A DNA stretch of 64,000 nucleotides from Paenibacillus sp. KS-LC4 (lineage in GTDB: Bacteria; Bacillota; Bacilli; Paenibacillales; Paenibacillaceae): assembly GCF_036894955.1 (NCBI RefSeq), contig NZ_CP145905.1, positions 813,501 through 877,500 on the forward strand, in the 5' to 3' direction. A program made the translations under genes and the position numbers. The notes beneath the pieces were generated by a model. That model saw nothing but the letters and a program-made list of their open reading frames with translations. It had not been told where the DNA came from and ran no database searches. How positions within the stretch are numbered: the first letter of the stretch is position 1; the number at the start of each line of letters is the position of its first letter. Below, piece by piece: positions 1 to 64,000 of this stretch.

Positions 1-89
1 TCGGGGCGCTGCAATATGAGCCCGAGATGATCCCGACTCCGCTTGATTTTATCGTACAGGCGCGGAAGCAGCTGGAGTATGATGTGTAA
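1..89 (+). CDS. C-terminal fragment of an unidentified protein
   Basis: The window opens inside a reading frame (codons from base 3) that ends at TAA 87-89. Only 28 residues are visible, ending in QARKQLEYDV. They carry no motif I can assign. A hairpin with a T-tract follows 65 bases later, consistent with this being the last gene of a transcription unit. The function is unknown. Confidence 0.55.
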   Translation, partial: GALQYEPEMIPTPLDFIVQARKQLEYDV

Positions 90-153
90 GCTGGAGGGAT
101 AGTAGAGAAGAAGCTAGGGAACGAAAATCGGTTGGAACAATAGTAAGCTGTAG

Positions 154-187
154 AGAGCCTCTTGATTACAAGGGGTTCTTTTTTTAT
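154..187 (+). terminator. Rho-independent terminator
   Basis: An 11-bp stem (AGAGCCTCTTG with CAAGGGGTTCT, including two G-U pairs) and a 4-base loop are followed by a run of T. It closes the partial gene at the left edge. Confidence 0.75.
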
Positions 188-340
188 GCAAAACATCATC
201 TATTATATAGAAGTTAAATTTAAAATCAATTAAATTTAAATTTACAATAAAATGTCGAATATTAAGAAGGAATGTAAATTCGGATGTAGAATAGTTAAAA
301 ATGGAATTTGATTTCTGGTTGATTTAGGAGGCGGTAGCAG

Positions 341-814
341 TTGCTTACAGGCAGGCTTCATATGGCTCAGGCAGAGGAGAAGCATCATTCATTTCTATAT
401 CGTGTTTATGCGAGCACCCGTGAGGAAGAAGTAGGGTCATGGGGCTGGGAGGAATCGTTTCAACAGGCCTTTCTTCGCATGCAATATGATTTACAGAAGC
501 GCTCCTATGAGGCACAGTATCCAGATGCAGAGAACTATATAGTAATGAAGGATGATTTCCAAATCGGAGTTTGCACGCTTGTTCGCAAGGTGGATAAAAT
601 GATACTCGTTAATGTGGCACTGCTGTCTGCTTTTCGAAATTCCGGCTATGGCACATATTTGCTGAAGGAGCTTCAGAGTGAGGCGACCAATAGAAAGCAG
701 CCTATTCAACTTCATGTGATGCAGGGCAATGTGGCGCAGCGATTATACGAAAGACTTGGTTTCCACATGGTAGAGGAGCAAGGGATGCATATGTTGATGG
801 AATGGAAGCCCTAG
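341..814 (+). CDS. GNAT-family N-acetyltransferase
   Basis: A 157-residue single-domain protein that would transfer an acetyl group from acetyl-CoA to an amine; the substrate is unknown. The C-terminal half has the GNAT signature: a beta-strand (MILVNVALLSAFR), an acetyl-CoA loop-like NSGYGTYLLKEL, then NVAQRLYERLGF typical of the last helix and strand. The start is taken as TTG 341 because AGGAGG (326-331) lies 9 bases before it; ATG 362 has no such site. It is followed after 81 bases by three tail-collar genes on the same strand. I recall GNAT genes next to such collar genes in other bacteria, so it may modify or assist them, but that link is inference. Confidence 0.8.
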   Translation: MLTGRLHMAQAEEKHHSFLYRVYASTREEEVGSWGWEESFQQAFLRMQYDLQKRSYEAQYPDAENYIVMKDDFQIGVCTLVRKVDKMILVNVALLSAFRNSGYGTYLLKELQSEATNRKQPIQLHVMQGNVAQRLYERLGFHMVEEQGMHMLMEWKP

Positions 815-895
815 CAATTCTGGAGACATAGCAGACCCCTGACTTGCCTAGCATGATTTAAGAAATATCTACGAACAATCGGGGGGATTTAGACA

Positions 896-1423
896 ATGAG
901 CGAGGCTTACCTTGGTGAAATTCGCATGTTCGCTGGCAGCTATGCTCCAGTGGGCTGGGCGAAATGTGAAGGTCAAATTTTATCTATTTCTGAAAATGAA
1001 GCTCTATATGTATTATTAGGCACAACTTATGGCGGTAATGGTCAAACAACCTTTGGATTGCCAGACCTGAGAGGGAGGATTCCTATTCATAGAGGGTCCT
1101 ACCAAGGCACCAATTACCCGTTAGGCATGCTCGGAGGGACGGAAAGCGTTACGCTCCAAGCCTCTCAATTACCAAACCACACTCATCCCGCTATTGCAGC
1201 AAAAACTACAGGAAGTGACACCTCTCCCCAGAACAATACTTGGGCGCAAGCAGCAGTATACTCCACAGGCCTTGATGGCAACAACAATCCACTTGCACGT
1301 AATCCTATGAATAACAACAGTGTATCGTACTTAGGCGGCAGTCAGCCTCATAGCAATATGATGCCATCTTTGACCCTCTCTTTTATTATCGCCCTTCAAG
1401 GTATTTTTCCTTCACAGAGTTAA
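896..1423 (+). CDS. Phage tail-collar domain protein (MdpB-like), copy 1
   Basis: A 175-residue protein of the phage tail-collar / microcystin-dependent-protein (MdpB) type. The N-terminal ~60 residues carry the collar pattern: YLGEIRMFAG, GWAKCEGQ, LLGTTYGGNGQTTFGLPDLRGR. The middle has a QLPNHTH motif, and the C-terminus has GGSQPHSNMMPSL followed by a hydrophobic strand and IFPSQS. In phages this domain belongs to the tail fibre; in bacterial chromosomes such small stand-alone versions have no settled function. GGGGG lies just upstream as ribosome binding site. It is the first of three tandem paralogues (gaps 41 and 18 bases). There is no signal peptide. Confidence 0.85.
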   Translation: MSEAYLGEIRMFAGSYAPVGWAKCEGQILSISENEALYVLLGTTYGGNGQTTFGLPDLRGRIPIHRGSYQGTNYPLGMLGGTESVTLQASQLPNHTHPAIAAKTTGSDTSPQNNTWAQAAVYSTGLDGNNNPLARNPMNNNSVSYLGGSQPHSNMMPSLTLSFIIALQGIFPSQS

Positions 1424-1464
1424 TTATTTAATAGATTTAGCACTTTAGATACAGGAGGATGAAA

Positions 1465-1965
1465 ATGGAACCATTTGTTGGAGAAATTAGAGCATTCCCA
1501 TATGGATTTACACCGAAAGGTTGGGCTTCCTGTAACGGGCAGCTTCTACAGATAGCAGCAAATCAAGCTTTGTATTCGCTGCTTGGTACGTATTATGGGG
1601 GGGATGGCAGGAATAGCTTTGCCCTTCCGAATTTACAGGGGAGAGTTCCCATTCATGTTGGACCGCAAACACCGATTGGCAGCGCAGCAGGAGAAGCGGC
1701 TCATACGTTAACGGTAGAAGAAATGCCTATGCATACGCATCAGCTCTCTGCTTCTACGGAAACGGCAGATCAAATAACTCCATCAGGAAATATATGGGCC
1801 AATACACCGTTTACGCCTTATGCTCCTCTGTCGTCGTCGAACGTTCGAATGAATGCAGGAGCTATTGCAGCAGTGGGCGGCAGCCAGCCGCACAACAATA
1901 TGCAGCCCTATTTGGCATTAAATTATTGTATCGCTACTATGGGCATTTTCCCACCAAGAGGTTAA
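1465..1965 (+). CDS. Phage tail-collar domain protein (MdpB-like), copy 2
   Basis: A 166-residue paralogue of the preceding gene: FVGEIRAFPYGFTPKGWASC, LLGTYYGGDGRNSFALPNLQGR, EMPMHTH and GGSQPHNNMQPYLALNYCIA...IFPPRG. The start is ATG 1465 rather than ATG 1459 because AGGAGG ends at 1458, directly against the first ATG but 6 bases before the second. The middle (residues ~85-130) differs clearly from copies 1 and 3, while both ends are conserved. This suggests a shared scaffold with a variable central face. It sits in an operon between its two paralogues. Confidence 0.85.
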   Translation: MEPFVGEIRAFPYGFTPKGWASCNGQLLQIAANQALYSLLGTYYGGDGRNSFALPNLQGRVPIHVGPQTPIGSAAGEAAHTLTVEEMPMHTHQLSASTETADQITPSGNIWANTPFTPYAPLSSSNVRMNAGAIAAVGGSQPHNNMQPYLALNYCIATMGIFPPRG

Positions 1966-1983
1966 AGGAGGAGGTTTTATTAT

Positions 1984-2517
1984 ATGGATGCATATGTAGG
2001 TGAAATACGCATTTTTGCGGGAAATTTTCCACCGATGAACTGGGCGCTTTGCAACGGAGATATTTTACCAGTTTCAAGGTATTCAACACTGTTTTCTGTA
2101 ATTGGCAACCAATATGGCGGAAATGGACAAACGACCTTTGCATTGCCGAATTTACAGGGCTCGGCTCCTATGGGACAGGGAGCAGGTCCTGGGCTTACGC
2201 CTACGACGGTAGGCGAGCAGAGTGGAGACGCGGCAGTCACACTTTCGACTGGTGAAATGCCTCATCATACTCATGCCGCCATGGGAGTTATGGCGCAGCA
2301 GAACGTGGATGATCCAACTAATAGTTACTGGGCGGAGACGAAGGCAGCAGGACGGCCAGCCGTTCAGCGACCGCTTTATAAATTAACAAATAATACATCC
2401 ATGAGCCCACAAGCCCTTACTCCAGTAGGAGGAAGTCAGCCGCATAATAATATGCAGCCCTATCTGGCGATGAATTTCATCATATGCCTGAATGGAGAAT
2501 ATCCTCCAAGACCATAG
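1984..2517 (+). CDS. Phage tail-collar domain protein (MdpB-like), copy 3
   Basis: A 177-residue third paralogue: YVGEIRIFAGNFPPMNWALC, GNQYGGNGQTTFALPNLQG, EMPHHTH and GGSQPHNNMQPYLAMNFIICLNGEYPPRP. AAAGGAGGAGG just upstream gives a very strong ribosome binding site. The gene lies 18 bases after copy 2 and is followed by a clear terminator, so the acetyltransferase and three collar genes probably form one transcript. The three proteins could assemble together, but nothing else of a phage tail (sheath, tube, baseplate) is present nearby. Confidence 0.85.
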   Translation: MDAYVGEIRIFAGNFPPMNWALCNGDILPVSRYSTLFSVIGNQYGGNGQTTFALPNLQGSAPMGQGAGPGLTPTTVGEQSGDAAVTLSTGEMPHHTHAAMGVMAQQNVDDPTNSYWAETKAAGRPAVQRPLYKLTNNTSMSPQALTPVGGSQPHNNMQPYLAMNFIICLNGEYPPRP

Positions 2518-2589
2518 ATGAAACATAGGCTGACTGGTGGGAGAATATAATGGAAGTCTCTGTTATGAAAGACAAGTGATTATTAATGG

Positions 2590-2636
2590 CGGGTGCAGGA
2601 AATCTCGGCAGATGACTGAGAGAGCACCCGTTTTTT
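2590..2636 (+). terminator. Rho-independent terminator after the collar genes
   Basis: CGGGTGC (2590-2596) pairs with GCACCCG (2624-2630). The loop contains a smaller inner stem (TCTC/GAGA), and TTTTTT follows. Confidence 0.8.
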
Positions 2637-2701
2637 GGGTGGAAGAAGAAAAAATTAGAAATTAAGTGAAAATTTCTATCAGAACAAGGGGAGATGCGGT
2701 T

Positions 2702-5700
2702 ATGAGGCATCAATTAGCGGGGCGGAGCAATAGCAAAGTCACGATGAAGCGAGGAGATTTTGGCAGCCCGATCAAGCGAGCTGCTGTGTTAATGCTTGTA
2801 CTAGCTATTATGTTTAATCTGCTGCCGACAAGCATGAATGCTGCTGCCGGGACAGCGGACGGCACTTATCATTTTGGAGATGCTTTGGGTGCAGATGATT
2901 CAGGAGGAACGGGCTTCAAGAAGCAGGGAGATAAGTTTGTCGTAACGAATGGCTTTGATCAGGATGGAACTGCATTATATTCTGCACATTTGACGAATCC
3001 GAACACCAGTGGCGAGCTCGTCATTAAGGCGGAAGGGCAAAATGTGCTGAGCAGCTTTACTTTTAAAGATTTAGGTATTTCTGCATATTCTGATTTTCCG
3101 TATCCCCCCCAGCTTAGTTTGCTTACCATTACTTTAAAGGATGCTGGAGGCACAGTGATTGCTACGCACTCGAACTCAGGTAACGTTAACCTGCATGATG
3201 GTGGAGTCATTAAGAAGTTTCAAGTTTCGACTTTATTAGGAAATGGAGCCTCGTACAACTACTCGAATGTTTCCTCTGTAACGCTTCAATGGCGATTTGC
3301 AACTAGCGACGGGCCATCCAACTTGAACATTGATGATATTACTTTGTCCAATATGATAAGCCCTGTCCCTCAAGACACCCCAACCTTTAATCCGGCGGCG
3401 GGAGCAGTCGCGTTTGGAACAGAGCTGGAAATTGTATCGGCAGGAGCCGAGCATATTTACTACACGACAGATGGAAGCGCGCCAGCGACAGCGGTAGGCG
3501 GCTCGACGCTGGAATACAATGCGTCAGCGAAGCCGACGATTAGCGGAGCCATGACCGTGAAGGCAATTGCGACGAAGGCAGGCAAACCGAATAGTGCTGT
3601 AGGCAGCGCGAGCTATACGCAAGCTGTAACAGCGAATTTGACGGGACTCGCGATGAGCGGCAGTCCGAGTGGTTTTGTGTTTGCTGGCGGCACGTACGTG
3701 TATAACGGCGTAACGGTAGCGAACGGTGTTGCGAGCGTAACGGTAACACCGAGCGGAGCAGGTACGATTACCGTAGATGGAGCGACGGTAGCGAGCGGAG
3801 CAGCCTCGGCGGCGATTGCGCTTACGCCGGGAGTGGAGCGCACGATTACCATTGTCGCAACAGAAACAGGAAAAAGTGCAAGGACTTATGTGATTAAAGT
3901 GACGCGCGAGCAGGTGGCGCAGGCAACGCCGACGTTCAACCCAGCGGCGGGAGCGGTGGCATTTGGAACGGAGCTTGAGATTATATCGGCAGGAGCCGAC
4001 CATATTTACTACACGACGGACGGAAGCACGCCAGCGACAGCGGTAGGCGGCTCGACGCTGGAATACAATGCGTCAGCGAAGCCGACGATTAGCGCAGCAG
4101 TGACGGTGAAGGCGATTGCCACGAAGGCGGGCAATCTGGACAGTGCTGTAGGCAGCGTAAGCTATACGCAAGCTGCTACAGCGAATTTATCGGGTCTGGC
4201 GCTAAGCGGCAGTCCGAGCGGTTTTGTGTTTGCTGGCGGCACGTACGCGTATAACGGCGTAACGGTAGCGAACGGTGTTGCGAGCGTAACGGTAACACCG
4301 AGCGGAGCAGGTACGATTACCGTAGATGGAGCGACGGTAGCGAGCGGAGCAGCCTCGGCGGCGATTACGCTTACGCCGGGAGTGGAGCGCACGATTACCA
4401 TTGTCGCAACAGAAACAGGAAAAAGTGCAAAGACTTATGTGATTAAAGTGACGCGCGAGCAGGTGGCGCAGGCAACGCCGACGTTCAATCCGGCGGCGGG
4501 AGCGGTGGCATTCGGAACGGAGCTTGAGATTATATCGGCAGGAGCCGACCATATTTACTACACGACGGACGGAAGCACGCCAGCGACAGCGGTAGGCGGC
4601 TCGACGCTTGAGTATAATGCGTCAGCGAAGCCAGTCATAAATGCAGCCATGACGGTAAAAGCGATTGCGACAAAGACGCACAATCTGGACAGCACGATTG
4701 CGAGTGCAAGCTACACGCAAGCCGCAACGGCGAATTTGACAGATGTTGAGCTAAGCGGCAGTCCAAGCGGTTTTGTGTTTGCTGGCGGTACGTACGTGTA
4801 TAACGGCGTAACGGTAGCGAACGGTGTTGCGAGCGTAACGGTAACACCGAGCGGAGCAGGTACGATTACCGTAGATGGAGCGACGGTAGCGAGCGGAGCA
4901 GCGTCGGCGGCGATTACGCTTACGCCGGGAGTGGAGCGCACGATTACCATTGTCGCAACAGAGGCAGGGAAAAGTGCAAAGACTTATGTGATTAAAGTGA
5001 CGCGCGAGCAGGTGGCGCAGGCAACGCCGACGTTCAATCCGGCGGCGGGAGCGGTGGCATTTGGAACGGAGCTTGAGATTGTGTCGGCAGGAGCCGACCA
5101 TATTTACTACACGACGGACGGAAGCACGCCAGCGACAGCGGTAGGCGGCTCGACGCTTGAGTATAATGCAGCAGCGAAGCCAGTCATAAATGCAGCCATG
5201 ACGGTAAAAGCGATTGCGACAAAGACGCACAATCTGGATAGCGCAGTTGCGAGTGCAAGCTACACGCAAGCCGCAACGGCGAATTTGACAGACGTTGAGC
5301 TAAGCGGCAGTCCAAGCGGTTTTGTGTTTGCTGGCGGCACGTACGTGTATAACGGCGTAACGGTAGCGAACGGTGTTGCGAGCGTAACGGTAACACCGAG
5401 CGGAGCTGGTACGATTACCGTAGATGGAGCGACGGTAGCGAGCGGAGCAGCGTCGTCGGCAATTACGCTTACGCCGGGAGTGGAGCGCACGATTACCATT
5501 GTCGCAACAGAAACAGGAAAAAGTGCAAAGACGTATGTCATAAAAGTGACGCGCGAGCAGGTGGCGCAGGCAACGCCGACGTTCAACCCAGCGGCGGGAG
5601 CGGTGGCATTCGGAACGGAGCTTGAGATTGTATCGGCAGGAGCCGATCACATCTACTACACGGTAGACGGAAGCACGCCAGCGACAGCGGTAGGCGGCTC

Positions 5701-8233
5701 GACGCTTGAGTATAATGCAGCAGCGAAGCCAGTCATAAATGCAGCCATGACGGTAAAAGCGATTGCGACAAAGACGCACAATCTGGATAGCGCAGTTGCG
5801 AGTGCAAGCTACACGCAAGCCGCAACGGCGAATTTGACAGACGTTGAGCTAAGCGGCAGTCCGAGTGGTTTTGTGTTTGCTGGCGGTACGTACGCGTATA
5901 ACGGCGTAACGGTAGCGAACGGTGTTGCGAGCGTAACGGTAACACCGAGCGGAACTGGTACGATTACCGTAGATGGAGCGACGGTAGCGAGCGGAGCAGC
6001 GTCGTCGGCAATTACGCTTACGCCGGGAGTGGAGCGCACGATTACCATTGTCGCAACAGAAACAGGAAAAAGTGCAAAGACTTATGTGATTAAAGTGACG
6101 CGCGAGCAGGTGGCGCAAGCAACGCCGACGTTCAACCCAGCGGCGGGAGCGGTGGCATTCGGAACGGAGCTTGAGATTGTGTCGGCAGGAGCCGACCATA
6201 TTTACTACACGACAGATGGCAGCGATCCAGCGACAGCGGTAGGCGGCTCGACGCTTGAGTATAATGCAGCAGCGAAGCCGACGATTAGCGCAGCGATGAC
6301 CGTGAAGGCGATTGCGACGAAGGCAGACAATCTGGACAGTGCGATTGCCAGCGCGAGCTATACGCAGGCTGAGGTGGCCAATCTAACTAATTTGGTATTG
6401 AGTGGAACGCCGAGCGGTTTTGTTTTTGCTGGCGGAACGTATGACTATAGTGAATTGACAGTGGCGTATAACGTCTCTGCTCTCACCGTTACAGCAAGCG
6501 GGTCAGGAACGATTAAGGTAGATGGAGTGACGGTAACAAGCGGAATAGCTTCTGCACCAATTAGCCTGAATGCTGGTATAGAGCAGACTATCAAGATTGT
6601 TGTAGAAGAAGCAGGTAAGCTATCCAAAACCTATACGGTGAAGGTAACGCGCTTAAACATTCAAGCTCCTAGCGCACCTGCTAGTGTCACAGCTACCTCC
6701 GGCAATGCACAGGCCGTCGTTAGCTTTACGGCACCTGTTAATAATGGAGGCAGCCCGGTGAAGGGGTATGAAGTAACAGCGATGCCAGGTAATATTACCG
6801 TCTCTGGTATCAGCAGTCCAATAACGGTAACGGGACTTACGAATGGAACCCGATATACTTTCACAGTCAAAGCTCTCAATAATGCGGGCAGCAGTGATGC
6901 TTCTGTTCCTTCTAATGAGGTAACGCCGACGGCTCCTTCCAGTGGTGGAGGCAGCACGAGCAATCCGAGTACACCGGCAAATACGGGCGTTAGTATCATC
7001 ATAAACGGTGTCGTTTACAACATGGGTTCAGCTTCAACTACTAATGTGAACAATCGAACCGTAACGACGTTAAGCGTGAATCAGGAAGCGCTGAACAACA
7101 GGCTTGCAGAGGAAGCAAGTGGCGTTATCGTTACATTTCCTGTAAATATCCAATCCGATTCCTTAATCGTGAAGCTTAATGGAAATCATGTAAAGGCACT
7201 GGAGCAAAAGCAAGCCCTTGTTAAAATTCAGACGGGCAACGTCTCTTACACACTGCCTATACAGCAAATTACAGGCTCTGCGGTTATAAGAGAACAGCTG
7301 CTGCAAACAGGTCTTGAGCAATTGGAGTTTCAAATTGAGCTAGCAGCACTAACGCCTAGCAGGCTAGCGGAAGTGAAGGCTGCTGCTGCCAAGGGTGGCT
7401 TTGAGCTTATTGGAATGCCGCTTGATTTTACAGTCAAGATTGTAAATGGAACGACGCAGCAGGAGATTGCGCAATTTAGTGTATATGTTGAGCGGGAGCT
7501 AGCCATTCCAAGCACGATTGACCCGAAGCGAATTACAACGGCGATTGTAGTCGAGCAGGATGGCAGCGTTCGTCATATCCCAACAAAGATCGTACAGGCG
7601 AATAGCAACTACTGGGCAAAAATTTACAGTCTCACGAATAGCACCTACGCCTTGATCTGGAATCCTGTTACGTTCAAGGATACGGCTGGACATTGGGCTG
7701 AGCAGGCAATTAATGATATGGGCTCGCGCCTCGTCATAAGCGGCATTGGCGGAGATCGCTTTAACCCAAATGCGTCGATTACCCGTGCCGAATTCGCAGC
7801 TATTATGGTCAGAGGTCTAGGATTGAAGCTGGAAGCGGGAGCCTCCGGATTTGCAGATGTGCAAGCCAGCGCATGGTATAATAATGCGATTCGAACGGCT
7901 GTGGCCTATAAGCTGATCAATGGCTTTGAAGACGGAACCTTCCGGCCTAATGAGCCAATAACTCGCGAGCAAGCGACGGTCATCATTGCTAAAGCAATGG
8001 TTATCACCGGACTGAAGGCGGGATTGCCGGCGGGCAATGCAGATGACATATTACGTCCTTATGCTGATGCGAATGAAGCGGCAGCGTGGGCAAGAAGCAG
8101 CCTTGCAGACAGCTTGCAGGGTGGAATTATTTCAGGCCGATCTGGTGCGCAGTTGGCCCCTCAAGCCTTGATCACCAGAGCGGAAATTGCGGTCATGGTA
8201 CAGAGGCTGCTTGCCAATTCAAAGCTTATTTAA
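2702..8233 (+). CDS. Giant SLH-anchored repeat surface protein
   Basis: A 1843-residue secreted protein. The start is ATG 2702 (AAGGGGAG 8 bases upstream); an in-frame GTG at 2666 has no ribosome site. A signal peptide follows (basic KRGDFGSPIKR, then a long hydrophobic stretch ending in NAAA). Residues ~225-1318 are six 183-residue repeats. Each joins a chitobiase/hexosaminidase-C-type beta-sandwich (YYTTDGSTPATAVGG) to a cadherin-like beta-sandwich (LSGSPSGFVFAGGTY...KTYVIKVTREQ). A fibronectin-III domain (~1320-1415), a Ser/Gly linker and an unassigned domain come next, then three C-terminal SLH motifs from ~1658 (DTAGHWAEQAINDM, FADVQASAWYNNAI) that would bind cell-wall polysaccharide. 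The likely role is adhesin or surface scaffold; no catalytic motif is seen. It is flanked by terminators and so probably transcribed alone. Confidence 0.88.
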   Translation: MRHQLAGRSNSKVTMKRGDFGSPIKRAAVLMLVLAIMFNLLPTSMNAAAGTADGTYHFGDALGADDSGGTGFKKQGDKFVVTNGFDQDGTALYSAHLTNPNTSGELVIKAEGQNVLSSFTFKDLGISAYSDFPYPPQLSLLTITLKDAGGTVIATHSNSGNVNLHDGGVIKKFQVSTLLGNGASYNYSNVSSVTLQWRFATSDGPSNLNIDDITLSNMISPVPQDTPTFNPAAGAVAFGTELEIVSAGAEHIYYTTDGSAPATAVGGSTLEYNASAKPTISGAMTVKAIATKAGKPNSAVGSASYTQAVTANLTGLAMSGSPSGFVFAGGTYVYNGVTVANGVASVTVTPSGAGTITVDGATVASGAASAAIALTPGVERTITIVATETGKSARTYVIKVTREQVAQATPTFNPAAGAVAFGTELEIISAGADHIYYTTDGSTPATAVGGSTLEYNASAKPTISAAVTVKAIATKAGNLDSAVGSVSYTQAATANLSGLALSGSPSGFVFAGGTYAYNGVTVANGVASVTVTPSGAGTITVDGATVASGAASAAITLTPGVERTITIVATETGKSAKTYVIKVTREQVAQATPTFNPAAGAVAFGTELEIISAGADHIYYTTDGSTPATAVGGSTLEYNASAKPVINAAMTVKAIATKTHNLDSTIASASYTQAATANLTDVELSGSPSGFVFAGGTYVYNGVTVANGVASVTVTPSGAGTITVDGATVASGAASAAITLTPGVERTITIVATEAGKSAKTYVIKVTREQVAQATPTFNPAAGAVAFGTELEIVSAGADHIYYTTDGSTPATAVGGSTLEYNAAAKPVINAAMTVKAIATKTHNLDSAVASASYTQAATANLTDVELSGSPSGFVFAGGTYVYNGVTVANGVASVTVTPSGAGTITVDGATVASGAASSAITLTPGVERTITIVATETGKSAKTYVIKVTREQVAQATPTFNPAAGAVAFGTELEIVSAGADHIYYTVDGSTPATAVGGSTLEYNAAAKPVINAAMTVKAIATKTHNLDSAVASASYTQAATANLTDVELSGSPSGFVFAGGTYAYNGVTVANGVASVTVTPSGTGTITVDGATVASGAASSAITLTPGVERTITIVATETGKSAKTYVIKVTREQVAQATPTFNPAAGAVAFGTELEIVSAGADHIYYTTDGSDPATAVGGSTLEYNAAAKPTISAAMTVKAIATKADNLDSAIASASYTQAEVANLTNLVLSGTPSGFVFAGGTYDYSELTVAYNVSALTVTASGSGTIKVDGVTVTSGIASAPISLNAGIEQTIKIVVEEAGKLSKTYTVKVTRLNIQAPSAPASVTATSGNAQAVVSFTAPVNNGGSPVKGYEVTAMPGNITVSGISSPITVTGLTNGTRYTFTVKALNNAGSSDASVPSNEVTPTAPSSGGGSTSNPSTPANTGVSIIINGVVYNMGSASTTNVNNRTVTTLSVNQEALNNRLAEEASGVIVTFPVNIQSDSLIVKLNGNHVKALEQKQALVKIQTGNVSYTLPIQQITGSAVIREQLLQTGLEQLEFQIELAALTPSRLAEVKAAAAKGGFELIGMPLDFTVKIVNGTTQQEIAQFSVYVERELAIPSTIDPKRITTAIVVEQDGSVRHIPTKIVQANSNYWAKIYSLTNSTYALIWNPVTFKDTAGHWAEQAINDMGSRLVISGIGGDRFNPNASITRAEFAAIMVRGLGLKLEAGASGFADVQASAWYNNAIRTAVAYKLINGFEDGTFRPNEPITREQATVIIAKAMVITGLKAGLPAGNADDILRPYADANEAAAWARSSLADSLQGGIISGRSGAQLAPQALITRAEIAVMVQRLLANSKLI
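3373..6657 (+). repeat. Six tandem 549-bp coding repeats
   Basis: The phrase GCAACGCCGACGTTCAA recurs at exact 549-bp steps (ACGCC at 3926, 4475, 5024, 5573 and 6122), and a diverged first copy begins near 3373. Units 2-5 are almost identical at DNA level, down to synonymous positions. The first half of unit 1 and the second half of unit 6 have drifted. This pattern fits recent unequal crossing-over or gene conversion. The repeats keep several antisense frames open; those are by-products. Confidence 0.92.
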
Positions 8234-8247
8234 AAGATTCAAGCATA

Positions 8248-8285
8248 AAACAGCCCCTGTAGACGTAGGTCTTCGGGGGCTGTTT
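8248..8285. terminator. Bidirectional terminator between convergent genes
   Basis: AAACAGCCCC pairs with GGGGCTGTTT, with A-rich and T-rich flanks. It lies between the SLH gene and the convergent response-regulator gene. Confidence 0.75.
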
Positions 8286-8322
8286 GCACTGCGGCCATCC
8301 GCAAAATTTTAACCGAAAAGAG

Positions 8323-9012
8323 CTATCTCATTTCCTCATCTACTGAAAATAATTCCTGAAGGCTGGCAATTGCCTGCATTCGATCACTTGTGCCGAGCTT
8401 GCTGTATATGATGCTGACGTAATTTTTGACCGTGCCGACGCTCATAAATAATGTATCCGCAATTTGCGGGTTGGTCAGCGGCTGCACCATAAGGGTAATG
8501 ATTTGCTTTTCACGTTCTGTAAACTGGAGTCCCAGCCTCTTGAGCTTTTGGACATTCAATTCCCTTGGGGCTGCCTTGGACATTGCTGACAGGCGAGTGG
8601 CAAGCTTGGCTGCAATTTCCGGAGTGAGCATATGTCTGCCAGTTGCGGCGCTGCGAATAGCGGCAAGCAAATTTGCTTTGTCCATATCCTTTAGCAAATA
8701 GCCAATCGCACCGCCCGCAAGCCCTTCAATAATATAGTCATCGTCGGTAAACGTCGTCAAAATCAAAATCTGCTGCGCCGGATGCCGGGCCCTGATTTTG
8801 CGAATAGCGCTGATGCCATCCATAACGGGCATTTGCACATCCATCAATACGAGCGTCGGCCGCAGCTCATCAACAAGCTCACAGGCATGCTGCCCGTTTC
8901 CGGCCAGACCGACGACCTCCATATCCTTCTCCAGCTCAATGACTGTCCGCAGGCTTTCTCGAAGCAGGCGCTGATCATCGACTATAACCAATCGAATAGG
9001 CTCCATTTCCAT
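8323..9012 (-). CDS. NarL/LuxR-family response regulator
   Basis: A 229-residue two-component response regulator. The receiver domain (1-120) has the acidic pair in IVDDQ, phosphoacceptor Asp58 in LVLMDVQMP, and the conserved Thr/Lys region (ILTTFTDDD, YLLKDM). The C-terminal LuxR-type helix-turn-helix (~155-220) has FTEREKQIITLM and NPQIADTLFMSVGTVKNYVSII. It should bind DNA as a dimer once phosphorylated. The start codon follows directly after the stop of the hybrid kinase gene (TAA then ATG), with AAGGAGC inside the kinase end, so the two are co-translated and almost certainly partners. Its targets are unknown. The direct repeats in front of the RhiA/astacin operon are a candidate by proximity only. 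Confidence 0.9.
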   Translation of the reverse strand: MEMEPIRLVIVDDQRLLRESLRTVIELEKDMEVVGLAGNGQHACELVDELRPTLVLMDVQMPVMDGISAIRKIRARHPAQQILILTTFTDDDYIIEGLAGGAIGYLLKDMDKANLLAAIRSAATGRHMLTPEIAAKLATRLSAMSKAAPRELNVQKLKRLGLQFTEREKQIITLMVQPLTNPQIADTLFMSVGTVKNYVSIIYSKLGTSDRMQAIASLQELFSVDEEMR

Positions 9013-12000
9013 TTAAGTGTGCTCCTTCTGTGCGTGTAATGTAATTTTAATCAAGCATCCGGCACCTTGTGCATCATCCACATAAAACTGGCCGCCAGCC
9101 GCCTCTGTATGCTGCTTCATATAATGCAGCCCGAGGCCGTCCGGCTGTTCCGGGCGGTAGGGAATTCCTTCGTTGCCAAGGGAAAAAATAATCCTTCCTT
9201 CCCGCTTTATTAGCTGGAAGTCAAAGTGCTTACTTCCGCCATGGCGAATACCATTAGTAAGCCCCTCTTGCAAAGCATAGTAGAGCAGCTTCTCTTGCTC
9301 CTGACTAAGCTGTACTCCGTCAAGCTGCACGTTACGGGTGATGACGACCATTGCATACGCTTCCGTATGCAGCAACAGGCGCTCGATGCGTCCACTGAAA
9401 TCATTATCCCGTTCGTCCTCTTGGTCTCCCCGCTCCTTCAAGCTGCGCAAGGATCGACGCACATCCCGCAAGCCTTGTCGTACCAGCTCCTGTGAATTAA
9501 TCATGTGCTGCTTCGCGGCGAGCGGCTTGTCGGCAAGCAGGCTTTGTCCCGCCTCTAGCTGAATCAGCGTCGTAGTCAATGCATAACCCAGCACATCGTG
9601 GATTTCTTTGGAGATGCGATTACGCTCCTCATAAGCGCTAATATCGGCCATGGCGATTGCCGTTTCCTTCATTGATGCGCGAATATGCATCGTGCGCTCC
9701 AAAACCTCCCGCTCCATCGACTTCTCCCAAGTCGCGAGCTTGAGATGGAGCCTGAGCCGCAGCATGAGCTCCGCTTTCGTCACCGGCTTAATCAGATAAT
9801 CATTTGCACCGCTGGCAAAACCAAGCTCTAGGTCGGCTGGCTGATTGCGTGCTGTCAAAATGAGAATGGGCACCAGCTCGTCATATTGCTGCCGAATGGC
9901 CTGACACAGCTCATAGCCGGACATCTGCGGCATCATCAAATCAACGATGATGAGGCTTGGCCGGTAGCCCTCTGCCAGCAACTGTAGAGCAGTGCTCCCG
10001 CCCGTTGTCTGCCGCACTTGAAAGCCCTCTGCTGTCAAATGATTGGACAGTACCTGTAAAATAATCGGATCATCGTCCACGGTGAGTATAGACGGTGCTT
10101 CCTTACCGGAAGCACCGTCTCCCGCATCTACCGCATCTGCTGCTTCGCTCGCAGCTGCGGCCTCCGCTCGGCCACCAGCGGGTTGTGCGGCCATATCTCT
10201 GCTTTCCCAGCTTGTTATATGCGTCCTGCGACGGTCGCTCACAAGCTCGTCAACCTTCTGTTTATCCAGCTGATCAGCCGAATAAACAGGAAGCGTAAAG
10301 CAAATTGCCGCCCCCTCGCCAAGGGCCGATTCCGCCCAAATTCGCCCGCCGTGCAGCTCCACTAGATTGCGGGAGATGCTCAGCCCAAGCCCGGAGCCCT
10401 CATAGCGCCGGATCATCGATCCGTCTCCTTGCTCAAAGGCTTCAAAAACCGACTCCAAATGCTGGGGAGCAATGCCTTCGCCAGTATCGCGTACGGTGAT
10501 CAGCAGCCATGGTCCCTGCTGAGTAGCTGTGACGGCTACCCAGCCGTGATGGGTGAATTTGATAGCGTTGCCAAGCAAATTGTTGAAAATTTGCATCAAT
10601 CGATTTTCATCTGCAAAAGCTAGCAGCCCGGATTGAACATCATTGCGAATCACGAGCTGCTTGCGCTCGGATAGCGGCTCCAGCAGCTCAATGGCGAGGG
10701 AGGCAGCTTGCCGAATGTTTATTATGGTCGGCTGCAATACGATTTCCTTATGCCGCAGCTTTGTTAAATCCAGCAAGTCATTAACGAGGTGCGACAGTCG
10801 CTGCCCGCTTGTGCGGATAAGCCTCAACTGCCCTACGGCGGCATCCGGAAGTTTTCCGGCGTCCCCTTCGGCTAAAGATTCCGCAAGCCCAATAATGCCC
10901 TGAAGCGGTGTTTTCAGCTCATGCGATGTGTTCGCAAGGAATTGGTCCTTAATTTGATTCGACAGCATAAGCTTGGCGGACAGCTTCTCTATCTCCTTGA
11001 AGGCGCGCGCGAAATGAAGCGATAGCAAAATAGATTGCAGCACAATAAAAATGAACAGGCCGAATGGAACCAGTGAACCGAGGCTTGTTCGATTGTTGTT
11101 GTAAAGCACATCATTTAAAGCGAATAGAAATAAATTCAAAAAGCCGATCAGCATGAGATAAGTTCCTTGTTCCCCATGAGCCGCGGCATAAATGAGTTTA
11201 GACAAAATATAACCGAGTGCGAGCATAATCATAACTTGATAATAGGGCAGCGAATAATGGTAAACAGATAAAGGAGCAACTACTACGAGGATGGAAACAG
11301 CTGCGAATAGGATTAGGGCTATGCGCGTTGTCAGCTTGGAAAAGTAGGCTGGGTAGAGGCTTTGAATATACAAAATAATGCATGGCGTGGCTACATAAGC
11401 AGTCAAATAGGATACCTTGGCAAACAGCTGCCAATTCATATCTGGGATGAGGACGGAAATAAATCGTTCATTGACAAACAAGGTGCGTATAGAAATACAT
11501 AAGCAAAATAAAGCAAAATACAAGGAGGACTGCTGGCTCCGTCTTAGCCAATAAAGCACCATATGATATACAAACATGGTGAAAATCGAGCCGAACAAAA
11601 AAAGATCCTTAGCAATGCCTTGCTGCCTGTGCTTGAGAATAGCTTCCTTGCTGCCTAGAAAAATGTGTTTTTCTATCCCGCCTGCCGGATAGGAATAATT
11701 GGCTACCTGAATGACGATATCAAGGGTTGCTCCTTTATGGGCAAACAGCATAACAGGCTGTCCGAAGCGGGCAATGACTTGCTCGGGCACAGTTTCCACC
11801 GTCCCAGCTGAAGCGATCAGTTTGCCATTAATAAATATGCGATAGGAGCTTTGAATGCTTTTGACCGCTAGACCGTAAATGCCGTCAAGCGGGTCCGTTT
11901 GAACGAGCAAACGATAAGTGGCAAAGCCGGTCCCTTCTGGTGCAGCCGCTTTCGTAGAAGAGGAGCCCCAGCTGCCAGGAACGGAAATAAAAGCAGGCTG

Positions 12001-12267
12001 CGCATCGCTGGCAGCCCCAATCTCATCCGGTTCAATAAGCTTATTCCAATAAAACGTCCATTCGCCATTAAGGGAAATAAGTCCATTGTCCACTTGCACG
12101 CCTGCTAGGTCGAGTTGTCCATGCTGAGCGGTTGAATCTGGATGGTGGGGTGGCTCTGGAAGGCTGTACGTTTGTGCGGCCCTAAGGAAGTCCGCTCCTG
12201 CTAGGAAAAGCAGCAGTACGAGAAGTATGGTTTTAATGGAGAGGTTATAAGGCTTGATGCTGATCAT
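9013..12267 (-). CDS. Hybrid sensor histidine kinase with two kinase heads
   Basis: A membrane sensor of ~1084 residues, counted from ATG 12267; this start is uncertain because the frame is open further upstream. Order of parts: signal/TM segment; extracytoplasmic jelly-roll-like domain (NGEWTFYW, YRIFINGK); seven-TM 7TMR-DISM-type region; HisKA dimerisation domain with SHELKTPLQG; HATPase (NLLGNAIKF, GLGLSISR); Ala/Asp-rich linker; a receiver domain (VDDDPIILQVL, IIVDLMMPQMSG); then a second, NarX-type HisKA_3 (EIHDVLGYAL) with its own HATPase (LTNGIRHGG, GLGLHYM). The second head matches the class that pairs with NarL regulators, and such a regulator is encoded immediately downstream. The first head probably feeds the internal receiver. 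The gene overlaps the upstream hydrolase gene by 23 bases. The ligand is unknown. Confidence 0.88.
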   Translation of the reverse strand: MISIKPYNLSIKTILLVLLLFLAGADFLRAAQTYSLPEPPHHPDSTAQHGQLDLAGVQVDNGLISLNGEWTFYWNKLIEPDEIGAASDAQPAFISVPGSWGSSSTKAAAPEGTGFATYRLLVQTDPLDGIYGLAVKSIQSSYRIFINGKLIASAGTVETVPEQVIARFGQPVMLFAHKGATLDIVIQVANYSYPAGGIEKHIFLGSKEAILKHRQQGIAKDLFLFGSIFTMFVYHMVLYWLRRSQQSSLYFALFCLCISIRTLFVNERFISVLIPDMNWQLFAKVSYLTAYVATPCIILYIQSLYPAYFSKLTTRIALILFAAVSILVVVAPLSVYHYSLPYYQVMIMLALGYILSKLIYAAAHGEQGTYLMLIGFLNLFLFALNDVLYNNNRTSLGSLVPFGLFIFIVLQSILLSLHFARAFKEIEKLSAKLMLSNQIKDQFLANTSHELKTPLQGIIGLAESLAEGDAGKLPDAAVGQLRLIRTSGQRLSHLVNDLLDLTKLRHKEIVLQPTIINIRQAASLAIELLEPLSERKQLVIRNDVQSGLLAFADENRLMQIFNNLLGNAIKFTHHGWVAVTATQQGPWLLITVRDTGEGIAPQHLESVFEAFEQGDGSMIRRYEGSGLGLSISRNLVELHGGRIWAESALGEGAAICFTLPVYSADQLDKQKVDELVSDRRRTHITSWESRDMAAQPAGGRAEAAAASEAADAVDAGDGASGKEAPSILTVDDDPIILQVLSNHLTAEGFQVRQTTGGSTALQLLAEGYRPSLIIVDLMMPQMSGYELCQAIRQQYDELVPILILTARNQPADLELGFASGANDYLIKPVTKAELMLRLRLHLKLATWEKSMEREVLERTMHIRASMKETAIAMADISAYEERNRISKEIHDVLGYALTTTLIQLEAGQSLLADKPLAAKQHMINSQELVRQGLRDVRRSLRSLKERGDQEDERDNDFSGRIERLLLHTEAYAMVVITRNVQLDGVQLSQEQEKLLYYALQEGLTNGIRHGGSKHFDFQLIKREGRIIFSLGNEGIPYRPEQPDGLGLHYMKQHTEAAGGQFYVDDAQGAGCLIKITLHAQKEHT

Positions 12268-12895
12268 GTCCTTGAAGGCCGTCCGCAAGCAAATACAGCT
12301 CCTCTGAAAAAGTGGCATCATTCAACAGCTCTACATGGCCCTCCGAGGAAAAGCTGACCGGCCAATAGCTGTTCGGGACCTTATCCGTAGAAAGCAGCCC
12401 TAGACGAATATAAGTTGCAGCAAGCAACTGACTGCAAAACAAAGTAGTATACCCGGAATGAATGCCTGCAAGCCCCTCCGAGACGCTTATCGCCATTTCT
12501 GTCATGCTGGGGAAGGAAGCATGATGCAGCTCATCAATAACGCCCAGAAGGGCCGCCTGCATTTGCGGAGTACGCTGGACACTCAGCTTGCGCAGCGCGA
12601 ACATCGGGTCCCAAAGATTGCCGACATCGGTTTGAAGACGTTCATGTAGCGGCACGAGCATGGGGCCGTTTTTCGTTTTTCCAAGCAGAACATCCGGAAT
12701 GTTGTCGAATGTTGTGGACTCCCAAAGCAGCGGAAAGTCATATTGCGGCAGCCTGACGATCATACCGACATGTGACCAAGGAGAGCCTTCTATAAACTCA
12801 ATCATAATGCTCTCATGCAGAACGCTGTGACATAAAAGAATATCCCCCGTCTGCAACTGGTCCTCAATTTCACTGTACGTGATTCGTGTTTTCAT
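12245..12895 (-). CDS. Permuted papain-like (YiiX/YaeF, C92-type) hydrolase
   Basis: A 216-residue protein with the circularly permuted papain/NlpC-P60 layout. A His comes first (PWSHVGMIV, His42) after TGDILLCHS, then Glu in LLWEST, and the presumed nucleophile Cys154 lies near the C-terminus in TLFCSQLLAA. The family includes amidases and lipid- or peptide-processing enzymes; the substrate here cannot be told. There is no signal peptide or membrane segment. The start is ATG 12895; the spacing to GAGGAAG is short, so TTG 12925 remains possible. It leads a three-gene minus-strand unit with the hybrid kinase and response regulator, which suggests a sensory or regulatory role. It diverges from the RhiA/astacin operon. 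Confidence 0.72.
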   Translation of the reverse strand: MKTRITYSEIEDQLQTGDILLCHSVLHESIMIEFIEGSPWSHVGMIVRLPQYDFPLLWESTTFDNIPDVLLGKTKNGPMLVPLHERLQTDVGNLWDPMFALRKLSVQRTPQMQAALLGVIDELHHASFPSMTEMAISVSEGLAGIHSGYTTLFCSQLLAATYIRLGLLSTDKVPNSYWPVSFSSEGHVELLNDATFSEELYLLADGLQGHDQHQAL

Positions 12896-12992
12896 CTTCC
12901 TCGAATCGCTCCCTCTTATGATCAATTTGGATGCCAGATCCGCCTTTATTATAGTATTTTTTAGAAGAAATAGTCAAAGAATTACAGAGCGT

Positions 12993-13046
12993 TGGTCATA
13001 GGGATGATTATGGGGCTGGTCATAGGCAGCGGTGATTTTGGTCATA
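12993..13046 (+). promoter_or_regulatory. Three TGGTCATA direct repeats upstream of the RhiA/astacin operon
   Basis: GGTCATA occurs at 12994-13000, 13018-13024 and 13040-13046, each preceded by T. The spacings are 24 and 22 bp, about two helical turns. They lie 95-150 bases before the start of the RhiA-like gene and in the divergent region to the papain-like gene. No good sigma-A promoter is visible right after them. This arrangement fits an activator-binding array. The protein that binds is unknown. Confidence 0.5.
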
Positions 13047-13141
13047 TCAAATGATGACTACGGCTACTAATATTGGACGTCAAAATCCAATAAAGTAGAA
13101 CCTGTAAGCAGCACCAAAACAATTTAGAGGAGGAAAATAAA

Positions 13142-13765
13142 ATGCCAACAACGACAACGACTTATTCCGTAAGTGTACAAAACAATGGGACGTACAATGC
13201 AAGCCTTGCTATCTATCAGGTTGATCCGAATTTGGACGATCCGAATGTGCTCACACTTGCTTGGCTGGTTAAGCCATCCACTTCAGGCTCTACAACGAAG
13301 TTTACATGGGGCGTGGACTATGCCTTCTATTGGTCAGAGGTTGATGTTCCGCAGCCAGGCTCTACCATTACCTCGACCGCTCAACGTGCGGCTGATCTGA
13401 GCGCTAGCAATTATGTCGAATTCAGCCGTGCGGATGGCGGCACCTATCAATTTTCTCAAGCCACTTCTGGAGGAAAAGAAGGGGTCATGTACATTCACCA
13501 GGACGGCTCAATCAATCCTGAAGATAATGCCTACATCGGCCTGATGATGAACAATAAGCCGACTGTTGCAATCAAAGCACAGCCAAACACCAAAACAGAA
13601 TTTACCGCTCATCCTGCCTATTACCTCGTATATGGCCGTATTGAGCCGGGTGAAATCATTGACATTAGCGAATATGCAGATACGGCGCTCAAAATTGAAT
13701 TTAATGGCGTTACGAACCACGATATTGTTTTGACGGCGAAAAACCAGCTTAACATTGTGTCCTAA
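13142..13765 (+). CDS. RhiA-like protein, copy 1
   Basis: A 207-residue protein, rich in beta-strand, with no signal peptide and no catalytic motif. From memory it resembles Rhizobium RhiA, a quorum-sensing-controlled protein of unknown biochemical role expressed in the rhizosphere: YSVSVQNNGTYNASLAIYQ, DPNVLTLAWLVKPS, FTWGVDYAFYWSE, MYIHQDGSINP, VAIKAQPNTKTEFTAHPAYYLVYG, GEIIDIS. The start is supported by AGAGGAGG 8 bases upstream. It is the first gene of an operon with a diverged paralogue and an astacin-type protease, preceded by three direct repeats. The family name is held at moderate confidence; a function should not be inferred from it. Confidence 0.65.
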   Translation: MPTTTTTYSVSVQNNGTYNASLAIYQVDPNLDDPNVLTLAWLVKPSTSGSTTKFTWGVDYAFYWSEVDVPQPGSTITSTAQRAADLSASNYVEFSRADGGTYQFSQATSGGKEGVMYIHQDGSINPEDNAYIGLMMNNKPTVAIKAQPNTKTEFTAHPAYYLVYGRIEPGEIIDISEYADTALKIEFNGVTNHDIVLTAKNQLNIVS

Positions 13766-13791
13766 TCTCCTCTTATATGCGCAAAATAAAT

Positions 13792-13829
13792 GGAAATGGG
13801 AGGGCCGTGCCAGCAGCCTTCCCGTTCCC
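13792..13829 (+). promoter_or_regulatory. Intercistronic hairpin between the RhiA-like genes
   Basis: GGAAATGGGAGGG pairs with CCTTCCCGTTCCC (12 of 13 positions including two G-U) around a 12-base loop. There is no T-run, and the next gene's ribosome site follows at once. It is more like an mRNA-stabilising or expression-balancing structure than a full terminator. Confidence 0.5.
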
Positions 13830-13849
13830 CGTAAGGAGCTGCAAAAGCG

Positions 13850-14467
13850 GTGTCAAGCTATACGGTATCGGTAACGAATGAAGCAACATATAGCGGCAGC
13901 ATTTGTTTGTTTCAGCTATTTCCCCGCTTGCAGGACCCAAGCGCAATCACCTACATTTGGCGTTCAGTGCCTTCAAGGCCGTTCGCTGGCACAGTGAACT
14001 TTAGTTGGGAGCCCAAATATCAATTTATGTGGCGTTCTGCTCCAGAGGGTGACTCGGCAGGCTTATCCAGTGTCGAGGCAGCTGAGCATAAGGAGGCTTC
14101 CTTATGGCAAAACAATGCAGTTGTCTTGCTGAAGGCGTCCAACGGGAGCTATTATTTTTCACAGCCTTATGCTGCGAAAGACAGCGAGCTTTATTACATG
14201 AAAGCAGATCGAACGGTGGACCCTGCGGATAAAGTGCGATTGGGCCTTAGTCTCGATAGTAGGGCAGTCGTATCCGTGGAGGCTCATCCGAATACACTGA
14301 CAGGCTTTCAGCTTGATCCGGTCACTTATATGGCATATGGACATTGGCACACAGGACAGGTTTTCGAGCGAGAGATGTATATGCAGCAGGCAATTGCACT
14401 CAGCTTCAGCGGCAGGCAGCGGCTGAATGTGCACATATCGGCGAGCAATCTCTTGCAGCTCGTATGA
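13850..14467 (+). CDS. RhiA-like protein, copy 2 (diverged)
   Basis: A 205-residue diverged paralogue of the gene at 13142: YTVSVTNEATYSGSICLFQ, DPSAITYIWRSVPS, NFSWEPKYQFMWR, GSYYFSQPY, YYMKADRTVDP, VSVEAHPNTLTGFQLDPVTYMAYG, QVFERE. The scaffold (aromatic and glycine positions) is kept while most surface residues differ. The start is GTG 13850 with AAGGAG 11 bases upstream. It sits between copy 1 and the astacin-like protease on one transcript, so the two RhiA-like proteins may form a hetero-complex. It has no signal peptide, and its function is unknown. Confidence 0.65.
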   Translation: MSSYTVSVTNEATYSGSICLFQLFPRLQDPSAITYIWRSVPSRPFAGTVNFSWEPKYQFMWRSAPEGDSAGLSSVEAAEHKEASLWQNNAVVLLKASNGSYYFSQPYAAKDSELYYMKADRTVDPADKVRLGLSLDSRAVVSVEAHPNTLTGFQLDPVTYMAYGHWHTGQVFEREMYMQQAIALSFSGRQRLNVHISASNLLQLV

Positions 14468-14502
14468 GCAGGACAGGCAATAACAAGAAGGAGGAAGAAG
14501 AG

Positions 14503-15360
14503 ATGACAGAGTCATTACCTGAAGTATATGCAAATGATTTATTCCAAAAAGGAACAGCTGAGACAGGCTACGTCTATTTGGCTGACAATCAGACACCCTT
14601 GAAGGTCGAGTATATAGAGTATGATCAGCTGGCTATCGTCGATGGCGACATTGTCGTAGCAGAGGCAGCAAAAATGCGGAGGCTGACGGCCTTCATCGAG
14701 CGGGAGGGTCGGCAGCAGGGAGAGGAGCCGCATGTAGACATTATTATAGATATGAGGCGCCTTTGGCCTAATGGAAAAGTGTTTTATGCTTTTGATGCCA
14801 ATGTGCCTGCCAGTACGCAGCAGGACATTAAAAAAGCAATGGCTGCAATCACGCAAGCCTGCCCGGGCATTTCCTTCTCGCTGCGGGGAACGGAGCCGAA
14901 TTATGTCTCGTTCAAAATCGGGCTTGGTCATAGCTCCTATGTCGGAATGATTGGCGGCAAGCAGCTCATTACGCTGGGCGTAAACTATGTGCTGGGCAAC
15001 ATCATTCATGAAATCGGGCATACGCTCGGCTTGCTGCATGAGCACACGAAGCCGAGTCGCGATACGTATATTACCGTTGATATGGGGAATATTCCTGCCA
15101 ATAAGCAAAGCAATTTTGTTATTATCAATCATCCAGAGCTGTTCAAGTCGTTAAAATATGATTGGGGCTCGATTATGCATTATAGCAAAAACGCATTCGC
15201 TATTGACCCTACCAAGCCGACGATTACACCAACCCAGGCTTTGCCTTCCGGCACGGTAATGGGGCAGCGTTCAGCCTTGTCTGCGCTGGATGTAGAGGGT
15301 ATAAATGCATTGTATTTGAAAAAAACAGAGGATTCCGAGCAGAGGCTTCCCCAAAGATAG
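14503..15360 (+). CDS. Astacin-type (M12A) zinc metalloprotease
   Basis: A 285-residue protease of the astacin/metzincin type. The zinc site is HEIGHTLGLLHEH (His169, catalytic Glu170, His173, His179, followed by Glu180 typical of astacins). The Met-turn is SIMHYSKNAF with Met225 and Tyr227. The N-terminal ~85 residues precede the catalytic domain (which starts near RRLWPNGKVFYAFDANVP) and may be a propeptide. No signal peptide is seen, which is unusual for an astacin; export would need another route, or it acts inside the cell. The start is ATG 14503 because AAGGAGG lies upstream; the frame is open from 14344 inside copy 2. It is the last gene of the RhiA-like operon, so those two proteins are candidate inhibitors, chaperones or substrates (inference). 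Confidence 0.85.
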   Translation: MTESLPEVYANDLFQKGTAETGYVYLADNQTPLKVEYIEYDQLAIVDGDIVVAEAAKMRRLTAFIEREGRQQGEEPHVDIIIDMRRLWPNGKVFYAFDANVPASTQQDIKKAMAAITQACPGISFSLRGTEPNYVSFKIGLGHSSYVGMIGGKQLITLGVNYVLGNIIHEIGHTLGLLHEHTKPSRDTYITVDMGNIPANKQSNFVIINHPELFKSLKYDWGSIMHYSKNAFAIDPTKPTITPTQALPSGTVMGQRSALSALDVEGINALYLKKTEDSEQRLPQR

Positions 15361-15391
15361 CGCCTGCCTTTCGTAAGGCTTCTCTCACTTG

Positions 15392-15432
15392 GGCTGTTCC
15401 CAAAGTCATCGAGGATGGCGATAGGGACAGCC
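15392..15432 (+). terminator. Possible terminator hairpin after the astacin gene
   Basis: GGCTGTTCCC pairs with GGGACAGCC across a 22-base loop. The following TTGTTGGG is a poor T-tract. A smaller hairpin, GCCTT-TCGT-AAGGC, lies just before it (from about 15366). Termination here is plausible but weakly supported. Confidence 0.35.
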
Positions 15433-15514
15433 TTGTTGGGCATTCCCTATCATGTACAATGAAGCATCGAAAACCCCTTTGCGGAGCTGTTTTATTCTAT
15501 TTTTTAACAAATGC

Positions 15515-15543
15515 TTGACAGGAAAACGTATTATGCGCATAAT
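15515..15543 (+). promoter_or_regulatory. Sigma-A promoter of the GntR/ABC operon
   Basis: TTGACA (15515-15520), a 17-base spacer, then CATAAT (15538-15543), which is five of six positions of the -10 consensus. It lies about 60 bases before the GntR start and overlaps the palindromic operators. Confidence 0.8.
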
Positions 15544-15558
15544 ACACTTAAAGTGTAT
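15528..15558 (+). promoter_or_regulatory. Two overlapping palindromic operators
   Basis: The perfect 18-bp palindrome GTATTATGCGCATAATAC (15528-15545) covers the -10 region. A second, ATACACTT-A-AAGTGTAT (15542-15558), covers the likely transcription start. Both end in the GTAT/ATAC half-site style bound by GntR regulators. The position predicts repression by the GntR protein encoded next (autoregulation). Confidence 0.7.
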
Positions 15559-15603
15559 GAACTACTTGGTACACACGCTGGAACAAGAATGAGAGGTAAC
15601 GGG

Positions 15604-16035
15604 ATGAAGACAAATGAAGGCTGGACGGAAGTCGCTTTCAATGGCCGTGACCCGGTCTACTTGCAGGTCGTGAAATTTTTCAAGGAGCAGCTGGTCATTG
15701 GGAAAATGGAAGCCGGACAAATCATCCCTTCACGAAGGGAGCTTGGTGCTCTTCTTAAGATTAATCCCAATACGGCACAGAAAGCCTATAAGGAAATGGA
15801 GGAGCAGCAGTTGATCGTAACAGAAGGAAACTCGCCAAGCCGGATTACTATGGACGAGAACGTATTGCGGGCCATTCGCGCAGAGCTGATTGGTGATGCT
15901 GTCGAGGTCTTCGTGGCCTCTGTCCGCAAAATTGACGTTCCGGTGGAGGAGCTGCTGGAGCTGGTCAAGCATAAATATACAGAGGATAGGCAGCTGGAGG
16001 ACGGAAGGCAGGGGGGAGGCGCTCAGCATGATTGA
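15604..16035 (+). CDS. GntR-family (YtrA-type) transcriptional regulator
   Basis: A 143-residue repressor with the N-terminal GntR winged helix (~10-80: PVYLQVVKFFKEQLVIGKMEAGQIIPSRRELGALLKINPNTAQKAYKEMEEQQLI) and only a short C-terminal helical tail for dimerisation. This is the small YtrA-type architecture that controls ABC transporter operons. The start is ATG 15604 (AGAGG about 8 bases upstream). The frame extends back to 15511, but that stretch is the promoter and operator. Its end overlaps the ATPase gene by 8 bases, and palindromes sit across its own promoter. In B. subtilis such regulators respond to cell-wall-active antibiotics; whether that holds here is unknown. Confidence 0.88.
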   Translation: MKTNEGWTEVAFNGRDPVYLQVVKFFKEQLVIGKMEAGQIIPSRRELGALLKINPNTAQKAYKEMEEQQLIVTEGNSPSRITMDENVLRAIRAELIGDAVEVFVASVRKIDVPVEELLELVKHKYTEDRQLEDGRQGGGAQHD

Positions 16036-16717
16036 GGTGCGGGATGTACATAAAAAATATCGTCGGCGCAAGGTGCTGAATGGTATCTCTTTTCAAATCA
16101 AGAAGGGTGAAATCACTTGTCTCATTGGCACCAATGGGACGGGAAAATCGACCATTATGAAAGCTATTATGGGATTGACACCAATCCGCAAGGGTGAAAT
16201 TACTATGGATGGGCAAAAGCTGGGCAAGGAGCGGTATGAGAAAATTTCTTTTATCCCCGATCATTTAACGATGCCGCCCGCTATGAAGCTGGACGAAGCG
16301 ATGGTATTTATGGACGATTTTTATCACTGCTGGAATGAGGAACGGGCGAAGGAGCTGATGAGCTTTTTTCAACTGGAGGGAAGGGAGCGAATCGGCAATT
16401 TGTCAAAGGGGACGGCGGCAAAGTTTAATCTGCTGCTAGGGCTGGCGCTGGATACCGATTATGTGCTGATGGATGAGCCGTTTTCCGGCATTGATATGTT
16501 CAGCCGCGCTCTCATTACCGATGTATTTTCAAGCCACCTCATTGAAGATCGTGGTGTATTAATAACGACGCATGAAATTGCTGACGTTGAACATCTCATT
16601 GATCGGGCGGTGCTGCTGCAAAATGGTGCGGTATGCCGCGATTTCTACTGTGAACAGCTTCGTATGGAGCAATCGAAGTCGCTTGTCGATGTAATGAGGG
16701 AGGTGTATCAGGCTTGA
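16028..16717 (+). CDS. ABC transporter ATP-binding protein
   Basis: A 229-residue ATPase subunit of an ABC-2 type transporter. It has Walker A LIGTNGTGKST, Walker B DYVLMDEPFSGID and a switch His in LITTHEIADVEHLI. The signature loop is degenerate (LSKGTAAKFNLLLGLAL instead of LSGGQ), as is common in YtrB-like ATPases that sit next to GntR regulators. It starts inside the GntR gene (8-base overlap) and overlaps the permease gene by 4 bases, so translation is coupled. The substrate is unknown; by family and context, drug or peptide export or envelope-stress protection is likely. Confidence 0.9.
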   Translation: MIEVRDVHKKYRRRKVLNGISFQIKKGEITCLIGTNGTGKSTIMKAIMGLTPIRKGEITMDGQKLGKERYEKISFIPDHLTMPPAMKLDEAMVFMDDFYHCWNEERAKELMSFFQLEGRERIGNLSKGTAAKFNLLLGLALDTDYVLMDEPFSGIDMFSRALITDVFSSHLIEDRGVLITTHEIADVEHLIDRAVLLQNGAVCRDFYCEQLRMEQSKSLVDVMREVYQA

Positions 16718-17556
16718 AAGCTTATTTGAAGCTGGTACATATGGAAGTGCACCGTTTCCGCTATTTGCTTGGGGGCTTAATGGCGTTAACGATTCTCATG
16801 CAGTTCGGTGTAGTGCTGCTGTGGTCGCTAAGTGAGCGGAGTATTAGAACGAGCCCTGGGTGGAGTGAGCAACTGGTTACCTATCACCCTTTCTCGGAAA
16901 CAGGGAAGCTGACGTTTAGTGAACTCATGTATAGCAATCAATTTTGGTTTTTCTTTCCGGTATTAATCAGCATTATAGTCATCGCTGCTTATGTGTTTCT
17001 TATTTGGTACCGCGATTGGCTTGGGCGGGATACGTTTATTTATCGGCTGCTGATGCTGCCGGGCAATCGCTCCAGCATTTACGCTGCGAAGCTGACAGCG
17101 ATTTTGCTGTTTACGTTCGGACTCGTTTCCTTCCAGTTGCTGCTGCTTCCGCTTGAAATGATGCTGTTTAATCTGATTATACCAGAGGGGCTGCGCGATC
17201 TGTCCTATTTGTCGCAAGCGATTTTGCAAAATCAAGCCTTAACGATACTGCTGCCTGGGCGGCTTGATGCTTTTATAATGGCTTACGCAATCGGAATTTT
17301 GGCAGTATTGGCTGTATTTACGATTATTTTGCTGGAGCGAAGCTATCGTTTTATTGGCATGGGCTATGCCGTTATTTACGTGTTCGTATGCGGTGCTGCA
17401 CTGCTTGCTCCTATTATCTTGCAGCGACCGGGAAATGCGGCATCCTATTTATACCCGGGGGAGACCTATTCGATAATGCTGGCATTGACTGTCATTCTCG
17501 TTGTCGCATCGGTATGGCTCAGTATTCGGCTGTTAAATAAAAAGATTACCGTATAA
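16714..17556 (+). CDS. ABC-2 type transporter permease
   Basis: A 280-residue membrane protein with about six hydrophobic segments (for example near residues 15-35, 75-97, 125-155, 190-208, 215-235 and 250-272). A large loop between the first two segments contains a conserved-looking PFSETGKLTFSE. It pairs with the ATPase encoded just before (TTGA overlap: TTG start, TGA stop). The start codon is TTG 16714, placed by coupling. No substrate can be read from the sequence. Confidence 0.82.
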   Translation: MKAYLKLVHMEVHRFRYLLGGLMALTILMQFGVVLLWSLSERSIRTSPGWSEQLVTYHPFSETGKLTFSELMYSNQFWFFFPVLISIIVIAAYVFLIWYRDWLGRDTFIYRLLMLPGNRSSIYAAKLTAILLFTFGLVSFQLLLLPLEMMLFNLIIPEGLRDLSYLSQAILQNQALTILLPGRLDAFIMAYAIGILAVLAVFTIILLERSYRFIGMGYAVIYVFVCGAALLAPIILQRPGNAASYLYPGETYSIMLALTVILVVASVWLSIRLLNKKITV

Positions 17557-17567
17557 GGGGGAGCAAG

Positions 17568-18797
17568 ATGAAACGTTATATAACAACGCTGGCGCTCGTC
17601 CTGCTCGCAGCGGCAGGGTTCAGCACGTATTACGCTTTTGGCTCGGCAGACCATTTGCCAGAATATCGACTAGAGACGCTGGAGGGGGATGCGAATGAAG
17701 CTGCGAATTTGGTATTAGACGGCTCTTATATAGGCGGTAAGGGCTCGCAGCCCATAAAGCTATCTGTACAAGGCATTGAGTATAGGAGCAGAGAATCCCT
17801 TTACGATGCCTATATAACAAATGCCCGTAGTTGGTTTGATGAACAGACGGGTGTTAAGGAGCTCATCGAGCAGTATCCTGATTTTATGAGAGGCAAGGGT
17901 GAAATTAGAGGTCTTTTCGCAAATAAGGAATGGGCCGCCTATGCTGAAATTCCCTACGAATCCAGTACAGGGCAATCTGGAAAAAATATTAACGTAGATA
18001 TACTGAATAGAAATACGGGTGAGGCTATAGATTATACGATTCCCCTTTCCATTCTGTCACCGGAGGGGCTTAGGGAGCAGGCATATATAGCCGATGTGCA
18101 ATTACAGGAAGACCTTCTTCATGTGCTGGTCTACCAGAATGTCATAGGCGGGGCAGTGAAAGCAGCAAGTCAACATTATGATTATATTATAGAAAAGAAT
18201 AGTGGAGAGCTGCTTAGCTCGGCTGCGATTGAATTTATAGATGAATCGGGTAATAAGCTTTCTCCCGATTCATATGAATCGGTACAGAGTTTTAACGCCG
18301 AACCTAAGGATTATTATGTTTTTAGCTCAGTAAAAAAAACAACAGAACCTAACAGAAATATATCTATAGAGATTATTGGTATGTATGCTTATTCATACAA
18401 GAGCGGGAACGTCATTCGGTTATCGAATCAAGCACTTCAGCGCAACAATAAGAGGTCAGAGCCTCAGTACATGACGGGCGACCAGCTCTATTTTACATCT
18501 TACAACCGTGAAAGCATTCAAGTAACCAGCTTCAGTCTGGAGACTGGGGAAAGGATGGAAGAGTCTTTATTTTTGACCTTGAAGCAGCTTGAAGCGGATG
18601 AAATTAAAACTTCCTTTATGCGGGCTGATCGTTTGTTCATTTTGTACGCTAATCGGAATAAGCTGAACGTTGCCGTATTGAATATAAAAACGGGTGAGCA
18701 GCTGTATAAAGGCGAAGTGGCGGCAAGCGGAAACGAACAGGAGCAGCAAATTGCCCTCAGCGATATCTCGCTGCACAGCATAGGTTTAAGAAACTAG
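17568..18797 (+). CDS. Exported accessory protein of the ABC operon, unknown family
   Basis: A 409-residue protein with a single N-terminal hydrophobic segment (YITTLALVLLAAAGFSTYYAFG) acting as signal peptide or anchor. There is no lipobox Cys. The rest is soluble and repetitive in strand pattern (IVNVDILNRNTGEAI-like, SGELLSSAAIEFID, SFSLETGERMEESLF, NVAVLNIKTGEQLYKG), suggesting a beta-propeller-like extracellular domain. It begins 12 bases after the permease with a strong GGGGGAG site. It probably works at the outer face with the transporter, as YtrF/YcnL-like partners do in other operons; that comparison is loose. Confidence 0.65.
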   Translation: MKRYITTLALVLLAAAGFSTYYAFGSADHLPEYRLETLEGDANEAANLVLDGSYIGGKGSQPIKLSVQGIEYRSRESLYDAYITNARSWFDEQTGVKELIEQYPDFMRGKGEIRGLFANKEWAAYAEIPYESSTGQSGKNINVDILNRNTGEAIDYTIPLSILSPEGLREQAYIADVQLQEDLLHVLVYQNVIGGAVKAASQHYDYIIEKNSGELLSSAAIEFIDESGNKLSPDSYESVQSFNAEPKDYYVFSSVKKTTEPNRNISIEIIGMYAYSYKSGNVIRLSNQALQRNNKRSEPQYMTGDQLYFTSYNRESIQVTSFSLETGERMEESLFLTLKQLEADEIKTSFMRADRLFILYANRNKLNVAVLNIKTGEQLYKGEVAASGNEQEQQIALSDISLHSIGLRN

Positions 18798-18829
18798 CAG
18801 ACTTCCAGAGGAAGAAAGCAGGGGATTTA

Positions 18830-19081
18830 ATGCCATTAACGGCAGAGCTAAATCAAACGGTCGAGGCGCTCAGAGAGCTGGAAATATGGAGCTATCAGCT
18901 TGCCTTTTATATTTTGCAGGATGAGCGGCTTGCCGCTGAAGCGGGCAAACAGGCGCTGCTTGCGATTGGCCGAGAGCAGGCGTTTCATCTCCACTCCCCC
19001 GCTGAGCGCCGAGACAAGGTGAAGAAGATGATTATGCGCAAGGCGCTTATCGTCAGCGCAAGCAGCGGACGCCGTTCATAA
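18830..19081 (+). CDS. Small sigma-region-2-like hypothetical protein
   Basis: An 83-residue protein preceded by GCAGGGGA. The core (ELEIWSYQLAFYILQDERLAAEAGKQALLAIG) is helical and loosely recalls region 2 of ECF sigma factors without the DNA-binding region 4. The C-terminus is basic. It is the last gene of the ABC operon; its stop codon lies in the loop of the terminator hairpin and overlaps the convergent TetR gene by 6 bases. The function is unknown. Confidence 0.6.
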   Translation: MPLTAELNQTVEALRELEIWSYQLAFYILQDERLAAEAGKQALLAIGREQAFHLHSPAERRDKVKKMIMRKALIVSASSGRRS

Positions 19082-19100
19082 CGGTGTCCGCTGTTTTTTA
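19064..19100. terminator. Strong terminator embedding both convergent stop codons
   Basis: AGCGGACGCCGT pairs with ACGGTGTCCGCT around a 5-base loop, followed by GTTTTTTATT. The stop codons of the plus-strand gene (TAA 19079-19081) and the minus-strand TetR gene (19076-19078) are both in the hairpin. Confidence 0.85.
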
Positions 19101-19642
19101 TTATTGAATACAGAAAAATCCCAATCCTCTAACACTTTATAAATTTCGCCTTGATCAATAGGCATCTTGTTTTCAATCCACCAATTTAGTACGCCAAGAA
19201 TGGCGCCGATATGTGCTTCTGTCACTATTTCAGCATCAATGGAGCTGCTGTTCAATTGAAAAGTAGTATTTAAATGCTTTTTTATACCTGAACCCATTTC
19301 TCTCCGAATAATATTACGCAGGGAGTTCCTTTCTTCAGATAATAGCTGTGAAAATATGCTTTTATGTTTAGTAGCAATTTCGAAGAGCTCCTGAAAAATT
19401 TCAGGGGGCGTATGTTTATCCAACATAAACTCTTCCTCAGCAATCTGTCTCAACGTACGTGTAAGCAAATCATACTTGTCATTGAAATGAGTGTAAAATG
19501 TGGTCCGATGAACCATAGCTAAGTCGCAAATTTGCTGTACGGTTATGGCCTCAAAAGATTGCTTCTCCATTAAAGATAACAATGCATTGTAGAGCAGCTT
19601 ATGAGTTCTTCTTATCCTAAGATCCAATTTCTCTTTACCCAT
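19076..19642 (-). CDS. TetR-family repressor of the flavin monooxygenase pair
   Basis: A 188-residue regulator. The N-terminal HTH (~10-60) reads RRTHKLLYNALLSLMEKQSFEAITVQQICDLAMVHRTTFYTHFNDKYDLL, which is typical TetR. The C-terminal ligand domain (~70-185) is diverse and unassigned. The start is ATG 19642, 8 bases after AGGGG; a GTG at 19675 has no site. It is transcribed away from the monooxygenase/FMN reductase operon across a 132-base intergenic region with a palindrome, the standard layout for a local repressor relieved by the substrate of the enzymes it controls. Confidence 0.88.
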   Translation of the reverse strand: MGKEKLDLRIRRTHKLLYNALLSLMEKQSFEAITVQQICDLAMVHRTTFYTHFNDKYDLLTRTLRQIAEEEFMLDKHTPPEIFQELFEIATKHKSIFSQLLSEERNSLRNIIRREMGSGIKKHLNTTFQLNSSSIDAEIVTEAHIGAILGVLNWWIENKMPIDQGEIYKVLEDWDFSVFNNKKQRTPL

Positions 19643-19744
19643 ATAAAATCCCCTATCTGTATGGTTAATCGACACTTTTACGAATCTGCTCTTTGACCTC
19701 TTTTAGTATACACCGTAGTATTTAAGCTATAAATAGCAATTAAA

Positions 19745-19758
19745 TATACATGTGTATA
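19745..19758 (+). promoter_or_regulatory. Candidate TetR operator
   Basis: TATACA-TG-TGTATA is an inverted repeat ending two bases before the ribosome binding site of the monooxygenase gene. A related AGTATACA lies upstream near 19703. Assignment to the adjacent TetR protein rests on position. Confidence 0.5.
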
Positions 19759-19774
19759 AAAAGGAGTGTTTCTA

Positions 19775-21022
19775 ATGGGAAATTTAGGTGCAGTCAATAA
19801 ACTCACTGCTGAAGAGCAGCAATTGCTTCAGAATGCAACGGATTTGGTTCCGGTTCTGCGAGAATTTGGAAGGAAAATTGATGAGGATAGACATATACCT
19901 GAGGAGCTTATTCAGAAAATTTCTCAGGCAGGACTATTTAAGCTTGGAACTCCAAAAAAATATGGCGGTCATGAAGTTAGTATTCGAGCCTTAATTGAAA
20001 TTATTTCCGAATTGGCAAGAGGAAACGGTTCTGTGGCCTGGGTAGTCCAAATTATAAATGGAAATAACTTTAACGCTTCTCTGTGCTTGGGCTCAGAAGT
20101 GCTGGATTCGATTTTTAAGCAGGAAGAGGAAATACGCTTCTGTTCAGTCCTGCAAGCACGTCAAGCCATTGTAAGAAAAACAGAAGGAGGTTACTTTATT
20201 GAGCATGGCTTATGGGGATTTGGTTCGGGATCTAAGCACGCAACACATGCCTTGTTAAATTTAAGGGACTCTAAAGGTATGCAGGAGAACCAAGGAATGC
20301 TGCTGGCTGTTGTCCCAATGAGTCAAATTAAAATTATAGATGACTGGTACACAATGAGCTTAAAAGGTTCCGCAAGCAATAGCTTGGAAATGAATAATGT
20401 ATTTATTGAGGAACAGTATGTAGTCGTTCAAGAGCAAGAGGTTATAAAGGGTTCGAGCTCCATGCTCAGGACATTACAAGGGATAGATCGATACAGGCCG
20501 TATGCCAATATAATATCCAGTCTTACAACGGGTATAGGCGCCATACTTGGTCTAGCCAGGGGGGCATTGGAATATTTTGTAGATACTGCGCCTAGAAAAG
20601 GAATTACGTTGACCATCCACAGATCCCAAGCAGAGGTTGGGCATATTCAGTACAAAGTAGGACTTGCTGCTATGAAAATTGAATCGGCACATCTGCACAT
20701 TAATCGCTCTATCGAAAATTTGGAGAACCATATGAAAAGTGGGGAACCATTTAGTAAAAAAGAGTTTGCGCAAATCCAAACGGATATCGCATATGCAGCT
20801 ATGTTATGTACCGATGCAGTCGATATGGTGATGGCAGAAAGCGGAGGCAGCGCTATTGCTGATTCTAATCCATTGTCCCAAATATACCGCGATATTCGAG
20901 GTGGTGCAAACCATGCACTCACTACGGCATCTACCGGTCTGGAGTTGTATGGAAGAATACTTTTTGGGTTGCCCCCTCAGCATGTATTTACCATTTCTGC
21001 TGCTCCACTGCTCAGAGATTAA
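19775..21022 (+). CDS. Acyl-CoA-dehydrogenase-fold flavin monooxygenase (group D-like)
   Basis: A 415-residue protein of the acyl-CoA dehydrogenase superfamily. The N-terminal helical domain has EDRHIPEELIQKISQAGLFKLGTPKKYGG and ELARGNGSVAWVVQI; the middle beta-domain has GLWGFGSGSKHATHALL and WYTMSLKGSASNSLEMNNVFI; the C-terminal helices contain RDIRGGANHALTTASTGLELYGR. This pattern (LWGFGSGS, MxxTGSxxxxxxxVFVP-like) matches FMNH2- or FADH2-using monooxygenases such as HpaB-C2, HsaA and DszC types rather than true dehydrogenases. The gene directly downstream encodes an FMN reductase, which would supply reduced flavin. The start is ATG 19775 with AAGGAG 8 bases upstream. The substrate is unknown; a small aromatic or sulfur compound is plausible. 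Confidence 0.75.
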   Translation: MGNLGAVNKLTAEEQQLLQNATDLVPVLREFGRKIDEDRHIPEELIQKISQAGLFKLGTPKKYGGHEVSIRALIEIISELARGNGSVAWVVQIINGNNFNASLCLGSEVLDSIFKQEEEIRFCSVLQARQAIVRKTEGGYFIEHGLWGFGSGSKHATHALLNLRDSKGMQENQGMLLAVVPMSQIKIIDDWYTMSLKGSASNSLEMNNVFIEEQYVVVQEQEVIKGSSSMLRTLQGIDRYRPYANIISSLTTGIGAILGLARGALEYFVDTAPRKGITLTIHRSQAEVGHIQYKVGLAAMKIESAHLHINRSIENLENHMKSGEPFSKKEFAQIQTDIAYAAMLCTDAVDMVMAESGGSAIADSNPLSQIYRDIRGGANHALTTASTGLELYGRILFGLPPQHVFTISAAPLLRD

Positions 21023-21044
21023 GACGAGAAGCAGGTGCAATCCT

Positions 21045-21578
21045 ATGAAAAAAATAACGATCATTTCCGGAAGTCCAAATGAAAACTCACGTGTCAATGG
21101 TATAATTAATTATGCGAAAAAAATACTGCTTGATAACGGATACGAAGTATCCATCATTAATGTGGCCTCATTGCCTGCAGAAGATTTATTGCATGCTCAT
21201 TTTAACAGCGAGCCTATTGTTGCTTCACTTTTAAAAGTCGCCGAGGCAACAGGAGTCATTATAGCAAGCCCGGTGTACAAAACAACCTTTACAGGAGTCA
21301 TAAAAGCATATATCGACTTATTACCCGAAAAGGGCTTTAAAGATAAAATTATCGCTGCCTACTTTGTAGGCGGAACGATCTCTAACCTACTGTCAATCGA
21401 CTATGCAGTAAAACCAATATTAGCCTCAATGGGGGCTAAATACTTCGCAGAGAATGTGTTTGCTGTAGACAGCCAAATTGAGCGCTCCGAGGACAGTGCC
21501 GGAAACCTATTATTCCAAATTACGGAGGAGCTTAAGCAGCGAATCCATAATTCTGTCATGGATCTCATCAACTACTAA
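21045..21578 (+). CDS. NAD(P)H-dependent FMN reductase (SsuE-like)
   Basis: A 177-residue flavodoxin-fold reductase: IISGSPNENSRVNGII is the FMN phosphate loop (SGSPxxxSR), GVIIASPVYKTTFTGVIKAYIDLLP is the second flavin-binding segment, and AAYFVGGTISNLL follows. SsuE-type enzymes reduce free FMN for a separate monooxygenase, and the gene in front encodes just such a protein (22-base gap), so the two form a two-component oxygenase. The start is ATG 21045; the frame is open further upstream, but that overlaps the partner gene. The ribosome site (AGGTG) is weak, which suggests coupling. Confidence 0.85.
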   Translation: MKKITIISGSPNENSRVNGIINYAKKILLDNGYEVSIINVASLPAEDLLHAHFNSEPIVASLLKVAEATGVIIASPVYKTTFTGVIKAYIDLLPEKGFKDKIIAAYFVGGTISNLLSIDYAVKPILASMGAKYFAENVFAVDSQIERSEDSAGNLLFQITEELKQRIHNSVMDLINY

Positions 21579-21620
21579 CAAGACTTAAAAGCGGAGCATT
21601 TAATTAGCATTAAGGTAGTA

Positions 21621-21660
21621 AAAACAAAAAGAAGGGATAACCACTTCTTTTTGTTTTTTT
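21621..21660 (+). terminator. Rho-independent terminator of the monooxygenase operon
   Basis: AAACAAAAAGAAG pairs with CTTCTTTTTGTTT, followed by T7. It may also serve the convergent metallophosphoesterase gene. Confidence 0.75.
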
Positions 21661-21751
21661 ATCTATAAGCAGACAAGACAAGGTGAGAAGATATTCCACC
21701 ATTTTATCAATTTCACATATGCGGTTTCCAATGTGTCGTTTAATCGAGAGA

Positions 21752-22876
21752 TTAATCAGCCCTTGGGCTGCTAAACGTCACATTGATTTCCACGATTTCA
21801 GAGCGGGAGCCGAGGCGGATCGGCGGTCCCCAGAAGCCGAAGCCGGAGGAAACGATGGATTGCAGCCTCTCCTTCTTCAAGTAGCCCCAATCATTCTCGA
21901 ACACGAGCTGTGTAATGAAATTAGCCGGAAAAATTTGGCCGTGATGCGTATGGCCTGACAGCATAAGATCAACGCCGAGCTCATCGGCAATGTCAAAATC
22001 ATAAGGCTGATGCTCAAGCAAAATAAGCGGCTTAGCGGCATCCATGCCTTGAACAAGCTCGCTCAGCGGCGCACGCTCCGTATCGGAATGATCCTTGCGT
22101 CCAAGCAGCGTGAAACGGTCATCAATCGTAACGGCCTCATCATAGAGCACCTTCATGCCGCCCGCCTCAACGGCGTTAATAATATCCTCGATATGCCCAT
22201 TGTATTTATCATGATTACCCAGAGATGCATATACACCATAGGGTGCCTGAATGGCTGCCATAATTTGATCGAGGCCATTGTCCAAATACGGCTGAATTTG
22301 ATCATCCAAAATATCGCCTGGAAACAGCACGATGTCGGGCTTCAGCTCATTGATGCGTTCAACGAGACGGACGGCATGCTCTTTGCCGGACAAAATGCCA
22401 AAATGCATATCGGAGGCCATAACGATTTTCAATGTATTTTTCGCCGGATCGTCAGCCTGCGAGCCTTTGGGAATCGTAATGTCATACGTGCGAACGACAG
22501 GGCTGTAAGCTAGAAAAGAACCATAGCCAAGCAGCGTAATAAGCAGGATGGGGACGGCAATGCCTGACCATTTGAACACCGACTCGCGCGGCAACGACGT
22601 ATTGCGCAGCAGCCTTGCGATGAGCTGTACGGATGGAATAATGAGCAGCAGTAAGCAAAAAATAGCGAGCCAATACATGCCAATGGCGATTAAAATAGCA
22701 TTTTGCGAAATCATTGCAGCAATAAAGACGCAGGGCAGTGCAGCGGCAACGACCGTAAAAATGATTTTGCGAGGCCTCGTATGCAGCGGCTTTAGCCACC
22801 GCCAAATACTCCAGCTTTGATAAAAAACGAGCGAGCCGAACACGGCAAGCATAACAATACCCATAACGATAAACAT
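21752..22876 (-). CDS. Membrane-anchored metallophosphoesterase (YkuE/YaeI-like)
   Basis: A 374-residue protein with about four N-terminal hydrophobic helices (residues ~1-150) followed by a calcineurin-like phosphoesterase domain. Metal-binding motifs are present in order: ASDMHFG, FPGDILDD, SLGNHDKY, LLEHQP and LSGHTHHGQ. It probably hydrolyses phosphodiesters or pyrophosphates of lipid-like substrates at the membrane. The start is ATG 22876 (GGGAGAG 6 bases upstream). It follows the LysE exporter gene on the same strand after 34 bases, so they may share a transcript. Confidence 0.88.
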   Translation of the reverse strand: MFIVMGIVMLAVFGSLVFYQSWSIWRWLKPLHTRPRKIIFTVVAAALPCVFIAAMISQNAILIAIGMYWLAIFCLLLLIIPSVQLIARLLRNTSLPRESVFKWSGIAVPILLITLLGYGSFLAYSPVVRTYDITIPKGSQADDPAKNTLKIVMASDMHFGILSGKEHAVRLVERINELKPDIVLFPGDILDDQIQPYLDNGLDQIMAAIQAPYGVYASLGNHDKYNGHIEDIINAVEAGGMKVLYDEAVTIDDRFTLLGRKDHSDTERAPLSELVQGMDAAKPLILLEHQPYDFDIADELGVDLMLSGHTHHGQIFPANFITQLVFENDWGYLKKERLQSIVSSGFGFWGPPIRLGSRSEIVEINVTFSSPRAD

Positions 22877-22910
22877 GATAGCTCTCCCTTTTGTTGCTTT
22901 CTGTGTTGTG

Positions 22911-23558
22911 CTATTTTCTGCTGAAGGCGATGCTGAGGCCAATGAGGCCGAACACAGAGCCTTCAACGATATTCATTTTACTGGACAGGTGTGGACGTTT
23001 GAAAATAAATCGGCGCAGCACATCGGCAAATACGCTGATCAGGGTGAAAATAACGATGGCTTGCAGCATGAACACGAGTCCGAGTGTAATCATTTGCAGT
23101 GAAGCATAGCCGTTAACCTCATTGACGAATTGCGGCAGCAAAGCTAGAAAAAACAAGGAGACTTTAGGATTCAGCATACTCATGAAGATGCCTTTCTTAT
23201 ATAAAGAGGCATACGCCAGCTCATCGGCGGTGCCGAGCGCGAGGGCAGATTGCTTTTGCCGAAAAGCTTTATAGGCTAAATAGAGCAAATAGGCGGCGCC
23301 GGCATATTTCACGACGGCAAAGGCAGTCGCCGATTGGTAGACGATAGCGGAGATGCCGAGAGCGGCGGCGGAAATATGGGCGAAGAGGCCGGTGCATAGC
23401 CCGAGCGTTGTAATAATTCCTGCTTTTTTACCACGGGCAATGCTTTGGGTGAGCACATACAAATTGTCTGGTCCCGGCATTAGGGTCAGCAGCACCGCAA
23501 CGCCCAGAAACGATATAAGGGAAGCCCATTCCAAGGTCAACACATCCTGTTCTATCAA
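22911..23558 (-). CDS. LysE/RhtB-family amino-acid exporter
   Basis: A 215-residue membrane protein with five to six hydrophobic helices. The family hallmark near the N-terminus is LMPGPDNLYVLTQSIARGKKAG; GLFAHISAAALG and the mid-protein MLNPKVSLFFLALLPQFV are equally typical. It would export an amino acid or homoserine-lactone-like compound by proton exchange. The start is taken as TTG 23558 with AAAGGAAG upstream, though a GTG/TTG a few codons later is possible. The metallophosphoesterase gene follows directly. Confidence 0.88.
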   Translation of the reverse strand: MIEQDVLTLEWASLISFLGVAVLLTLMPGPDNLYVLTQSIARGKKAGIITTLGLCTGLFAHISAAALGISAIVYQSATAFAVVKYAGAAYLLYLAYKAFRQKQSALALGTADELAYASLYKKGIFMSMLNPKVSLFFLALLPQFVNEVNGYASLQMITLGLVFMLQAIVIFTLISVFADVLRRFIFKRPHLSSKMNIVEGSVFGLIGLSIAFSRK

Positions 23559-23762
23559 AAAGTGACTTACTTCCTTTAGTATACTAGGAATAGAGTCCCT
23601 ATCTCAAACTATACGCTTTAATAGAGTCAGCCACGTGCCAAGCTCCAAGAAATAATAAAGGCAAATAGGGCGTTTCATGATAGTATGGGGACAGCATCAA
23701 AGAGCTAATAACCATCTTAATAAAGCGATTAAGCCAGAATTGAAAATTCGGAGGAATGTGGA

Positions 23763-24392
23763 ATGAATCATTCGTCAAATACGCAGTGGCTGGATTGGGT
23801 CAAACGGGTTCAAGCCCTTGCCCAGAACGGGCTTGCCTACTCGGAAAATGCTTTCGATATCGAGCGCTATGAGGAGCTTCGCGCAATTTCTGTGGATATG
23901 CTCGCATACGCCACTGGCATAGAGCGGGAACAGCTAAGGCATACTTTTGCCAGCGATACGGGTTATGCGACGCCGAAGGTCGGCATTCGCGGCGTTGTTT
24001 TTCAGGAGAATCGCGTGCTAATGATTAAGGAGAAGCAGGATCAGGCATGGGCGCTGCCGGGAGGCTGGGCGGATGTAGGCATTTCTCCTTCCGAGGTGGC
24101 GGTGAAGGAAATTTGGGAGGAATCCGGCTATAAGGTCAAGCCCAAGCGGCTGCTGGCGGTGTTGGACAAAAAGAAGCATGAGCATCCGCCGGATATTTAT
24201 CATATTTATGATCTGTTTATTGAATGTGAGATCATTGGCGGAGAAGCCGCGATTGGACCGGAGACGACCGATGTAGGCTTTTTCTCAGAGGATGCGCTTC
24301 CTCTGTTATCGGTGCAGCGCAATACCGAGCGGCAAATTAGAATGATGTTTGAATTTTTGAAGCAGCCGAATAAAACGGTCATATTGGATTAG
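23763..24392 (+). CDS. Nudix hydrolase with N-terminal Nudix_N domain
   Basis: A 209-residue hydrolase. Residues ~1-65 (WLDWVKRVQALAQNGLAYS, RYEELRAISVDMLA) are the helical N-terminal domain found in ADP-ribose-pyrophosphatase-like Nudix proteins. The Nudix box spans 101-123. The metal-binding EExG (Glu119, Glu120, Gly122) is intact, but the first box Glu is Ile107 and the usual Arg is Lys115. Lys is common in this subfamily; the Ile is not what the consensus predicts. It likely cleaves a nucleoside diphosphate linked to another group. GGAGG precedes ATG 23763. It is a single gene. Confidence 0.85.
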   Translation: MNHSSNTQWLDWVKRVQALAQNGLAYSENAFDIERYEELRAISVDMLAYATGIEREQLRHTFASDTGYATPKVGIRGVVFQENRVLMIKEKQDQAWALPGGWADVGISPSEVAVKEIWEESGYKVKPKRLLAVLDKKKHEHPPDIYHIYDLFIECEIIGGEAAIGPETTDVGFFSEDALPLLSVQRNTERQIRMMFEFLKQPNKTVILD

Positions 24393-24487
24393 TAGGGGAT
24401 ATACGCGAAAGCGGGCTTGCGAGTAGAGCCACAGCTATCGGTCTGCTAACGACTCTATCCCGCCTCCAATACCGCCGGATACCCTCT

Positions 24488-26263
24488 TTATTTTTTAATC
24501 CAAAGCTTAGAAAAATCCAGCCAGCCGAAGGAGTCGATAGCCAGACCCTGAAGGGCTAGCGGCAGCTGCGTCTGGAACCTCGAATGGTAAAGATACAGCA
24601 GCCAGTTGTCCTGCCGCAGCCCTTGCTCGGCTTCCGCTACAATTTGGGAGCGCTCGGCTGCGGAAGGGAGGCTGACGTAGCGGGCGAGGATGCTCCGCAG
24701 CTGCGCTTGCTGCTCCGTCGTCAGAAAATGCTGCAAATTGCTGTCTTCATTATAGAAAAGCCGAAGCAGGCCGACTTCTGTATCATTTTCCAGTATCTCA
24801 GTTGCCAGCATCAAATGAGCAGCTTGCGCGAGCTTTTGTGGCGAGACCTCTGCAATGACATAAGGATTAAGCTTCAGGCGAAGGCCAATGGCAGCTGCTC
24901 GCTGCTGCAGCCAAAGCATGTCCTGCTGCTCAACAGGCCTGCCGTGATGATACAGCTTAATGACTTCTCCGGCATAGCCGCTATCCCGCAGCAGCGCCTC
25001 TGCATCAGCAAGCGAGCCAGATTCATAGGAAGCCAGCTCGCTGCTAGCGACAAGAAAGCTGTTTGCGGGCACGGCACGATTTCCTCCGAGCTCCGCAATA
25101 AGCAGCTTGCGGTCAAGCAGCAGCCGCAGCGCTTGGCGGAAAGAGGAGTGATGCTGGATGCCCGGAATGTTGAAGTTGAAAATTAAATAACGGCAGCCAT
25201 CAAGCAAGGAATCCATCGCTCTATTATTTTCCGCAGCATGATCTCCGGATGCGGCATCCATATGCGGCAAGGAAAATTGCCGCTCCCTCGGGGCATCTGA
25301 AGGAATATGCCAAATTTCCACAAGGTCAAGCCAGGCCCGCTCGCGAAAATAGTGGTCAAAGGCTTCAAGCCGCAGCACCTGCGCCGCATTTTCCACCAGC
25401 TTGAAGGCCCCTGTCCCAAGCAGCTTCTGCTCGGAAAATGCCACATCATGCGGCAAGATCGACATAGTCGCGCAGCTGAGAAAATGCAGCAGAAACGGGT
25501 TTGGCTGCCGCAGCCTGAACACTAGACAATAATCGCTGACGATCTCAATGTCGGCAATATCCTCGTATTGCCAGCAGGAGGGAGAATTTACCTCACGCAA
25601 ACGCTCCAGTGTGAACCGCACATCCTCCGCTGTTAGGAGCAGTCCATGATGGAATCGGACTCCTTTGCGCAAATAAAAGGTCCATGCCGTGTAGTCGTCA
25701 TTGCTTTCCCAAGCATGAGCAAGCGAAGGAAGGAAGCGCTGCGCCGCCGAATCAAAGTCGATCAGGCGGCTGTAGAGCTGCTCAAGCAGAAACACCTCGG
25801 TAACGGTAAAAGCAAAAGCCGGGTCGAAGATGCCGAGCTTTCTCGTCACGGTCACCCGAAGCACATCAAGATTAGCGGCACCAGCCTGCTCCAGCTGGAA
25901 GCCCATACGATTTTCAAGCATGGCGCGCAGCTTGTCGCGCAAGGCAGAAGGCAGCTCATGGCTGGAGATGAAATCAATAGCCTCCTTCATTTTCCCCTTC
26001 GCCAGCAGCTCGTTAAAATGCTCCGTCAGCACATCCTCCAGCCCGCGGATAACCGTTAATTGCGAAATATGACCGCGCCCCACCCCTGCGCTCCATGCGA
26101 CAAAGCCTTCCTCCACCAGCCTGCGCAGTACAAGCTTGACGTTGCGAGGCGTACAGTTCAGCACCTCCGTCAGCTCGCTGATCGTAATCGGTATCGTTGT
26201 GCCTTTATGCTGTTTGCCAGGCAGCGATAACAGCAGGCTAATATAATGCTCCTTATGTTTCAT
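24488..26263 (-). CDS. SgrR-like regulator with solute-binding domain
   Basis: A 591-residue protein joining an N-terminal HTH (~10-70: TIPITISELTEVLNCTPRNVKLVLRRLVEEGFVAW) to a class-5 (peptide/oligosaccharide) solute-binding domain without signal peptide (from ~130: FDPAFAFTVTEVFLLEQLYSRL, AWTFYLRKGVRFHHG, LTAEDVRFTLERL). This is the SgrR architecture: an intracellular sensor that binds a small metabolite and controls transport genes. It is divergent from an MFS transporter gene with 131 bases between the starts, so that transporter is the likely target. The ligand is unknown. The C-terminus faces the Nudix gene with no strong terminator between. Confidence 0.85.
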   Translation of the reverse strand: MKHKEHYISLLLSLPGKQHKGTTIPITISELTEVLNCTPRNVKLVLRRLVEEGFVAWSAGVGRGHISQLTVIRGLEDVLTEHFNELLAKGKMKEAIDFISSHELPSALRDKLRAMLENRMGFQLEQAGAANLDVLRVTVTRKLGIFDPAFAFTVTEVFLLEQLYSRLIDFDSAAQRFLPSLAHAWESNDDYTAWTFYLRKGVRFHHGLLLTAEDVRFTLERLREVNSPSCWQYEDIADIEIVSDYCLVFRLRQPNPFLLHFLSCATMSILPHDVAFSEQKLLGTGAFKLVENAAQVLRLEAFDHYFRERAWLDLVEIWHIPSDAPRERQFSLPHMDAASGDHAAENNRAMDSLLDGCRYLIFNFNIPGIQHHSSFRQALRLLLDRKLLIAELGGNRAVPANSFLVASSELASYESGSLADAEALLRDSGYAGEVIKLYHHGRPVEQQDMLWLQQRAAAIGLRLKLNPYVIAEVSPQKLAQAAHLMLATEILENDTEVGLLRLFYNEDSNLQHFLTTEQQAQLRSILARYVSLPSAAERSQIVAEAEQGLRQDNWLLYLYHSRFQTQLPLALQGLAIDSFGWLDFSKLWIKK

Positions 26264-26394
26264 GTTTTAACCGTCCTTTGCTCAGGCTGGCGCAAGCGCT
26301 GCCCATAAAAGGTGAAATTTTAATTTCAATCTTACTCTTTTTATTCTCGTTTTCCCAGCTAAAATTAAGTCTACATAGAGAGGGGAGAACCATC

Positions 26395-27681
26395 ATGTTT
26401 ATGCAGCTTGATCGCAATATTAAAATTCGGATTTTGACGACCTTCTTGACCCGCTGCGTAGAGGCGATGATTTTGCCGTTTATGGCGATTTATTTTACCC
26501 AGCGGCTGGGGGCGGGGATTGCGGGTCTGCTGCTGCTCATTAATTTGCTCGTGCAGATTACAGCGAGCCTATATGGTGGCTATATGGCAGATCGTTATGG
26601 ACGCAAAAAGGTAATGGCAATCGCCCAATTCATCCGCTTTATTTCCGTGCTTGTCATGACGCTTGCCAATTCGCCCTTTCTTGATTCCACTTGGCTGACC
26701 TTCTCCATGATGCTGCTGCTTAGTCTTTGCAATGGCATGTTCAATCCAGCGGCTGAGGCTATGCTGATTGACGTCAGCACGAAGGAAAATCGCGCTTTTA
26801 TTTATAGCATTAACTTCTGGGCGATCAATTTGTCGATTTCGATTGGCGCGCCAATCGGGGGCTTTCTGTTTGCGACGCATCGGATGGAGCTATTCATCAT
26901 TATGGGACTGGCGAGTCTGGCTACCCTGCTGCTTACATTATTTTTAATTCGGGAAACCCATTTTCCAGATGCGGAAAGCCGGCTGCAATATAGCAGTAAT
27001 GGCCCTATTCGCAATATGGTGCTGAATTACAAGCTGGTGGCGCAGGACAAGCTGTTTATTATTTATAGTGTCAGCGGAATGCTCATTCGCTCGCTGGAAA
27101 TTCACTTATACAACTACATTAGCGTCCGCCTGCAAAAAGAGTTCGAGCCTCAGCAGCTATCCATGCTGGACAATTTTACTTTTGACCTGACAGGTATTAG
27201 ACTTGTCAGTCTGCTGCAGGTAGAGAACACGCTCATCATCGTCTGCCTAGCGATTTGGGCAGCCAGCTTTGTCCGCCGGTATCGCCCGGCACGAGTGATG
27301 TATATTGGCGTTATTTTGTACACGCTTGGCTTTACGGTCGTCGGCTTCAGCAATTCCGTATGGCTACTGCTCATATCCATGCTGGGAGCGACGGTAGGGG
27401 AGCTTATGTTTACCCCGATTAGACAAGCTTATTTGGCTGGTATTGTGAAGGATCATGCGCGAAGCTCGTATTTAGCGGTGAATGGCCTGCTGGGGCAGTT
27501 CGCTGGCGCCTTCGGCGCTATTGGCATTAGTCTTGGTGCTGTGCTTCACTCCAGCTATATGGCAATGATTATATTCGTAATGGGCATGACCGGGCTGCTG
27601 CTGACGTATTATGTATTTCAGCGGTTGGCACCAGGGGAGTCGCGTCGGCAAGGTTCAGCACCTATGGCAGCGAAGATTTAG
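26395..27681 (+). CDS. Major facilitator superfamily transporter
   Basis: A 428-residue permease with twelve predicted helices and the MFS motif A after helix 2 (GGYMADRYGRKKVM). The N-terminus (LTTFLTRCVEAMILPFMAIYFTQRLG) is of the multidrug or sugar-efflux type. The start is ATG 26395 (AGAGGGGAGAA upstream); the frame is open from 26278, but that part is intergenic. It is divergent from the SgrR-like gene. By analogy with SgrR-controlled SetA it may export a sugar or other small toxic metabolite; that is inference. Confidence 0.85.
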   Translation: MFMQLDRNIKIRILTTFLTRCVEAMILPFMAIYFTQRLGAGIAGLLLLINLLVQITASLYGGYMADRYGRKKVMAIAQFIRFISVLVMTLANSPFLDSTWLTFSMMLLLSLCNGMFNPAAEAMLIDVSTKENRAFIYSINFWAINLSISIGAPIGGFLFATHRMELFIIMGLASLATLLLTLFLIRETHFPDAESRLQYSSNGPIRNMVLNYKLVAQDKLFIIYSVSGMLIRSLEIHLYNYISVRLQKEFEPQQLSMLDNFTFDLTGIRLVSLLQVENTLIIVCLAIWAASFVRRYRPARVMYIGVILYTLGFTVVGFSNSVWLLLISMLGATVGELMFTPIRQAYLAGIVKDHARSSYLAVNGLLGQFAGAFGAIGISLGAVLHSSYMAMIIFVMGMTGLLLTYYVFQRLAPGESRRQGSAPMAAKI

Positions 27682-27728
27682 AAGGGAATAGCTGTTGTAA
27701 GCGAAGAATATAGAGGAGGTTGTATGGC

Positions 27729-28148
27729 ATGAGTAAAAAACAATGGGCTGGCGCGATGCCGGCCGTACAATTCAGAGTAGCAAGACCGACGAACCAATTG
27801 GCTGAGGTGGCCGCTTTTTATGAACAGGGACTTGGTCTGCAACGAATTGGCTCCTTCGAGGGGCACGCTGGGTACGACGGGATGATGTTCGGCCTGCCGG
27901 GGGTGGACTACCATTTGGAGTTTACGCAGCATGTCTCGGGGGCGCCGCTTGCAACACCATCCGAGGATAATCTGCTAGTGTTTTACATGGAGGAGCGCGA
28001 GCAGCAGCTATTGATCGCCAAGCGGCTATTGGAGCTGGGCTACCCTGAGGTGGAGCCGGAAAACCCTTACTGGAAGCAAAAAGGCATCACCATCGCCGAT
28101 CCCGACGGCTATCGTATCGTGCTGCAAAATTCGTCTGGACTGAGCTAA
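27729..28148 (+). CDS. VOC/glyoxalase-fold protein
   Basis: A 139-residue protein of the vicinal-oxygen-chelate superfamily: VQFRVARPTNQLAEVAAFYEQGLGLQRIGSF, DYHLEFTQH, and IADPDGYRIVLQN at the end. His/Glu positions that could bind a metal are present (HLEFTQH, DPDGYRIVL). Members include glyoxalases, dioxygenases and antibiotic-binding proteins, so the activity cannot be assigned. The start is ATG 27729 with GAGGAGGT 8 bases upstream. Its terminator has been split by the downstream insertion sequence. Confidence 0.85.
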   Translation: MSKKQWAGAMPAVQFRVARPTNQLAEVAAFYEQGLGLQRIGSFEGHAGYDGMMFGLPGVDYHLEFTQHVSGAPLATPSEDNLLVFYMEEREQQLLIAKRLLELGYPEVEPENPYWKQKGITIADPDGYRIVLQNSSGLS

Positions 28149-28331
28149 TTGCGGACTAATGGAAGGTTGAACGAAAGAAACGGGATTTGGAAAACTCAAA
28201 AAAGAAAACCGCACTAAAGCTTTGCTTACTTGTCTAGGAACTGACCCCATAACGTGAGACAAATCAAAACACCTTTAAGTTGAAATGACGAGTGTTGTAA
28301 AATACTTGTACAACTTGGAGGTGTTTTTTAC

Positions 28332-28655
28332 GTGGGGACAAGGGTCAGCTATCCAGTAGAGGTGAAAATGAAGGCAATCGAATTGCGATTAGCCGGGGTT
28401 CCTGTAAAAGAGGTTATGGAGCAGTTGAACATCATGAATTACACGCAGCTAAAGGTGTGGATGAAATGGTATAAGCAGGGCGAAGCCCATCGACTGGAGC
28501 AGCCTGTGGGCAAGCAGTATAGCTATGGGAAAGGGCCTAAATATGATTCAGAGGCAGCAAGGCTGGAAACGGAGAATCGCTTTCTAAGGCAACAAATTGA
28601 ACTTTTAAAAAAGTACAACACCATGAAAAGGAGTGGGTTGTCCCAGAAATCATAA
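28332..28655 (+). CDS. IS3-family transposase OrfA
   Basis: A 107-residue protein. The N-terminal HTH (YPVEVKMKAIELRLAGVPVKEVMEQLNIMNYTQLKVWMKWY) binds the terminal repeats, and the C-terminal leucine-zipper-like helix (ARLETENRFLRQQIELLKK) mediates multimerisation. The start is GTG 28332 with GGAGG 10 bases upstream. Near its end the frame crosses A-AAA-AAG, where ribosomes can slip into the orfB frame. Confidence 0.9.
   Translation: MGTRVSYPVEVKMKAIELRLAGVPVKEVMEQLNIMNYTQLKVWMKWYKQGEAHRLEQPVGKQYSYGKGPKYDSEAARLETENRFLRQQIELLKKYNTMKRSGLSQKS
28607..28613 (+). other. Programmed -1 frameshift site
   Basis: AAAAAAG lies in the orfA reading frame as A-AAA-AAG, the classic bacterial slippery heptamer. 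The -1 frame from here runs without a stop into orfB, giving an OrfAB fusion. Confidence 0.8.
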
Positions 28656-28684
28656 TCGCCTTCATCGAGACTTCCAAGTCACAA

Positions 28685-29482
28685 ATGAGTATTCAAGGCT
28701 TATGTGAACTCTTGGGCGTCTCAAGAGCAAGCTATTATCGTTGGAGAAAGCAGCCTGTGAACAAGAGCGATGAGCGTCTTACAGAACGTATTCGGACACT
28801 CTGCGTGGAACACAAGTTTCGCTATGGCTATCGTAAAATTACGGCTAGTTTGAGTGAGGAGACCCCTGTCAATCATAAAGCGGTTCAGCGTATCATGCAG
28901 CGAGAAGGCTTGCAATGCAAGGTGAAAGTCAAGAAGCGTAAACAAACAGGGGCACCTACCTATGTCGCGGATCATCTGCTCAAACGTCAGTTCAAAGCAG
29001 ACAAGCCCTTACAAAAGTTAGTTACAGATATTACCTACTTGCCATATGGACCTAAAATGCTGTATCTTTCTAGCATTCTCGATTTATTTAATGGTGAGGT
29101 TATTGCTGCAACGATTGGAGATACCCAAGACACAGCGTTTGTCCTGGATACCTTAAGCCAGCTTCCAACTTTGCCAGAAGATTGTATGCTACACAGTGAT
29201 CAGGGCTCTGTGTATACCTCCGCCGCCTATCAACAAACGGTAAAAGGAAAAGGCATTACCATGAGCATGTCCCGTAAAGGAACGCCCGCTGATAATGCCT
29301 GCATCGAATCGTTTCATGCCACCCTCAAGTGCGAAACGTTCTATCTCGACCGATTGACCTGTACAACGACGGCAATCGTTGTACAGACGGTCACAGACTA
29401 CATTGATTATTATAACAACATTCGTATTCAAACGAAACTAAATAACCAGTCGCCTAGTAAGTACCGGCAACTGGCTGTTTAG
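28685..29482 (+). CDS. IS3-family transposase OrfB (DDE catalytic part)
   Basis: 265 residues from the first ATG; in vivo it is most likely made mainly as the C-terminal part of an OrfAB fusion through the upstream frameshift, since the frame stays open back to 28607. The HTH_21-type N-terminus is MSIQGLCELLGVSRASYYRW. The DDE integrase core has VTDITYLPYG (first Asp), MLHSDQGSVYTS (second Asp) and ADNACIESFHATLK (Glu). The C-terminal YNNIRIQTKLNNQSP is typical of the IS150 group. No disruption is seen. Confidence 0.92.
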   Translation: MSIQGLCELLGVSRASYYRWRKQPVNKSDERLTERIRTLCVEHKFRYGYRKITASLSEETPVNHKAVQRIMQREGLQCKVKVKKRKQTGAPTYVADHLLKRQFKADKPLQKLVTDITYLPYGPKMLYLSSILDLFNGEVIAATIGDTQDTAFVLDTLSQLPTLPEDCMLHSDQGSVYTSAAYQQTVKGKGITMSMSRKGTPADNACIESFHATLKCETFYLDRLTCTTTAIVVQTVTDYIDYYNNIRIQTKLNNQSPSKYRQLAV

Positions 29483-29549
29483 TTAAGGTGTTTTGATCCT
29501 TGTCTCAAAAACGGGGGTCAGTTCCCTATGGGTGAGCAGAGCTTTTTTT

Positions 29550-29833
29550 ATAGATGAATCAAGATAGTTCTCGCCGCCTGAGTTTCCCCGAAAGACAAGT
29601 ATTCAAATATGCTGTTAAAGTTGAAAACTTAAAATAAAGGAGATATACTATCATTAATTGATAGTAAAATATATCAATTGATAATTATTCTATCTCATAT
29701 TTCTCGTTGCTGAGCCAGTATGGCTAGGGCGTGTAGGCAAACTGGGGATAACCTGCTGCAACCTGTCTAACGTTTCTCTGGGCTCCATCTATGTTGTGCA
29801 GGGATTCAACACATAAAGAAAGGAATGATGAAG
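29550..29833 (+). promoter_or_regulatory. CYP102 promoter with two palindromic operators
   Basis: This intergenic stretch contains TTGAAA (29621-29626), a 17-base spacer and TATACT (29644-29649), a good sigma-A promoter. An inverted repeat with 8-bp arms TACTATCA / TGATAGTA (29646-29666) overlaps its -10, and the 12-bp palindrome TATCAATTGATA lies at 29672-29683. Both share TATCA...TGATA half-sites, so one repressor could bind both and block transcription. The remaining ~130 bases form an untranslated leader in which I see no ORF. The likely regulator is a TetR protein. Confidence 0.7.
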
Positions 29834-32800
29834 ATGAAAGACAAAATTTCTATTCCCCACCCCCCAACGTATGGTCCGCTAGGCAATTTACCCTTGATTG
29901 ACGTAAATTCGCCCACCTTATCCCTTGGAGCTTTGGCAGAAAAATACGGGCCTATTTTCAAATTTACTGCACCGGGGCTATCGAGTTTAATTGTTTCAGG
30001 CCATGAGCTCGTGGCTGAGGTGTGCGATGTGACTCGATTTGATAAATATGTATACAACGAGCTGCAGAACGTTCGCGCCTTCGGCGGTGACGGGTTGTTT
30101 ACAAGCTGGACGCATGAGCCGAACTGGAAAAAAGCGCACAACATCCTGCTGCCCACGTTCAGCAAGCAGGCGATGAAGGGATATCACTCTATGATGATAG
30201 ACATCGCCGATCAGCTAATGCTCAAGTGGGCACGGCTAAACCCTCAGGATACGATTGATGTAGCCGATGATATGACGCGATTGACGCTGGATACGATTGG
30301 ACTGTGCGGCTTCAATTACCGCTTTAACAGCTTTTACCGGGAGGATCATGCCCCCTTTGTCAAAAGCATGGTTCGCGCTTTGAACGAAGCGATGCTCAGA
30401 GGCTCGCGGATGAAAATTCAAAATATGTTGATGGTCAAAACAAAACGTCGTTTTGAAGAGGACATTCAGACGATGTTTACGCTGGTGGATAAAATCATTG
30501 CCGAACGAAAGGCAGGCTCGGAGCCGGGACAGACGGATTTATTGGCACGCATGCTGGAAGGCAAGGACCCGGAGAGCGGAGAAATGCTGGATAACGAAAA
30601 CATTCGTTATCAGATCATTACCTTTCTGATTGCAGGTCATGAAACGACGAGCGGTCTGCTATCCTTTGCGATTTATTTCCTGCTGAAGCATCCGGAAGTG
30701 CTTACGAAGGCTCAGAAAGAAGTAGACCGCGTGCTGACAAGTAAAGCTCCGCAATATGAGGAGGTTCTCCAGCTTAACTACATCCGTCTCATATTAAATG
30801 AATCACTGCGGCTGTGGCCGACTGCTCCAGGGTTTGACGTTTATGCCAGAGAGGACACGAGCATTGGCGGGAAGTATCCCATCCCCAAGGGACAAAGTCT
30901 CAGTGTGCTATTGCCTCAGCTTCACCGTGATCCGGCTGCATGGGGAGAGGATGCAGAGCTTTTCCGGCCTGAGCGGTTTGAGGATATGTCCAAGGTTCCT
31001 CATCATGCTTACAAGCCTTTTGGAAATGGCGAACGCGCCTGCATCGGCATGCAGTTTGCCCTCTATGAAGCCACATTAGTACTAGGTATGGTACTGAAGC
31101 AATTCGACTTGCTCGATTACGACAACTACACATTGGACGTTAAGCAGACTCTGACGCTGAAGCCCGGTGATTTCCGAATTCGAGTGAAGCACCGTCAGCA
31201 GGTATCCACCAGTGTAACCGTAGGAATAACAGGAGTATCGGAAACAAAACCTGAGGCCTCTCCATTTAGTGCTGCGGATAAGGTTGTGCCAGGTATAGTC
31301 GAAACACCGAACGGCAAGGGACAGCTGCTTGTATTATATGGCTCAAATCTGGGCGCAGCGGAGAGCATTGCCCGTCAGATCACAAGTACGGCTCTTGGTT
31401 ACGGCATCCAAAGTGAAACAGCTCCACTTAATGAATGGAGTGGACGACTGCAAGGACAAGGCATCGTCATTATCGTTACGGCTTCATACAATGGCAAGGC
31501 TCCTTACAATGCGTCGGCATTTGTAGAATGGCTGAAGGGGGCCGGAATAGATGAGGGGCAAGCTGTCCGATATGCGGTATTAGGCTGCGGAGACCGCTCC
31601 TGGTCGGGAACGTACCAGAGCATTCCACGCTTTATAGATGAGAAGCTGGATGCCATCGGCGCGGAAAGAGTTGTATCCCGGGGTGAGGTTGATGCAGGGG
31701 ACGATGTGGAGCAGCAGGTTAAGGAGTGGCTGGCTGTGATGTGGCGGGCGGTTACGGAAGCGCTGGGTTTAGAGGTAAATCAGATCGAGACTGCCCATCC
31801 AAGCTCGCTTCAGCTCCAATTTGTTGAAGGACCGCCGCGAGTTCCATATGGGAAAACCTATCAAGCCGCCTATGCGACTGTTCAAAATAATCGCGAGCTG
31901 CAAGCCTCGGAAAGTGGACGCAGTACTCGCCACATCGAAATTCTCCTTCCCGAAGGCATCAGCTATCAAGAGGGTGATCACATCGGCGTGCTGCCTCTTA
32001 ATGGGGATATAAATGTAGACCGCATTTTGAAGCGGTTTGGCATGGACGGCAGCGAAATGATTTGCTTAAGCACCGAAGGTACACATCTGACCCATCTGCC
32101 TCTTGAGCGATCCGTCAATGTACGTGAGTTGCTTCAATCCTGTGTGGAAATTCAGCTGCCCGTTACTCGTGCCCAGCTACAGGAGCTGGCTGTTCATACG
32201 GTCTGCCCGCCGCATCGCCGTGAGCTGGAGGCCATGATGGAGGATGAGCGCTACACGCTGCATATATTAGGCAATCGAGTAACGATGCTGGAGCTGCTCG
32301 AACAATATGCTGCCTGCGAGCTTCCTTTTGTCAGGCTGCTGGAATTGCTGCCTCCATTGAAGCCGAGGTATTACTCTATATCCAGTTCTCCGCTGCTCCA
32401 TCCGAGAGAGGCTAGTATTACGGTAGGCGTCGTTAAGGATCAGGCATGGAACGGCAAAGGAGAATATGCAGGAGTTGCTTCTAATTATTTGGCAGAGCGT
32501 GCACCAGGCGACCGTGTTCTCCTATTTGTACAGACGCCGGAATCTGGATTTAGACTGCCTGAGAAGGCAGCTGTGCCAATAATCATGATCGGGCCTGGGA
32601 CAGGAGTTGCTCCGTTCAGAGGATTTTTGCAGGCTAGATATGCTTTGAAAAAGCAAGGGGTGACGCTCGGAGAAGCCCATCTGTTCTATGGGTGCAGAAG
32701 CGAGATGGATTTCCTGTACCGAGCTGAGCTGATGCAGTTCGAGCAGGAGGGTATTGTTAAGCTGCACACCGCTTTCTCGCGCGAGGCTAGCGAACCGAAA

Positions 32801-33052
32801 GCCTACGTACAGGATTTAATGAAGCAGGTTTCTTCCTCGCTGATGAATCTCATGGAACAAGGCGCCAAAATATATGTGTGTGGCGACGGCAGCCGGATGG
32901 CTCCTGCGGTAGAGAAAACATTAAAGGCTGCTTATATGGAAAGGTATGGAGCAACAGCAGAAGCAGGTGACCGCTGGCTCCAGCAGCTAGAGCAGGACAG
33001 TCGGTATGTAAAGGATGTATGGGCTGGAAATTCCAAGCCTACAGTGTCATAA
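29834..33052 (+). CDS. CYP102A self-sufficient cytochrome P450 / P450 reductase fusion
   Basis: A 1072-residue homologue of P450-BM3, a soluble fatty-acid subterminal hydroxylase that carries its own reductase. The heme domain has AGHETT (I-helix, oxygen activation), ESLR (ExxR) and [10 protein letters not shown] with heme-ligand Cys403. The active-site GDGLFTSW (BM3 Phe87) is kept. The carboxylate-binding Arg47/Tyr51 of BM3 are Leu/Ile here, as far as I recall closer to B. subtilis CYP102A2/A3. The FMN domain starts near [19 protein letters not shown] (~495), followed by FAD domain ([10 protein letters not shown]) and NADPH site ([13 protein letters not shown]). The start is ATG 29834 since AAAGGA abuts the two earlier ATGs. 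It should oxidise medium or long fatty acids. A TetR gene follows on the same strand. Confidence 0.95.
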
Positions 33053-33186
33053 CACACGGCGGCAGGCTGTAAAGACAATTGAAGGCGAATGCCGAAATGT
33101 TATCCCTAGAGATAATGCTGCAGCAAGCTGTATCTCCGGGGAGACATTTCAGCCGTGATAAGGCTATCCTTTAGAAGGAGGCAGGC

Positions 33187-33229
33187 TCAATTGTGAAACG
33201 GTCAATTGCATTCGCGGTTATGCTATAAT
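33187..33229 (+). promoter_or_regulatory. Extended -10 promoter and TCAATTG repeats before the TetR gene
   Basis: TGCTATAAT (33221-33229) is an extended -10; no good -35 is seen. TCAATTG occurs at 33187-33193 and 33202-33208, and shares the core of the TATCAATTGATA palindrome at the CYP102 promoter. One regulator may act at both sites. Confidence 0.45.
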
Positions 33230-33304
33230 TTCATGGTAATCCCCTGCTATTTGATTGGAAGGGGAATCAATTATAGAATAATACTCTCCAAGGAGTGTAA
33301 TAAA

Positions 33305-33871
33305 ATGAGAACAGAAATGTCATCAATCAAGCAAACGAGGCTTAACTCCATTCTGGATGAAGCGACCAAGCTGCTTATTGAGAAGCCAAATGCGTCGATG
33401 AATGAAATTGCAGATTCGGCAGGAATCGGAATCGCTACGCTGCATCGATATGTGGAAAGCAGAGAGCAATTGATGATTTATTTGGGTCTGCGTGCAATCG
33501 AGGTTGTTAATGAAACGATGCGCGGTATTCCAATGGATGAGGAGCATTATGAAAACTATATCCCCATGCTCATTGAAGCGCTCATTCCATTGGGGGACAA
33601 GCTGCACTTCATTGCCCACGATTCAACCATTAATTATAACGAGGAAATTATTGGGGCAGATCAGAAGCTGAGGGAACCTGTGCTGCATATCATCGGCTTG
33701 TTGCAGCAAAAAGGTTATTTTCGCCATGATGTAGACAAAAACTGGATTGTGAATGTCCTGTATTCACTCCTTTTTCTAGCGTGGCAGCAAGTGGTGAGCG
33801 GGGACATTGCCAGAAAATCCGCAGCGGCACTGGTCGTGGATACCTTTTATCATGGCTTTAAAACCCCATGA
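33305..33871 (+). CDS. TetR-family regulator next to CYP102
   Basis: A 188-residue regulator with an N-terminal HTH (RLNSILDEATKLLIEKPNASMNEIADSAGIGIATLHRYVESREQLMIYL) and a helical C-terminal ligand domain. The start is ATG 33305 with AAGGAG 9 bases upstream. Bacillus CYP102 genes are controlled by fatty-acid-responsive TetR-type repressors (FatR) encoded next to them. Here the gene is downstream and has its own promoter. The shared TCAATTG element supports a link to the P450 promoter, but binding is unproven. Confidence 0.82.
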   Translation: MRTEMSSIKQTRLNSILDEATKLLIEKPNASMNEIADSAGIGIATLHRYVESREQLMIYLGLRAIEVVNETMRGIPMDEEHYENYIPMLIEALIPLGDKLHFIAHDSTINYNEEIIGADQKLREPVLHIIGLLQQKGYFRHDVDKNWIVNVLYSLLFLAWQQVVSGDIARKSAAALVVDTFYHGFKTP

Positions 33872-33889
33872 TGGACACTAGCGCAGCCA

Positions 33890-33923
33890 AGCACAGCAAA
33901 ACGGCCCGCTGTGCTATTCTTTT
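33890..33923 (+). terminator. Rho-independent terminator after the TetR gene
   Basis: AGCACAGC (33890-33897) pairs with GCTGTGCT (33908-33915), a perfect 8-bp stem followed by ATTCTTTT. Confidence 0.7.
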
Positions 33924-34122
33924 GGTAATGTATGGATATTGGGAGTGTCCTAATAAATAGTGATTTAATTATACTATTTTTAGGGTAAATGTTAATGTGA
34001 GGAATCCTTGGAAAAAGAGAATTTAAAGTTTACTGGGTATTTTTCCCTAAAAACTAAAGTTTTCTCTCACGAAATCCGAAGTTAATTATAAGGTGGAATT
34101 CCTTGTTATTGGAAGGATGCGT

Positions 34123-35217
34123 GTGAAGATGAATAACAAGAACATTGTGCAATATTTTTATGAGCATCAATTTCTCCCGGCGCTGAACCAGAAAATGACT
34201 GCGATCGAAGAGGAGCTTCAGCGTCATCAGGAGCAGTGGATCAATCAGTTTCTGGAAACCTTTAAGCGTATATGCCTACGAATTAGGGAAATGCAGGACT
34301 TGGATCAAAAAGGGCCGATTTCGCTCATCCATTTTTGCTTGCTGCGCAGGTCGATGATGGATCATTCCTGTTATTTCATTGAAGCTTATTCGGAAAGATG
34401 GTACGAAAATTCGACACCGCTGTTTGAGGAATATGATGCCGCTTGGCTATATCGTTCGCTGCCGGCATTTATTCAGGAAATGACCGAATCGTACGAAGGA
34501 TTTGGGGAATCCGCCAAGTCTACAGAGTTTGAAGCGATGATGCAGAAAGCAGTGGGTTGTTATCATTTATTTGCGGTTGCCTTGCTGCGGGCAGCTATGC
34601 CGGAAGCAGTTATGCTGGAGGAATATAAGTCCATTAAGCGAGAGCTTGCTTTGCGTATCAGCATTGGTGAATATACAGATCTGAGCGAGGATGTGCTGGT
34701 CGATTATCAAGGCTTACAGGATGTAAAGGAAATTCGCAGGCGGCTGGAGGAGAGAAGGGCGAGCAGCAGCGCTTATGGGTGCTACCGCAATCTGATACTG
34801 CCCCAAGTGCGGGCGGAATCAAGTGACCTGCGATATGCGGATTTCAGCGGCAGCCATTTGCAGGGCAGTCATTTTCAACGCTGTGATTTAATGGGGACAA
34901 GATGGAACGGCTGCCTGGCACCTGAGTCGGATTTTCGTTATTCGTCGCTGCCGGAAGCGGATTTTCGCCATGCTGATTTGCGCGGAGCCGTGTTTGATTT
35001 TGTGAGCGGCCGTGAGCCGAGAGACCGTCTTAGAACGGGGCTGATGGGTGTGCGCTTCGATCATGCCGATTTGGAAGGGGCGAGCTTCATCGGGGCGAAC
35101 TTCGGCAGGACCAGCTTTGAAGGAGCAAACCTGCAGCATGCGTTATTCCCCCGTCAAATAAAAGACCGCTACAGCTTTTCAGAGGAACAGATTCATAGCA
35201 TACGGTGGGTTGATTAA
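34123..35217 (+). CDS. Pentapeptide-repeat protein with helical N-terminal domain
   Basis: A 364-residue protein. Residues ~1-230 are helical with no motif I recognise (QKMTAIEEELQRHQEQWINQFLETFKRI). Residues ~235-350 are two runs of A(D/N)LXX-type pentapeptides, such as LRYADFSGSHLQGSHF, ADFRHADLRGAVF and FDHADLEGASFIGANF, which fold into a right-handed beta-helix. Related proteins bind gyrase or act as scaffolds. The start is taken as GTG 34123 (GGAAGG 6 bases upstream), though ATG 34129 is close. It is a single gene between terminators. Confidence 0.82.
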   Translation: MKMNNKNIVQYFYEHQFLPALNQKMTAIEEELQRHQEQWINQFLETFKRICLRIREMQDLDQKGPISLIHFCLLRRSMMDHSCYFIEAYSERWYENSTPLFEEYDAAWLYRSLPAFIQEMTESYEGFGESAKSTEFEAMMQKAVGCYHLFAVALLRAAMPEAVMLEEYKSIKRELALRISIGEYTDLSEDVLVDYQGLQDVKEIRRRLEERRASSSAYGCYRNLILPQVRAESSDLRYADFSGSHLQGSHFQRCDLMGTRWNGCLAPESDFRYSSLPEADFRHADLRGAVFDFVSGREPRDRLRTGLMGVRFDHADLEGASFIGANFGRTSFEGANLQHALFPRQIKDRYSFSEEQIHSIRWVD

Positions 35218-35258
35218 AGCGAGCACTGGGGGGAATTTATAGGCGAACAGAAACAACC

Positions 35259-35300
35259 AAAGTCTTGAGGCGCAGTGTGTGCGCCCTGAGACTTTTTTTT
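35259..35300. terminator. Terminator between convergent genes
   Basis: AAAGTCT..GGCGC pairs with GCGCC..AGACTTT, followed by T8 on the plus strand. On the minus strand the tail is weaker. Confidence 0.75.
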
Positions 35301-35760
35301 ATGGAGAGTCGTCCTCGAAGGCTAATGCTTTTACCATTATAACATGCGGAATCCCGTCCTCCATGAATAGGTCTGAGACGGTCTGATAGCCCAGCTTATG
35401 GTAAAAGCCCTCTGCTTGCTGCTGCCCATGCAGTTTAAACTGCGTATAACCGAGCCCCTTTGCTATGTCCTCCAACGCATGAACGATTACGTTGCCAAGC
35501 CCAAATTTCCGATAAGCGGGCAACAGACAGATGCGCTCAAGCTTAGCGAAACCATCTACTGCTCTTAAACGCCCAGTTCCGACCGGTTTTTCGTTATAAT
35601 ACACTAAAATATGCTGCACGCGATCCTTCAGCGCTTCATAATCGTCGAATTCGTCAAATTCATCCTGCAACGGTGTGCCTTGCTCTTCGACGAAAACGAG
35701 CTGCCGGATATGCAAAGCTATAGTTAATTCTGCTTGTGTTTGTATCTTGCTAGAATACAA
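35299..35760 (-). CDS. GNAT-family N-acetyltransferase (ElaA/YitI-like)
   Basis: A 153-residue acetyltransferase. It has RQLVFVEEQGTPLQDEFDEFD near the N-terminus, HILVYYNEKPVGTGRLR, the acetyl-CoA-binding region LERICLLPAYRKFGLGNVIV, and the C-terminal FKLHGQQQAEGFYHKLGY. This layout matches the ElaA/YitI group. Its substrate is unknown. The start is TTG 35760 by frame; the spacing from GAGGG is short, so initiation is uncertain. It is a single gene convergent with the pentapeptide gene. Confidence 0.82.
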   Translation of the reverse strand: MYSSKIQTQAELTIALHIRQLVFVEEQGTPLQDEFDEFDDYEALKDRVQHILVYYNEKPVGTGRLRAVDGFAKLERICLLPAYRKFGLGNVIVHALEDIAKGLGYTQFKLHGQQQAEGFYHKLGYQTVSDLFMEDGIPHVIMVKALAFEDDSP

Positions 35761-35956
35761 CGCCCTCAGTCCTTTTCTATTTAGATAAATGTGGTAGCAA
35801 TAAAGCTATTTAATAGTATAAATGAAATCATCAATGAAAGACATTCCTCGTGAAATTTGATACAGGAAAAAACGCAAATATTAATGCGGCCTGCGGTCAC
35901 CTTTCTTGCGCGTCAGGTGTTATAGAGAGTATAAGAACCAAGAAGGAGGTGCTAGC

Positions 35957-36565
35957 ATCACATCGCAACATAATCCATTGGAGGCATCGGAGCTGGAACG
36001 GCTGATCACTGCTGTTCAGGCAGGGGAGACGGGGCTTTACGCTGCGGTCGTACAAGCGTTTCAGCAGCCGCTTTACCATTATTGCTTGCGGCTGCTGGCG
36101 AGTCGGCAGGACGCAGAGGATGCGGTGCAGGATATTTTTGTAAAAGCGTATGAGGCGATAGAGGGCTACACGCCCAAGGTGCATTTTTCGGCTTGGCTGT
36201 ACCGCATTGCCTATCATCACTGTCTTAACTTGCTGCGAAGGCAGCGTCTGCAAAAACAGTGGCTGCGTTTGTTTCGGCCAAGCGAAATGACAGCAGCGAG
36301 CGCAGAAGAGGAAATGAACAATCGCCTGTATACGCCAGCGCTGGCGGCGGCTCTCGCTAAATTGTCGCTGGAGGAGCGTAATTTGCTTATTTTGCGAGTG
36401 TTCGAGGAGAAATCGTATGCGGAGCTTGGGGTAATTATGGGGAAAAGTCCAGATGCGCTGAAAAAGAGAATGAGCCGCATGAAGCAAAGGATCAAACAGC
36501 AGCTGCTTGAGAAGGGGGAAGAGGCATGGAGCGAATCGACTTCGATCATGAATACGACGATATAA
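35957..36565 (+). CDS. ECF sigma factor, apparent AUC start
   Basis: A ~202-residue extracytoplasmic-function sigma factor. Region 2 (LYHYCLRLLASRQDAEDAVQDIFVKAYEAIEGY, AWLYRIAYHHCLNLLRR) contacts the -10, and region 4 (LSLEERNLLILRVFEEKSYAELGVIMGKSPDALKKRMSRMKQRI) contacts the -35. A perfect AAGGAGGT (35943-35950) is followed at ideal spacing by ATC 35957, not by ATG/GTG/TTG. The upstream in-frame TTG (35906) has no ribosome site and would translate the ribosome site itself; a later TTG (35978) also has none. The end overlaps the next gene, a membrane protein typical of an anti-sigma partner. Confidence 0.85.
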   Translation: MTSQHNPLEASELERLITAVQAGETGLYAAVVQAFQQPLYHYCLRLLASRQDAEDAVQDIFVKAYEAIEGYTPKVHFSAWLYRIAYHHCLNLLRRQRLQKQWLRLFRPSEMTAASAEEEMNNRLYTPALAAALAKLSLEERNLLILRVFEEKSYAELGVIMGKSPDALKKRMSRMKQRIKQQLLEKGEEAWSESTSIMNTTI

Positions 36566-37512
36566 CGAGCAGAGCCGCAGCAAATGGAAGGCTTCCAGCT
36601 ATCAATGTGACTGAAGCTGTGATGGAGCGAATTTCACAGGGAGCCGCAGCAGGAAGGAAGGGGCGAGGAGCCCTCCGGCGTCCTGTAATGAAGCGCACAA
36701 CTGCTTTCAGCGGAGCGCTTATGCTGCTGCTCTTGCTATCGGTAAGTGCCTATGCGGCAAGCCAGTATATTGAAATTCGCAATGCGGCTGGCGAAATTAA
36801 GGTGCAGACGGTCGAGGAAAAAACGCAGCAACCGAGCAGCGTGGAAAGAGCAGAGAACGAGGCGTACCACAACTATTTGTACAAGGCCCAAAATTTTGCG
36901 AAGCCGGGCGAGATGGTTGCTTTTTATGTAAAAGGGAAGGCGGATCGTGTGCTTTACACCTATAAAGAAAAACCGTTAGAGGCTTATGCGGCCTTTGTGC
37001 AGGAGGCCAATCGGACGGGCGCGCAGCTGCTGCCCCAGAAGCTGAATGGCTATAGCTTTGTTTCTGGAAAAGTAGCTCCTTATCTGCCCTCTTCCGATGC
37101 TGACAAGCAGACGGCGGCCTATAAGCAGGTGCTGCTTGAGCTGAAGGAGCAGGCCGCTGCCGGAGCAGATGGAAAGCAGCTATTCATGAAGGCTGTTCCA
37201 TGGAATAAATCGGACATGGTAAGCGCGATCTATACCAAGGGGCATTATAAGTCGGAATTAACCAAAAATCTTTTGCATGGCGGTGATTTATACTTATCGT
37301 TGCCTGCCGATCAAAATGCCGAGAAGCTCAAGGTAGAGGGAATAGAAGTAATATATAATAAGCGAACTAGCGAGAGGCTCAACTATCATTATACTGAGTG
37401 GTACGACGAGAATCAGGACGCTTTTTATAGGCTTACAGACCTTGGGAATAAGCATTTAACAAAAGCTGAGCTGCTTACGCTGGCTGGCGAATGGATTAAG
37501 GTGCTTAAATAG
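36526..37512 (+). CDS. Probable anti-sigma factor, single-pass membrane protein
   Basis: A 328-residue protein that starts 40 bases inside the sigma gene end (ATG 36526, GGGGGAAGAG upstream). Residues 1-55 are a cytoplasmic N-terminal segment that could hold the sigma factor, ~57-78 are a membrane helix (TAFSGALMLLLLLSVSAYAA), and the rest is extracytoplasmic (~250 residues) without a recognised domain. It lacks an obvious zinc-binding HxxxCxxC motif. The sigma/anti-sigma assignment rests on overlap, topology and the usual operon layout. The signal sensed is unknown. Confidence 0.72.
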   Translation: MERIDFDHEYDDITSRAAANGRLPAINVTEAVMERISQGAAAGRKGRGALRRPVMKRTTAFSGALMLLLLLSVSAYAASQYIEIRNAAGEIKVQTVEEKTQQPSSVERAENEAYHNYLYKAQNFAKPGEMVAFYVKGKADRVLYTYKEKPLEAYAAFVQEANRTGAQLLPQKLNGYSFVSGKVAPYLPSSDADKQTAAYKQVLLELKEQAAAGADGKQLFMKAVPWNKSDMVSAIYTKGHYKSELTKNLLHGGDLYLSLPADQNAEKLKVEGIEVIYNKRTSERLNYHYTEWYDENQDAFYRLTDLGNKHLTKAELLTLAGEWIKVLK

Positions 37513-37658
37513 GCGTTGGCTTAGCAGCCGAGCATTTCCTTTAAATCAGCGGTTTCTGCTGGCAGGGCGACCTGGAAGCTCAATCCGCTGGTTTAACAAA
37601 TTTCTCCTCCTCAGGTTAATAATCTTTCATCTAGCCCATTTGGTTGCATCATTTATCC

Positions 37659-37744
37659 TATAATAGTAACTTACCCCATGCTCCAGAGGGGATGGCTCGA
37701 TGATAAGGGGCTGCGAAGAATTAGCGGTACTTTTCTCGTCGCAG
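37659..37744 (+). promoter_or_regulatory. Promoter -10 and structured leader of the xylanase gene
   Basis: TATAAT at 37659-37664 has only a weak -35. The transcribed leader then shows CCCC/GGGG (37674-37691) and CTGCGA/TCGCAG (37711-37744) pairings before the ribosome site. It does not match any riboswitch I recognise. Confidence 0.35.
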
Positions 37745-37771
37745 TCTCTAACAACTAGAAGGAGGACAAAA

Positions 37772-39847
37772 ATGCAGTTCAAAAAACGAATATTGGCTTC
37801 ATGGATGGCGATGTCGCTTTTTATAGGCGCAGCTAATCCCTTCTCTAACGCTGTTATAGCCGGCAAGGTTCCACAGCCTGTACTCGGCAGCGATTTTGAA
37901 GACGGCAGCTTGCAGGGCTGGAAAGCCAGAATCGGACATGAGAAGCTTAGCCTCAGCAAGCAGGAGGCGAACACCGGCAGCGGGAGCATGCTGGTAGAGG
38001 GGCGAACGCGTACCTATAATGGCCCGATGCTCGATCTTGGGAAGAAGTTGCCCCCTAATAAAGAATATGAAATAACGGCTTATATTAAGCTGAAGGAACA
38101 GCCGGCCAAGGATATAACGATGCAATTAACCGTTTATAAAAATTCGGGAGCGGCAAGCTGGAGCCCGCTGAAGCAAATGACAATCAAGAAGGAGGAATGG
38201 CAGCAGTGGCATGAGCTCAAGGGAACGTTTCTTCATGGAGACACCCCGTCCGAGCTGAAGCTGTATCTGGAAACGCCCTACATAACGGATGATACGATGG
38301 ATACGACAGCTTTTTATGTGGATGATGTATCTATATCGGTTATTTCCGACATGGCGATAGAAAACCATATTCCGGCCATAAAGGAGGTTTATAAAGACGA
38401 TTTCACAATTGGAGCGGCGGTATATCCGTGGCAAATGGAAGGCATCTATGGGGAACTGCTCAAAAAGCATTTTAACAGCTTAACCGCAACCTACGAGATG
38501 AAGCCAAAGTTTCTGGCGCCCAAGCAGGGGCAATACGCGTTTGCGGCAGCGGATCGTTACGTCCGCTTCGCTGAGGCGAATGATATGGTGGTGCGCGGTC
38601 ATGCGCTTATCTGGCATACCGATGCGGCGGAATGGATGTATTGGGACAATAATGGCAAGCCGGCTAGCCGAACGCTAGCGCTCTATCGGATGAAGCATTA
38701 CATCGAGAAGGTTATGAAGCGCTACAAGGGCAAAGTGTATGCGTGGGATGTCGTCAATGAGGCGATTGCGGATACAGGCGGCGATAACAATGGGCTTCGA
38801 AAAACGTCATGGTATAAAACGATAGGGCCGGATTACATTGAAAAGGCGTTTGAATTTGCGCGTGCTGCCGATCCATCGGCCAAGCTATATTACAATGACT
38901 ATGGGACAGAAACGCCGCAAAAGCGGCAGCACATTTATCGGCTGCTCAAGCATCTTAAGAGCAAGGGGCTTATTGATGGCGTAGGGCTGCAATCCCATTA
39001 TAAGCTGGAGTCGCCTTCGACGCAGGAAATTGAGAAAACGATCAAGCTGTATGCGGGACTTGGTTTGGACATTCAAATTACGGAGCTGGACATCGACACC
39101 CGGATCAGCTTCGGTACCGCATTGCCGGAGGCGATTGCCGTGCAGCAGGCATACCGTTACAAGGAGCTGCTGGGGCTTTACAAAGCATACAGCAATTCGA
39201 TCTCTACTGTGACCTTCTGGGGTGTTCAGGATGAGAAGACGTACAACAATCAGGCGCTGTTATTTGATACGGAGCTGCAAGCAAAGCCCGCTTATTGGGG
39301 AGTAGCGGATTCGTCGCAGCTGCCGTCAGACCCGCAAAGCCGGACAGTTGCTTTAAGAGCCTCGCCAAACGTGCAGCAGTCCGTGGATCAAATATGGGAT
39401 CAGGCGGTGTCCTCCCAGCTCACGCAGACGGGAAGCGAGAAGTCGAGCTTCAAAACGTTATGGGACGGGACAAATTTGTATGTACAGGTCATTGCAGCCG
39501 ATAAAACAAGCGATGATGCTGATCAGGTGGAGCTGTATGTACAGGAGTATGGGCAGGAGGGCAGCGATAATGTAGCAGAAGTAAGACGGCTGAGCTTTCC
39601 TCGTCTGAATCATCAGAAGGGCAGTTATTCTTATGTAACCAGAGCGCTCTCCACCGGTTATATAGTAGAAACGGTCATCCCTTGGAAAGCGATCAAGGGG
39701 GCAAATGGACGGGAGATTGGATTTGAAGTGAAAATCATAGATGGAACGTCCGGCGCAAGCAAGCCCATCTATTGGAACGACAGTGCTTGGCCGAGCGATT
39801 CAGTGAGCAAGCTGGGAGCGTTATGGCTGGCTGATATGCCAAAATAA
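37772..39847 (+). CDS. Secreted GH10 endo-1,4-beta-xylanase with CBMs
   Basis: A 691-residue secreted enzyme that cuts the backbone of xylan. The signal peptide is followed by a CBM4/9-like module (~35-190: GSDFEDGSLQGWKARIG, YVDDVSISV), the GH10 barrel (~210-520), and a C-terminal CBM9-like module (~530-690: FKTLWDGTNLYVQVIAAD, YIVETVIPWKAI). Catalytic residues are the acid/base Glu330 in WDVVNEAI and the nucleophile Glu438 in ITELDID; also GHALIWH, YNDYGTE and TFWGVQDEKTY as expected. There is no SLH motif, so it is released rather than wall-bound. The start is ATG 37772 with AGAAGGAGG upstream. It is a single gene. Confidence 0.93.
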   Translation: MQFKKRILASWMAMSLFIGAANPFSNAVIAGKVPQPVLGSDFEDGSLQGWKARIGHEKLSLSKQEANTGSGSMLVEGRTRTYNGPMLDLGKKLPPNKEYEITAYIKLKEQPAKDITMQLTVYKNSGAASWSPLKQMTIKKEEWQQWHELKGTFLHGDTPSELKLYLETPYITDDTMDTTAFYVDDVSISVISDMAIENHIPAIKEVYKDDFTIGAAVYPWQMEGIYGELLKKHFNSLTATYEMKPKFLAPKQGQYAFAAADRYVRFAEANDMVVRGHALIWHTDAAEWMYWDNNGKPASRTLALYRMKHYIEKVMKRYKGKVYAWDVVNEAIADTGGDNNGLRKTSWYKTIGPDYIEKAFEFARAADPSAKLYYNDYGTETPQKRQHIYRLLKHLKSKGLIDGVGLQSHYKLESPSTQEIEKTIKLYAGLGLDIQITELDIDTRISFGTALPEAIAVQQAYRYKELLGLYKAYSNSISTVTFWGVQDEKTYNNQALLFDTELQAKPAYWGVADSSQLPSDPQSRTVALRASPNVQQSVDQIWDQAVSSQLTQTGSEKSSFKTLWDGTNLYVQVIAADKTSDDADQVELYVQEYGQEGSDNVAEVRRLSFPRLNHQKGSYSYVTRALSTGYIVETVIPWKAIKGANGREIGFEVKIIDGTSGASKPIYWNDSAWPSDSVSKLGALWLADMPK

Positions 39848-39885
39848 GGCCTGTTTGGCAATAGTGTGAGCGGCAGAGGGTGCTC

Positions 39886-40416
39886 TTAACCGGCAGATAG
39901 ACTGCGGCGAACACCTTTGCCATGGCTTTTGAGCTTGGTGATGAGAGTTGGTCTATAGCGGCCAAGTATAAAACGGATGACAAAATAGCCAAGTAAAGAA
40001 AACACAATGCTGTTCACGATGGAGCCGATAAGAAAATTCATGCCCAGATGGCCGAAGGAAGCAAAATGCCCTGCCTTATGTGCAAGCTGCGGCGCAGCGG
40101 CATTGACCGTGTGGGCGGGATGATCGGTGGCAGGAGCCCCGATGAGGCGGTTCAGCCAAAAGCCGACCTTGTAATTCAAATAAAACAGTCCTGGCCAAAT
40201 AAAGGACCCAATCGCCGAAAAAATAACGCAGGCGGCCAGATTGCCGCGAAGCAGCCGAGTCAGCAGCAGGGAGATTGGCAGTCCGACGATAAAAATTGGA
40301 AACCAGCAGTGTAGAAAGCCAAGCACGCTGCCAAGCGCAACAACATGGTCGCTTTTTTTTATACGGAGCAGGCGCAAGCAATAATATTTGAATTTCCGCA
40401 ACAATTTTGTTCTCAC
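39886..40416 (-). CDS. DUF2062 membrane protein
   Basis: A 176-residue membrane protein with the DUF2062 pattern: basic start, then VALGSVLGFLHCWFPIFIVGLPISLLLTRLLRGN, two further hydrophobic hairpins and a basic C-terminal tail. The biochemical function of the family is unknown; some members are fused to glycosyltransferases. The start is GTG 40416 with GGGAG 10 bases upstream. It is a single gene. Confidence 0.75.
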   Translation of the reverse strand: MRTKLLRKFKYYCLRLLRIKKSDHVVALGSVLGFLHCWFPIFIVGLPISLLLTRLLRGNLAACVIFSAIGSFIWPGLFYLNYKVGFWLNRLIGAPATDHPAHTVNAAAPQLAHKAGHFASFGHLGMNFLIGSIVNSIVFSLLGYFVIRFILGRYRPTLITKLKSHGKGVRRSLSAG

Positions 40417-40535
40417 GGTGAACGGCTCCCAGCTGTATATGATGAATGTATCATATCATATTCGCGGGGTGGAACAAAGGCTGCTACAGCTTGTTTCCGC
40501 TGTGTTTTCGTCAATAAGAGACAAAAAGCAAAGCA

Positions 40536-40587
40536 ACGAAAAACAAGCCTCTGCATCCGCTGTAGCAGCGAGAACAGAGGCTTGTTT
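40536..40587 (-). terminator. Terminator of the copper-amine-oxidase-like domain gene
   Basis: Read on the minus strand, a perfect 13-bp stem (AAACAAGCCTCTG with CAGAGGCTTGTTT) is followed by TTTTTCG. It lies 42 bases after that gene's stop. Confidence 0.8.
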
Positions 40588-40628
40588 ATACGATACGCAA
40601 TTATAAGTTTCATTCTTATAATCAGCTT

Positions 40629-41303
40629 TTATTTGTAATAGGACGTTGTGAGCGGAACGAATACAGCTCCATCCTGCTTGGCATCGGCATAAACATACAG
40701 CTGGTTGGCTCCGCCGATGTCCACTTCAACCGTGACGAGCCCATCGGCTACGTTAATTTCCGTCGTTTTCAAAATCGTATCGGTATCTGTGTCCTTCACC
40801 GTCAGCTTGCCGAGGTCCTGACCAACAGCTGCGATTTGAAGGTACAGCTTTTGGTACTTTTTCTTAGGCTCCAAAATGAAAGAGCTTGAACGGGCGCCTT
40901 CTGCGTTATCGAATAGCGCTTCCTTGTAATCTTTACCGTTATAGGTCGTTTGCGCAGTATCCTTCGTGCGGTACATATTGGACGTCATGGAGCTTGAGAT
41001 TGCAACGCCCTCTACCTTTTCCCCGAGCTGAATCAATTGCGATTTGCTGTCATAGTCAACCGCAACGCCAAGCGCATCGGAAATGGATCTTACCGGAAGG
41101 TAGGTTGTGCCTTTATAGCTAATTGGAACAACTGTATTATTGCTGCCGTCCCGGAGCTGCACCGGCTTGCCATCTACCTTGAAAGAAATATCTTTATTCA
41201 AATAAGCTTTAATTTCTTGAAGTTTTGTAGCTCCATAAGCACCTGTTGCCATGCTTGCAACAATCGTTGTGCCAAGAATTACAGCTATCGTAAGCTTTTT
41301 CAA
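40629..41303 (-). CDS. Exported protein with copper-amine-oxidase N-terminal-like (stalk) domain
   Basis: A 224-residue exported protein. The start is TTG 41303 (GGGAGAG upstream); the frame extends to 41348 without a site. The signal peptide (KKLTIAVILGTTIVASMATGAYGA) is followed by the domain common in Paenibacillus surface proteins (IKAYLNKDISFKVDGKPVQL, YKGTTYLPVRSISDALG, VDYDSKSQLIQLG). The C-terminal ~110 residues form a beta-rich, NPCBM-like domain (EGARSSSFILEPKKKYQKLYLQI, LYVYADA). The likely role is structural or carbohydrate binding at the cell surface; it has no enzyme motif. Confidence 0.78.
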   Translation of the reverse strand: MKKLTIAVILGTTIVASMATGAYGATKLQEIKAYLNKDISFKVDGKPVQLRDGSNNTVVPISYKGTTYLPVRSISDALGVAVDYDSKSQLIQLGEKVEGVAISSSMTSNMYRTKDTAQTTYNGKDYKEALFDNAEGARSSSFILEPKKKYQKLYLQIAAVGQDLGKLTVKDTDTDTILKTTEINVADGLVTVEVDIGGANQLYVYADAKQDGAVFVPLTTSYYK

Positions 41304-41374
41304 AATAGGCCACTCTCCCGTTCTGGTTTGGAAAATGATAGTTCGCATAATTTAAGCTTGGAAATGCTTACCCT

Positions 41375-41403
41375 ATTATAGGCGCGCTGTAACAGAGGGA
41401 CAA
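41375..41403 (-). promoter_or_regulatory. Sigma-A promoter, minus strand
   Basis: On the minus strand TTGTCC, 17 bases, then TATAAT, placed ~70 bases before the TTG start of the exported stalk-domain gene. Confidence 0.65.
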
Positions 41404-41543
41404 GCTTAATGGGACTATTTTACTCTAAAAATAAGTCTCTAGAAATGGATTTGTTTTTGAAACGCGTTGCGTACATGCCACGTACAAGGAAGGAGAATTG
41501 TGGTTAATAGGAATAATAACGGAACATGATAAGGAGGAGACAT

Positions 41544-41861
41544 ATGTCAGGTGTTTGGATTCAGCACTCGGTTATTTTTAGCTTGAAGCATGCGGAGGGC
41601 TCGGAGGAAGAGCAGCGTTTTCTGGAGGATGGACGAACGATTTTGAGTGCGATCCCGGTCGTTCGCGATTTTCAGGTGTATTTGCAGGTAAGCCCTAAAA
41701 ACGATTATCGCTTTGGCTTCTCTATGGTATTCGAAAGCAACGAAGATTACGAAGCCTATAATGCACATCCGCTGCATGTGAAGTTTGTCGAGGAGCGCTG
41801 GCTTACAGAAGTAGAGAAATTTCTGGAAATTGATTATCAGAAACACGTCACGGTCGTTTAG
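41544..41861 (+). CDS. Dabb-family (stress-responsive A/B barrel) protein
   Basis: A 105-residue protein with the dimeric alpha-beta barrel pattern: WIQHSVIFSLKHAEGSEEEQRFLEDGRTILSAIPVVRDFQVY, FGFSMVFESNEDYEAYNAHPLHVKFVEERW. The family is linked to stress response in plants and is widespread in bacteria, where its function is mostly unknown. The start is ATG 41544 with AAGGAGGAG upstream. It lies 15 bases before the TerC-like gene, probably co-transcribed. Confidence 0.8.
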   Translation: MSGVWIQHSVIFSLKHAEGSEEEQRFLEDGRTILSAIPVVRDFQVYLQVSPKNDYRFGFSMVFESNEDYEAYNAHPLHVKFVEERWLTEVEKFLEIDYQKHVTVV

Positions 41862-41876
41862 AAGGAGGAGACAACG

Positions 41877-42701
41877 TTGGAGTTGCTGTTGGAATATGGT
41901 TGGGTATTAGTGGTCTTGGTTGTGCTGGAGGGCTTGCTGGCAGCGGATAATGCGCTTGTGCTAGCTGTAATGGTTAAACATCTTGATGAGAAAAGTCGGA
42001 AGAAGGCGCTGTTTTACGGGTTGTTCGGCGCATTTATTTTCCGCCTAGCCTCCTTGTTCGTTATCTCGCTGCTTGTGAATGTATGGCAAATTCAGGCACT
42101 TGGAGCGCTGTACCTCTTATTTATTTCAATAAGCAATATTATTAAATTTTTACGAAAGTCTAAAGAGGCTGAAGAGGAAGAGGAGACGGAGGAGCAGAAG
42201 GAGAAGAAAAACTCCAAGGCTGGCTTCTGGTGGACGGTTCTGAAGGTCGAAATTGCAGATATTGCCTTCGCCATTGATTCCATTCTAGCAGCGGTAGCTC
42301 TGGCCGTCGCTCTGCCTCCGAGTGGTCTTAAGCAAATCGGCGGCATGGACGGCGGACAGTTTATCGTTATTTTCCTCGGCGGCTTTATCGGGCTTGTCAT
42401 TATGCGTTTCGCAGCGAACTATTTCGTGAAGCTGCTGCATTCCCGTCCAGCGCTTGAGCTGACTGCGTTCGTTATCGTGGGCTGGGTCGGCGTCAAGCTG
42501 GCTGTTCACACGATGGCGCACCCATCCATTCACTGGCTGTCGCATGATTTTGTAGAAGGCTCTTTATGGAAAGCGACCTTCTATATCGTACTCGTTCTGA
42601 TCGCTGTAGTTGGCTGGATCTTGTCTGGCCGCAGCAAGGTGGAGGGCGAGCATGGAGATGGTGCGGGCAAAGCCCCAAATCTGGATAAGCATATGGGTTA
42701 A
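41877..42701 (+). CDS. TerC-family membrane protein (YceF/YkoY-like)
   Basis: A 274-residue membrane protein with about seven helices. Metal-site acidic residues occur at the ends of helices: LEGLLAADNALVLAVMVKHL near the N-terminus and VEIADIAFAIDSILAAVALA in the middle, the two halves of the TerC signature. An acidic, Glu/Lys-rich cytoplasmic loop (~96-112) separates them. TerC proteins of this type (B. subtilis MeeF/MeeY) move manganese to the outer face and load secreted enzymes; the same is likely here. The start is TTG 41877 with AAGGAGGAG 8 bases before. Confidence 0.85.
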   Translation: MELLLEYGWVLVVLVVLEGLLAADNALVLAVMVKHLDEKSRKKALFYGLFGAFIFRLASLFVISLLVNVWQIQALGALYLLFISISNIIKFLRKSKEAEEEEETEEQKEKKNSKAGFWWTVLKVEIADIAFAIDSILAAVALAVALPPSGLKQIGGMDGGQFIVIFLGGFIGLVIMRFAANYFVKLLHSRPALELTAFVIVGWVGVKLAVHTMAHPSIHWLSHDFVEGSLWKATFYIVLVLIAVVGWILSGRSKVEGEHGDGAGKAPNLDKHMG

Positions 42702-42733
42702 GCAAGGCAAATAGAATGACCAAATAAAAGAAC

Positions 42734-42782
42734 AAAGGGAGCCATCCACACAGCTTAGTGCTGCGTAGATGGCTCCTTTTTG
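42734..42782. terminator. Bidirectional terminator
   Basis: AAAGGGAGCCATC pairs with GATGGCTCCTTTTT. On both strands it ends in T-rich sequence. It separates the TerC-like gene from the convergent collagen/beta-barrel cassette. Confidence 0.8.
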
Positions 42783-42799
42783 CTGATGCAGTTAGGGCA

Positions 42800-43021
42800 T
42801 TAAGAGAAGGAAAAGCTAACGATTTCCTCCACCATTACGTATAAGGTGGTAGACGGAGCAGTCGTAATAATGAGATAGGAGGCAGTGTAATCGCTAAATT
42901 GCCCGCTAAAGCTGCTGCCAGCCGTTGTATTAACCGTGATCGAATTGCCTTTGTTCTCGCTGAGTACGGTGGAGAGAGGGCTTCCGGGAATAATATGCTT
43001 GGCCGTGGATTCGATAGCCAT
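42800..43021 (-). CDS. Small beta-barrel-like protein, third gene of the collagen cassette
   Basis: A 73-residue protein. The segment SITVNTTAGSSFSGQFSD...YLIITT...YVMVEEIVSFSF aligns by eye with the C-terminal part of the collagen-like protein and with the 70-residue neighbour: a [IV]TV-T-G strand, a GT/GQ turn, a hydrophobic strand, and a final strand ending in a variable tail. This suggests an Sm-like or DUF2642-like small barrel. The start is ATG 43021 (AAGGAGG 8 bases upstream). It is last in a three-gene minus-strand unit. The function is unknown; spore or cell surface is possible. Confidence 0.62.
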   Translation of the reverse strand: MAIESTAKHIIPGSPLSTVLSENKGNSITVNTTAGSSFSGQFSDYTASYLIITTAPSTTLYVMVEEIVSFSFS

Positions 43022-43086
43022 CAACGGTCCCTCCTTTATAAGAATATAAAAAATATAAGAAAAAAGGATCGCAAAGTCGTCAGTCC

Positions 43087-43299
43087 TTATATAACGGGAT
43101 TTTCATGCACGTAAATAATGTTGACGAAGAAAATGCGCAGTTCATACAAAAAATTATCCTGCTCAAACGAGACGAGAATATAATCATTTCCAACTCGATT
43201 CAGCGTTCCGATGACGGCAAGCTGAAAATAACCATTGGTCATGACGGTAACCTCTTTGCCAATCAAGGGAATTAAATCACCTGAAAGCGTAGTAGCCAT
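43087..43299 (-). CDS. Small beta-barrel-like protein, second gene of the collagen cassette
   Basis: A 70-residue protein: LIGKEVTVMTNGYFQLAVIGTLNRVGNDYILVSFEQ, then FFVNIIYVHE. The strand order and the glycine turn look like a small Sm-like barrel, similar to DUF2642 proteins of Bacillus spore coats as I recall them. It has an unusually strong double ribosome site (AAAAGGAGGAAAGGAG) before ATG 43299. It lies 66 bases after the collagen-like gene and 65 before the next small gene. There is no signal peptide. Confidence 0.65.
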   Translation of the reverse strand: MATTLSGDLIPLIGKEVTVMTNGYFQLAVIGTLNRVGNDYILVSFEQDNFLYELRIFFVNIIYVHENPVI

Positions 43300-43365
43300 G
43301 AGCTCCTTTCCTCCTTTTCCGCTTTGCAGAGGGGATAGGGCAAAGCCGCTTCTGAAGCCTTGGCC

Positions 43366-44244
43366 TCAGCTCAGGGCTTCTATATTCGTAATGTGAGCCA
43401 GCGGAATAATCATAGTCGACTGGGCAGAGGTGGTGAAGATGGCAAGCGTCTGCTCCAGACTGAGCACCGTTCCGGCAAAGCCTGTCGGCTGGCCGGCAGT
43501 CATGACGGTAATAAGTGTACCGGCATCGAGGAAGCCGGTAAGCACAGCGAGCAGCTCGGTGAAATCAACATTTCCCGAGGTGCCGGGAGGACCCTGGGGG
43601 CCGGCTGGCCCTGGAGCTCCGGCCGGTCCTTGCGCTCCGGCGGCACCCGGCGCGCCAGCCGGGCCTGCCGGACCGGGGATGCCGGCCGGTCCGGCTTCGC
43701 CCTGCACACCCGGCGGCCCTGGATCGCCGGGCAGGCCCTGCGCGCCGGGAGCGCCAGCGGGCCCGGCGGCTCCGGCAGGGCCCGCAGGCCCCGCGATGCC
43801 GGCGGGGCCTGCAAGGCCGATTGCGCCCGGCGCGCCTTGCTCGCCGGGCACCCCAGGCTCGCCGCGTGCGCCCGGCGAGCCTGCTGCGCCTTGCGGTCCG
43901 GCTGGCCCGGACGCACCGGCGATGCCCTGGGCCCCGGGTTCCCCACGCGGCCCGGCAGGCCCGCGAAAGCCGCGCGAGCCGATGCAGCCGTAAGAAATGC
44001 GCGGCTTATTGCCTCCTTGCGACTGCGCCGGCCTAAAGCGATAAACCTTGCAATGCTTATGAAAACGTCGGCGGGCAGAGCATCCGAGGGAAGGGCGGGC
44101 CAGCCTGCGACGCTTTTTACGTATTTGTTTGCAGGGGGACGGCTTTGGACGCAATCTTTTCCTGGTTTTACGACGCTTGCGGCGTTTAACGGCCTGGGAT
44201 GTCAGCTTGCTCCTGTGCGGAGGAGGCTTAAGTAAGGAAAGCAT
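43366..44244 (-). CDS. Collagen-like protein with C-terminal small beta domain
   Basis: A 292-residue protein in three parts. Residues ~1-90 are extremely basic (clusters such as [11 protein letters not shown] and KKRRR). Residues ~91-226 are 45 uninterrupted Gly-X-Y triplets ([13 protein letters not shown]...GPPG), which form a collagen triple helix. The C-terminal ~65 residues ([19 protein letters not shown]...[14 protein letters not shown]) share the small beta pattern of the two downstream proteins and probably trimerise or anchor the stalk. There is no signal peptide, in line with deposition on a forming spore rather than secretion (inference). The start is ATG 44244 because GGGAGGA sits 8 bases upstream. 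The collagen part is very GC-rich. Confidence 0.85.
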
Positions 44245-44323
44245 GGCGTATCCTCCCATTTTTTATTTGAAATATAGGAAAGCAAAAGGTTACCCTTTTT
44301 CTATATTTCTTAAAATGAAACGC

Positions 44324-44347
44324 GTCGCATTGACTAAGGAATGCGAC
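44324..44347. promoter_or_regulatory. Inverted repeat upstream of the collagen cassette
   Basis: GTCGCATT and AATGCGAC are perfect 8-bp arms around an 8-base spacer, ~80 bases before the collagen gene start. It could be an operator for that gene or for the divergent aldolase. No sigma-K or sigma-E promoter could be confirmed nearby. Confidence 0.4.
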
Positions 44348-44445
44348 AGTTGTTTCACCTTGCTATATATGTATCCGCTAATTAAGCAGATGGGACTAGG
44401 TAGCTCCCTATTTTTGCGCACAATTTGACAATTGCCTGTCATGGA

Positions 44446-44474
44446 TTGCCGAGCGGGCTAGAAAGGCATATAAT
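44446..44474 (+). promoter_or_regulatory. Sigma-A promoter of the KDPG aldolase gene
   Basis: TTGCCG (44446-44451), 17 bases, TATAAT (44469-44474). It sits 60 bases before the GTG start. Confidence 0.7.
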
Positions 44475-44533
44475 GAAAACGGCAAACATCGTACTTTTTC
44501 GTACAAATATGAACATTAGGGGAGGCTGTACCT

Positions 44534-45199
44534 GTGAAGAAAATTAAGGTGCTTCAACAAATTGTAGATGCTGGTGTTGTCGCTGTGCTTCGTGCGGATT
44601 CGCCGGAGGAAGTTGTAGAAATGTCCCGTCATGCGATCAAAGGCGGTATTAAAGCGATTGAAATTACGCTGACCGTACCGTTTGCGCTTCGAGCAATCGA
44701 GCAGCTTAGCAAGGAATATTCGGTGGATGCGGACCCGCAATCGGATCAATTCGCTATTATTGGAGTGGGAACGGTGCTTGATCCTGAATCGGCGCGCGCG
44801 GCGATTATGAGCGGTGCGGAATTTGTCGTTTCCCCAGCACTTAACCCTGATACAATAAAGCTATGCCATCGTTATGCCATTCCAGTTATGCCGGGAACGA
44901 TGACCGTCAATGAAATTCAGCATGCGCTGGAGCTAGGTGTCGATGTCGTGAAGCTGTTCCCTGGCAATCTGTATTCGCCAAGCGTTATTCCTTCGATTAA
45001 AGGACCTTTGCCGCAGGCAAATGTAATGCCGACGGGCGGCGTGTCGCTGGACAATCTCGGCGAGTGGGTTAAGGCAGGAGCAGTGGCTGTTGGCATTGGC
45101 TCCGACTTGACGAAGGAAGCCGTGAAGGTTGGCGATTATTCTTTAATCGAAGCGAAAGCGCGCGCTTATATCGAAGCTTACCGCAGCGCCAAGCGCTAA
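44534..45199 (+). CDS. eda: KDPG/KHG aldolase
   Basis: A 221-residue class I aldolase that splits 2-keto-3-deoxy-6-phosphogluconate to pyruvate and glyceraldehyde-3-phosphate (Entner-Doudoroff and hexuronate breakdown). Catalytic Glu43 lies in KAIEITLT and the Schiff-base lysine Lys140 in VVKLFPGN. The phosphate-binding GPLPQANVMPTGGV is intact. GTG 44534 has GGAGG 8 bases upstream. It stands alone, not with kdgK or edd, so it probably serves sugar-acid breakdown broadly. Fumarase follows separately. Confidence 0.9.
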   Translation: MKKIKVLQQIVDAGVVAVLRADSPEEVVEMSRHAIKGGIKAIEITLTVPFALRAIEQLSKEYSVDADPQSDQFAIIGVGTVLDPESARAAIMSGAEFVVSPALNPDTIKLCHRYAIPVMPGTMTVNEIQHALELGVDVVKLFPGNLYSPSVIPSIKGPLPQANVMPTGGVSLDNLGEWVKAGAVAVGIGSDLTKEAVKVGDYSLIEAKARAYIEAYRSAKR

Positions 45200-45390
45200 A
45201 CTTCACCTCTCGCAACTGCCGTTTAATGAAAGCGCATTAGTGAAAGCGGCGGAAGGCTGTCTTTTCTAGGCGATTGGCACCCTAACTTAAGCAATTGGGA
45301 GGCTTTTCGCTCATATGGATGGCGAAAGCCGTTTGCGTTTGTTAAAGTAGGAGTAGGTTGTTCAAGATTTTGAAGGAGGCTACTTAAAAG

Positions 45391-46776
45391 ATGGAATATC
45401 GGATTGAGAAGGACACAATGGGTGAAATTCAGGTTCCTGCGGACAAACTGTGGGGCGCTCAAACGCAGCGCAGCTTGCAAAACTTCAAAATCAGCGGAGA
45501 GCGGATGCCAATTGAGGTCGTTCATGCGATGGCTATTATCAAAAAAGCCGCAGCAATCGCCAATGAAAAGCTCGGTGTGCTGGATGCTGAGAAATCCGCC
45601 GCTATCGGTGAAGCGGTAGATGAAATTTTGACAGGGCGCTGGGATGAGCATTTCCCGCTCGTCGTTTGGCAGACAGGCAGCGGAACACAAACGAATATGA
45701 ACGTCAATGAGGTTGTAGCGTTTCGCGCCAATCAGCTGCTTGAGGAGCGCGGAAGCGCCGTTCGCATTCATCCGAATGATGATGTCAACCGCTCCCAAAG
45801 CTCGAATGATACATTCCCGGCAGCGCTGCATATTGCTGGCGTAGTAGCAGTGGAGCAGCGTCTGATTCCAGCTATTGATGTGCTGACGAGAACGCTTCAG
45901 GACAAGGCGGAGCGTTTCAATGATATTGTGAAGATTGGTCGTACGCATTTGCAGGACGCTACTCCGATTACCCTTGGTCAAGAAATTAGCGGCTGGTACG
46001 CGATGCTGACTAAGACGCGCAAAATGATCGTGCAAAGCGTTGACGAAATGCGCGAGCTGGCGCTTGGCGGTACAGCGGTAGGCACAGGTCTTAATGCCCA
46101 TCCGGATTTTGCAGTTCAGGTAGCGGAGGAAGTAACGACGCTTACTGGCAAAACGTTTATTACGGCTGAAAATAAATTCCACTCGCTGACGAGCCACGAC
46201 CAAATCGTCTATACGCACGGGGCTGTTAAAGCGCTGGCGGCTGATTTGATGAAAATCGCCAATGACGTTAGATGGCTGGCAAGCGGCCCGCGCTGCGGCA
46301 TTGGTGAAATCTCGATTCCTGAAAATGAACCGGGCAGCTCGATTATGCCGGGTAAAGTAAATCCAACGCAAAGCGAAGCGATTACGATGGCGGTGTGCCA
46401 AGTCATCGGCAACGATGCGACGATTGCATTTGCGGCGAGTCAGGGCAATTTTGAGCTTAACGTGTTTAAGCCTGTTATTATCTACAACTTCCTGCAATCC
46501 GTTGCTTTAATGGCGGATGGCATGATTTCCTTCAATGACAACTGTGCGGTTGGCATTGAGCCGAACGAAGCTGCAATCAAGCGTAACCTCGATCAATCGC
46601 TCATGCTCGTAACCGCGCTTAATCCGCATATTGGCTACGAGAATGCAGCAGCCATTGCGAAAAACGCGCATAAAAAAGGGCTGACGCTGAAGGAATCGGC
46701 AATTGCCAGCGGCCTCCTGACGTCCGAGCAGTTCGATGAGTTCGTGAAGCCGGAAGCGATGATCGGCAAACGCTAA
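45391..46776 (+). CDS. fumC: Class II fumarate hydratase
   Basis: A 461-residue iron-independent fumarase of the TCA cycle that interconverts fumarate and malate. Family motifs are complete: [48 protein letters not shown] and the mobile catalytic loop [13 protein letters not shown]. The N-terminus ([25 protein letters not shown]) is standard, so ATG 45391 with AAGGAGG upstream is firm. It has its own upstream region and terminator and is monocistronic. A 424-residue antisense frame lies inside it and is a shadow. Confidence 0.96.
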
Positions 46777-46844
46777 GCGGAGTATCAGCAGCACTAGCTC
46801 CACTAACTTAGTTTGTTATACAAGGAAAATCGAATAAGTATAGA

Positions 46845-46894
46845 AAAGAGCCTTTGGTGTCCTAAGAAGTTTGGGATATCAGAGGCTCTTTTTT
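46845..46894 (+). terminator. Terminator of fumC
   Basis: AAAGAGCCT pairs with AGGCTCTTTT with further partial pairing inside, followed by a T-run. Confidence 0.8.
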
Positions 46895-47355
46895 ATTTCT
46901 TTATCCGGAAAAAAAACAAGCTGACTGAACATATGTTTATATCTGTGACAAGCATATGATCAAACAAAGAAGATTTTTAGCGAAATATTAAGATAATATA
47001 TTCATTTCCACAGCAAAATGTTAAGGTAGTGTAAATTTAGATGACAATTAAAGATAGCTTAACAATATTTTTCGGCCAAAACGTTTACAATAGCTCTGCT
47101 CTACTTTATATTAAATATTAAATAGAGATAAAAAGATTCCTTTTTTTCATTGATTTATGTTTATATGAAATTTTGATAAGGAGTTGATTGATGGGAAATG
47201 CACAAAAAGTAATTTTATTGTGGATTTTTCGTATATTCACCCGGTTTATTGCACAAAACGACAGCTAGAATCGACAAAATGGTATTAATGTCATGTATAT
47301 GTGAGGAAAAAGAACTATCTATGAAATTGATCTAGGAAAAAAGGAGAGATTGTCT
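46895..47355 (+). other. AT-rich leader region before the 2415-residue SLH gene
   Basis: About 460 bases, markedly AT-rich, lie between the fumC terminator and the surface-protein gene. I find no convincing consensus promoter, though TACAAT-like -10 elements occur near 47089. It contains one short ORF with a good ribosome site (47191-47268). A long AT-rich leader is common before highly expressed S-layer-type genes. Confidence 0.5.
47191..47268 (+). CDS. Short ORF, 25 residues, possible leader peptide
   Basis: ATG 47191 has AAGGAG placed 7 bases before it and reads to TAG 47268. The peptide is hydrophobic and basic in the middle (VILLWIFRIFTRFIA), so it may insert in the membrane. It lies 88 bases before the giant SLH gene. 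It may be a leader peptide, a small membrane protein, or chance. Confidence 0.35.
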   Translation: MGNAQKVILLWIFRIFTRFIAQNDS

Positions 47356-50300
47356 ATGAGACGAAAGTTTCAGGCGTTCAAGCGGCCAGTCAGCCTGTTT
47401 TTGGCTTCCATTTTGCTGGTAGGAACGGTATTGGGTGGTTTTGGCGCACCTGTACAAGCGGCCGTAAGCAATGACAATATTGTGATTTCGCAAGTGTATG
47501 GGGGCGGCGGCAACGGCGGCGCACCAATCAAACAGGACTTTATAGAATTGTACAATCCAACCGATTCACCGATTTCCCTTGCAGGCTGGAGCGTGCAGTA
47601 TACTTCGGCTACAGGAGCTTTCACAACGAATATTCACAATTTGAGCGGCACGATTGCGGCTAAAGGCTATTTCCTTATTCAAGAGGCGGCGGGAGCAAGC
47701 ACAACGGCTGCTGATCTTGAATCGCCGGATGCTATTGGTACGCTTAGTATGGGCGGTACTGCTGGTAAAGTAAGACTGCTAAATGCAAGCAGCGCGGTAG
47801 TAGATCTAGTTGCCTACGGTTCGACGGCGACGGGCGGAGAAGGTGCGCCGACTGGCGACCTGGGCGCTGCATTAGCGGCTATCCGCAAGGCGCTGAATCC
47901 AGGAGATCGGGCGCTTGATACGGATAATAACAATGCAGATTTCACAGTAGCTGCTCCAAGCCCGAGAAATTCTTCTTATGGCGCAGTTGCAAGCGTTTCG
48001 GCTAGCCCGGCTGGAGGAGAGGTTCCCGCAGGGACGTATGTAACCTTGTCTACAGCAACAGTTGGCTACAGCGTTTATTACAGCGTCTACAGCCCGGATG
48101 CTCCAGTTGCTCCGGAAAATTTTACAGCCTATGCTTCGCCTATCGAAGTTACAGCTCCAATGACGCTTCATGCGTATGTGAAAAATACAGAAGGCACGAT
48201 TAGCGGCCTGACTGAGTTCTCTTATACACTCGCTAACCTTACACCCGTTGCCATTGCAGATGTGCGCAGCGCAGCGGTAGGCTCGAAGGTTGTCACGCAA
48301 GGGACTGTTTCCCACCGTACAGAGTCTGGCGGCAAAGTGAATCTGTTTGTTCAGGATGCCGATTCTGCAGTCGTTGTTAGAGGGACTGATTCGGGTGCAC
48401 AGCCAGGAGATGACGTTGAGGTTTATGGTCAAACGTCGCTTTACAATGGCTTGCTGCAATTGGATACCGATCTGGTAACTGGCGGCTATGTCACAATCAA
48501 TGGACAAAGTGGAATTCCCGCGCCGACCGTCATTACTTCGACGTCTTTCGGTACGAGTGACGCACTGCGGAATCAATCGGAAGGCCGTTTGGTACAAATT
48601 AATGATGTAACCATTAAGCGCGCGGCAAGCGGCGTATTCTATGCAACAGATGCGGCCAGCAGCCAGGAGATTGCGATTTATTCCTCCGATACGGCATTTG
48701 CGCTGAACAAAACCTTTGAGCAAGTGACAGGCGTTATGACTTATTACACAGGCGTAGGCCTTGAGCTTGTTCCAAGAAGCTCGTCCGACATCGTGGAGCG
48801 CAAGCTTTCCGTTATAGCGAGCATTCCTTCTGGCGGTATCGCGACGGGTGGAACGGTAGAGCTTAGCACGCTAATGAGTGGCGGAGTGATTCATTTTACG
48901 ACGGATGGATCAACACCGACATCTGCAAGTCCAGTATACAGCGCTCCAATAACGATTAATGCTGATACAACGATTAAAGCAATCGTAATAGCAGGTGCTG
49001 ATACGAGCTCCGTATACACCTTCGAATATACGGTGCTGCAAAATACAGACGGTATTAAAATCCATACGATTCAGGGCAAAACTCATCGTTCCATTTATGA
49101 AAATGTAGCGGTAACCAACGTTTCCGGTATCGTTACATCGGCAAGCACGAACAGCTTCTACATGCAGGAGCCAGATAGCAGCATGGATAACGATCCTGCT
49201 ACCTCCGAAGCGATTCAAGTGTATAAAGCGGCACATGGCGCTCAAGTAGGAGATGCGGTAACGGTAGATGGCACAGTTGTCGAGTATGGCACGAGCCCTG
49301 CTCTAACGGTTACACAAATTACTGCTACTAATGTTACGCGGGGACTTCCTTCGCAGCCCTTGCCTGCTCCAATTGTACTTGGTACCAATGGACGTATCGT
49401 TCCTACAGCAATTGATACCGACAGCTTCGGCGCATTCAATCCTGATGGCGATGCAATTGATTTCTTCGAAAGCCTTGAAGGCATGCGCATCCAGTTGAAT
49501 GATGCCCTTATTACTGGCCCGTATGCGAACTCGGTTACGCCAGTTACCTTCGATAATGGCGCTAACAATCCAATTAAAACAGATGCAGGCGGCATTGTAC
49601 TTACAGGAGACGGAGTGCTTCCTTTCGAAAGCAGCCTGAACCCGCAAAAAATGTATATCGCAGCAAAACCGGCTGGGCAGGACATTAAGACTGGCGATCA
49701 GTTTAATGCTCCGATTACAGGCGTGTTGAATTATACGAGCAATTTGTTCAAGCTCATTCCGGATGGCGCTTTGCCGGCTATTACTTATTCATCGCGTACG
49801 CAAGGTGTTGCGACTACTGTTGCAGCTGATGATAAGCTGACAATTGCTACATTCAATGTAGAAAACTTCAGCAGCAGCCAGACAACCAAGGCTGCAAAAA
49901 TCGGCGGTATTATCGTAGACAATCTTAAAAAACCGGACATTATTGGACTTATGGAGGTTCAAGACAATAATGGTGAAACCAACAATGGCGTAACGGATGC
50001 AAGCCAAAGCTTCCAGACGCTAATCAACGCTGTTGTTGCTAAAGGCGGTCCAACTTATGCTTACACGGACATTGCTCCTGTAGACGGAATGGACGGCGGG
50101 GCTCCAGGCGGTAACATCCGCGTAGGGTTCTTGTATAATACAGCCCGTGTGACGCTTGCCGCAGGAACGAAGGGCGATTCGACAACGGCGGTACAAGTGA
50201 AGGGCGACGGCACTCTGTCTGTGAATCCGGGACGGATTAGCCCGACAGATACAGCCTTTAATGCTTCGCGCAAGCCGCTTGCTGCAGAATTTAACTTCCA

Positions 50301-53300
50301 AGGCAAACGCGTTGTAGTAGTGGCCAATCACTTTAATTCCAAAGGCGGAGACGGCATTCCTTGGGGAACGATTCAGCCGGTTATCCGCAGCAGTGAAACG
50401 CAGCGTGCGCTGCAAGCTGGAATCGTAAATTCCTTCGTGTCACAGCTTGTAGCTAGTGATCCTAATGTTAACGTTGCGGTATTGGGCGATTTGAATGACT
50501 TCCAGTTCTCGAAGACGCTTGATATTTTGAAGAAGGATGTTCTGACTAATCTGGTAGACGAAATGCCGGAAAAGGATCGTTACTCTTATATTTATGATGG
50601 CAACTCCCAGACGCTTGACCATATTCTCGTCAATGATGCTCTGACAGACTATTCGGCTATTGAAGTGGTGCACGTCAATGCTGACTTTACGGATTCCATG
50701 GGACGCGTCAGCGACCATGATCCATTGCTTGCTCAGCTTGATCTTGGCAGCAAGCCGGTTGTTGGCAATGACAATTTCTCATTGCGTGTCCTGCATACGA
50801 ATGATACGCATGCGCATCTCGACAATATGGCTCGCCGCGTGACGGCAATCAACAGCCTGCGCGACGACAACACGCTTCTGCTTGATGCAGGCGATGTATT
50901 CTCGGGTACGCTCTATTTTAACCAATTCCATGGACTTGCTGATCTGTGGTTTATGAACAAATTGAAATATGATGCTATGACCTTCGGCAATCACGAGTTT
51001 GATAAAGATGCAGCAACGCTTGCGGCATTCATTAATGGCGCAGAATTCCCATTCGTTGCAGCAAATGTGAATTTTAGCGGTGAAGCTGAGCTTGGCAGCA
51101 AATTCGTTAACAGCATTCCTCAAGTGGATGGCGCAGCGAATGATGCTACAATTTACCCAGCTATCATTAAAGAAGTGGATGGCGAGAAGGTTGGTATTTT
51201 CGGCCTGACGACGCCGGATACAGCATTGCTTGCTTCCCCGGGCAAAGTCGTATTCAACGATGTGAAGGCAAGCGCAGAAGCGACAGTTGCGCAGCTTGAA
51301 TCGCTCGGTATTAATAAAATTATTGCTTTGTCCCATATCGGTTATACCGAGGATCAGAAGCTTGCGGCTGAGGTGGATGGCATTGACATTATTGTCGGCG
51401 GCCACTCGCATACGCAATTAAATGAACCTTTTGTATACCGTAAAAATCTAAATGCAGATCCAACGCTTATCGTTCAAACAGGCGAGTATGGCGTGAATCT
51501 GGGCCAACTGGATGTTAAATTTAATGCGGCAGGCAAGCTGACCTCATGGGATGGCAAGCTTGTGAATGTAGATCAGCAGGTTAACTCGCAATATGTATTT
51601 GCAGCAGACCCGACTGCCGCAGCCAAGGTGGCGGAGTTTAATGCTCCTCTTACTGAGCTGAAGAAAACGGTAGTAGGCAAAACGGACGTGGCGTTAGACG
51701 GCCTTCGCAAAAACGTTCGCAGACAGGAAACGAATCTTGGTAACCTGATTGCAGACGGCATGCTGGACAAGGTGAAAAATAGCCCATTAATCGACAAAAC
51801 AGGCATTGCCGGATATGTAACGATTCAAAATGCAGGCGGCATCCGCGATTCGATTCCGGCAGGCGATATTACGCTTGGTCATTTGCTGACGGTTATGCCT
51901 TTCGGCAACAATCTGACAGCGCTGAAAATGACAGGGCGCGAAATCATAGCTGCGCTCGAAAATGGTGTCAGCGGCTCCACGCCAGTTAGCGAGGAAGGCA
52001 GATTCCCGCAAGTGGCAGGCATGAAATTTTACTATGATATGACGAAGCAGCCGGAGATTTATAACTCGGTATTAGGTCAAATTACTACGTCAGGTGAGCG
52101 TATACTGAAGGTTCAAGTGCTGAATGACAAGGGCAAATATGTTGATATCGATGAAGATGCTTATTATATCGTAGCAACGAATTCTTTCATGGCAAATGGC
52201 GGCGACTTCTACCTGTCCATGAAGGCGGCGAAGGATGCTGGACGCTTCTACGAGCTGAACTTTGTAGATTATGAAGTGTTCAATGAATACTTGAGTAAGG
52301 TAGGTACGGTAAACATTGGAGTAGAGGGCCGTATTACCGATGTGCAGAACGCATTTGATTTGCGCGTTCTTCATACGAACGATACCCATGCACACTTGGA
52401 CAATGCGCCGCGTCGAGTTAACGCCGCGACGAGTCTGAAGAGTGAGAAGGAAAATGCATTGCTGCTTGATGCTGGTGATGTATTCTCGGGTACGCTGTAT
52501 TTCAATCAATTTAAAGGACTTGCCGATCTTTGGTTTATGAATGAAATGAAATATGATGCCATGACGTTCGGCAATCATGAGTTTGACAAGGATGCAGCAA
52601 CGCTTGCGGCATTCATCAGAGGGGCAAACTTCCCATTTGTCAGCTCGAACGTTAACTTCAGCGGCGAAGCAGAGCTTGATGCTTTGTTCAATGATGATAT
52701 TGTGTACTCCTCGTCTTCTGATGATAATAAGGCGGAAATTCATAAGGCAATTATTAAGCAATTCGGCGGTGAAGAGGTAGGTATCGTTGGATTAACAACA
52801 CCAGATACGGCACTGCTTGCTTCTCCAGGACAGGTAAGATTTGAGGATTATGTTGATAGCACGCGTTCAACGGTTGCAGCGCTTGAGCAGAAAGGAGTCA
52901 ACAAAATCATCGTACTGTCCCACTTGGGCTATGGCGAGGATCTTAAGCTGGCAGCGGCAGTTGAGGGCATAGACATTATCGTCGGAGGCCACTCGCATAC
53001 ACAGCTGAATGAGCCGACTGTTTATAAGAAGACGGCGGAGGCAGCTTCTACCCTGATCGTGCAAACGGGAGAATACGGCGTATATCTGGGCAAGCTGGAT
53101 GCGATCTTTGACGCGCAAGGCGAGCTTGTCGTATGGAATGGCGAGCTGGTGAATGTAGATGAGAAGATTGGCTCGAATTATAAATTTACGGCTCTTCCTG
53201 AGCACACGGCTAAGCTGGAGGGGTTTAAGGCGCCAATCGCGGAGCTTCAGAAGACGGTTGTCGGCAAATCGAATGTTGCACTCGATGGTCTTCGCAAAAA

Positions 53301-54603
53301 TGTGCGCAGACAGGAAACGAATCTTGGTAACCTGATTGCAGACGGTATGCTGGACAAGGTGAAAAATAGTCCATTAATCGACAAATCGGGCATCGCCGGT
53401 TTTGTAACCATTCAAAATGCAGGCGGCATCCGTGATTCCATCCCTGCTGGCGACATTACACTAGGCCATTTGCTGACGGTTATGCCTTTTGGCAACAATC
53501 TGACGGCACTGAAAATGACTGGTGCGGAAATCACTGCTGCTCTTGAAAATGGCGTCAGCGGATCTACGCCGACGACGGAAGAAGGCAGATTCCCGCAAGT
53601 TGCGGGCATGCGTTATACGTTCGATTCCACGAAGAAGCCTGAAATCTACAACTCGGTTACGGGTGTTGTGACACAACAGGGCGAGCGAATCGTAAAAGTA
53701 GAAGTGCTGAATGAGCAAGGCGAATATGTAGCGCTTGATCCAAATGCGTATTACATTGTAGCAACGAATTCCTTCATGGCAAATGGCGGCGATTTCTATC
53801 TGTCGATGAAAGCAGCAAAGGATGCTGGCCGCTTCTATGAACTGAACTTTGTAGACTATGAAGTGTTCAATGAATATTTAGCGAAAATCGGTACAGTAGA
53901 TATCGGCATTCAAGGCAGAATTACCGATTTGCTAGGCTCCGGTAACCCGGGCACAGGAACGCCAGGAACGAGCAATCCGGGAACGAGCACGCCTAGCCCG
54001 AGCCCGACACCTTCCGTGTCTCCGAGTCCAAGTCCAGAGCCAAGCCCAACACCAACCTCAGCTCCGCTGAAGGATGTAACGGGACACTGGGCAGAGCAGT
54101 CGATTAAGCAAGCGGTAGAGCAAGGCATTGTAAAAGGCTTCACTGACGGTACATTCCGTCCAGAGGCAAACGCGACTCGCGCTGAGTTTGTCACGATGGT
54201 TAGTCGTGCATTCAAGCTTGGAGACGCAACGTCGGTGCCGAATTTCCGCGATGCGGATACGATTCCGGTATGGGCACGCTCCTTCGTAGCGCAGCTGTCG
54301 GAAGCAGGACTCATTAGCGGTTATGCGGACAATACGTTCCGTCCAAGCAATCCATTGACCCGTATTGAAATGACGGCGATTATGGTTCGTGCGCTAGGTC
54401 TTCCAATTGACACGGCGGCAACGGTAGTTTTTGCCGATGCGAGTGAAATTCCAGCTTGGGCAGTTCCTTATGTGGCTGCGGCAGCCAAAGCAGGTATTGT
54501 ACAAGGAGCGAACAATAGGTTCAATCCGAGTGCGAATGCGACAAGAGCAGAGGTTGTTACCTTACTGCTGAACGCTACGAAATATGCAGAAGCAAGCAAA
54601 TAA
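47356..54603 (+). CDS. Giant SLH-anchored nuclease/5'-nucleotidase surface protein
   Basis: A 2415-residue wall-bound enzyme. The signal peptide ends near VQAA. Then come a lamin-tail domain (~38-160: NIVISQVYGGGGNGG, DFIELYNP), a chitobiase-type sandwich, an OB-like domain (ADVRSAAVGSKVVTQGTVSHR), a second sandwich (FTTDGSTPTSASPVY) and another OB-like part. An endonuclease/exonuclease/phosphatase domain follows (~827-1130: IATFNVENF, DIIGLMEVQD, LGDLNDF, VSDHDPLL). Two UshA-type 5'-nucleotidases come next (~1141-1665 and ~1669-2193), each with LHTNDTHAHLDN, LLDAGDVFSGT, FGNHEFD, GGHSHTQ and the C-terminal substrate domain. A Pro/Ser/Thr linker leads to three SLH motifs (GHWAEQSIKQAV). It could turn DNA/RNA into nucleosides and phosphate at the wall. 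The closest known design is B. subtilis YhcR. The start is ATG 47356 (AAGGAGAG). Confidence 0.92.
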   Translation: MRRKFQAFKRPVSLFLASILLVGTVLGGFGAPVQAAVSNDNIVISQVYGGGGNGGAPIKQDFIELYNPTDSPISLAGWSVQYTSATGAFTTNIHNLSGTIAAKGYFLIQEAAGASTTAADLESPDAIGTLSMGGTAGKVRLLNASSAVVDLVAYGSTATGGEGAPTGDLGAALAAIRKALNPGDRALDTDNNNADFTVAAPSPRNSSYGAVASVSASPAGGEVPAGTYVTLSTATVGYSVYYSVYSPDAPVAPENFTAYASPIEVTAPMTLHAYVKNTEGTISGLTEFSYTLANLTPVAIADVRSAAVGSKVVTQGTVSHRTESGGKVNLFVQDADSAVVVRGTDSGAQPGDDVEVYGQTSLYNGLLQLDTDLVTGGYVTINGQSGIPAPTVITSTSFGTSDALRNQSEGRLVQINDVTIKRAASGVFYATDAASSQEIAIYSSDTAFALNKTFEQVTGVMTYYTGVGLELVPRSSSDIVERKLSVIASIPSGGIATGGTVELSTLMSGGVIHFTTDGSTPTSASPVYSAPITINADTTIKAIVIAGADTSSVYTFEYTVLQNTDGIKIHTIQGKTHRSIYENVAVTNVSGIVTSASTNSFYMQEPDSSMDNDPATSEAIQVYKAAHGAQVGDAVTVDGTVVEYGTSPALTVTQITATNVTRGLPSQPLPAPIVLGTNGRIVPTAIDTDSFGAFNPDGDAIDFFESLEGMRIQLNDALITGPYANSVTPVTFDNGANNPIKTDAGGIVLTGDGVLPFESSLNPQKMYIAAKPAGQDIKTGDQFNAPITGVLNYTSNLFKLIPDGALPAITYSSRTQGVATTVAADDKLTIATFNVENFSSSQTTKAAKIGGIIVDNLKKPDIIGLMEVQDNNGETNNGVTDASQSFQTLINAVVAKGGPTYAYTDIAPVDGMDGGAPGGNIRVGFLYNTARVTLAAGTKGDSTTAVQVKGDGTLSVNPGRISPTDTAFNASRKPLAAEFNFQGKRVVVVANHFNSKGGDGIPWGTIQPVIRSSETQRALQAGIVNSFVSQLVASDPNVNVAVLGDLNDFQFSKTLDILKKDVLTNLVDEMPEKDRYSYIYDGNSQTLDHILVNDALTDYSAIEVVHVNADFTDSMGRVSDHDPLLAQLDLGSKPVVGNDNFSLRVLHTNDTHAHLDNMARRVTAINSLRDDNTLLLDAGDVFSGTLYFNQFHGLADLWFMNKLKYDAMTFGNHEFDKDAATLAAFINGAEFPFVAANVNFSGEAELGSKFVNSIPQVDGAANDATIYPAIIKEVDGEKVGIFGLTTPDTALLASPGKVVFNDVKASAEATVAQLESLGINKIIALSHIGYTEDQKLAAEVDGIDIIVGGHSHTQLNEPFVYRKNLNADPTLIVQTGEYGVNLGQLDVKFNAAGKLTSWDGKLVNVDQQVNSQYVFAADPTAAAKVAEFNAPLTELKKTVVGKTDVALDGLRKNVRRQETNLGNLIADGMLDKVKNSPLIDKTGIAGYVTIQNAGGIRDSIPAGDITLGHLLTVMPFGNNLTALKMTGREIIAALENGVSGSTPVSEEGRFPQVAGMKFYYDMTKQPEIYNSVLGQITTSGERILKVQVLNDKGKYVDIDEDAYYIVATNSFMANGGDFYLSMKAAKDAGRFYELNFVDYEVFNEYLSKVGTVNIGVEGRITDVQNAFDLRVLHTNDTHAHLDNAPRRVNAATSLKSEKENALLLDAGDVFSGTLYFNQFKGLADLWFMNEMKYDAMTFGNHEFDKDAATLAAFIRGANFPFVSSNVNFSGEAELDALFNDDIVYSSSSDDNKAEIHKAIIKQFGGEEVGIVGLTTPDTALLASPGQVRFEDYVDSTRSTVAALEQKGVNKIIVLSHLGYGEDLKLAAAVEGIDIIVGGHSHTQLNEPTVYKKTAEAASTLIVQTGEYGVYLGKLDAIFDAQGELVVWNGELVNVDEKIGSNYKFTALPEHTAKLEGFKAPIAELQKTVVGKSNVALDGLRKNVRRQETNLGNLIADGMLDKVKNSPLIDKSGIAGFVTIQNAGGIRDSIPAGDITLGHLLTVMPFGNNLTALKMTGAEITAALENGVSGSTPTTEEGRFPQVAGMRYTFDSTKKPEIYNSVTGVVTQQGERIVKVEVLNEQGEYVALDPNAYYIVATNSFMANGGDFYLSMKAAKDAGRFYELNFVDYEVFNEYLAKIGTVDIGIQGRITDLLGSGNPGTGTPGTSNPGTSTPSPSPTPSVSPSPSPEPSPTPTSAPLKDVTGHWAEQSIKQAVEQGIVKGFTDGTFRPEANATRAEFVTMVSRAFKLGDATSVPNFRDADTIPVWARSFVAQLSEAGLISGYADNTFRPSNPLTRIEMTAIMVRALGLPIDTAATVVFADASEIPAWAVPYVAAAAKAGIVQGANNRFNPSANATRAEVVTLLLNATKYAEASK
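50775..53935 (+). repeat. Internal duplication of the 5'-nucleotidase module
   Basis: Bases ~50775-52350 and ~52360-53935 encode two copies of the same ~525-residue module. Some stretches are nearly identical in DNA (around KNVRRQETNLGNLIADGML and FMANGGDFYLSMKAAKDAG), while the metal-site half has diverged more. Catalytic motifs are kept in both copies. Confidence 0.9.
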
Positions 54604-54637
54604 GTAAAAGGCATTTTAATGAAAAATGAAATAAGCG

Positions 54638-54685
54638 AGGCCGTCCCCAGGCAGTATTTACACTGCATTGGGACGGCCTTTGTTT
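54638..54685. terminator. Terminator after the giant SLH gene
   Basis: AGGCCGTCCC pairs with GGGACGGCCT, followed by TTGTTTTGTTT. The convergent MBL gene ends directly beside it. Confidence 0.8.
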
Positions 54686-54688
54686 TGT

Positions 54689-55447
54689 TTAAAGGGCGGC
54701 TGCTGCATATATGCGAGCTATTTGCTCGCTAGGCTGGCGGCTGCATAAACCGCCATGATAGCAAATTACATGCTGGATGGGGTAATCTGCGAGTGCTTTG
54801 AGTGATTGCAGCGCCATTTTATAATCGAGTGTGGCAGCAGGAATAGGAGGTGCTAGCTTGCCATTTTCTACAATAAGCGCATCTCCGGCTATTAAGGTTT
54901 GGCTCGCGTGATGGTACAAGCTGACATGTCCGGGTGTGTGTCCCGGCGTATGAATAACGCTGATGCCGCCGCATATATCAAGCTTATCGCCGCTTAGCAG
55001 CTGCGCTGTTACATTGGCGTGGGGCGGATGCTCAAGCATTTTTCGAAAAGCTGCGCGGAATGCAGCGGGTGTCTCCGGAGGAAACATGAGGTCTAGGCTC
55101 GCGAGCGCCTCATCGGTTATTTTAATCAGACGCTTGCGTCCTTCAATGTAGGGCTTCTCGATGTCGCTGCTCCACACTTGCGGAGCATGATTAGCCTGCT
55201 CGATAACAGCGGGCAGACTGCCAATATGATCGATATCTTGATGCGTAAGTACGATGTCGGTTATATGTTCGAGAAGAACGCCTTCTTGTGCTGCGGCCTC
55301 CTGAAGTAAAGGAAGCTGCCCGGGATGGGCAGTGTCTATAAGGATTTGGTGATTTTGATCCCAAATAAGGGTAGGGTGAATCGTTGTGGATTTTCCCATA
55401 ATGACGGCTGTAATCTCAAGCATGGCAATGCCTTTTGCAAGCAGCAT
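54689..55447 (-). CDS. MBL-fold metallo-hydrolase
   Basis: A 252-residue metallo-beta-lactamase-fold enzyme. Zinc-binding motifs are DIVLTHQDIDHIGSLP (HxxxDH-like, here THQDIDH), HTPGHTPGHVSLY, LIAGDALI and the C-terminal CYHGG. Gln takes the place of the first His of HxHxDH, as in several non-lactamase members (the AHL-lactonase-like group has HxHxDH), so substrate prediction is unsafe. The start is ATG 55447 with GGAGGG 8 bases upstream, and a near-consensus promoter lies before it. It is a single gene. Confidence 0.85.
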   Translation of the reverse strand: MLLAKGIAMLEITAVIMGKSTTIHPTLIWDQNHQILIDTAHPGQLPLLQEAAAQEGVLLEHITDIVLTHQDIDHIGSLPAVIEQANHAPQVWSSDIEKPYIEGRKRLIKITDEALASLDLMFPPETPAAFRAAFRKMLEHPPHANVTAQLLSGDKLDICGGISVIHTPGHTPGHVSLYHHASQTLIAGDALIVENGKLAPPIPAATLDYKMALQSLKALADYPIQHVICYHGGLCSRQPSEQIARIYAAAAL

Positions 55448-55541
55448 ATGATCCCTCCGATGAGCATCAGCTCAAATTGTGCTTGGCCAAGCATGTCTAT
55501 CATAAGGGATAAATAAATCAGTGTAAATAATAAAATATTAT

Positions 55542-55570
55542 ATTATAACACATAAAAATATTTTTGTCAA
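55542..55570 (-). promoter_or_regulatory. Near-consensus sigma-A promoter, minus strand
   Basis: On the minus strand TTGACA, 17 bases, TATAAT: both hexamers perfect. It drives the MBL hydrolase gene. Confidence 0.85.
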
Positions 55571-55713
55571 TATTAAATTGGGGTAAATGCCTTGGCGGGG
55601 TGGAGCGGCGCGGATTATGATATGATAGTTGAAAAGGGCGGCTTTTCTAAGCGATCTGTTGCAGGAAAAGCTAGCTTGGCACAACTATCTCTGATGTAAA
55701 GTAGGTTATTGCG

Positions 55714-57705
55714 ATGCATTTATTATCAGTCGAACATATTACGAAAAGCTACGGGGAAAAAATGCTGTTCGAGGACGTTACCTTCGGTCTTGAGGATGGC
55801 GACAAAATTGGCATTATCGGCGTCAATGGGACGGGCAAATCGACGTTTCTCAAAGTGATTGCCGGACTTGAGCCAGCAGATGCGGGCAACATTTCTATAG
55901 GGAATCGGGTAACGATTCGCATGCTGTCGCAGGACCCGGTGTTTGCGCCGGGAGAAACGGCGCTTGAGCATGTGCTAGGCGGCGATTCGCCGCAGCAGCG
56001 TGCTGTGCGCGAGCATGTGGAGGCGCTTGAAGCGCTTGAGCTTCATCCAAGTGACGAGGCGCTCCAGCAAAGGCTGATCAAAGCGAACCAGCGGATGGAT
56101 GAATGGGATGCTTGGACGCTGGAGAGTGAGGCGAAGATTGCGCTCGCAAAGCTGGGCATTCTTCATTTTGACGAGAAGGTTGAGACGCTTTCCGGTGGGC
56201 AGCGCAAGCGGGTAGCGATGGCGGCAGCGCTGCTCCAGCCTTCGGATATTTTGATTTTGGACGAGCCGACGAACCATATCGACAATGATTCGGTCGCTTG
56301 GCTGGAAGGCATGCTGCAAAAGCGCAAAGGCGCACTGCTTATGATTACCCATGATCGGTATTTCCTCGATCGGGTCAGTAATCGGGTCATTGAGCTGGAC
56401 GGCGGACGTGCATATTTCTATGAAGCGAACTACAGCCGTTTTCTAGAGCTTAAGCTGGAGCGGGAAGAACGCGAGGCGGCAACAGAAAGCAAACGCAAAA
56501 ATCTGCTGCGCAGCGAGCTGGCCTGGATCAGGCGTGGAGCCAAGGCGAGAACGACGAAGCAGAAGGCGAGAATTGATCGCTTTGAGGATTTGAAGGCACA
56601 GGCGCCTAAGCAAAGTGCGGGGAAAATGGATGTATCGGTCGCCTCCACCCGCCTTGGACGTAAAATCGTCGAGCTTGAAAAGGTGACGAAGCGCTTTGGC
56701 GAGCGGACGCTCATTCGTGATTTCAGCTATATTGCCGTACCAGAGGACCGGGTAGGCATAATCGGACGCAATGGCAGCGGCAAGTCGACGCTGCTGAAGC
56801 TGATTGAGGGCAGGCTGCAGCCGGATGAAGGCACAGTTGAGCTGGGCCTCACTGTTAATCTCGGCTGGTTCTCGCAGGAGCATGAAGAGATGGATGAGTC
56901 GCTGCGCGTGATTGAATTTATCCGCGAAGGTGCGGAGCAGGTGAAGACGGCGGATGGCTCGCTCATTTCCGCAGGACAAATGCTGGAGCGGTTTTTGTTC
57001 CCTCCGGCGATGCAATGGAGTCCGATCAGCAAGCTGTCAGGCGGTGAGAAGCGCCGACTCCAATTGCTTCGCGTGCTGATGAAGGCGCCGAACGTGCTGC
57101 TGCTCGATGAGCCGACGAATGATTTGGATATCTCGACCTTGGCTGTATTGGAAGATTATTTGGATGATTTTCCGGGCGTCGTATTTGTCGTATCTCATGA
57201 TCGCTACTTTCTTGACCGTACAGTTGATAAAATTTTGTCCTTTGAGGATGGCGTCATTACGCAGCATACAGGCAACTATAGCGAATATCAGGAGTTTTTA
57301 GAAAAGCATGGCTCGGCGGCCAGCGCAGCGTCAACGCTGGGAGGAGCCTCGGCGGGTGGAAATGCGAAGAATGCTGGGACAGGCACGGGGATAGCTGCTG
57401 GAAGCGGGGGTGCAGCGGGCGAATCGAATGCAAAAGCCGGAACGGGCGGCAGCAAGGAACGGGCGCTCAAAATGTCCTACAAGGATCAAAAGGATTTTGA
57501 GCAAATTGACGGCTGGATTGAGCAGGCTGAAAATGATATTGCGCACATTGTGCAGCGCATGGAGGAATCCGGCAGTGATTCGGTGCTGATTCAGCAGCTA
57601 TCGGAGGAGCAGCAGCAGTTGGAAGAAAAGCTGGAGCAGCTTATGGAGCGCTGGACGGAGCTTAATGAGCTCGCGGAGCAAATTGCCGCTCAGAAGAAGG
57701 GTTAA
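55714..57705 (+). CDS. ABC-F family ATPase (Uup/YfmR-like)
   Basis: A 663-residue soluble protein with two ABC ATPase domains and no membrane part. Domain 1 has GVNGTGKST, LSGGQRKRVAMA and ILILDEPTNHID; domain 2 has GRNGSGKST, LSGGEKRRLQLL and VLLLDEPTNDLD. The linker between them (~245-300, basic helices ELAWIRRGAKARTTKQKARI) is the short P-site-tRNA-interaction motif of ABC-F translation factors. The C-terminal ~110 residues have a low-complexity Gly/Ala/Ser stretch and then a coiled coil (DGWIEQAENDIAHIVQRMEE), as in Uup. It likely rescues or tunes stalled ribosomes. The FAA-hydrolase gene follows after ~40 bases, perhaps co-transcribed. Confidence 0.92.
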   Translation: MHLLSVEHITKSYGEKMLFEDVTFGLEDGDKIGIIGVNGTGKSTFLKVIAGLEPADAGNISIGNRVTIRMLSQDPVFAPGETALEHVLGGDSPQQRAVREHVEALEALELHPSDEALQQRLIKANQRMDEWDAWTLESEAKIALAKLGILHFDEKVETLSGGQRKRVAMAAALLQPSDILILDEPTNHIDNDSVAWLEGMLQKRKGALLMITHDRYFLDRVSNRVIELDGGRAYFYEANYSRFLELKLEREEREAATESKRKNLLRSELAWIRRGAKARTTKQKARIDRFEDLKAQAPKQSAGKMDVSVASTRLGRKIVELEKVTKRFGERTLIRDFSYIAVPEDRVGIIGRNGSGKSTLLKLIEGRLQPDEGTVELGLTVNLGWFSQEHEEMDESLRVIEFIREGAEQVKTADGSLISAGQMLERFLFPPAMQWSPISKLSGGEKRRLQLLRVLMKAPNVLLLDEPTNDLDISTLAVLEDYLDDFPGVVFVVSHDRYFLDRTVDKILSFEDGVITQHTGNYSEYQEFLEKHGSAASAASTLGGASAGGNAKNAGTGTGIAAGSGGAAGESNAKAGTGGSKERALKMSYKDQKDFEQIDGWIEQAENDIAHIVQRMEESGSDSVLIQQLSEEQQQLEEKLEQLMERWTELNELAEQIAAQKKG

Positions 57706-57743
57706 GGTTAATGGGGCCTAGAAAACAGGAGAGGGAGATGGAG

Positions 57744-58373
57744 ATGTTTTCAGAAGTACGCAACATTTATTGCATTGGACGGAATTATCGTTTGCATGCA
57801 TTGGAGCTGGGCAATGAGGTGCCTGAATCGCCGATGGTATTTACAAAGCCGACTCATTCGCTTGTACCGATGGATGGCCATGTTGTGGAGCTGCCGGGTA
57901 ATCAAGGCGAGGTTCATTTCGAGCTGGAGCTGGTGCTGCGGGTTGGCAGGACGCTTGAGCCTGGCATGGACGCTGACACATGTATTGATGGCCTGGCACT
58001 GGGACTTGATATGACGCTTCGCGATGTGCAAAGCAAAATCAAAGCGAAAGGCCAGCCATGGCTGCCGGCCAAAGGCTTCAAAGGCTCCGCCCCCCTTGGC
58101 GCATGGCTGCCGTACCCTGGTTCGGAAGAGCTCAAGGCCCATGATTTTGCGCTGCTCCGCAATGATGAAGAAGTACAACATGGCAATTCGGCCGATATGC
58201 TGTTTGATATTGGAACGCTGCTTCGGCACATTAACGACAACTACGGGCTTGGGCCGGGCGATCTCATTTTTACGGGGACGCCAGCTGGTGTAGCTGCATT
58301 GCAGGATGGTGACAAGCTTTCGGCAATATGGCAAGGCAAAGAAGTAGCTAGCTGTACGATTAAGCTCGTATAA
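57744..58373 (+). CDS. Fumarylacetoacetate-hydrolase-family protein
   Basis: A 209-residue enzyme of the FAH/YcgM family. It has IYCIGRNYRLHALELGNEVPESPMVFTKPTHSL at the N-terminus, the metal ligands in EVHFELELVLRV, DMTLRDVQ, KGFKGSAPLG and the C-terminal GDLIFTGTPAGVAAL. Members cleave C-C bonds in acylpyruvates or decarboxylate oxaloacetate. The start is taken as ATG 57744 (GAGGG 8 bases upstream) rather than 57711, since homologues begin near the IYCIGRNY motif. A strong terminator follows. Confidence 0.88.
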   Translation: MFSEVRNIYCIGRNYRLHALELGNEVPESPMVFTKPTHSLVPMDGHVVELPGNQGEVHFELELVLRVGRTLEPGMDADTCIDGLALGLDMTLRDVQSKIKAKGQPWLPAKGFKGSAPLGAWLPYPGSEELKAHDFALLRNDEEVQHGNSADMLFDIGTLLRHINDNYGLGPGDLIFTGTPAGVAALQDGDKLSAIWQGKEVASCTIKLV

Positions 58374-58388
58374 TCGGATTATAACAAC

Positions 58389-58437
58389 CAAAAAGCCCTC
58401 AAACCCGCGCGAGTCGCAGAGTTTGAAGGCTTTTTTG
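58389..58437 (+). terminator. Rho-independent terminator
   Basis: AAAAAGCCCTCAAAC pairs with GTTTGAAGGCTTTTTT. It ends the ABC-F/FAH unit, and may also stop the convergent dps transcript. Confidence 0.8.
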
Positions 58438-58468
58438 CGTTGCAGCCTTTTCTTTAGAAAGACTAAAA

Positions 58469-58903
58469 TTAATCATTAAAGGCTTTCAGCATCCATACAT
58501 GCTTCTCAAGCGAGGTATGGATCGCAAGCAGCATATCGGCTGTCGTCTCATCATTCGCTTCTTGGGCAATTGACATGCCAGCTTTCAGCTCTCCAATTAT
58601 GGTTGAGAAGTCGGAAATTAGGGACTCTACCATAACAGTAGCTGTTTCTTTGCCTGTGGCATCTTTGATAGAAGCTGTCTCCATATATTCTTTCATCGTG
58701 GCGACTGGCTTGCCTTCCAGTGCGAGCAGGCGCTCAGCCAACTCATCGACATTTAAAGCGGCCTCTTCATAAAACTCTTGGAACTTCACATGCAGGGTGA
58801 AAAATTGCGAGCCCTTCACGTACCAGTGGAAATTGTGCAATTTAATATAGAGGACACTCCAGTTAGCGATTTGTTTGTTTAATACCTCATGTGTTTTGTT
58901 CAT
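58469..58903 (-). CDS. dps: Dps-family ferritin-like DNA-protection protein
   Basis: A 144-residue Dps subunit that forms a 12-mer cage, oxidises Fe(II) with peroxide and stores iron. The ferroxidase residues lie in [11 protein letters not shown] (helix A) and [24 protein letters not shown] (helix B), as expected at a subunit interface. [11 protein letters not shown] is the usual short N-terminus without a basic DNA-binding tail. AAGGATGAAC precedes ATG 58903. Two PerR-like boxes ~90-120 bases upstream suggest peroxide control, as for mrgA in B. subtilis. Confidence 0.9.
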
Positions 58904-58993
58904 TATCGTTCATCCTTTCGTTTCCTGAGTTTAGGTTTCTGCAAGGGAAGTTTGCTAAGTTTAATATCAAAGGTGAAAAGCTGATCGCATAAT

Positions 58994-59025
58994 TTATAAT
59001 TATTACTTATTTATAATTATTACAA
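58994..59025 (-). promoter_or_regulatory. Two PerR-like boxes upstream of dps
   Basis: TTATAATTATTACAA (59011-59025) differs at one position from the PerR consensus TTATAATNATTATAA. A partial second copy starts at 58994, 17 bp away. Both lie upstream of dps. Confidence 0.65.
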
Positions 59026-59125
59026 ATAACGAGCGCTTTGTCAAGCTTGCCTCCCTGTATTCATCCGATAACATACTATAAACGTCCGAGCTTTATTTTA
59101 AACAGGCAGTGCTATTTTATGCGTT

Positions 59126-59737
59126 TCATTGTCTTTTTAACCACAGGCGGTAACCGCCATAGGATGTGGCGAAAAAGGCGGCGTATACGCCTGCGAATAA
59201 TGCGAAGCTCGCCCAGTCTTTAAACATATTTTGTCCCATATAGGCAAATAACAGCATGAACGGAATTTTACCAAGTGCTGATGCAATGGCATAAGGAAGC
59301 AGCCGAACAGAAGCAACAGCAGGATAAACATTGACGACCATATGCGGAATGATCGGTATTAAACGTGCTGTCAAAATCGTAAGAAATGGTCTTTTTTCCA
59401 TCGTTGCCTGAAGCTTGTCCAGTTGGTTGAACTTACGAAGGAAGGCTCGCCCTTGCTCTTGAAAGAGATAGCGCGCCAGCAGAAATACGATGATGGCAGC
59501 AAGTGAGGCGGCAAGCCAGCTAATGAATGCCCCAAGCAACGGACCGTACATAAAACCGAGCAGGGCAATCATGAGCTTAAATGGAACGACGGGAACGAGC
59601 ACGAGGAATAGCGCGACAAGAAAGACGATAAAGACAGATGGCGTGTCATTTTGCAGCCAATCGAGCAGATTGTTTTTGTATATAAAAACGGTGACAAGCA
59701 ATAAAGCGTAAATAATGGCAGAAACCCATCTAAGCAT
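59126..59737 (-). CDS. TVP38/TMEM64 (DedA-like) membrane protein
   Basis: A 203-residue membrane protein of the SNARE-associated / TVP38 family. It has about five hydrophobic segments and the family core FKLMIALLGFMYGPLLGAFISWLAASLAA, then ARYLF, and LTARLIPIIPHMVVNVYPAVASV with the conserved Arg-Pro motif. Such proteins are linked to lipid scrambling or undecaprenyl-phosphate recycling and membrane-potential homeostasis. The start is ATG 59737 (AAAGGAG 6 bases upstream). It is a single gene. Confidence 0.85.
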   Translation of the reverse strand: MLRWVSAIIYALLLVTVFIYKNNLLDWLQNDTPSVFIVFLVALFLVLVPVVPFKLMIALLGFMYGPLLGAFISWLAASLAAIIVFLLARYLFQEQGRAFLRKFNQLDKLQATMEKRPFLTILTARLIPIIPHMVVNVYPAVASVRLLPYAIASALGKIPFMLLFAYMGQNMFKDWASFALFAGVYAAFFATSYGGYRLWLKRQ

Positions 59738-59918
59738 AACGATCTCCTTTAGCATGTCCTTGGCGGTACTTCTTTAATCTTAGCGGTTTCATGCAGGCTG
59801 GCGCAACAAAGGATAGTGTGCAGATTCCAGTACTACGCAAACTTGGTACTAGCTGTATGCTAACCATTCGCTAAAATAAGGGGAAAAGGCTATAGAGCGA
59901 AAAAGGGGGAAGCAGTCG

Positions 59919-61094
59919 TTGAAAGAGAGAGAGTGGAGTACCATTATTTTAGCTGCGATACTTATTAGCTTTCCAATTATGTTCTTTACTTGGATCATTT
60001 ATGCTATTGTGATGCTGTCAACAGGCTCGAAATTATATGGTGTATTAGTCATTGCGGCTTCTGCGCTTATTAGTATCTTTTATTTGCTAGCTTATATTGA
60101 TGTCTTGAAAGCTAAGGTTTTCTGGTCATTGTGCGGTTCAGCAATCTTAGTCATTGCAATAACCTTTGTGCTCGGATGGCGCTATGAACAATACGTAGAG
60201 AAGCTGAAAATCGTCGATGATCAAGCGATAAATATGAGGGATTATGAACCTTTCCGAGAAGGAACGAAGACGGTATCCCTGCAAGAGCCGGCATCGCTCA
60301 AAATCCGCAGTAAGCTGCCGCATTTGGATGGCTCAACCGCCCTATATCCGATGTATGCGGCATTCGTTCAGGCGGTATACAAGCAAAAAGAATATCCCTA
60401 CTATGGGCAGGATAGCGAGGTTCAGGTGAACGGTACAGAGGATGCCTATAATCGCTTAATTAAAGGCGAGGCTGATCTTATTTTTGCACCTGCACCGTCC
60501 AAGGATCAGGAAGCGCAGGCAAAAGCGGCTGGAGTGGAGCTTACGATGACGCCGATTGGCTATGAGGCTTTTATCTTTTTTGTAAACAGCCGCAATGAGA
60601 TACAAGATTTGACGCTGGAGCAGATTAAGGGCATTTACGCAGGGGAACTCACGAACTGGAAGCAGTTTGGGGGCGCGGATGAGAAAATTCGGCCATTCCA
60701 GCGCAGAGAGAACAGCGGAAGCCAGACGATGCTGCAAAAAATCATGAAGGATAAGCAACTGATGGAGCCTGCGAAAGAGGATGTTAATTCCGGGATGGGT
60801 GATATCATTAAACAAACTGCAAGCTACCGCAATTATAAAAATGCAATCGGCTTTTCGTTCCTTTTCTACGCCACCGAAATGGTACATGAGCAGCAGATCC
60901 ATTTACTGAAAATAAACGGCGTGGAGGCGAACCGCGCGAACGTTAGAAACGGGACATATCCTCTTACGGCGAAATTTTATGCAATAACCGCAGGTACTGA
61001 CAACCTTAAAGTACAGCCGTTTATTGACTGGATTTTATCGCCGCAGGGGCAGTATTTAATAGAAAAAACGGGGTATATCCCGCTTAAGTCGTAG
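59919..61094 (+). CDS. Membrane-anchored PstS-like substrate-binding protein
   Basis: A 391-residue protein. Three hydrophobic helices at the N-terminus (~7-30, 40-60, 68-88) are followed from ~115 by a PstS-like phosphate-binding fold: KLPHLDGSTALYPMYAAFVQAVY, DAYNRLIKGEADLIFAPAPS, FFVNSRNEIQDLTLEQIKGIYAGELTNWKQFGG, ENSGSQTMLQ and PFIDWILSPQGQYLI. Binding residues Ser/Thr of DGSTA and ENSGS are kept. Normal PstS is a lipoprotein; the multi-helix anchor and absence of pstCAB nearby suggest a sensor or scaffold rather than transport. The start is TTG 59919 after AAGGGGGAAG. Confidence 0.82.
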   Translation: MKEREWSTIILAAILISFPIMFFTWIIYAIVMLSTGSKLYGVLVIAASALISIFYLLAYIDVLKAKVFWSLCGSAILVIAITFVLGWRYEQYVEKLKIVDDQAINMRDYEPFREGTKTVSLQEPASLKIRSKLPHLDGSTALYPMYAAFVQAVYKQKEYPYYGQDSEVQVNGTEDAYNRLIKGEADLIFAPAPSKDQEAQAKAAGVELTMTPIGYEAFIFFVNSRNEIQDLTLEQIKGIYAGELTNWKQFGGADEKIRPFQRRENSGSQTMLQKIMKDKQLMEPAKEDVNSGMGDIIKQTASYRNYKNAIGFSFLFYATEMVHEQQIHLLKINGVEANRANVRNGTYPLTAKFYAITAGTDNLKVQPFIDWILSPQGQYLIEKTGYIPLKS

Positions 61095-61591
61095 TAGGTG
61101 TTTTAAAATGAATGGGCATTGCTACGGCTCAGAAGGCCGTTTTATATTTTAGTTTAAGGGGTTACTATCGCCGTGAAGATAAAATTTGTTGGACACAGCA
61201 GCAGCTATTTCAACCGAATCGTTGCTTTGGGAAAGGCTTTGGACTCAGGAGTCGCTAATACGTTGTTCATCCCCATTTCGACGGGTTTTTTAGGATGATA
61301 ACGGATCTCCTGTCCGCTTATAGCCTGAAATCGGATCAAAATCCAAAATAGCGGCATCTCAGTCCTTGAAACATAAAAGTGTGTGCCCCAAGCTTCGAGG
61401 GCTTCGGTATTTGAATCGGTATCTCCAAACGCAAAAAAAAGGTACAACCCGCACTTTTCAGCGAGGTTGTACCTTTTCTATAATCTATGAGCCTTTGAAC
61501 GTAATGTGCTCGGTAGCATTGCCTTTATCATCAGCTCTGATTAATTACCGTGAAAGGAAACCATGCCATCCTTTATTTAGGGAAAGTGAGC
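61095..61591. other. Intergenic region without a convincing gene; trxB terminator
   Basis: About 500 bases between the PstS-like gene and trxB. An 80-codon minus-strand frame (61205-61447) starts at a TTG inside the terminator stem and has no ribosome site, and a 42-codon plus-strand frame near 61172 is also unsupported. It may be the remains of a decayed gene. At 61433-61477 AAAAGGTACAACC pairs with GGTTGTACCTTTT, and on the minus strand a T8 run follows. Confidence 0.5.
61433..61477 (-). terminator. Terminator of trxB
   Basis: A perfect 13-bp stem followed on the minus strand by TTTTTTTT. It lies about 115 bases after the trxB stop. Confidence 0.85.
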
Positions 61592-62536
61592 TTAAGCATG
61601 CACCGCAGCGGCATGTGCTTGGGCTTCCAGGTAACGCTCGGCGTCGAGCGCTGCCATACAGCCGCTACCAGCAGCCGTAATCGCTTGGCGATACTGGCGA
61701 TCCTGCACGTCGCCACAGGCGAAGACGCCTGGTATGTTCGTCTCGGACGTTCCGGGCTTCACAATAATATAGCCTTGATCGTCAGTGTCGATTTGACCGC
61801 CAAGGAAGCCTGTGTTCGGCGTATGCCCGATCGTAATAAATACGCCGTCCGCCTCAATCAGCTCTTCCTCACCGGTTTCATTGTTGCGCACTTTAAGTCC
61901 TTGAAGACCAGTATCTCCGGCTGCTACCTCAAGCGGGGTGCGGTCGAGGCTCCAGGAGATTTTGTCATTGTCGCGAGCGCGATCCTGCATGATTTTCGAA
62001 GCGCGCAGCTCGGAGCGGCGGTTAACGACCGTTACTTCCGACGCGAAGCGAGTTAGGAACACCGATTCCTCCATAGCGGAGTCGCCGCCGCCGACAACGA
62101 GAATTTTTTTGCCGCGGAAAAAGAAACCATCGCAGGTTGCGCATGTGCTGACGCCGCGTCCAATGTTTTCTTGCTCGCCGGGAATACCGAGATATTTTGC
62201 CGAAGCGCCAGTAGAAATAATAACGGATTCAGCTTGCAGCTCGCCGATTCCTTCCACATCGAGTGTATAAGGACGTTTACTGAAATCTACGCTTTTCACA
62301 GAGCCCGTCCGGAACGTAGCGCCGAAGCGCTGTGCTTGCTTGCGCATATTGGACATCAGCTCGCTGCCGAGAATGCCGTCAGGGAAGCCGGGGAAATTTT
62401 CAATTTCGGTCGTCGTCGTCAACTGGCCGCCTGGCTGCCAGCCTTCAATAACGAGCGGCTCCATGTTGGCGCGAGCCAAATAAATAGCAGCGGTTAGTCC
62501 CGCAGGTCCAGTACCGATAATAATTGTTTTATGCAT
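61592..62536 (-). CDS. trxB: Thioredoxin reductase
   Basis: A 314-residue flavoenzyme that moves electrons from NADPH through FAD to thioredoxin. The FAD site is IIGTGPAGLTAAIYLARA, the redox pair lies in STCATCDGFFF (CxxC), the NADPH site is VVGGGDSAMEESVFLT, and the C-terminal FAD segment is GVFACGDVQDRQYRQAITAAGSG. The length is standard. A PerR-like box lies ~45-60 bases upstream, similar to that of dps. It is a single gene divergent from the two-component system. Confidence 0.96.
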   Translation of the reverse strand: MHKTIIIGTGPAGLTAAIYLARANMEPLVIEGWQPGGQLTTTTEIENFPGFPDGILGSELMSNMRKQAQRFGATFRTGSVKSVDFSKRPYTLDVEGIGELQAESVIISTGASAKYLGIPGEQENIGRGVSTCATCDGFFFRGKKILVVGGGDSAMEESVFLTRFASEVTVVNRRSELRASKIMQDRARDNDKISWSLDRTPLEVAAGDTGLQGLKVRNNETGEEELIEADGVFITIGHTPNTGFLGGQIDTDDQGYIIVKPGTSETNIPGVFACGDVQDRQYRQAITAAGSGCMAALDAERYLEAQAHAAAVHA

Positions 62537-62580
62537 AAATAATTGCCTCCATTCGATAACCTCTGATCATCATTTCTAGT

Positions 62581-62595
62581 TTAAAATTATTACAA
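62581..62595 (-). promoter_or_regulatory. PerR-like box upstream of trxB
   Basis: TTAAAATTATTACAA matches the PerR consensus at 13 of 15 positions and shares the right 11 bases (AATTATTACAA) with the box before dps. Confidence 0.5.
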
Positions 62596-62680
62596 TTAAC
62601 GGGTACTGTCAAACATGTTCATCTTAAATTCATCTATATGTATTATGGTAGGGTAAAGTCGAACCGCAGGGGAGAGCCGC

Positions 62681-63355
62681 ATGCCAAAAATATTAGTTGT
62701 AGATGACGATCCAAACATTCGTGAGCTGGTCAGCATTTTGCTGCGCCGCGAAGGTTTTCAAATTATAGAAGCGCAGGATGGACAGGAGGCGCTAGAGCTG
62801 CTTGAGACGGTGCTGCCGGATTTAGCCGTTATTGATGTCATGATGCCGCGCATGGATGGCTGGGCCTTATGCGAAACGCTGCGCGCATCGTATGATATGC
62901 CGCTGCTGCTGCTGACCGCTAAAGGAGAAACGGCGAATAAAGTAAAAGGCTTCGGCCTTGGGGCGGATGATTATATGGTAAAGCCATTTGAGCCGCTAGA
63001 GCTGGCAGTACGCATTAAAGCTTTGCTCAAGCGCTACCGTATCGCGACTTCACAGACCGTGGAGCTGGGGCGGCTGACGCTTAATTTGAGTGAATTTCAT
63101 GTCACGATGGCTGGCAAACGGCTGCTGCTGCCGCCTAAAGAGTTTGAGCTGTTGTTCAAGCTGGCAAGCTACCCGGACAAAACATTTTCAAGGGAGCATT
63201 TGATCGAGCAAATATGGGGCATGAACTATGAAGGGGATGAGCGGACGGTGGATGTACATATCAAACGGCTGCGCGAGCGCTTTACCGAGGAAGAAGCGGG
63301 CATCCGAATCGTCACGATTCGCGGGCTTGGTTATCGAATGGAGGAGCTTGAATGA
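62681..63355 (+). CDS. OmpR/PhoB-family response regulator
   Basis: A 224-residue response regulator. The receiver (1-115) has VDDDPNIREL, phosphoacceptor Asp52 in LAVIDVMMPRMDG, Thr/Ala LLLTAKGE and Lys in YMVKPFEP. The winged-helix DNA-binding domain (~125-222) has LPPKEFELLFKLASYPDKTFSREHLIEQIWG, DERTVDVHIKRLRERF and IVTIRGLGYRME. GGGGAGAG precedes ATG 62681. It overlaps the kinase gene by 4 bases (ATGA). The genes controlled are unknown. Confidence 0.93.
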   Translation: MPKILVVDDDPNIRELVSILLRREGFQIIEAQDGQEALELLETVLPDLAVIDVMMPRMDGWALCETLRASYDMPLLLLTAKGETANKVKGFGLGADDYMVKPFEPLELAVRIKALLKRYRIATSQTVELGRLTLNLSEFHVTMAGKRLLLPPKEFELLFKLASYPDKTFSREHLIEQIWGMNYEGDERTVDVHIKRLRERFTEEEAGIRIVTIRGLGYRMEELE

Positions 63356-64000
63356 TTCGCAGCCTGTATGTCCGCGTGACCTTGACGTTTCTCGTCATTG
63401 TGGTCATCAGCATGGGTATTGCTTATTGGATGGCGGATCAAATGTTCACAAGGGATTTAAGCGGACAGTTTCCTAAGCTGTTGGATCTCTCGATTGTACG
63501 GATGGAACAGCTTTATGCCGCTTCCGAGCCAAAGTCCTTGAGTATCTTCATTAAACAGGTTGCAGAAATGCAAAATATAGCGATTGTAGCCATAGACCGT
63601 AGTGGAGAAGTCATTGTGGCGGGCAAGACCAGCGCGGAAATTACACAGCTTCTAACGCCAGAGGTGATTGATAATGCTTTGGCCGGTCAGCTGCAAATGC
63701 TGCCAAGCCAAGCTGAGGGCGAGAGCAACGGGCCGTCCTCGCCACCAGCTTTAGGGCGCAAAGCTGTGCTTGGCGAAAGGGAGTGGGCGATTTTCGTTCG
63801 GCCCGATCGCATTCCGGAAATTCGCAGCTTCCAGCGCAACACCTACACCATATTGATTACGCTGCTTGTCGCCGGCTGCATTCTAATTCCGATTGCTGCA
63901 CGTTATTTGGTCAAGCCGCTCAAAATGATGACCGAAGCGACGAAGCGCATCGCCACCGGAGATTTCTCTGTGCAGCTTCCGCTGCAGCGCCGGGATGAGC
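63352..64000 (+). CDS. Sensor histidine kinase, N-terminal part (cut by window end)
   Basis: 216 codons are visible. Transmembrane helix 1 (LTFLVIVVISMGIAYWMA) is followed by an extracytoplasmic sensor of ~130 residues (DLSGQFPKLLDLSIVRMEQLYA, NIAIVAIDRSGEVIVAG), helix 2 (YTILITLLVAGCILIPIAARYLV) and the start of a HAMP domain (KPLKMMTEATKRIATGDFSVQLP). The catalytic domains lie beyond the window. The gene starts at ATG 63352, overlapping the regulator stop, so it is the cognate kinase of that regulator. Confidence 0.9.
   Translation, partial: MIRSLYVRVTLTFLVIVVISMGIAYWMADQMFTRDLSGQFPKLLDLSIVRMEQLYAASEPKSLSIFIKQVAEMQNIAIVAIDRSGEVIVAGKTSAEITQLLTPEVIDNALAGQLQMLPSQAEGESNGPSSPPALGRKAVLGEREWAIFVRPDRIPEIRSFQRNTYTILITLLVAGCILIPIAARYLVKPLKMMTEATKRIATGDFSVQLPLQRRDE

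Follow-up and report, generated by a model that had tools for sequence, protein, structure and literature searches.

An IS3-family insertion sequence in the loop of a Paenibacillus terminator and the probable preference of its lineage for terminator hairpins

The IS3 family is one of the commonest families of bacterial insertion sequences, and one of its members lies between two genes of Paenibacillus sp. KS-LC4 in a manner that raises the question of how such elements choose their targets. The window analysed here (64,000 nucleotides of contig NZ_CP145905.1, positions 813,501 to 877,500) had already been the subject of an original prediction, which placed the element in the loop of a transcription terminator and suggested that terminator loops could be its preferred target. 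Is this site a single accident, or does it reflect the behaviour of a whole lineage?

A direct reading of the locus agrees with the first part of that proposal (Table 1). The arms AAAGCTTTGCTTAC and GTGAGCAGAGCTTT form 14 pairs, two of them G-T, with a run of seven T adjoining, and they lie on either side of an element bordered by CTA at both ends. Excision of the element together with one CTA leaves a loop of 10 nucleotides, TTGTCTATGG, exactly as had been anticipated, and the joined site has a folding energy of −20.9 kcal/mol (z −4.8), a stability that none of 200 dinucleotide shuffles equalled. Insertion into the loop of the host terminator duplicated 3 bp and kept the stem, both arms being present as in the empty site. 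The two flanking genes are intact, as was also claimed: a whole YycE-like/glyoxalase-fold gene ends at 28148 on the left, and a whole CYP102-type P450-reductase fusion occupies 29825-33052 on the right. Upstream of the latter we find two dyads, CTATCATTAATTGATAG (29648-29664) and TATCAATTGATA (29672-29683), largely kept in a congener (L311), which may constitute an operator of the downstream ORF at 33206-33871, given that this ORF has by eye the look of a TetR-type regulator.

Table 1. Coordinates, within the window, of the insertion, its host terminator and its internal features.
Feature	Position	Strand	Basis or remark
IS3-family insertion sequence	28237-29525	+	1289 bp; letters, inverted ends, model match
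Host terminator stem, 5′ arm	28216-28229	+	letters, fold; present in congeners L311 and L313
Host terminator 3′ arm (29532-29545) and T run (29543-29549)	29532-29549	+	letters, fold, congeners
Target-site duplication CTA, left copy	28234-28236	+	single copy in empty site L311
Target-site duplication CTA, right copy	29526-29528	+	letters
Left terminal inverted repeat	28237-28262	+	inverted-repeat search
Right terminal inverted repeat	29500-29525	+	inverted-repeat search
Left-end hairpin, arms 28266-28279 and 28314-28327, T run 28324-28329	28266-28329	+	fold, alignment
orfA (HTH), GTG start	28332-28655	+	ORF list, domain models
A6G run in overlap of orfA and orfB frame, candidate −1 slippage site	28607-28613	+	letters
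orfB (integrase core), from first ATG; frame open further upstream	28685-29482	+	ORF list, domain models

The element runs from GGAACTGACCCC to GGGGTCAGTTCC, with inverted arms of 26 nt that are 77% complementary, and has the terminal inverted repeats and the 3-4 bp duplication that the IS3 family requires. OrfA matches the helix-turn-helix models HTH_28 and HTH_Tnp_1, and the orfB frame, with 293 open codons in −1 relative to orfA, encodes a product scoring 289 bits against the IS3-family transposase model NF033516 (cut-off 160). The residues of the DD(35)E triad (D115, D172 and E208, with 35 residues between the last two) are invariant in A1. Ends of IS3-family elements are typically TG..CA. 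Those of the window element and of most copies of its clade A (OrfB identity of about 60% or above, including Paenibacillus, Bacillus, Lysinibacillus, Terribacillus and others) are GG..CC instead, and TG..CA, which occurs in other terminator-targeting groups, is absent there. Because model, triad, frames and duplication all agree, the GG..CC ends are held to be a variation within the family, and by the sequence features tested, these ends excepted, the element is an IS3-family member. The 3′ end of orfB (about 29447-29480) also shows by eye an inverted repeat, seen with different bases at this place across far-diverged groups (L131, L211, L274 and others), which may reflect either a coding constraint or a structure.

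Did the hairpin exist before the element arrived? A search of 51 genomes of the genus with the 637 bases left of the insertion gave matches in four genomes beyond the window's own. In two of them, G048 (L311) and G035 (L313), the hairpin is uninterrupted where the window carries the element, and the L311 sequence across the empty site, ..GAAAGCTTTGCTTACTTGTATCTATGGGTGAGCAAAGCCTTTTTTTATA.., contains CTA once. These empty sites fold well, at −18.8 (z −4.8) for L311 and −19.7 (z −6.8) for L313, as the original prediction demanded of sister strains; for the other two left-flank matches (L312 and L314), the joined site gave no match. The genome holds only one other copy of the element (G000:C1:4278833-4280121, L001), which is 100% identical, has a GGA duplication and sits between two ORFs that both point toward it. 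Its joined flanks form a terminator-like hairpin with an outer stem of 9 bp and an inner one of 6 bp (fold −25.6, z −8.2), and this site is uninterrupted in G035 and G048 as well. Both genomic copies (2/2) therefore lie in hairpins predating insertion, in line with what had been expected of further copies, and the idea that the element itself supplied one hairpin arm is ruled out by the uninterrupted hairpins of the congeners at both sites. Since the two copies are identical, their insertions are probably recent.

Whether this behaviour extends beyond one genome was addressed with relatives from three sources: the genus, where 33 of 51 genomes had a match; genomes of named species (the best 80 of at least 523 confirmed loci); and the family, where 124 of 394 genomes reached E ≤ 1e-60. 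The terminal motif, together with the duplication of 3-4 bp, served to set the element ends. Of 97 loci with ends, 22 were repeats of a site already present; with repeated sites removed, clade A has 63 copies with duplications. Four other IS3-type copies from the window's genome (L034, L035, L039, L040) do not enter the counts, nor do G309_314 and G309_183, for which no ends could be defined, L113, L121 and other loci without ends, or loci at or close to the end of a contig. The duplex energy of 35-nt flanks was dropped as a measure: random host positions also score well (medians of −10.5 for all host positions and −9.1 for non-ORF positions), and this poor discrimination led to the use of an ungapped stem score (GC 3, AT 2, GT 1, mismatch −3; loop of 3-20; stem spanning the insertion). 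A strict test asked for a score of at least 25 plus a tract of A or of T (5 of 8); score and threshold were picked after the data had been seen, and thresholds from 18 to 28 agree.

The strict test is passed by 37 of the 63 clade A copies, and 45 of 63 pass at a threshold of 20. Among 6120 random host positions the strict test is passed by 0.34%, and among 5731 such positions outside ORFs by 0.9%. Some of the 26 copies that fail have interrupted stems, such as L001, whose score is just 10 despite its strong fold; six others (L006, L008, L041, L084, L101 and L112) show little hairpin. Clade A copies without a duplication, counted apart, reach a score of at least 25 in 6 of 11 cases. Several named species are hosts of passing copies: all four copies of Terribacillus halophilus pass (L107-L110), as do B. 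pumilus L106, three copies of Paenibacillus alvei (L089-L091; L092 fails), two of Bacillus spizizenii (L095 and L098; L093 fails) and three of Lysinibacillus macroides (L114-L116; L117 and L118 fail). Empty sites could be found elsewhere too. When the joined flanks of four copies from genome G264 were compared with 100 congeners, each site was uninterrupted at full length in at least two, that of L200 being so in five genomes at 99-100% identity, and the nine congener stretches that were fetched all keep the hairpin (9/9), with some sequence differences. Altogether, the preference for terminator loops suggested in the original prediction is strongly supported, with both genomic copies in hairpins and relatives far above the controls. 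Two derivatives of the clade with internal deletions, of about 605 bp (L009) and 924 bp (L012), keep both ends and duplications and, by eye, also lie in terminator hairpins, and it is possible that they are non-autonomous elements sharing the target preference.

The geometry of insertion is quite regular. Of the 65 sites whose stem scores 25 or more, 63 have the duplication centred no more than 6 nt from the middle of the loop, and 36 no more than 3 nt from it; the offsets lean to the right, a lean that the score may itself create by assigning the duplication to the left flank. The duplication measures 3 or 4 bp in 107 of the 108 copies having one. With a simple ORF call, 17 of 101 examined copies lie inside a predicted ORF, and the 72 intergenic sites with both neighbours assigned comprise 47 between convergent, 23 between tandem and 2 between divergent genes. 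The excess of convergent genes may be an effect of survival. In this line, the available part of a published survey describes insertion sequences in general as under-represented between divergent genes (PMC9208149).

What could the element be reading at such sites? One answer would be transcription itself: where a terminator is at work, the integration complex would recognise not the hairpin in the DNA but RNA polymerase, a hairpin in the RNA or an R-loop. The targets are indeed terminator-like, with a left A tract and a right T tract together in 57 of 65 sites, and sites between convergent genes, which are transcribed from both sides, predominate; however, at tandem sites the element shows no preference of orientation (11 versus 12, small numbers), and we consider this explanation unlikely. 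Recognition of a conserved sequence motif whose presence in terminators is coincidental, in the way that REP-targeting elements recognise REP sequences, is much less likely still. The outer flanks are A-rich on the left and T-rich on the right, with up to 0.71 bit at +16, and IS3-family precedents such as ISPsy8 and IS1397 do use a repeated target (PMC1525189, partial text). Against it, the 11 nt on either side of the duplication hold no position above 0.21 bit across the 65 hairpin sites, and the duplications themselves are diverse, the commonest one, GAC, occurring in 5 of 65. Moreover, joining left flanks to right flanks taken from different copies, a control that preserves composition and tracts, destroys the stems: in 200 such trials among clade A copies, stems of at least 25 numbered 2.7 on average and 7 at most, against 38 of 63 in the true pairing. 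Given that no base beside the insertion is strongly conserved, symmetry or structure is probably what is recognised and what the targets have in common.

The weakest explanation, that insertion occurs without any preference and only those insertions persist that break no gene, at gene ends, finds some support in the intergenic location of most sites and in the 47 of 72 between convergent genes, where the cost of insertion should be least, but it is very hard to maintain when random positions no more than 80 nt from the 3′ end of an ORF meet the strict test in only 2.6% of 5560 cases compared to 59% of clade A copies, when strong stems arise only with the correct pairing of flanks, and when PF01609 transposase elements, which face identical selection in these Paenibacillaceae genomes, pass in none of 14 scorable cases (0/14, five of them without a duplication; G291a, G309 and G117 unscored for nested or unclear ends, and L255 lacking a usable end). 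The unscored PF01609 element of G117 (L234, L242, L251, L258) seems by eye to lie directly beside hairpin sequences.

We therefore favour, with a probability of about 0.85, the reading that a lineage of IS3-family elements prefers intrinsic terminators as targets, inserting in or near the hairpin loop and duplicating 3-4 bp. Transposition of IS3 elements proceeds through a minicircle, and it is the joined ends of this circle that attack the target. The transposase would read dyad symmetry or structure, either an extruded cruciform or the A-tract/stem/T-tract DNA, instead of base sequence, and would favour the apex of the hairpin. Such a choice of terminators would place the element between genes, mostly convergent ones.

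The consequences for the host may depend in part on a second hairpin, carried by the element at its left end. The outer stem of this structure, 14 bp long, encloses an inner stem that varies between copies; a T run and the start of orfA come next, and the ribosome-binding site of orfA lies inside the 3′ arm. The motif is present in 72 of 74 clade A copies, with the outer stem folding at 10 or more positions and an inner stem of at least 4 bp, and the alignment gives no covariation support for the outer stem, which is nearly invariant. By eye, a similar left-end stem that runs into Ts ahead of the start codon is visible in representatives of the other terminator-targeting groups. A consensus terminator scan of 28100-29900 listed no site, and its loop limit of 8 nt also misses the left-end hairpin. 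Hiding the ribosome-binding site within a hairpin on read-through RNA is a device of other insertion sequences. The left-end hairpin fits such a role, and it fits equally the termination of transcription arriving from the left, the two functions being compatible with each other.

These features bear on the proposal, made in the original prediction, that the insertion disconnects the terminator and might let transcription read in. The arms are indeed separated, and the split host terminator would no longer form, but the supposed effect is uncertain: the left-end hairpin with its T run could stop or silence incoming transcription, and it may in this way partly replace the broken host terminator. 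Transcription could also run out of the right end toward the CYP102-type gene. A wider reading joins all these elements, namely that a broad IS3 lineage of Bacillota would recognise the shape of terminator DNA regardless of its sequence, insert at the apex and bring its own terminator-shaped hairpin that hides the ribosome site, a terminator swap nearly invisible to the host. We put it forward tentatively, as somewhat less than an even bet.

How far does the preference reach within the family? Several distant IS3 groups of the Paenibacillaceae resemble clade A in this respect. Group B (about 40-44% OrfB identity, with ends TGGTATTATCCCC), initially fetched as an outgroup, passes the strict test in 11 of 21 copies. 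A second and distant IS3 element of the window's genome, with ends TGGTACGCTCCC..GGGGAGCACTTCA, sits in terminator hairpins in all three copies (L036, L037 and L038). Other groups vary widely, from G264_330 (6/7) and G143_358 (3/3) to G155_303 (1/2), G117_320 (1/3) and G197_344 (0/1), and A2, with 52-58% identity in staphylococci and others, passes in one of five. Pooled without A2 and G197_344, the groups outside clade A have a stem of at least 25 in 26 of 39 copies, as against a mean of 1.35 and a maximum of 6 after re-pairing of flanks. In the tree, InsF of IS3 and InsD of IS2 stand apart from the terminator-targeting groups, although deeper joins are weak and long branches were flagged. 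The row nearest to InsK of E. coli IS150 is L261, from the terminator-targeting element G143_358 (100/99), and the joins between clade A and the InsK group are weak. IS150 itself passed the stem test in none of 12 copies, these being chromosomal hits picked among 60 listed of 3429 records, with three pairs that look identical and hence about nine distinct sites. Since E. coli IS150 gave 0/12, terminator preference is not common to every IS150-like element. Eight of those 12 copies (L332-L338 and L342) lie within 150 bases of a hok, mok or Ibs type I toxin-antitoxin gene.

If the main reading is true, a clade of the IS3 family picks its targets by the shape of a hairpin and not by sequence, and would offer a tractable system for the study of structure-guided DDE transposition. 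It would also help to account for the persistence of such elements without damage to genes, and copies of the element could serve as natural markers of terminators, above all between convergent genes.

Several known systems resemble this behaviour in part. The transposase of IS1272 and TnSha1 belongs to another family, IS1182. According to the part of the work on these staphylococcal elements available to us, they target hairpins, several of them confirmed terminators, with no primary sequence specificity, as clade A does, but they remove part of the stem in a blunt-ended deletion and leave no duplication, whereas the elements studied here duplicate 3-4 bp and leave the stem in place (PMC4923244). 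Among relatives, IS150 of E. coli and ISSau2 of Staphylococcus aureus, both of the IS150 subgroup, share with the window element the IS3-family affiliation and the two ORFs. The A6G frameshift run of ISSau2 resembles that of the window element, and the available portion of the ISSau2 literature makes no mention of terminators (PMC5771124). Similarly, the accessible portions of the IS1447 literature and of a large IS survey (PMC9208149) report no terminator targeting, and no description of it for IS3-family elements was found in the open-access literature searched. The closest parallels are ISPsy8, IS1397 and ISKpn1, also IS3-family elements with intergenic targets (REP or PU sequences). In the accessible part of that work, the 3-bp duplication of ISPsy8 falls exactly at the symmetry axis of the hairpin predicted for its REP target, and the hairpin insertions described here lie at or near such an axis; the targets of those three elements, however, are a repeated element with a shared sequence, while the terminators hit by clade A differ from copy to copy (PMC1525189). 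The window element probably works like the known structure-targeting elements, as an IS3-family member that duplicates its target and has no fixed target sequence.
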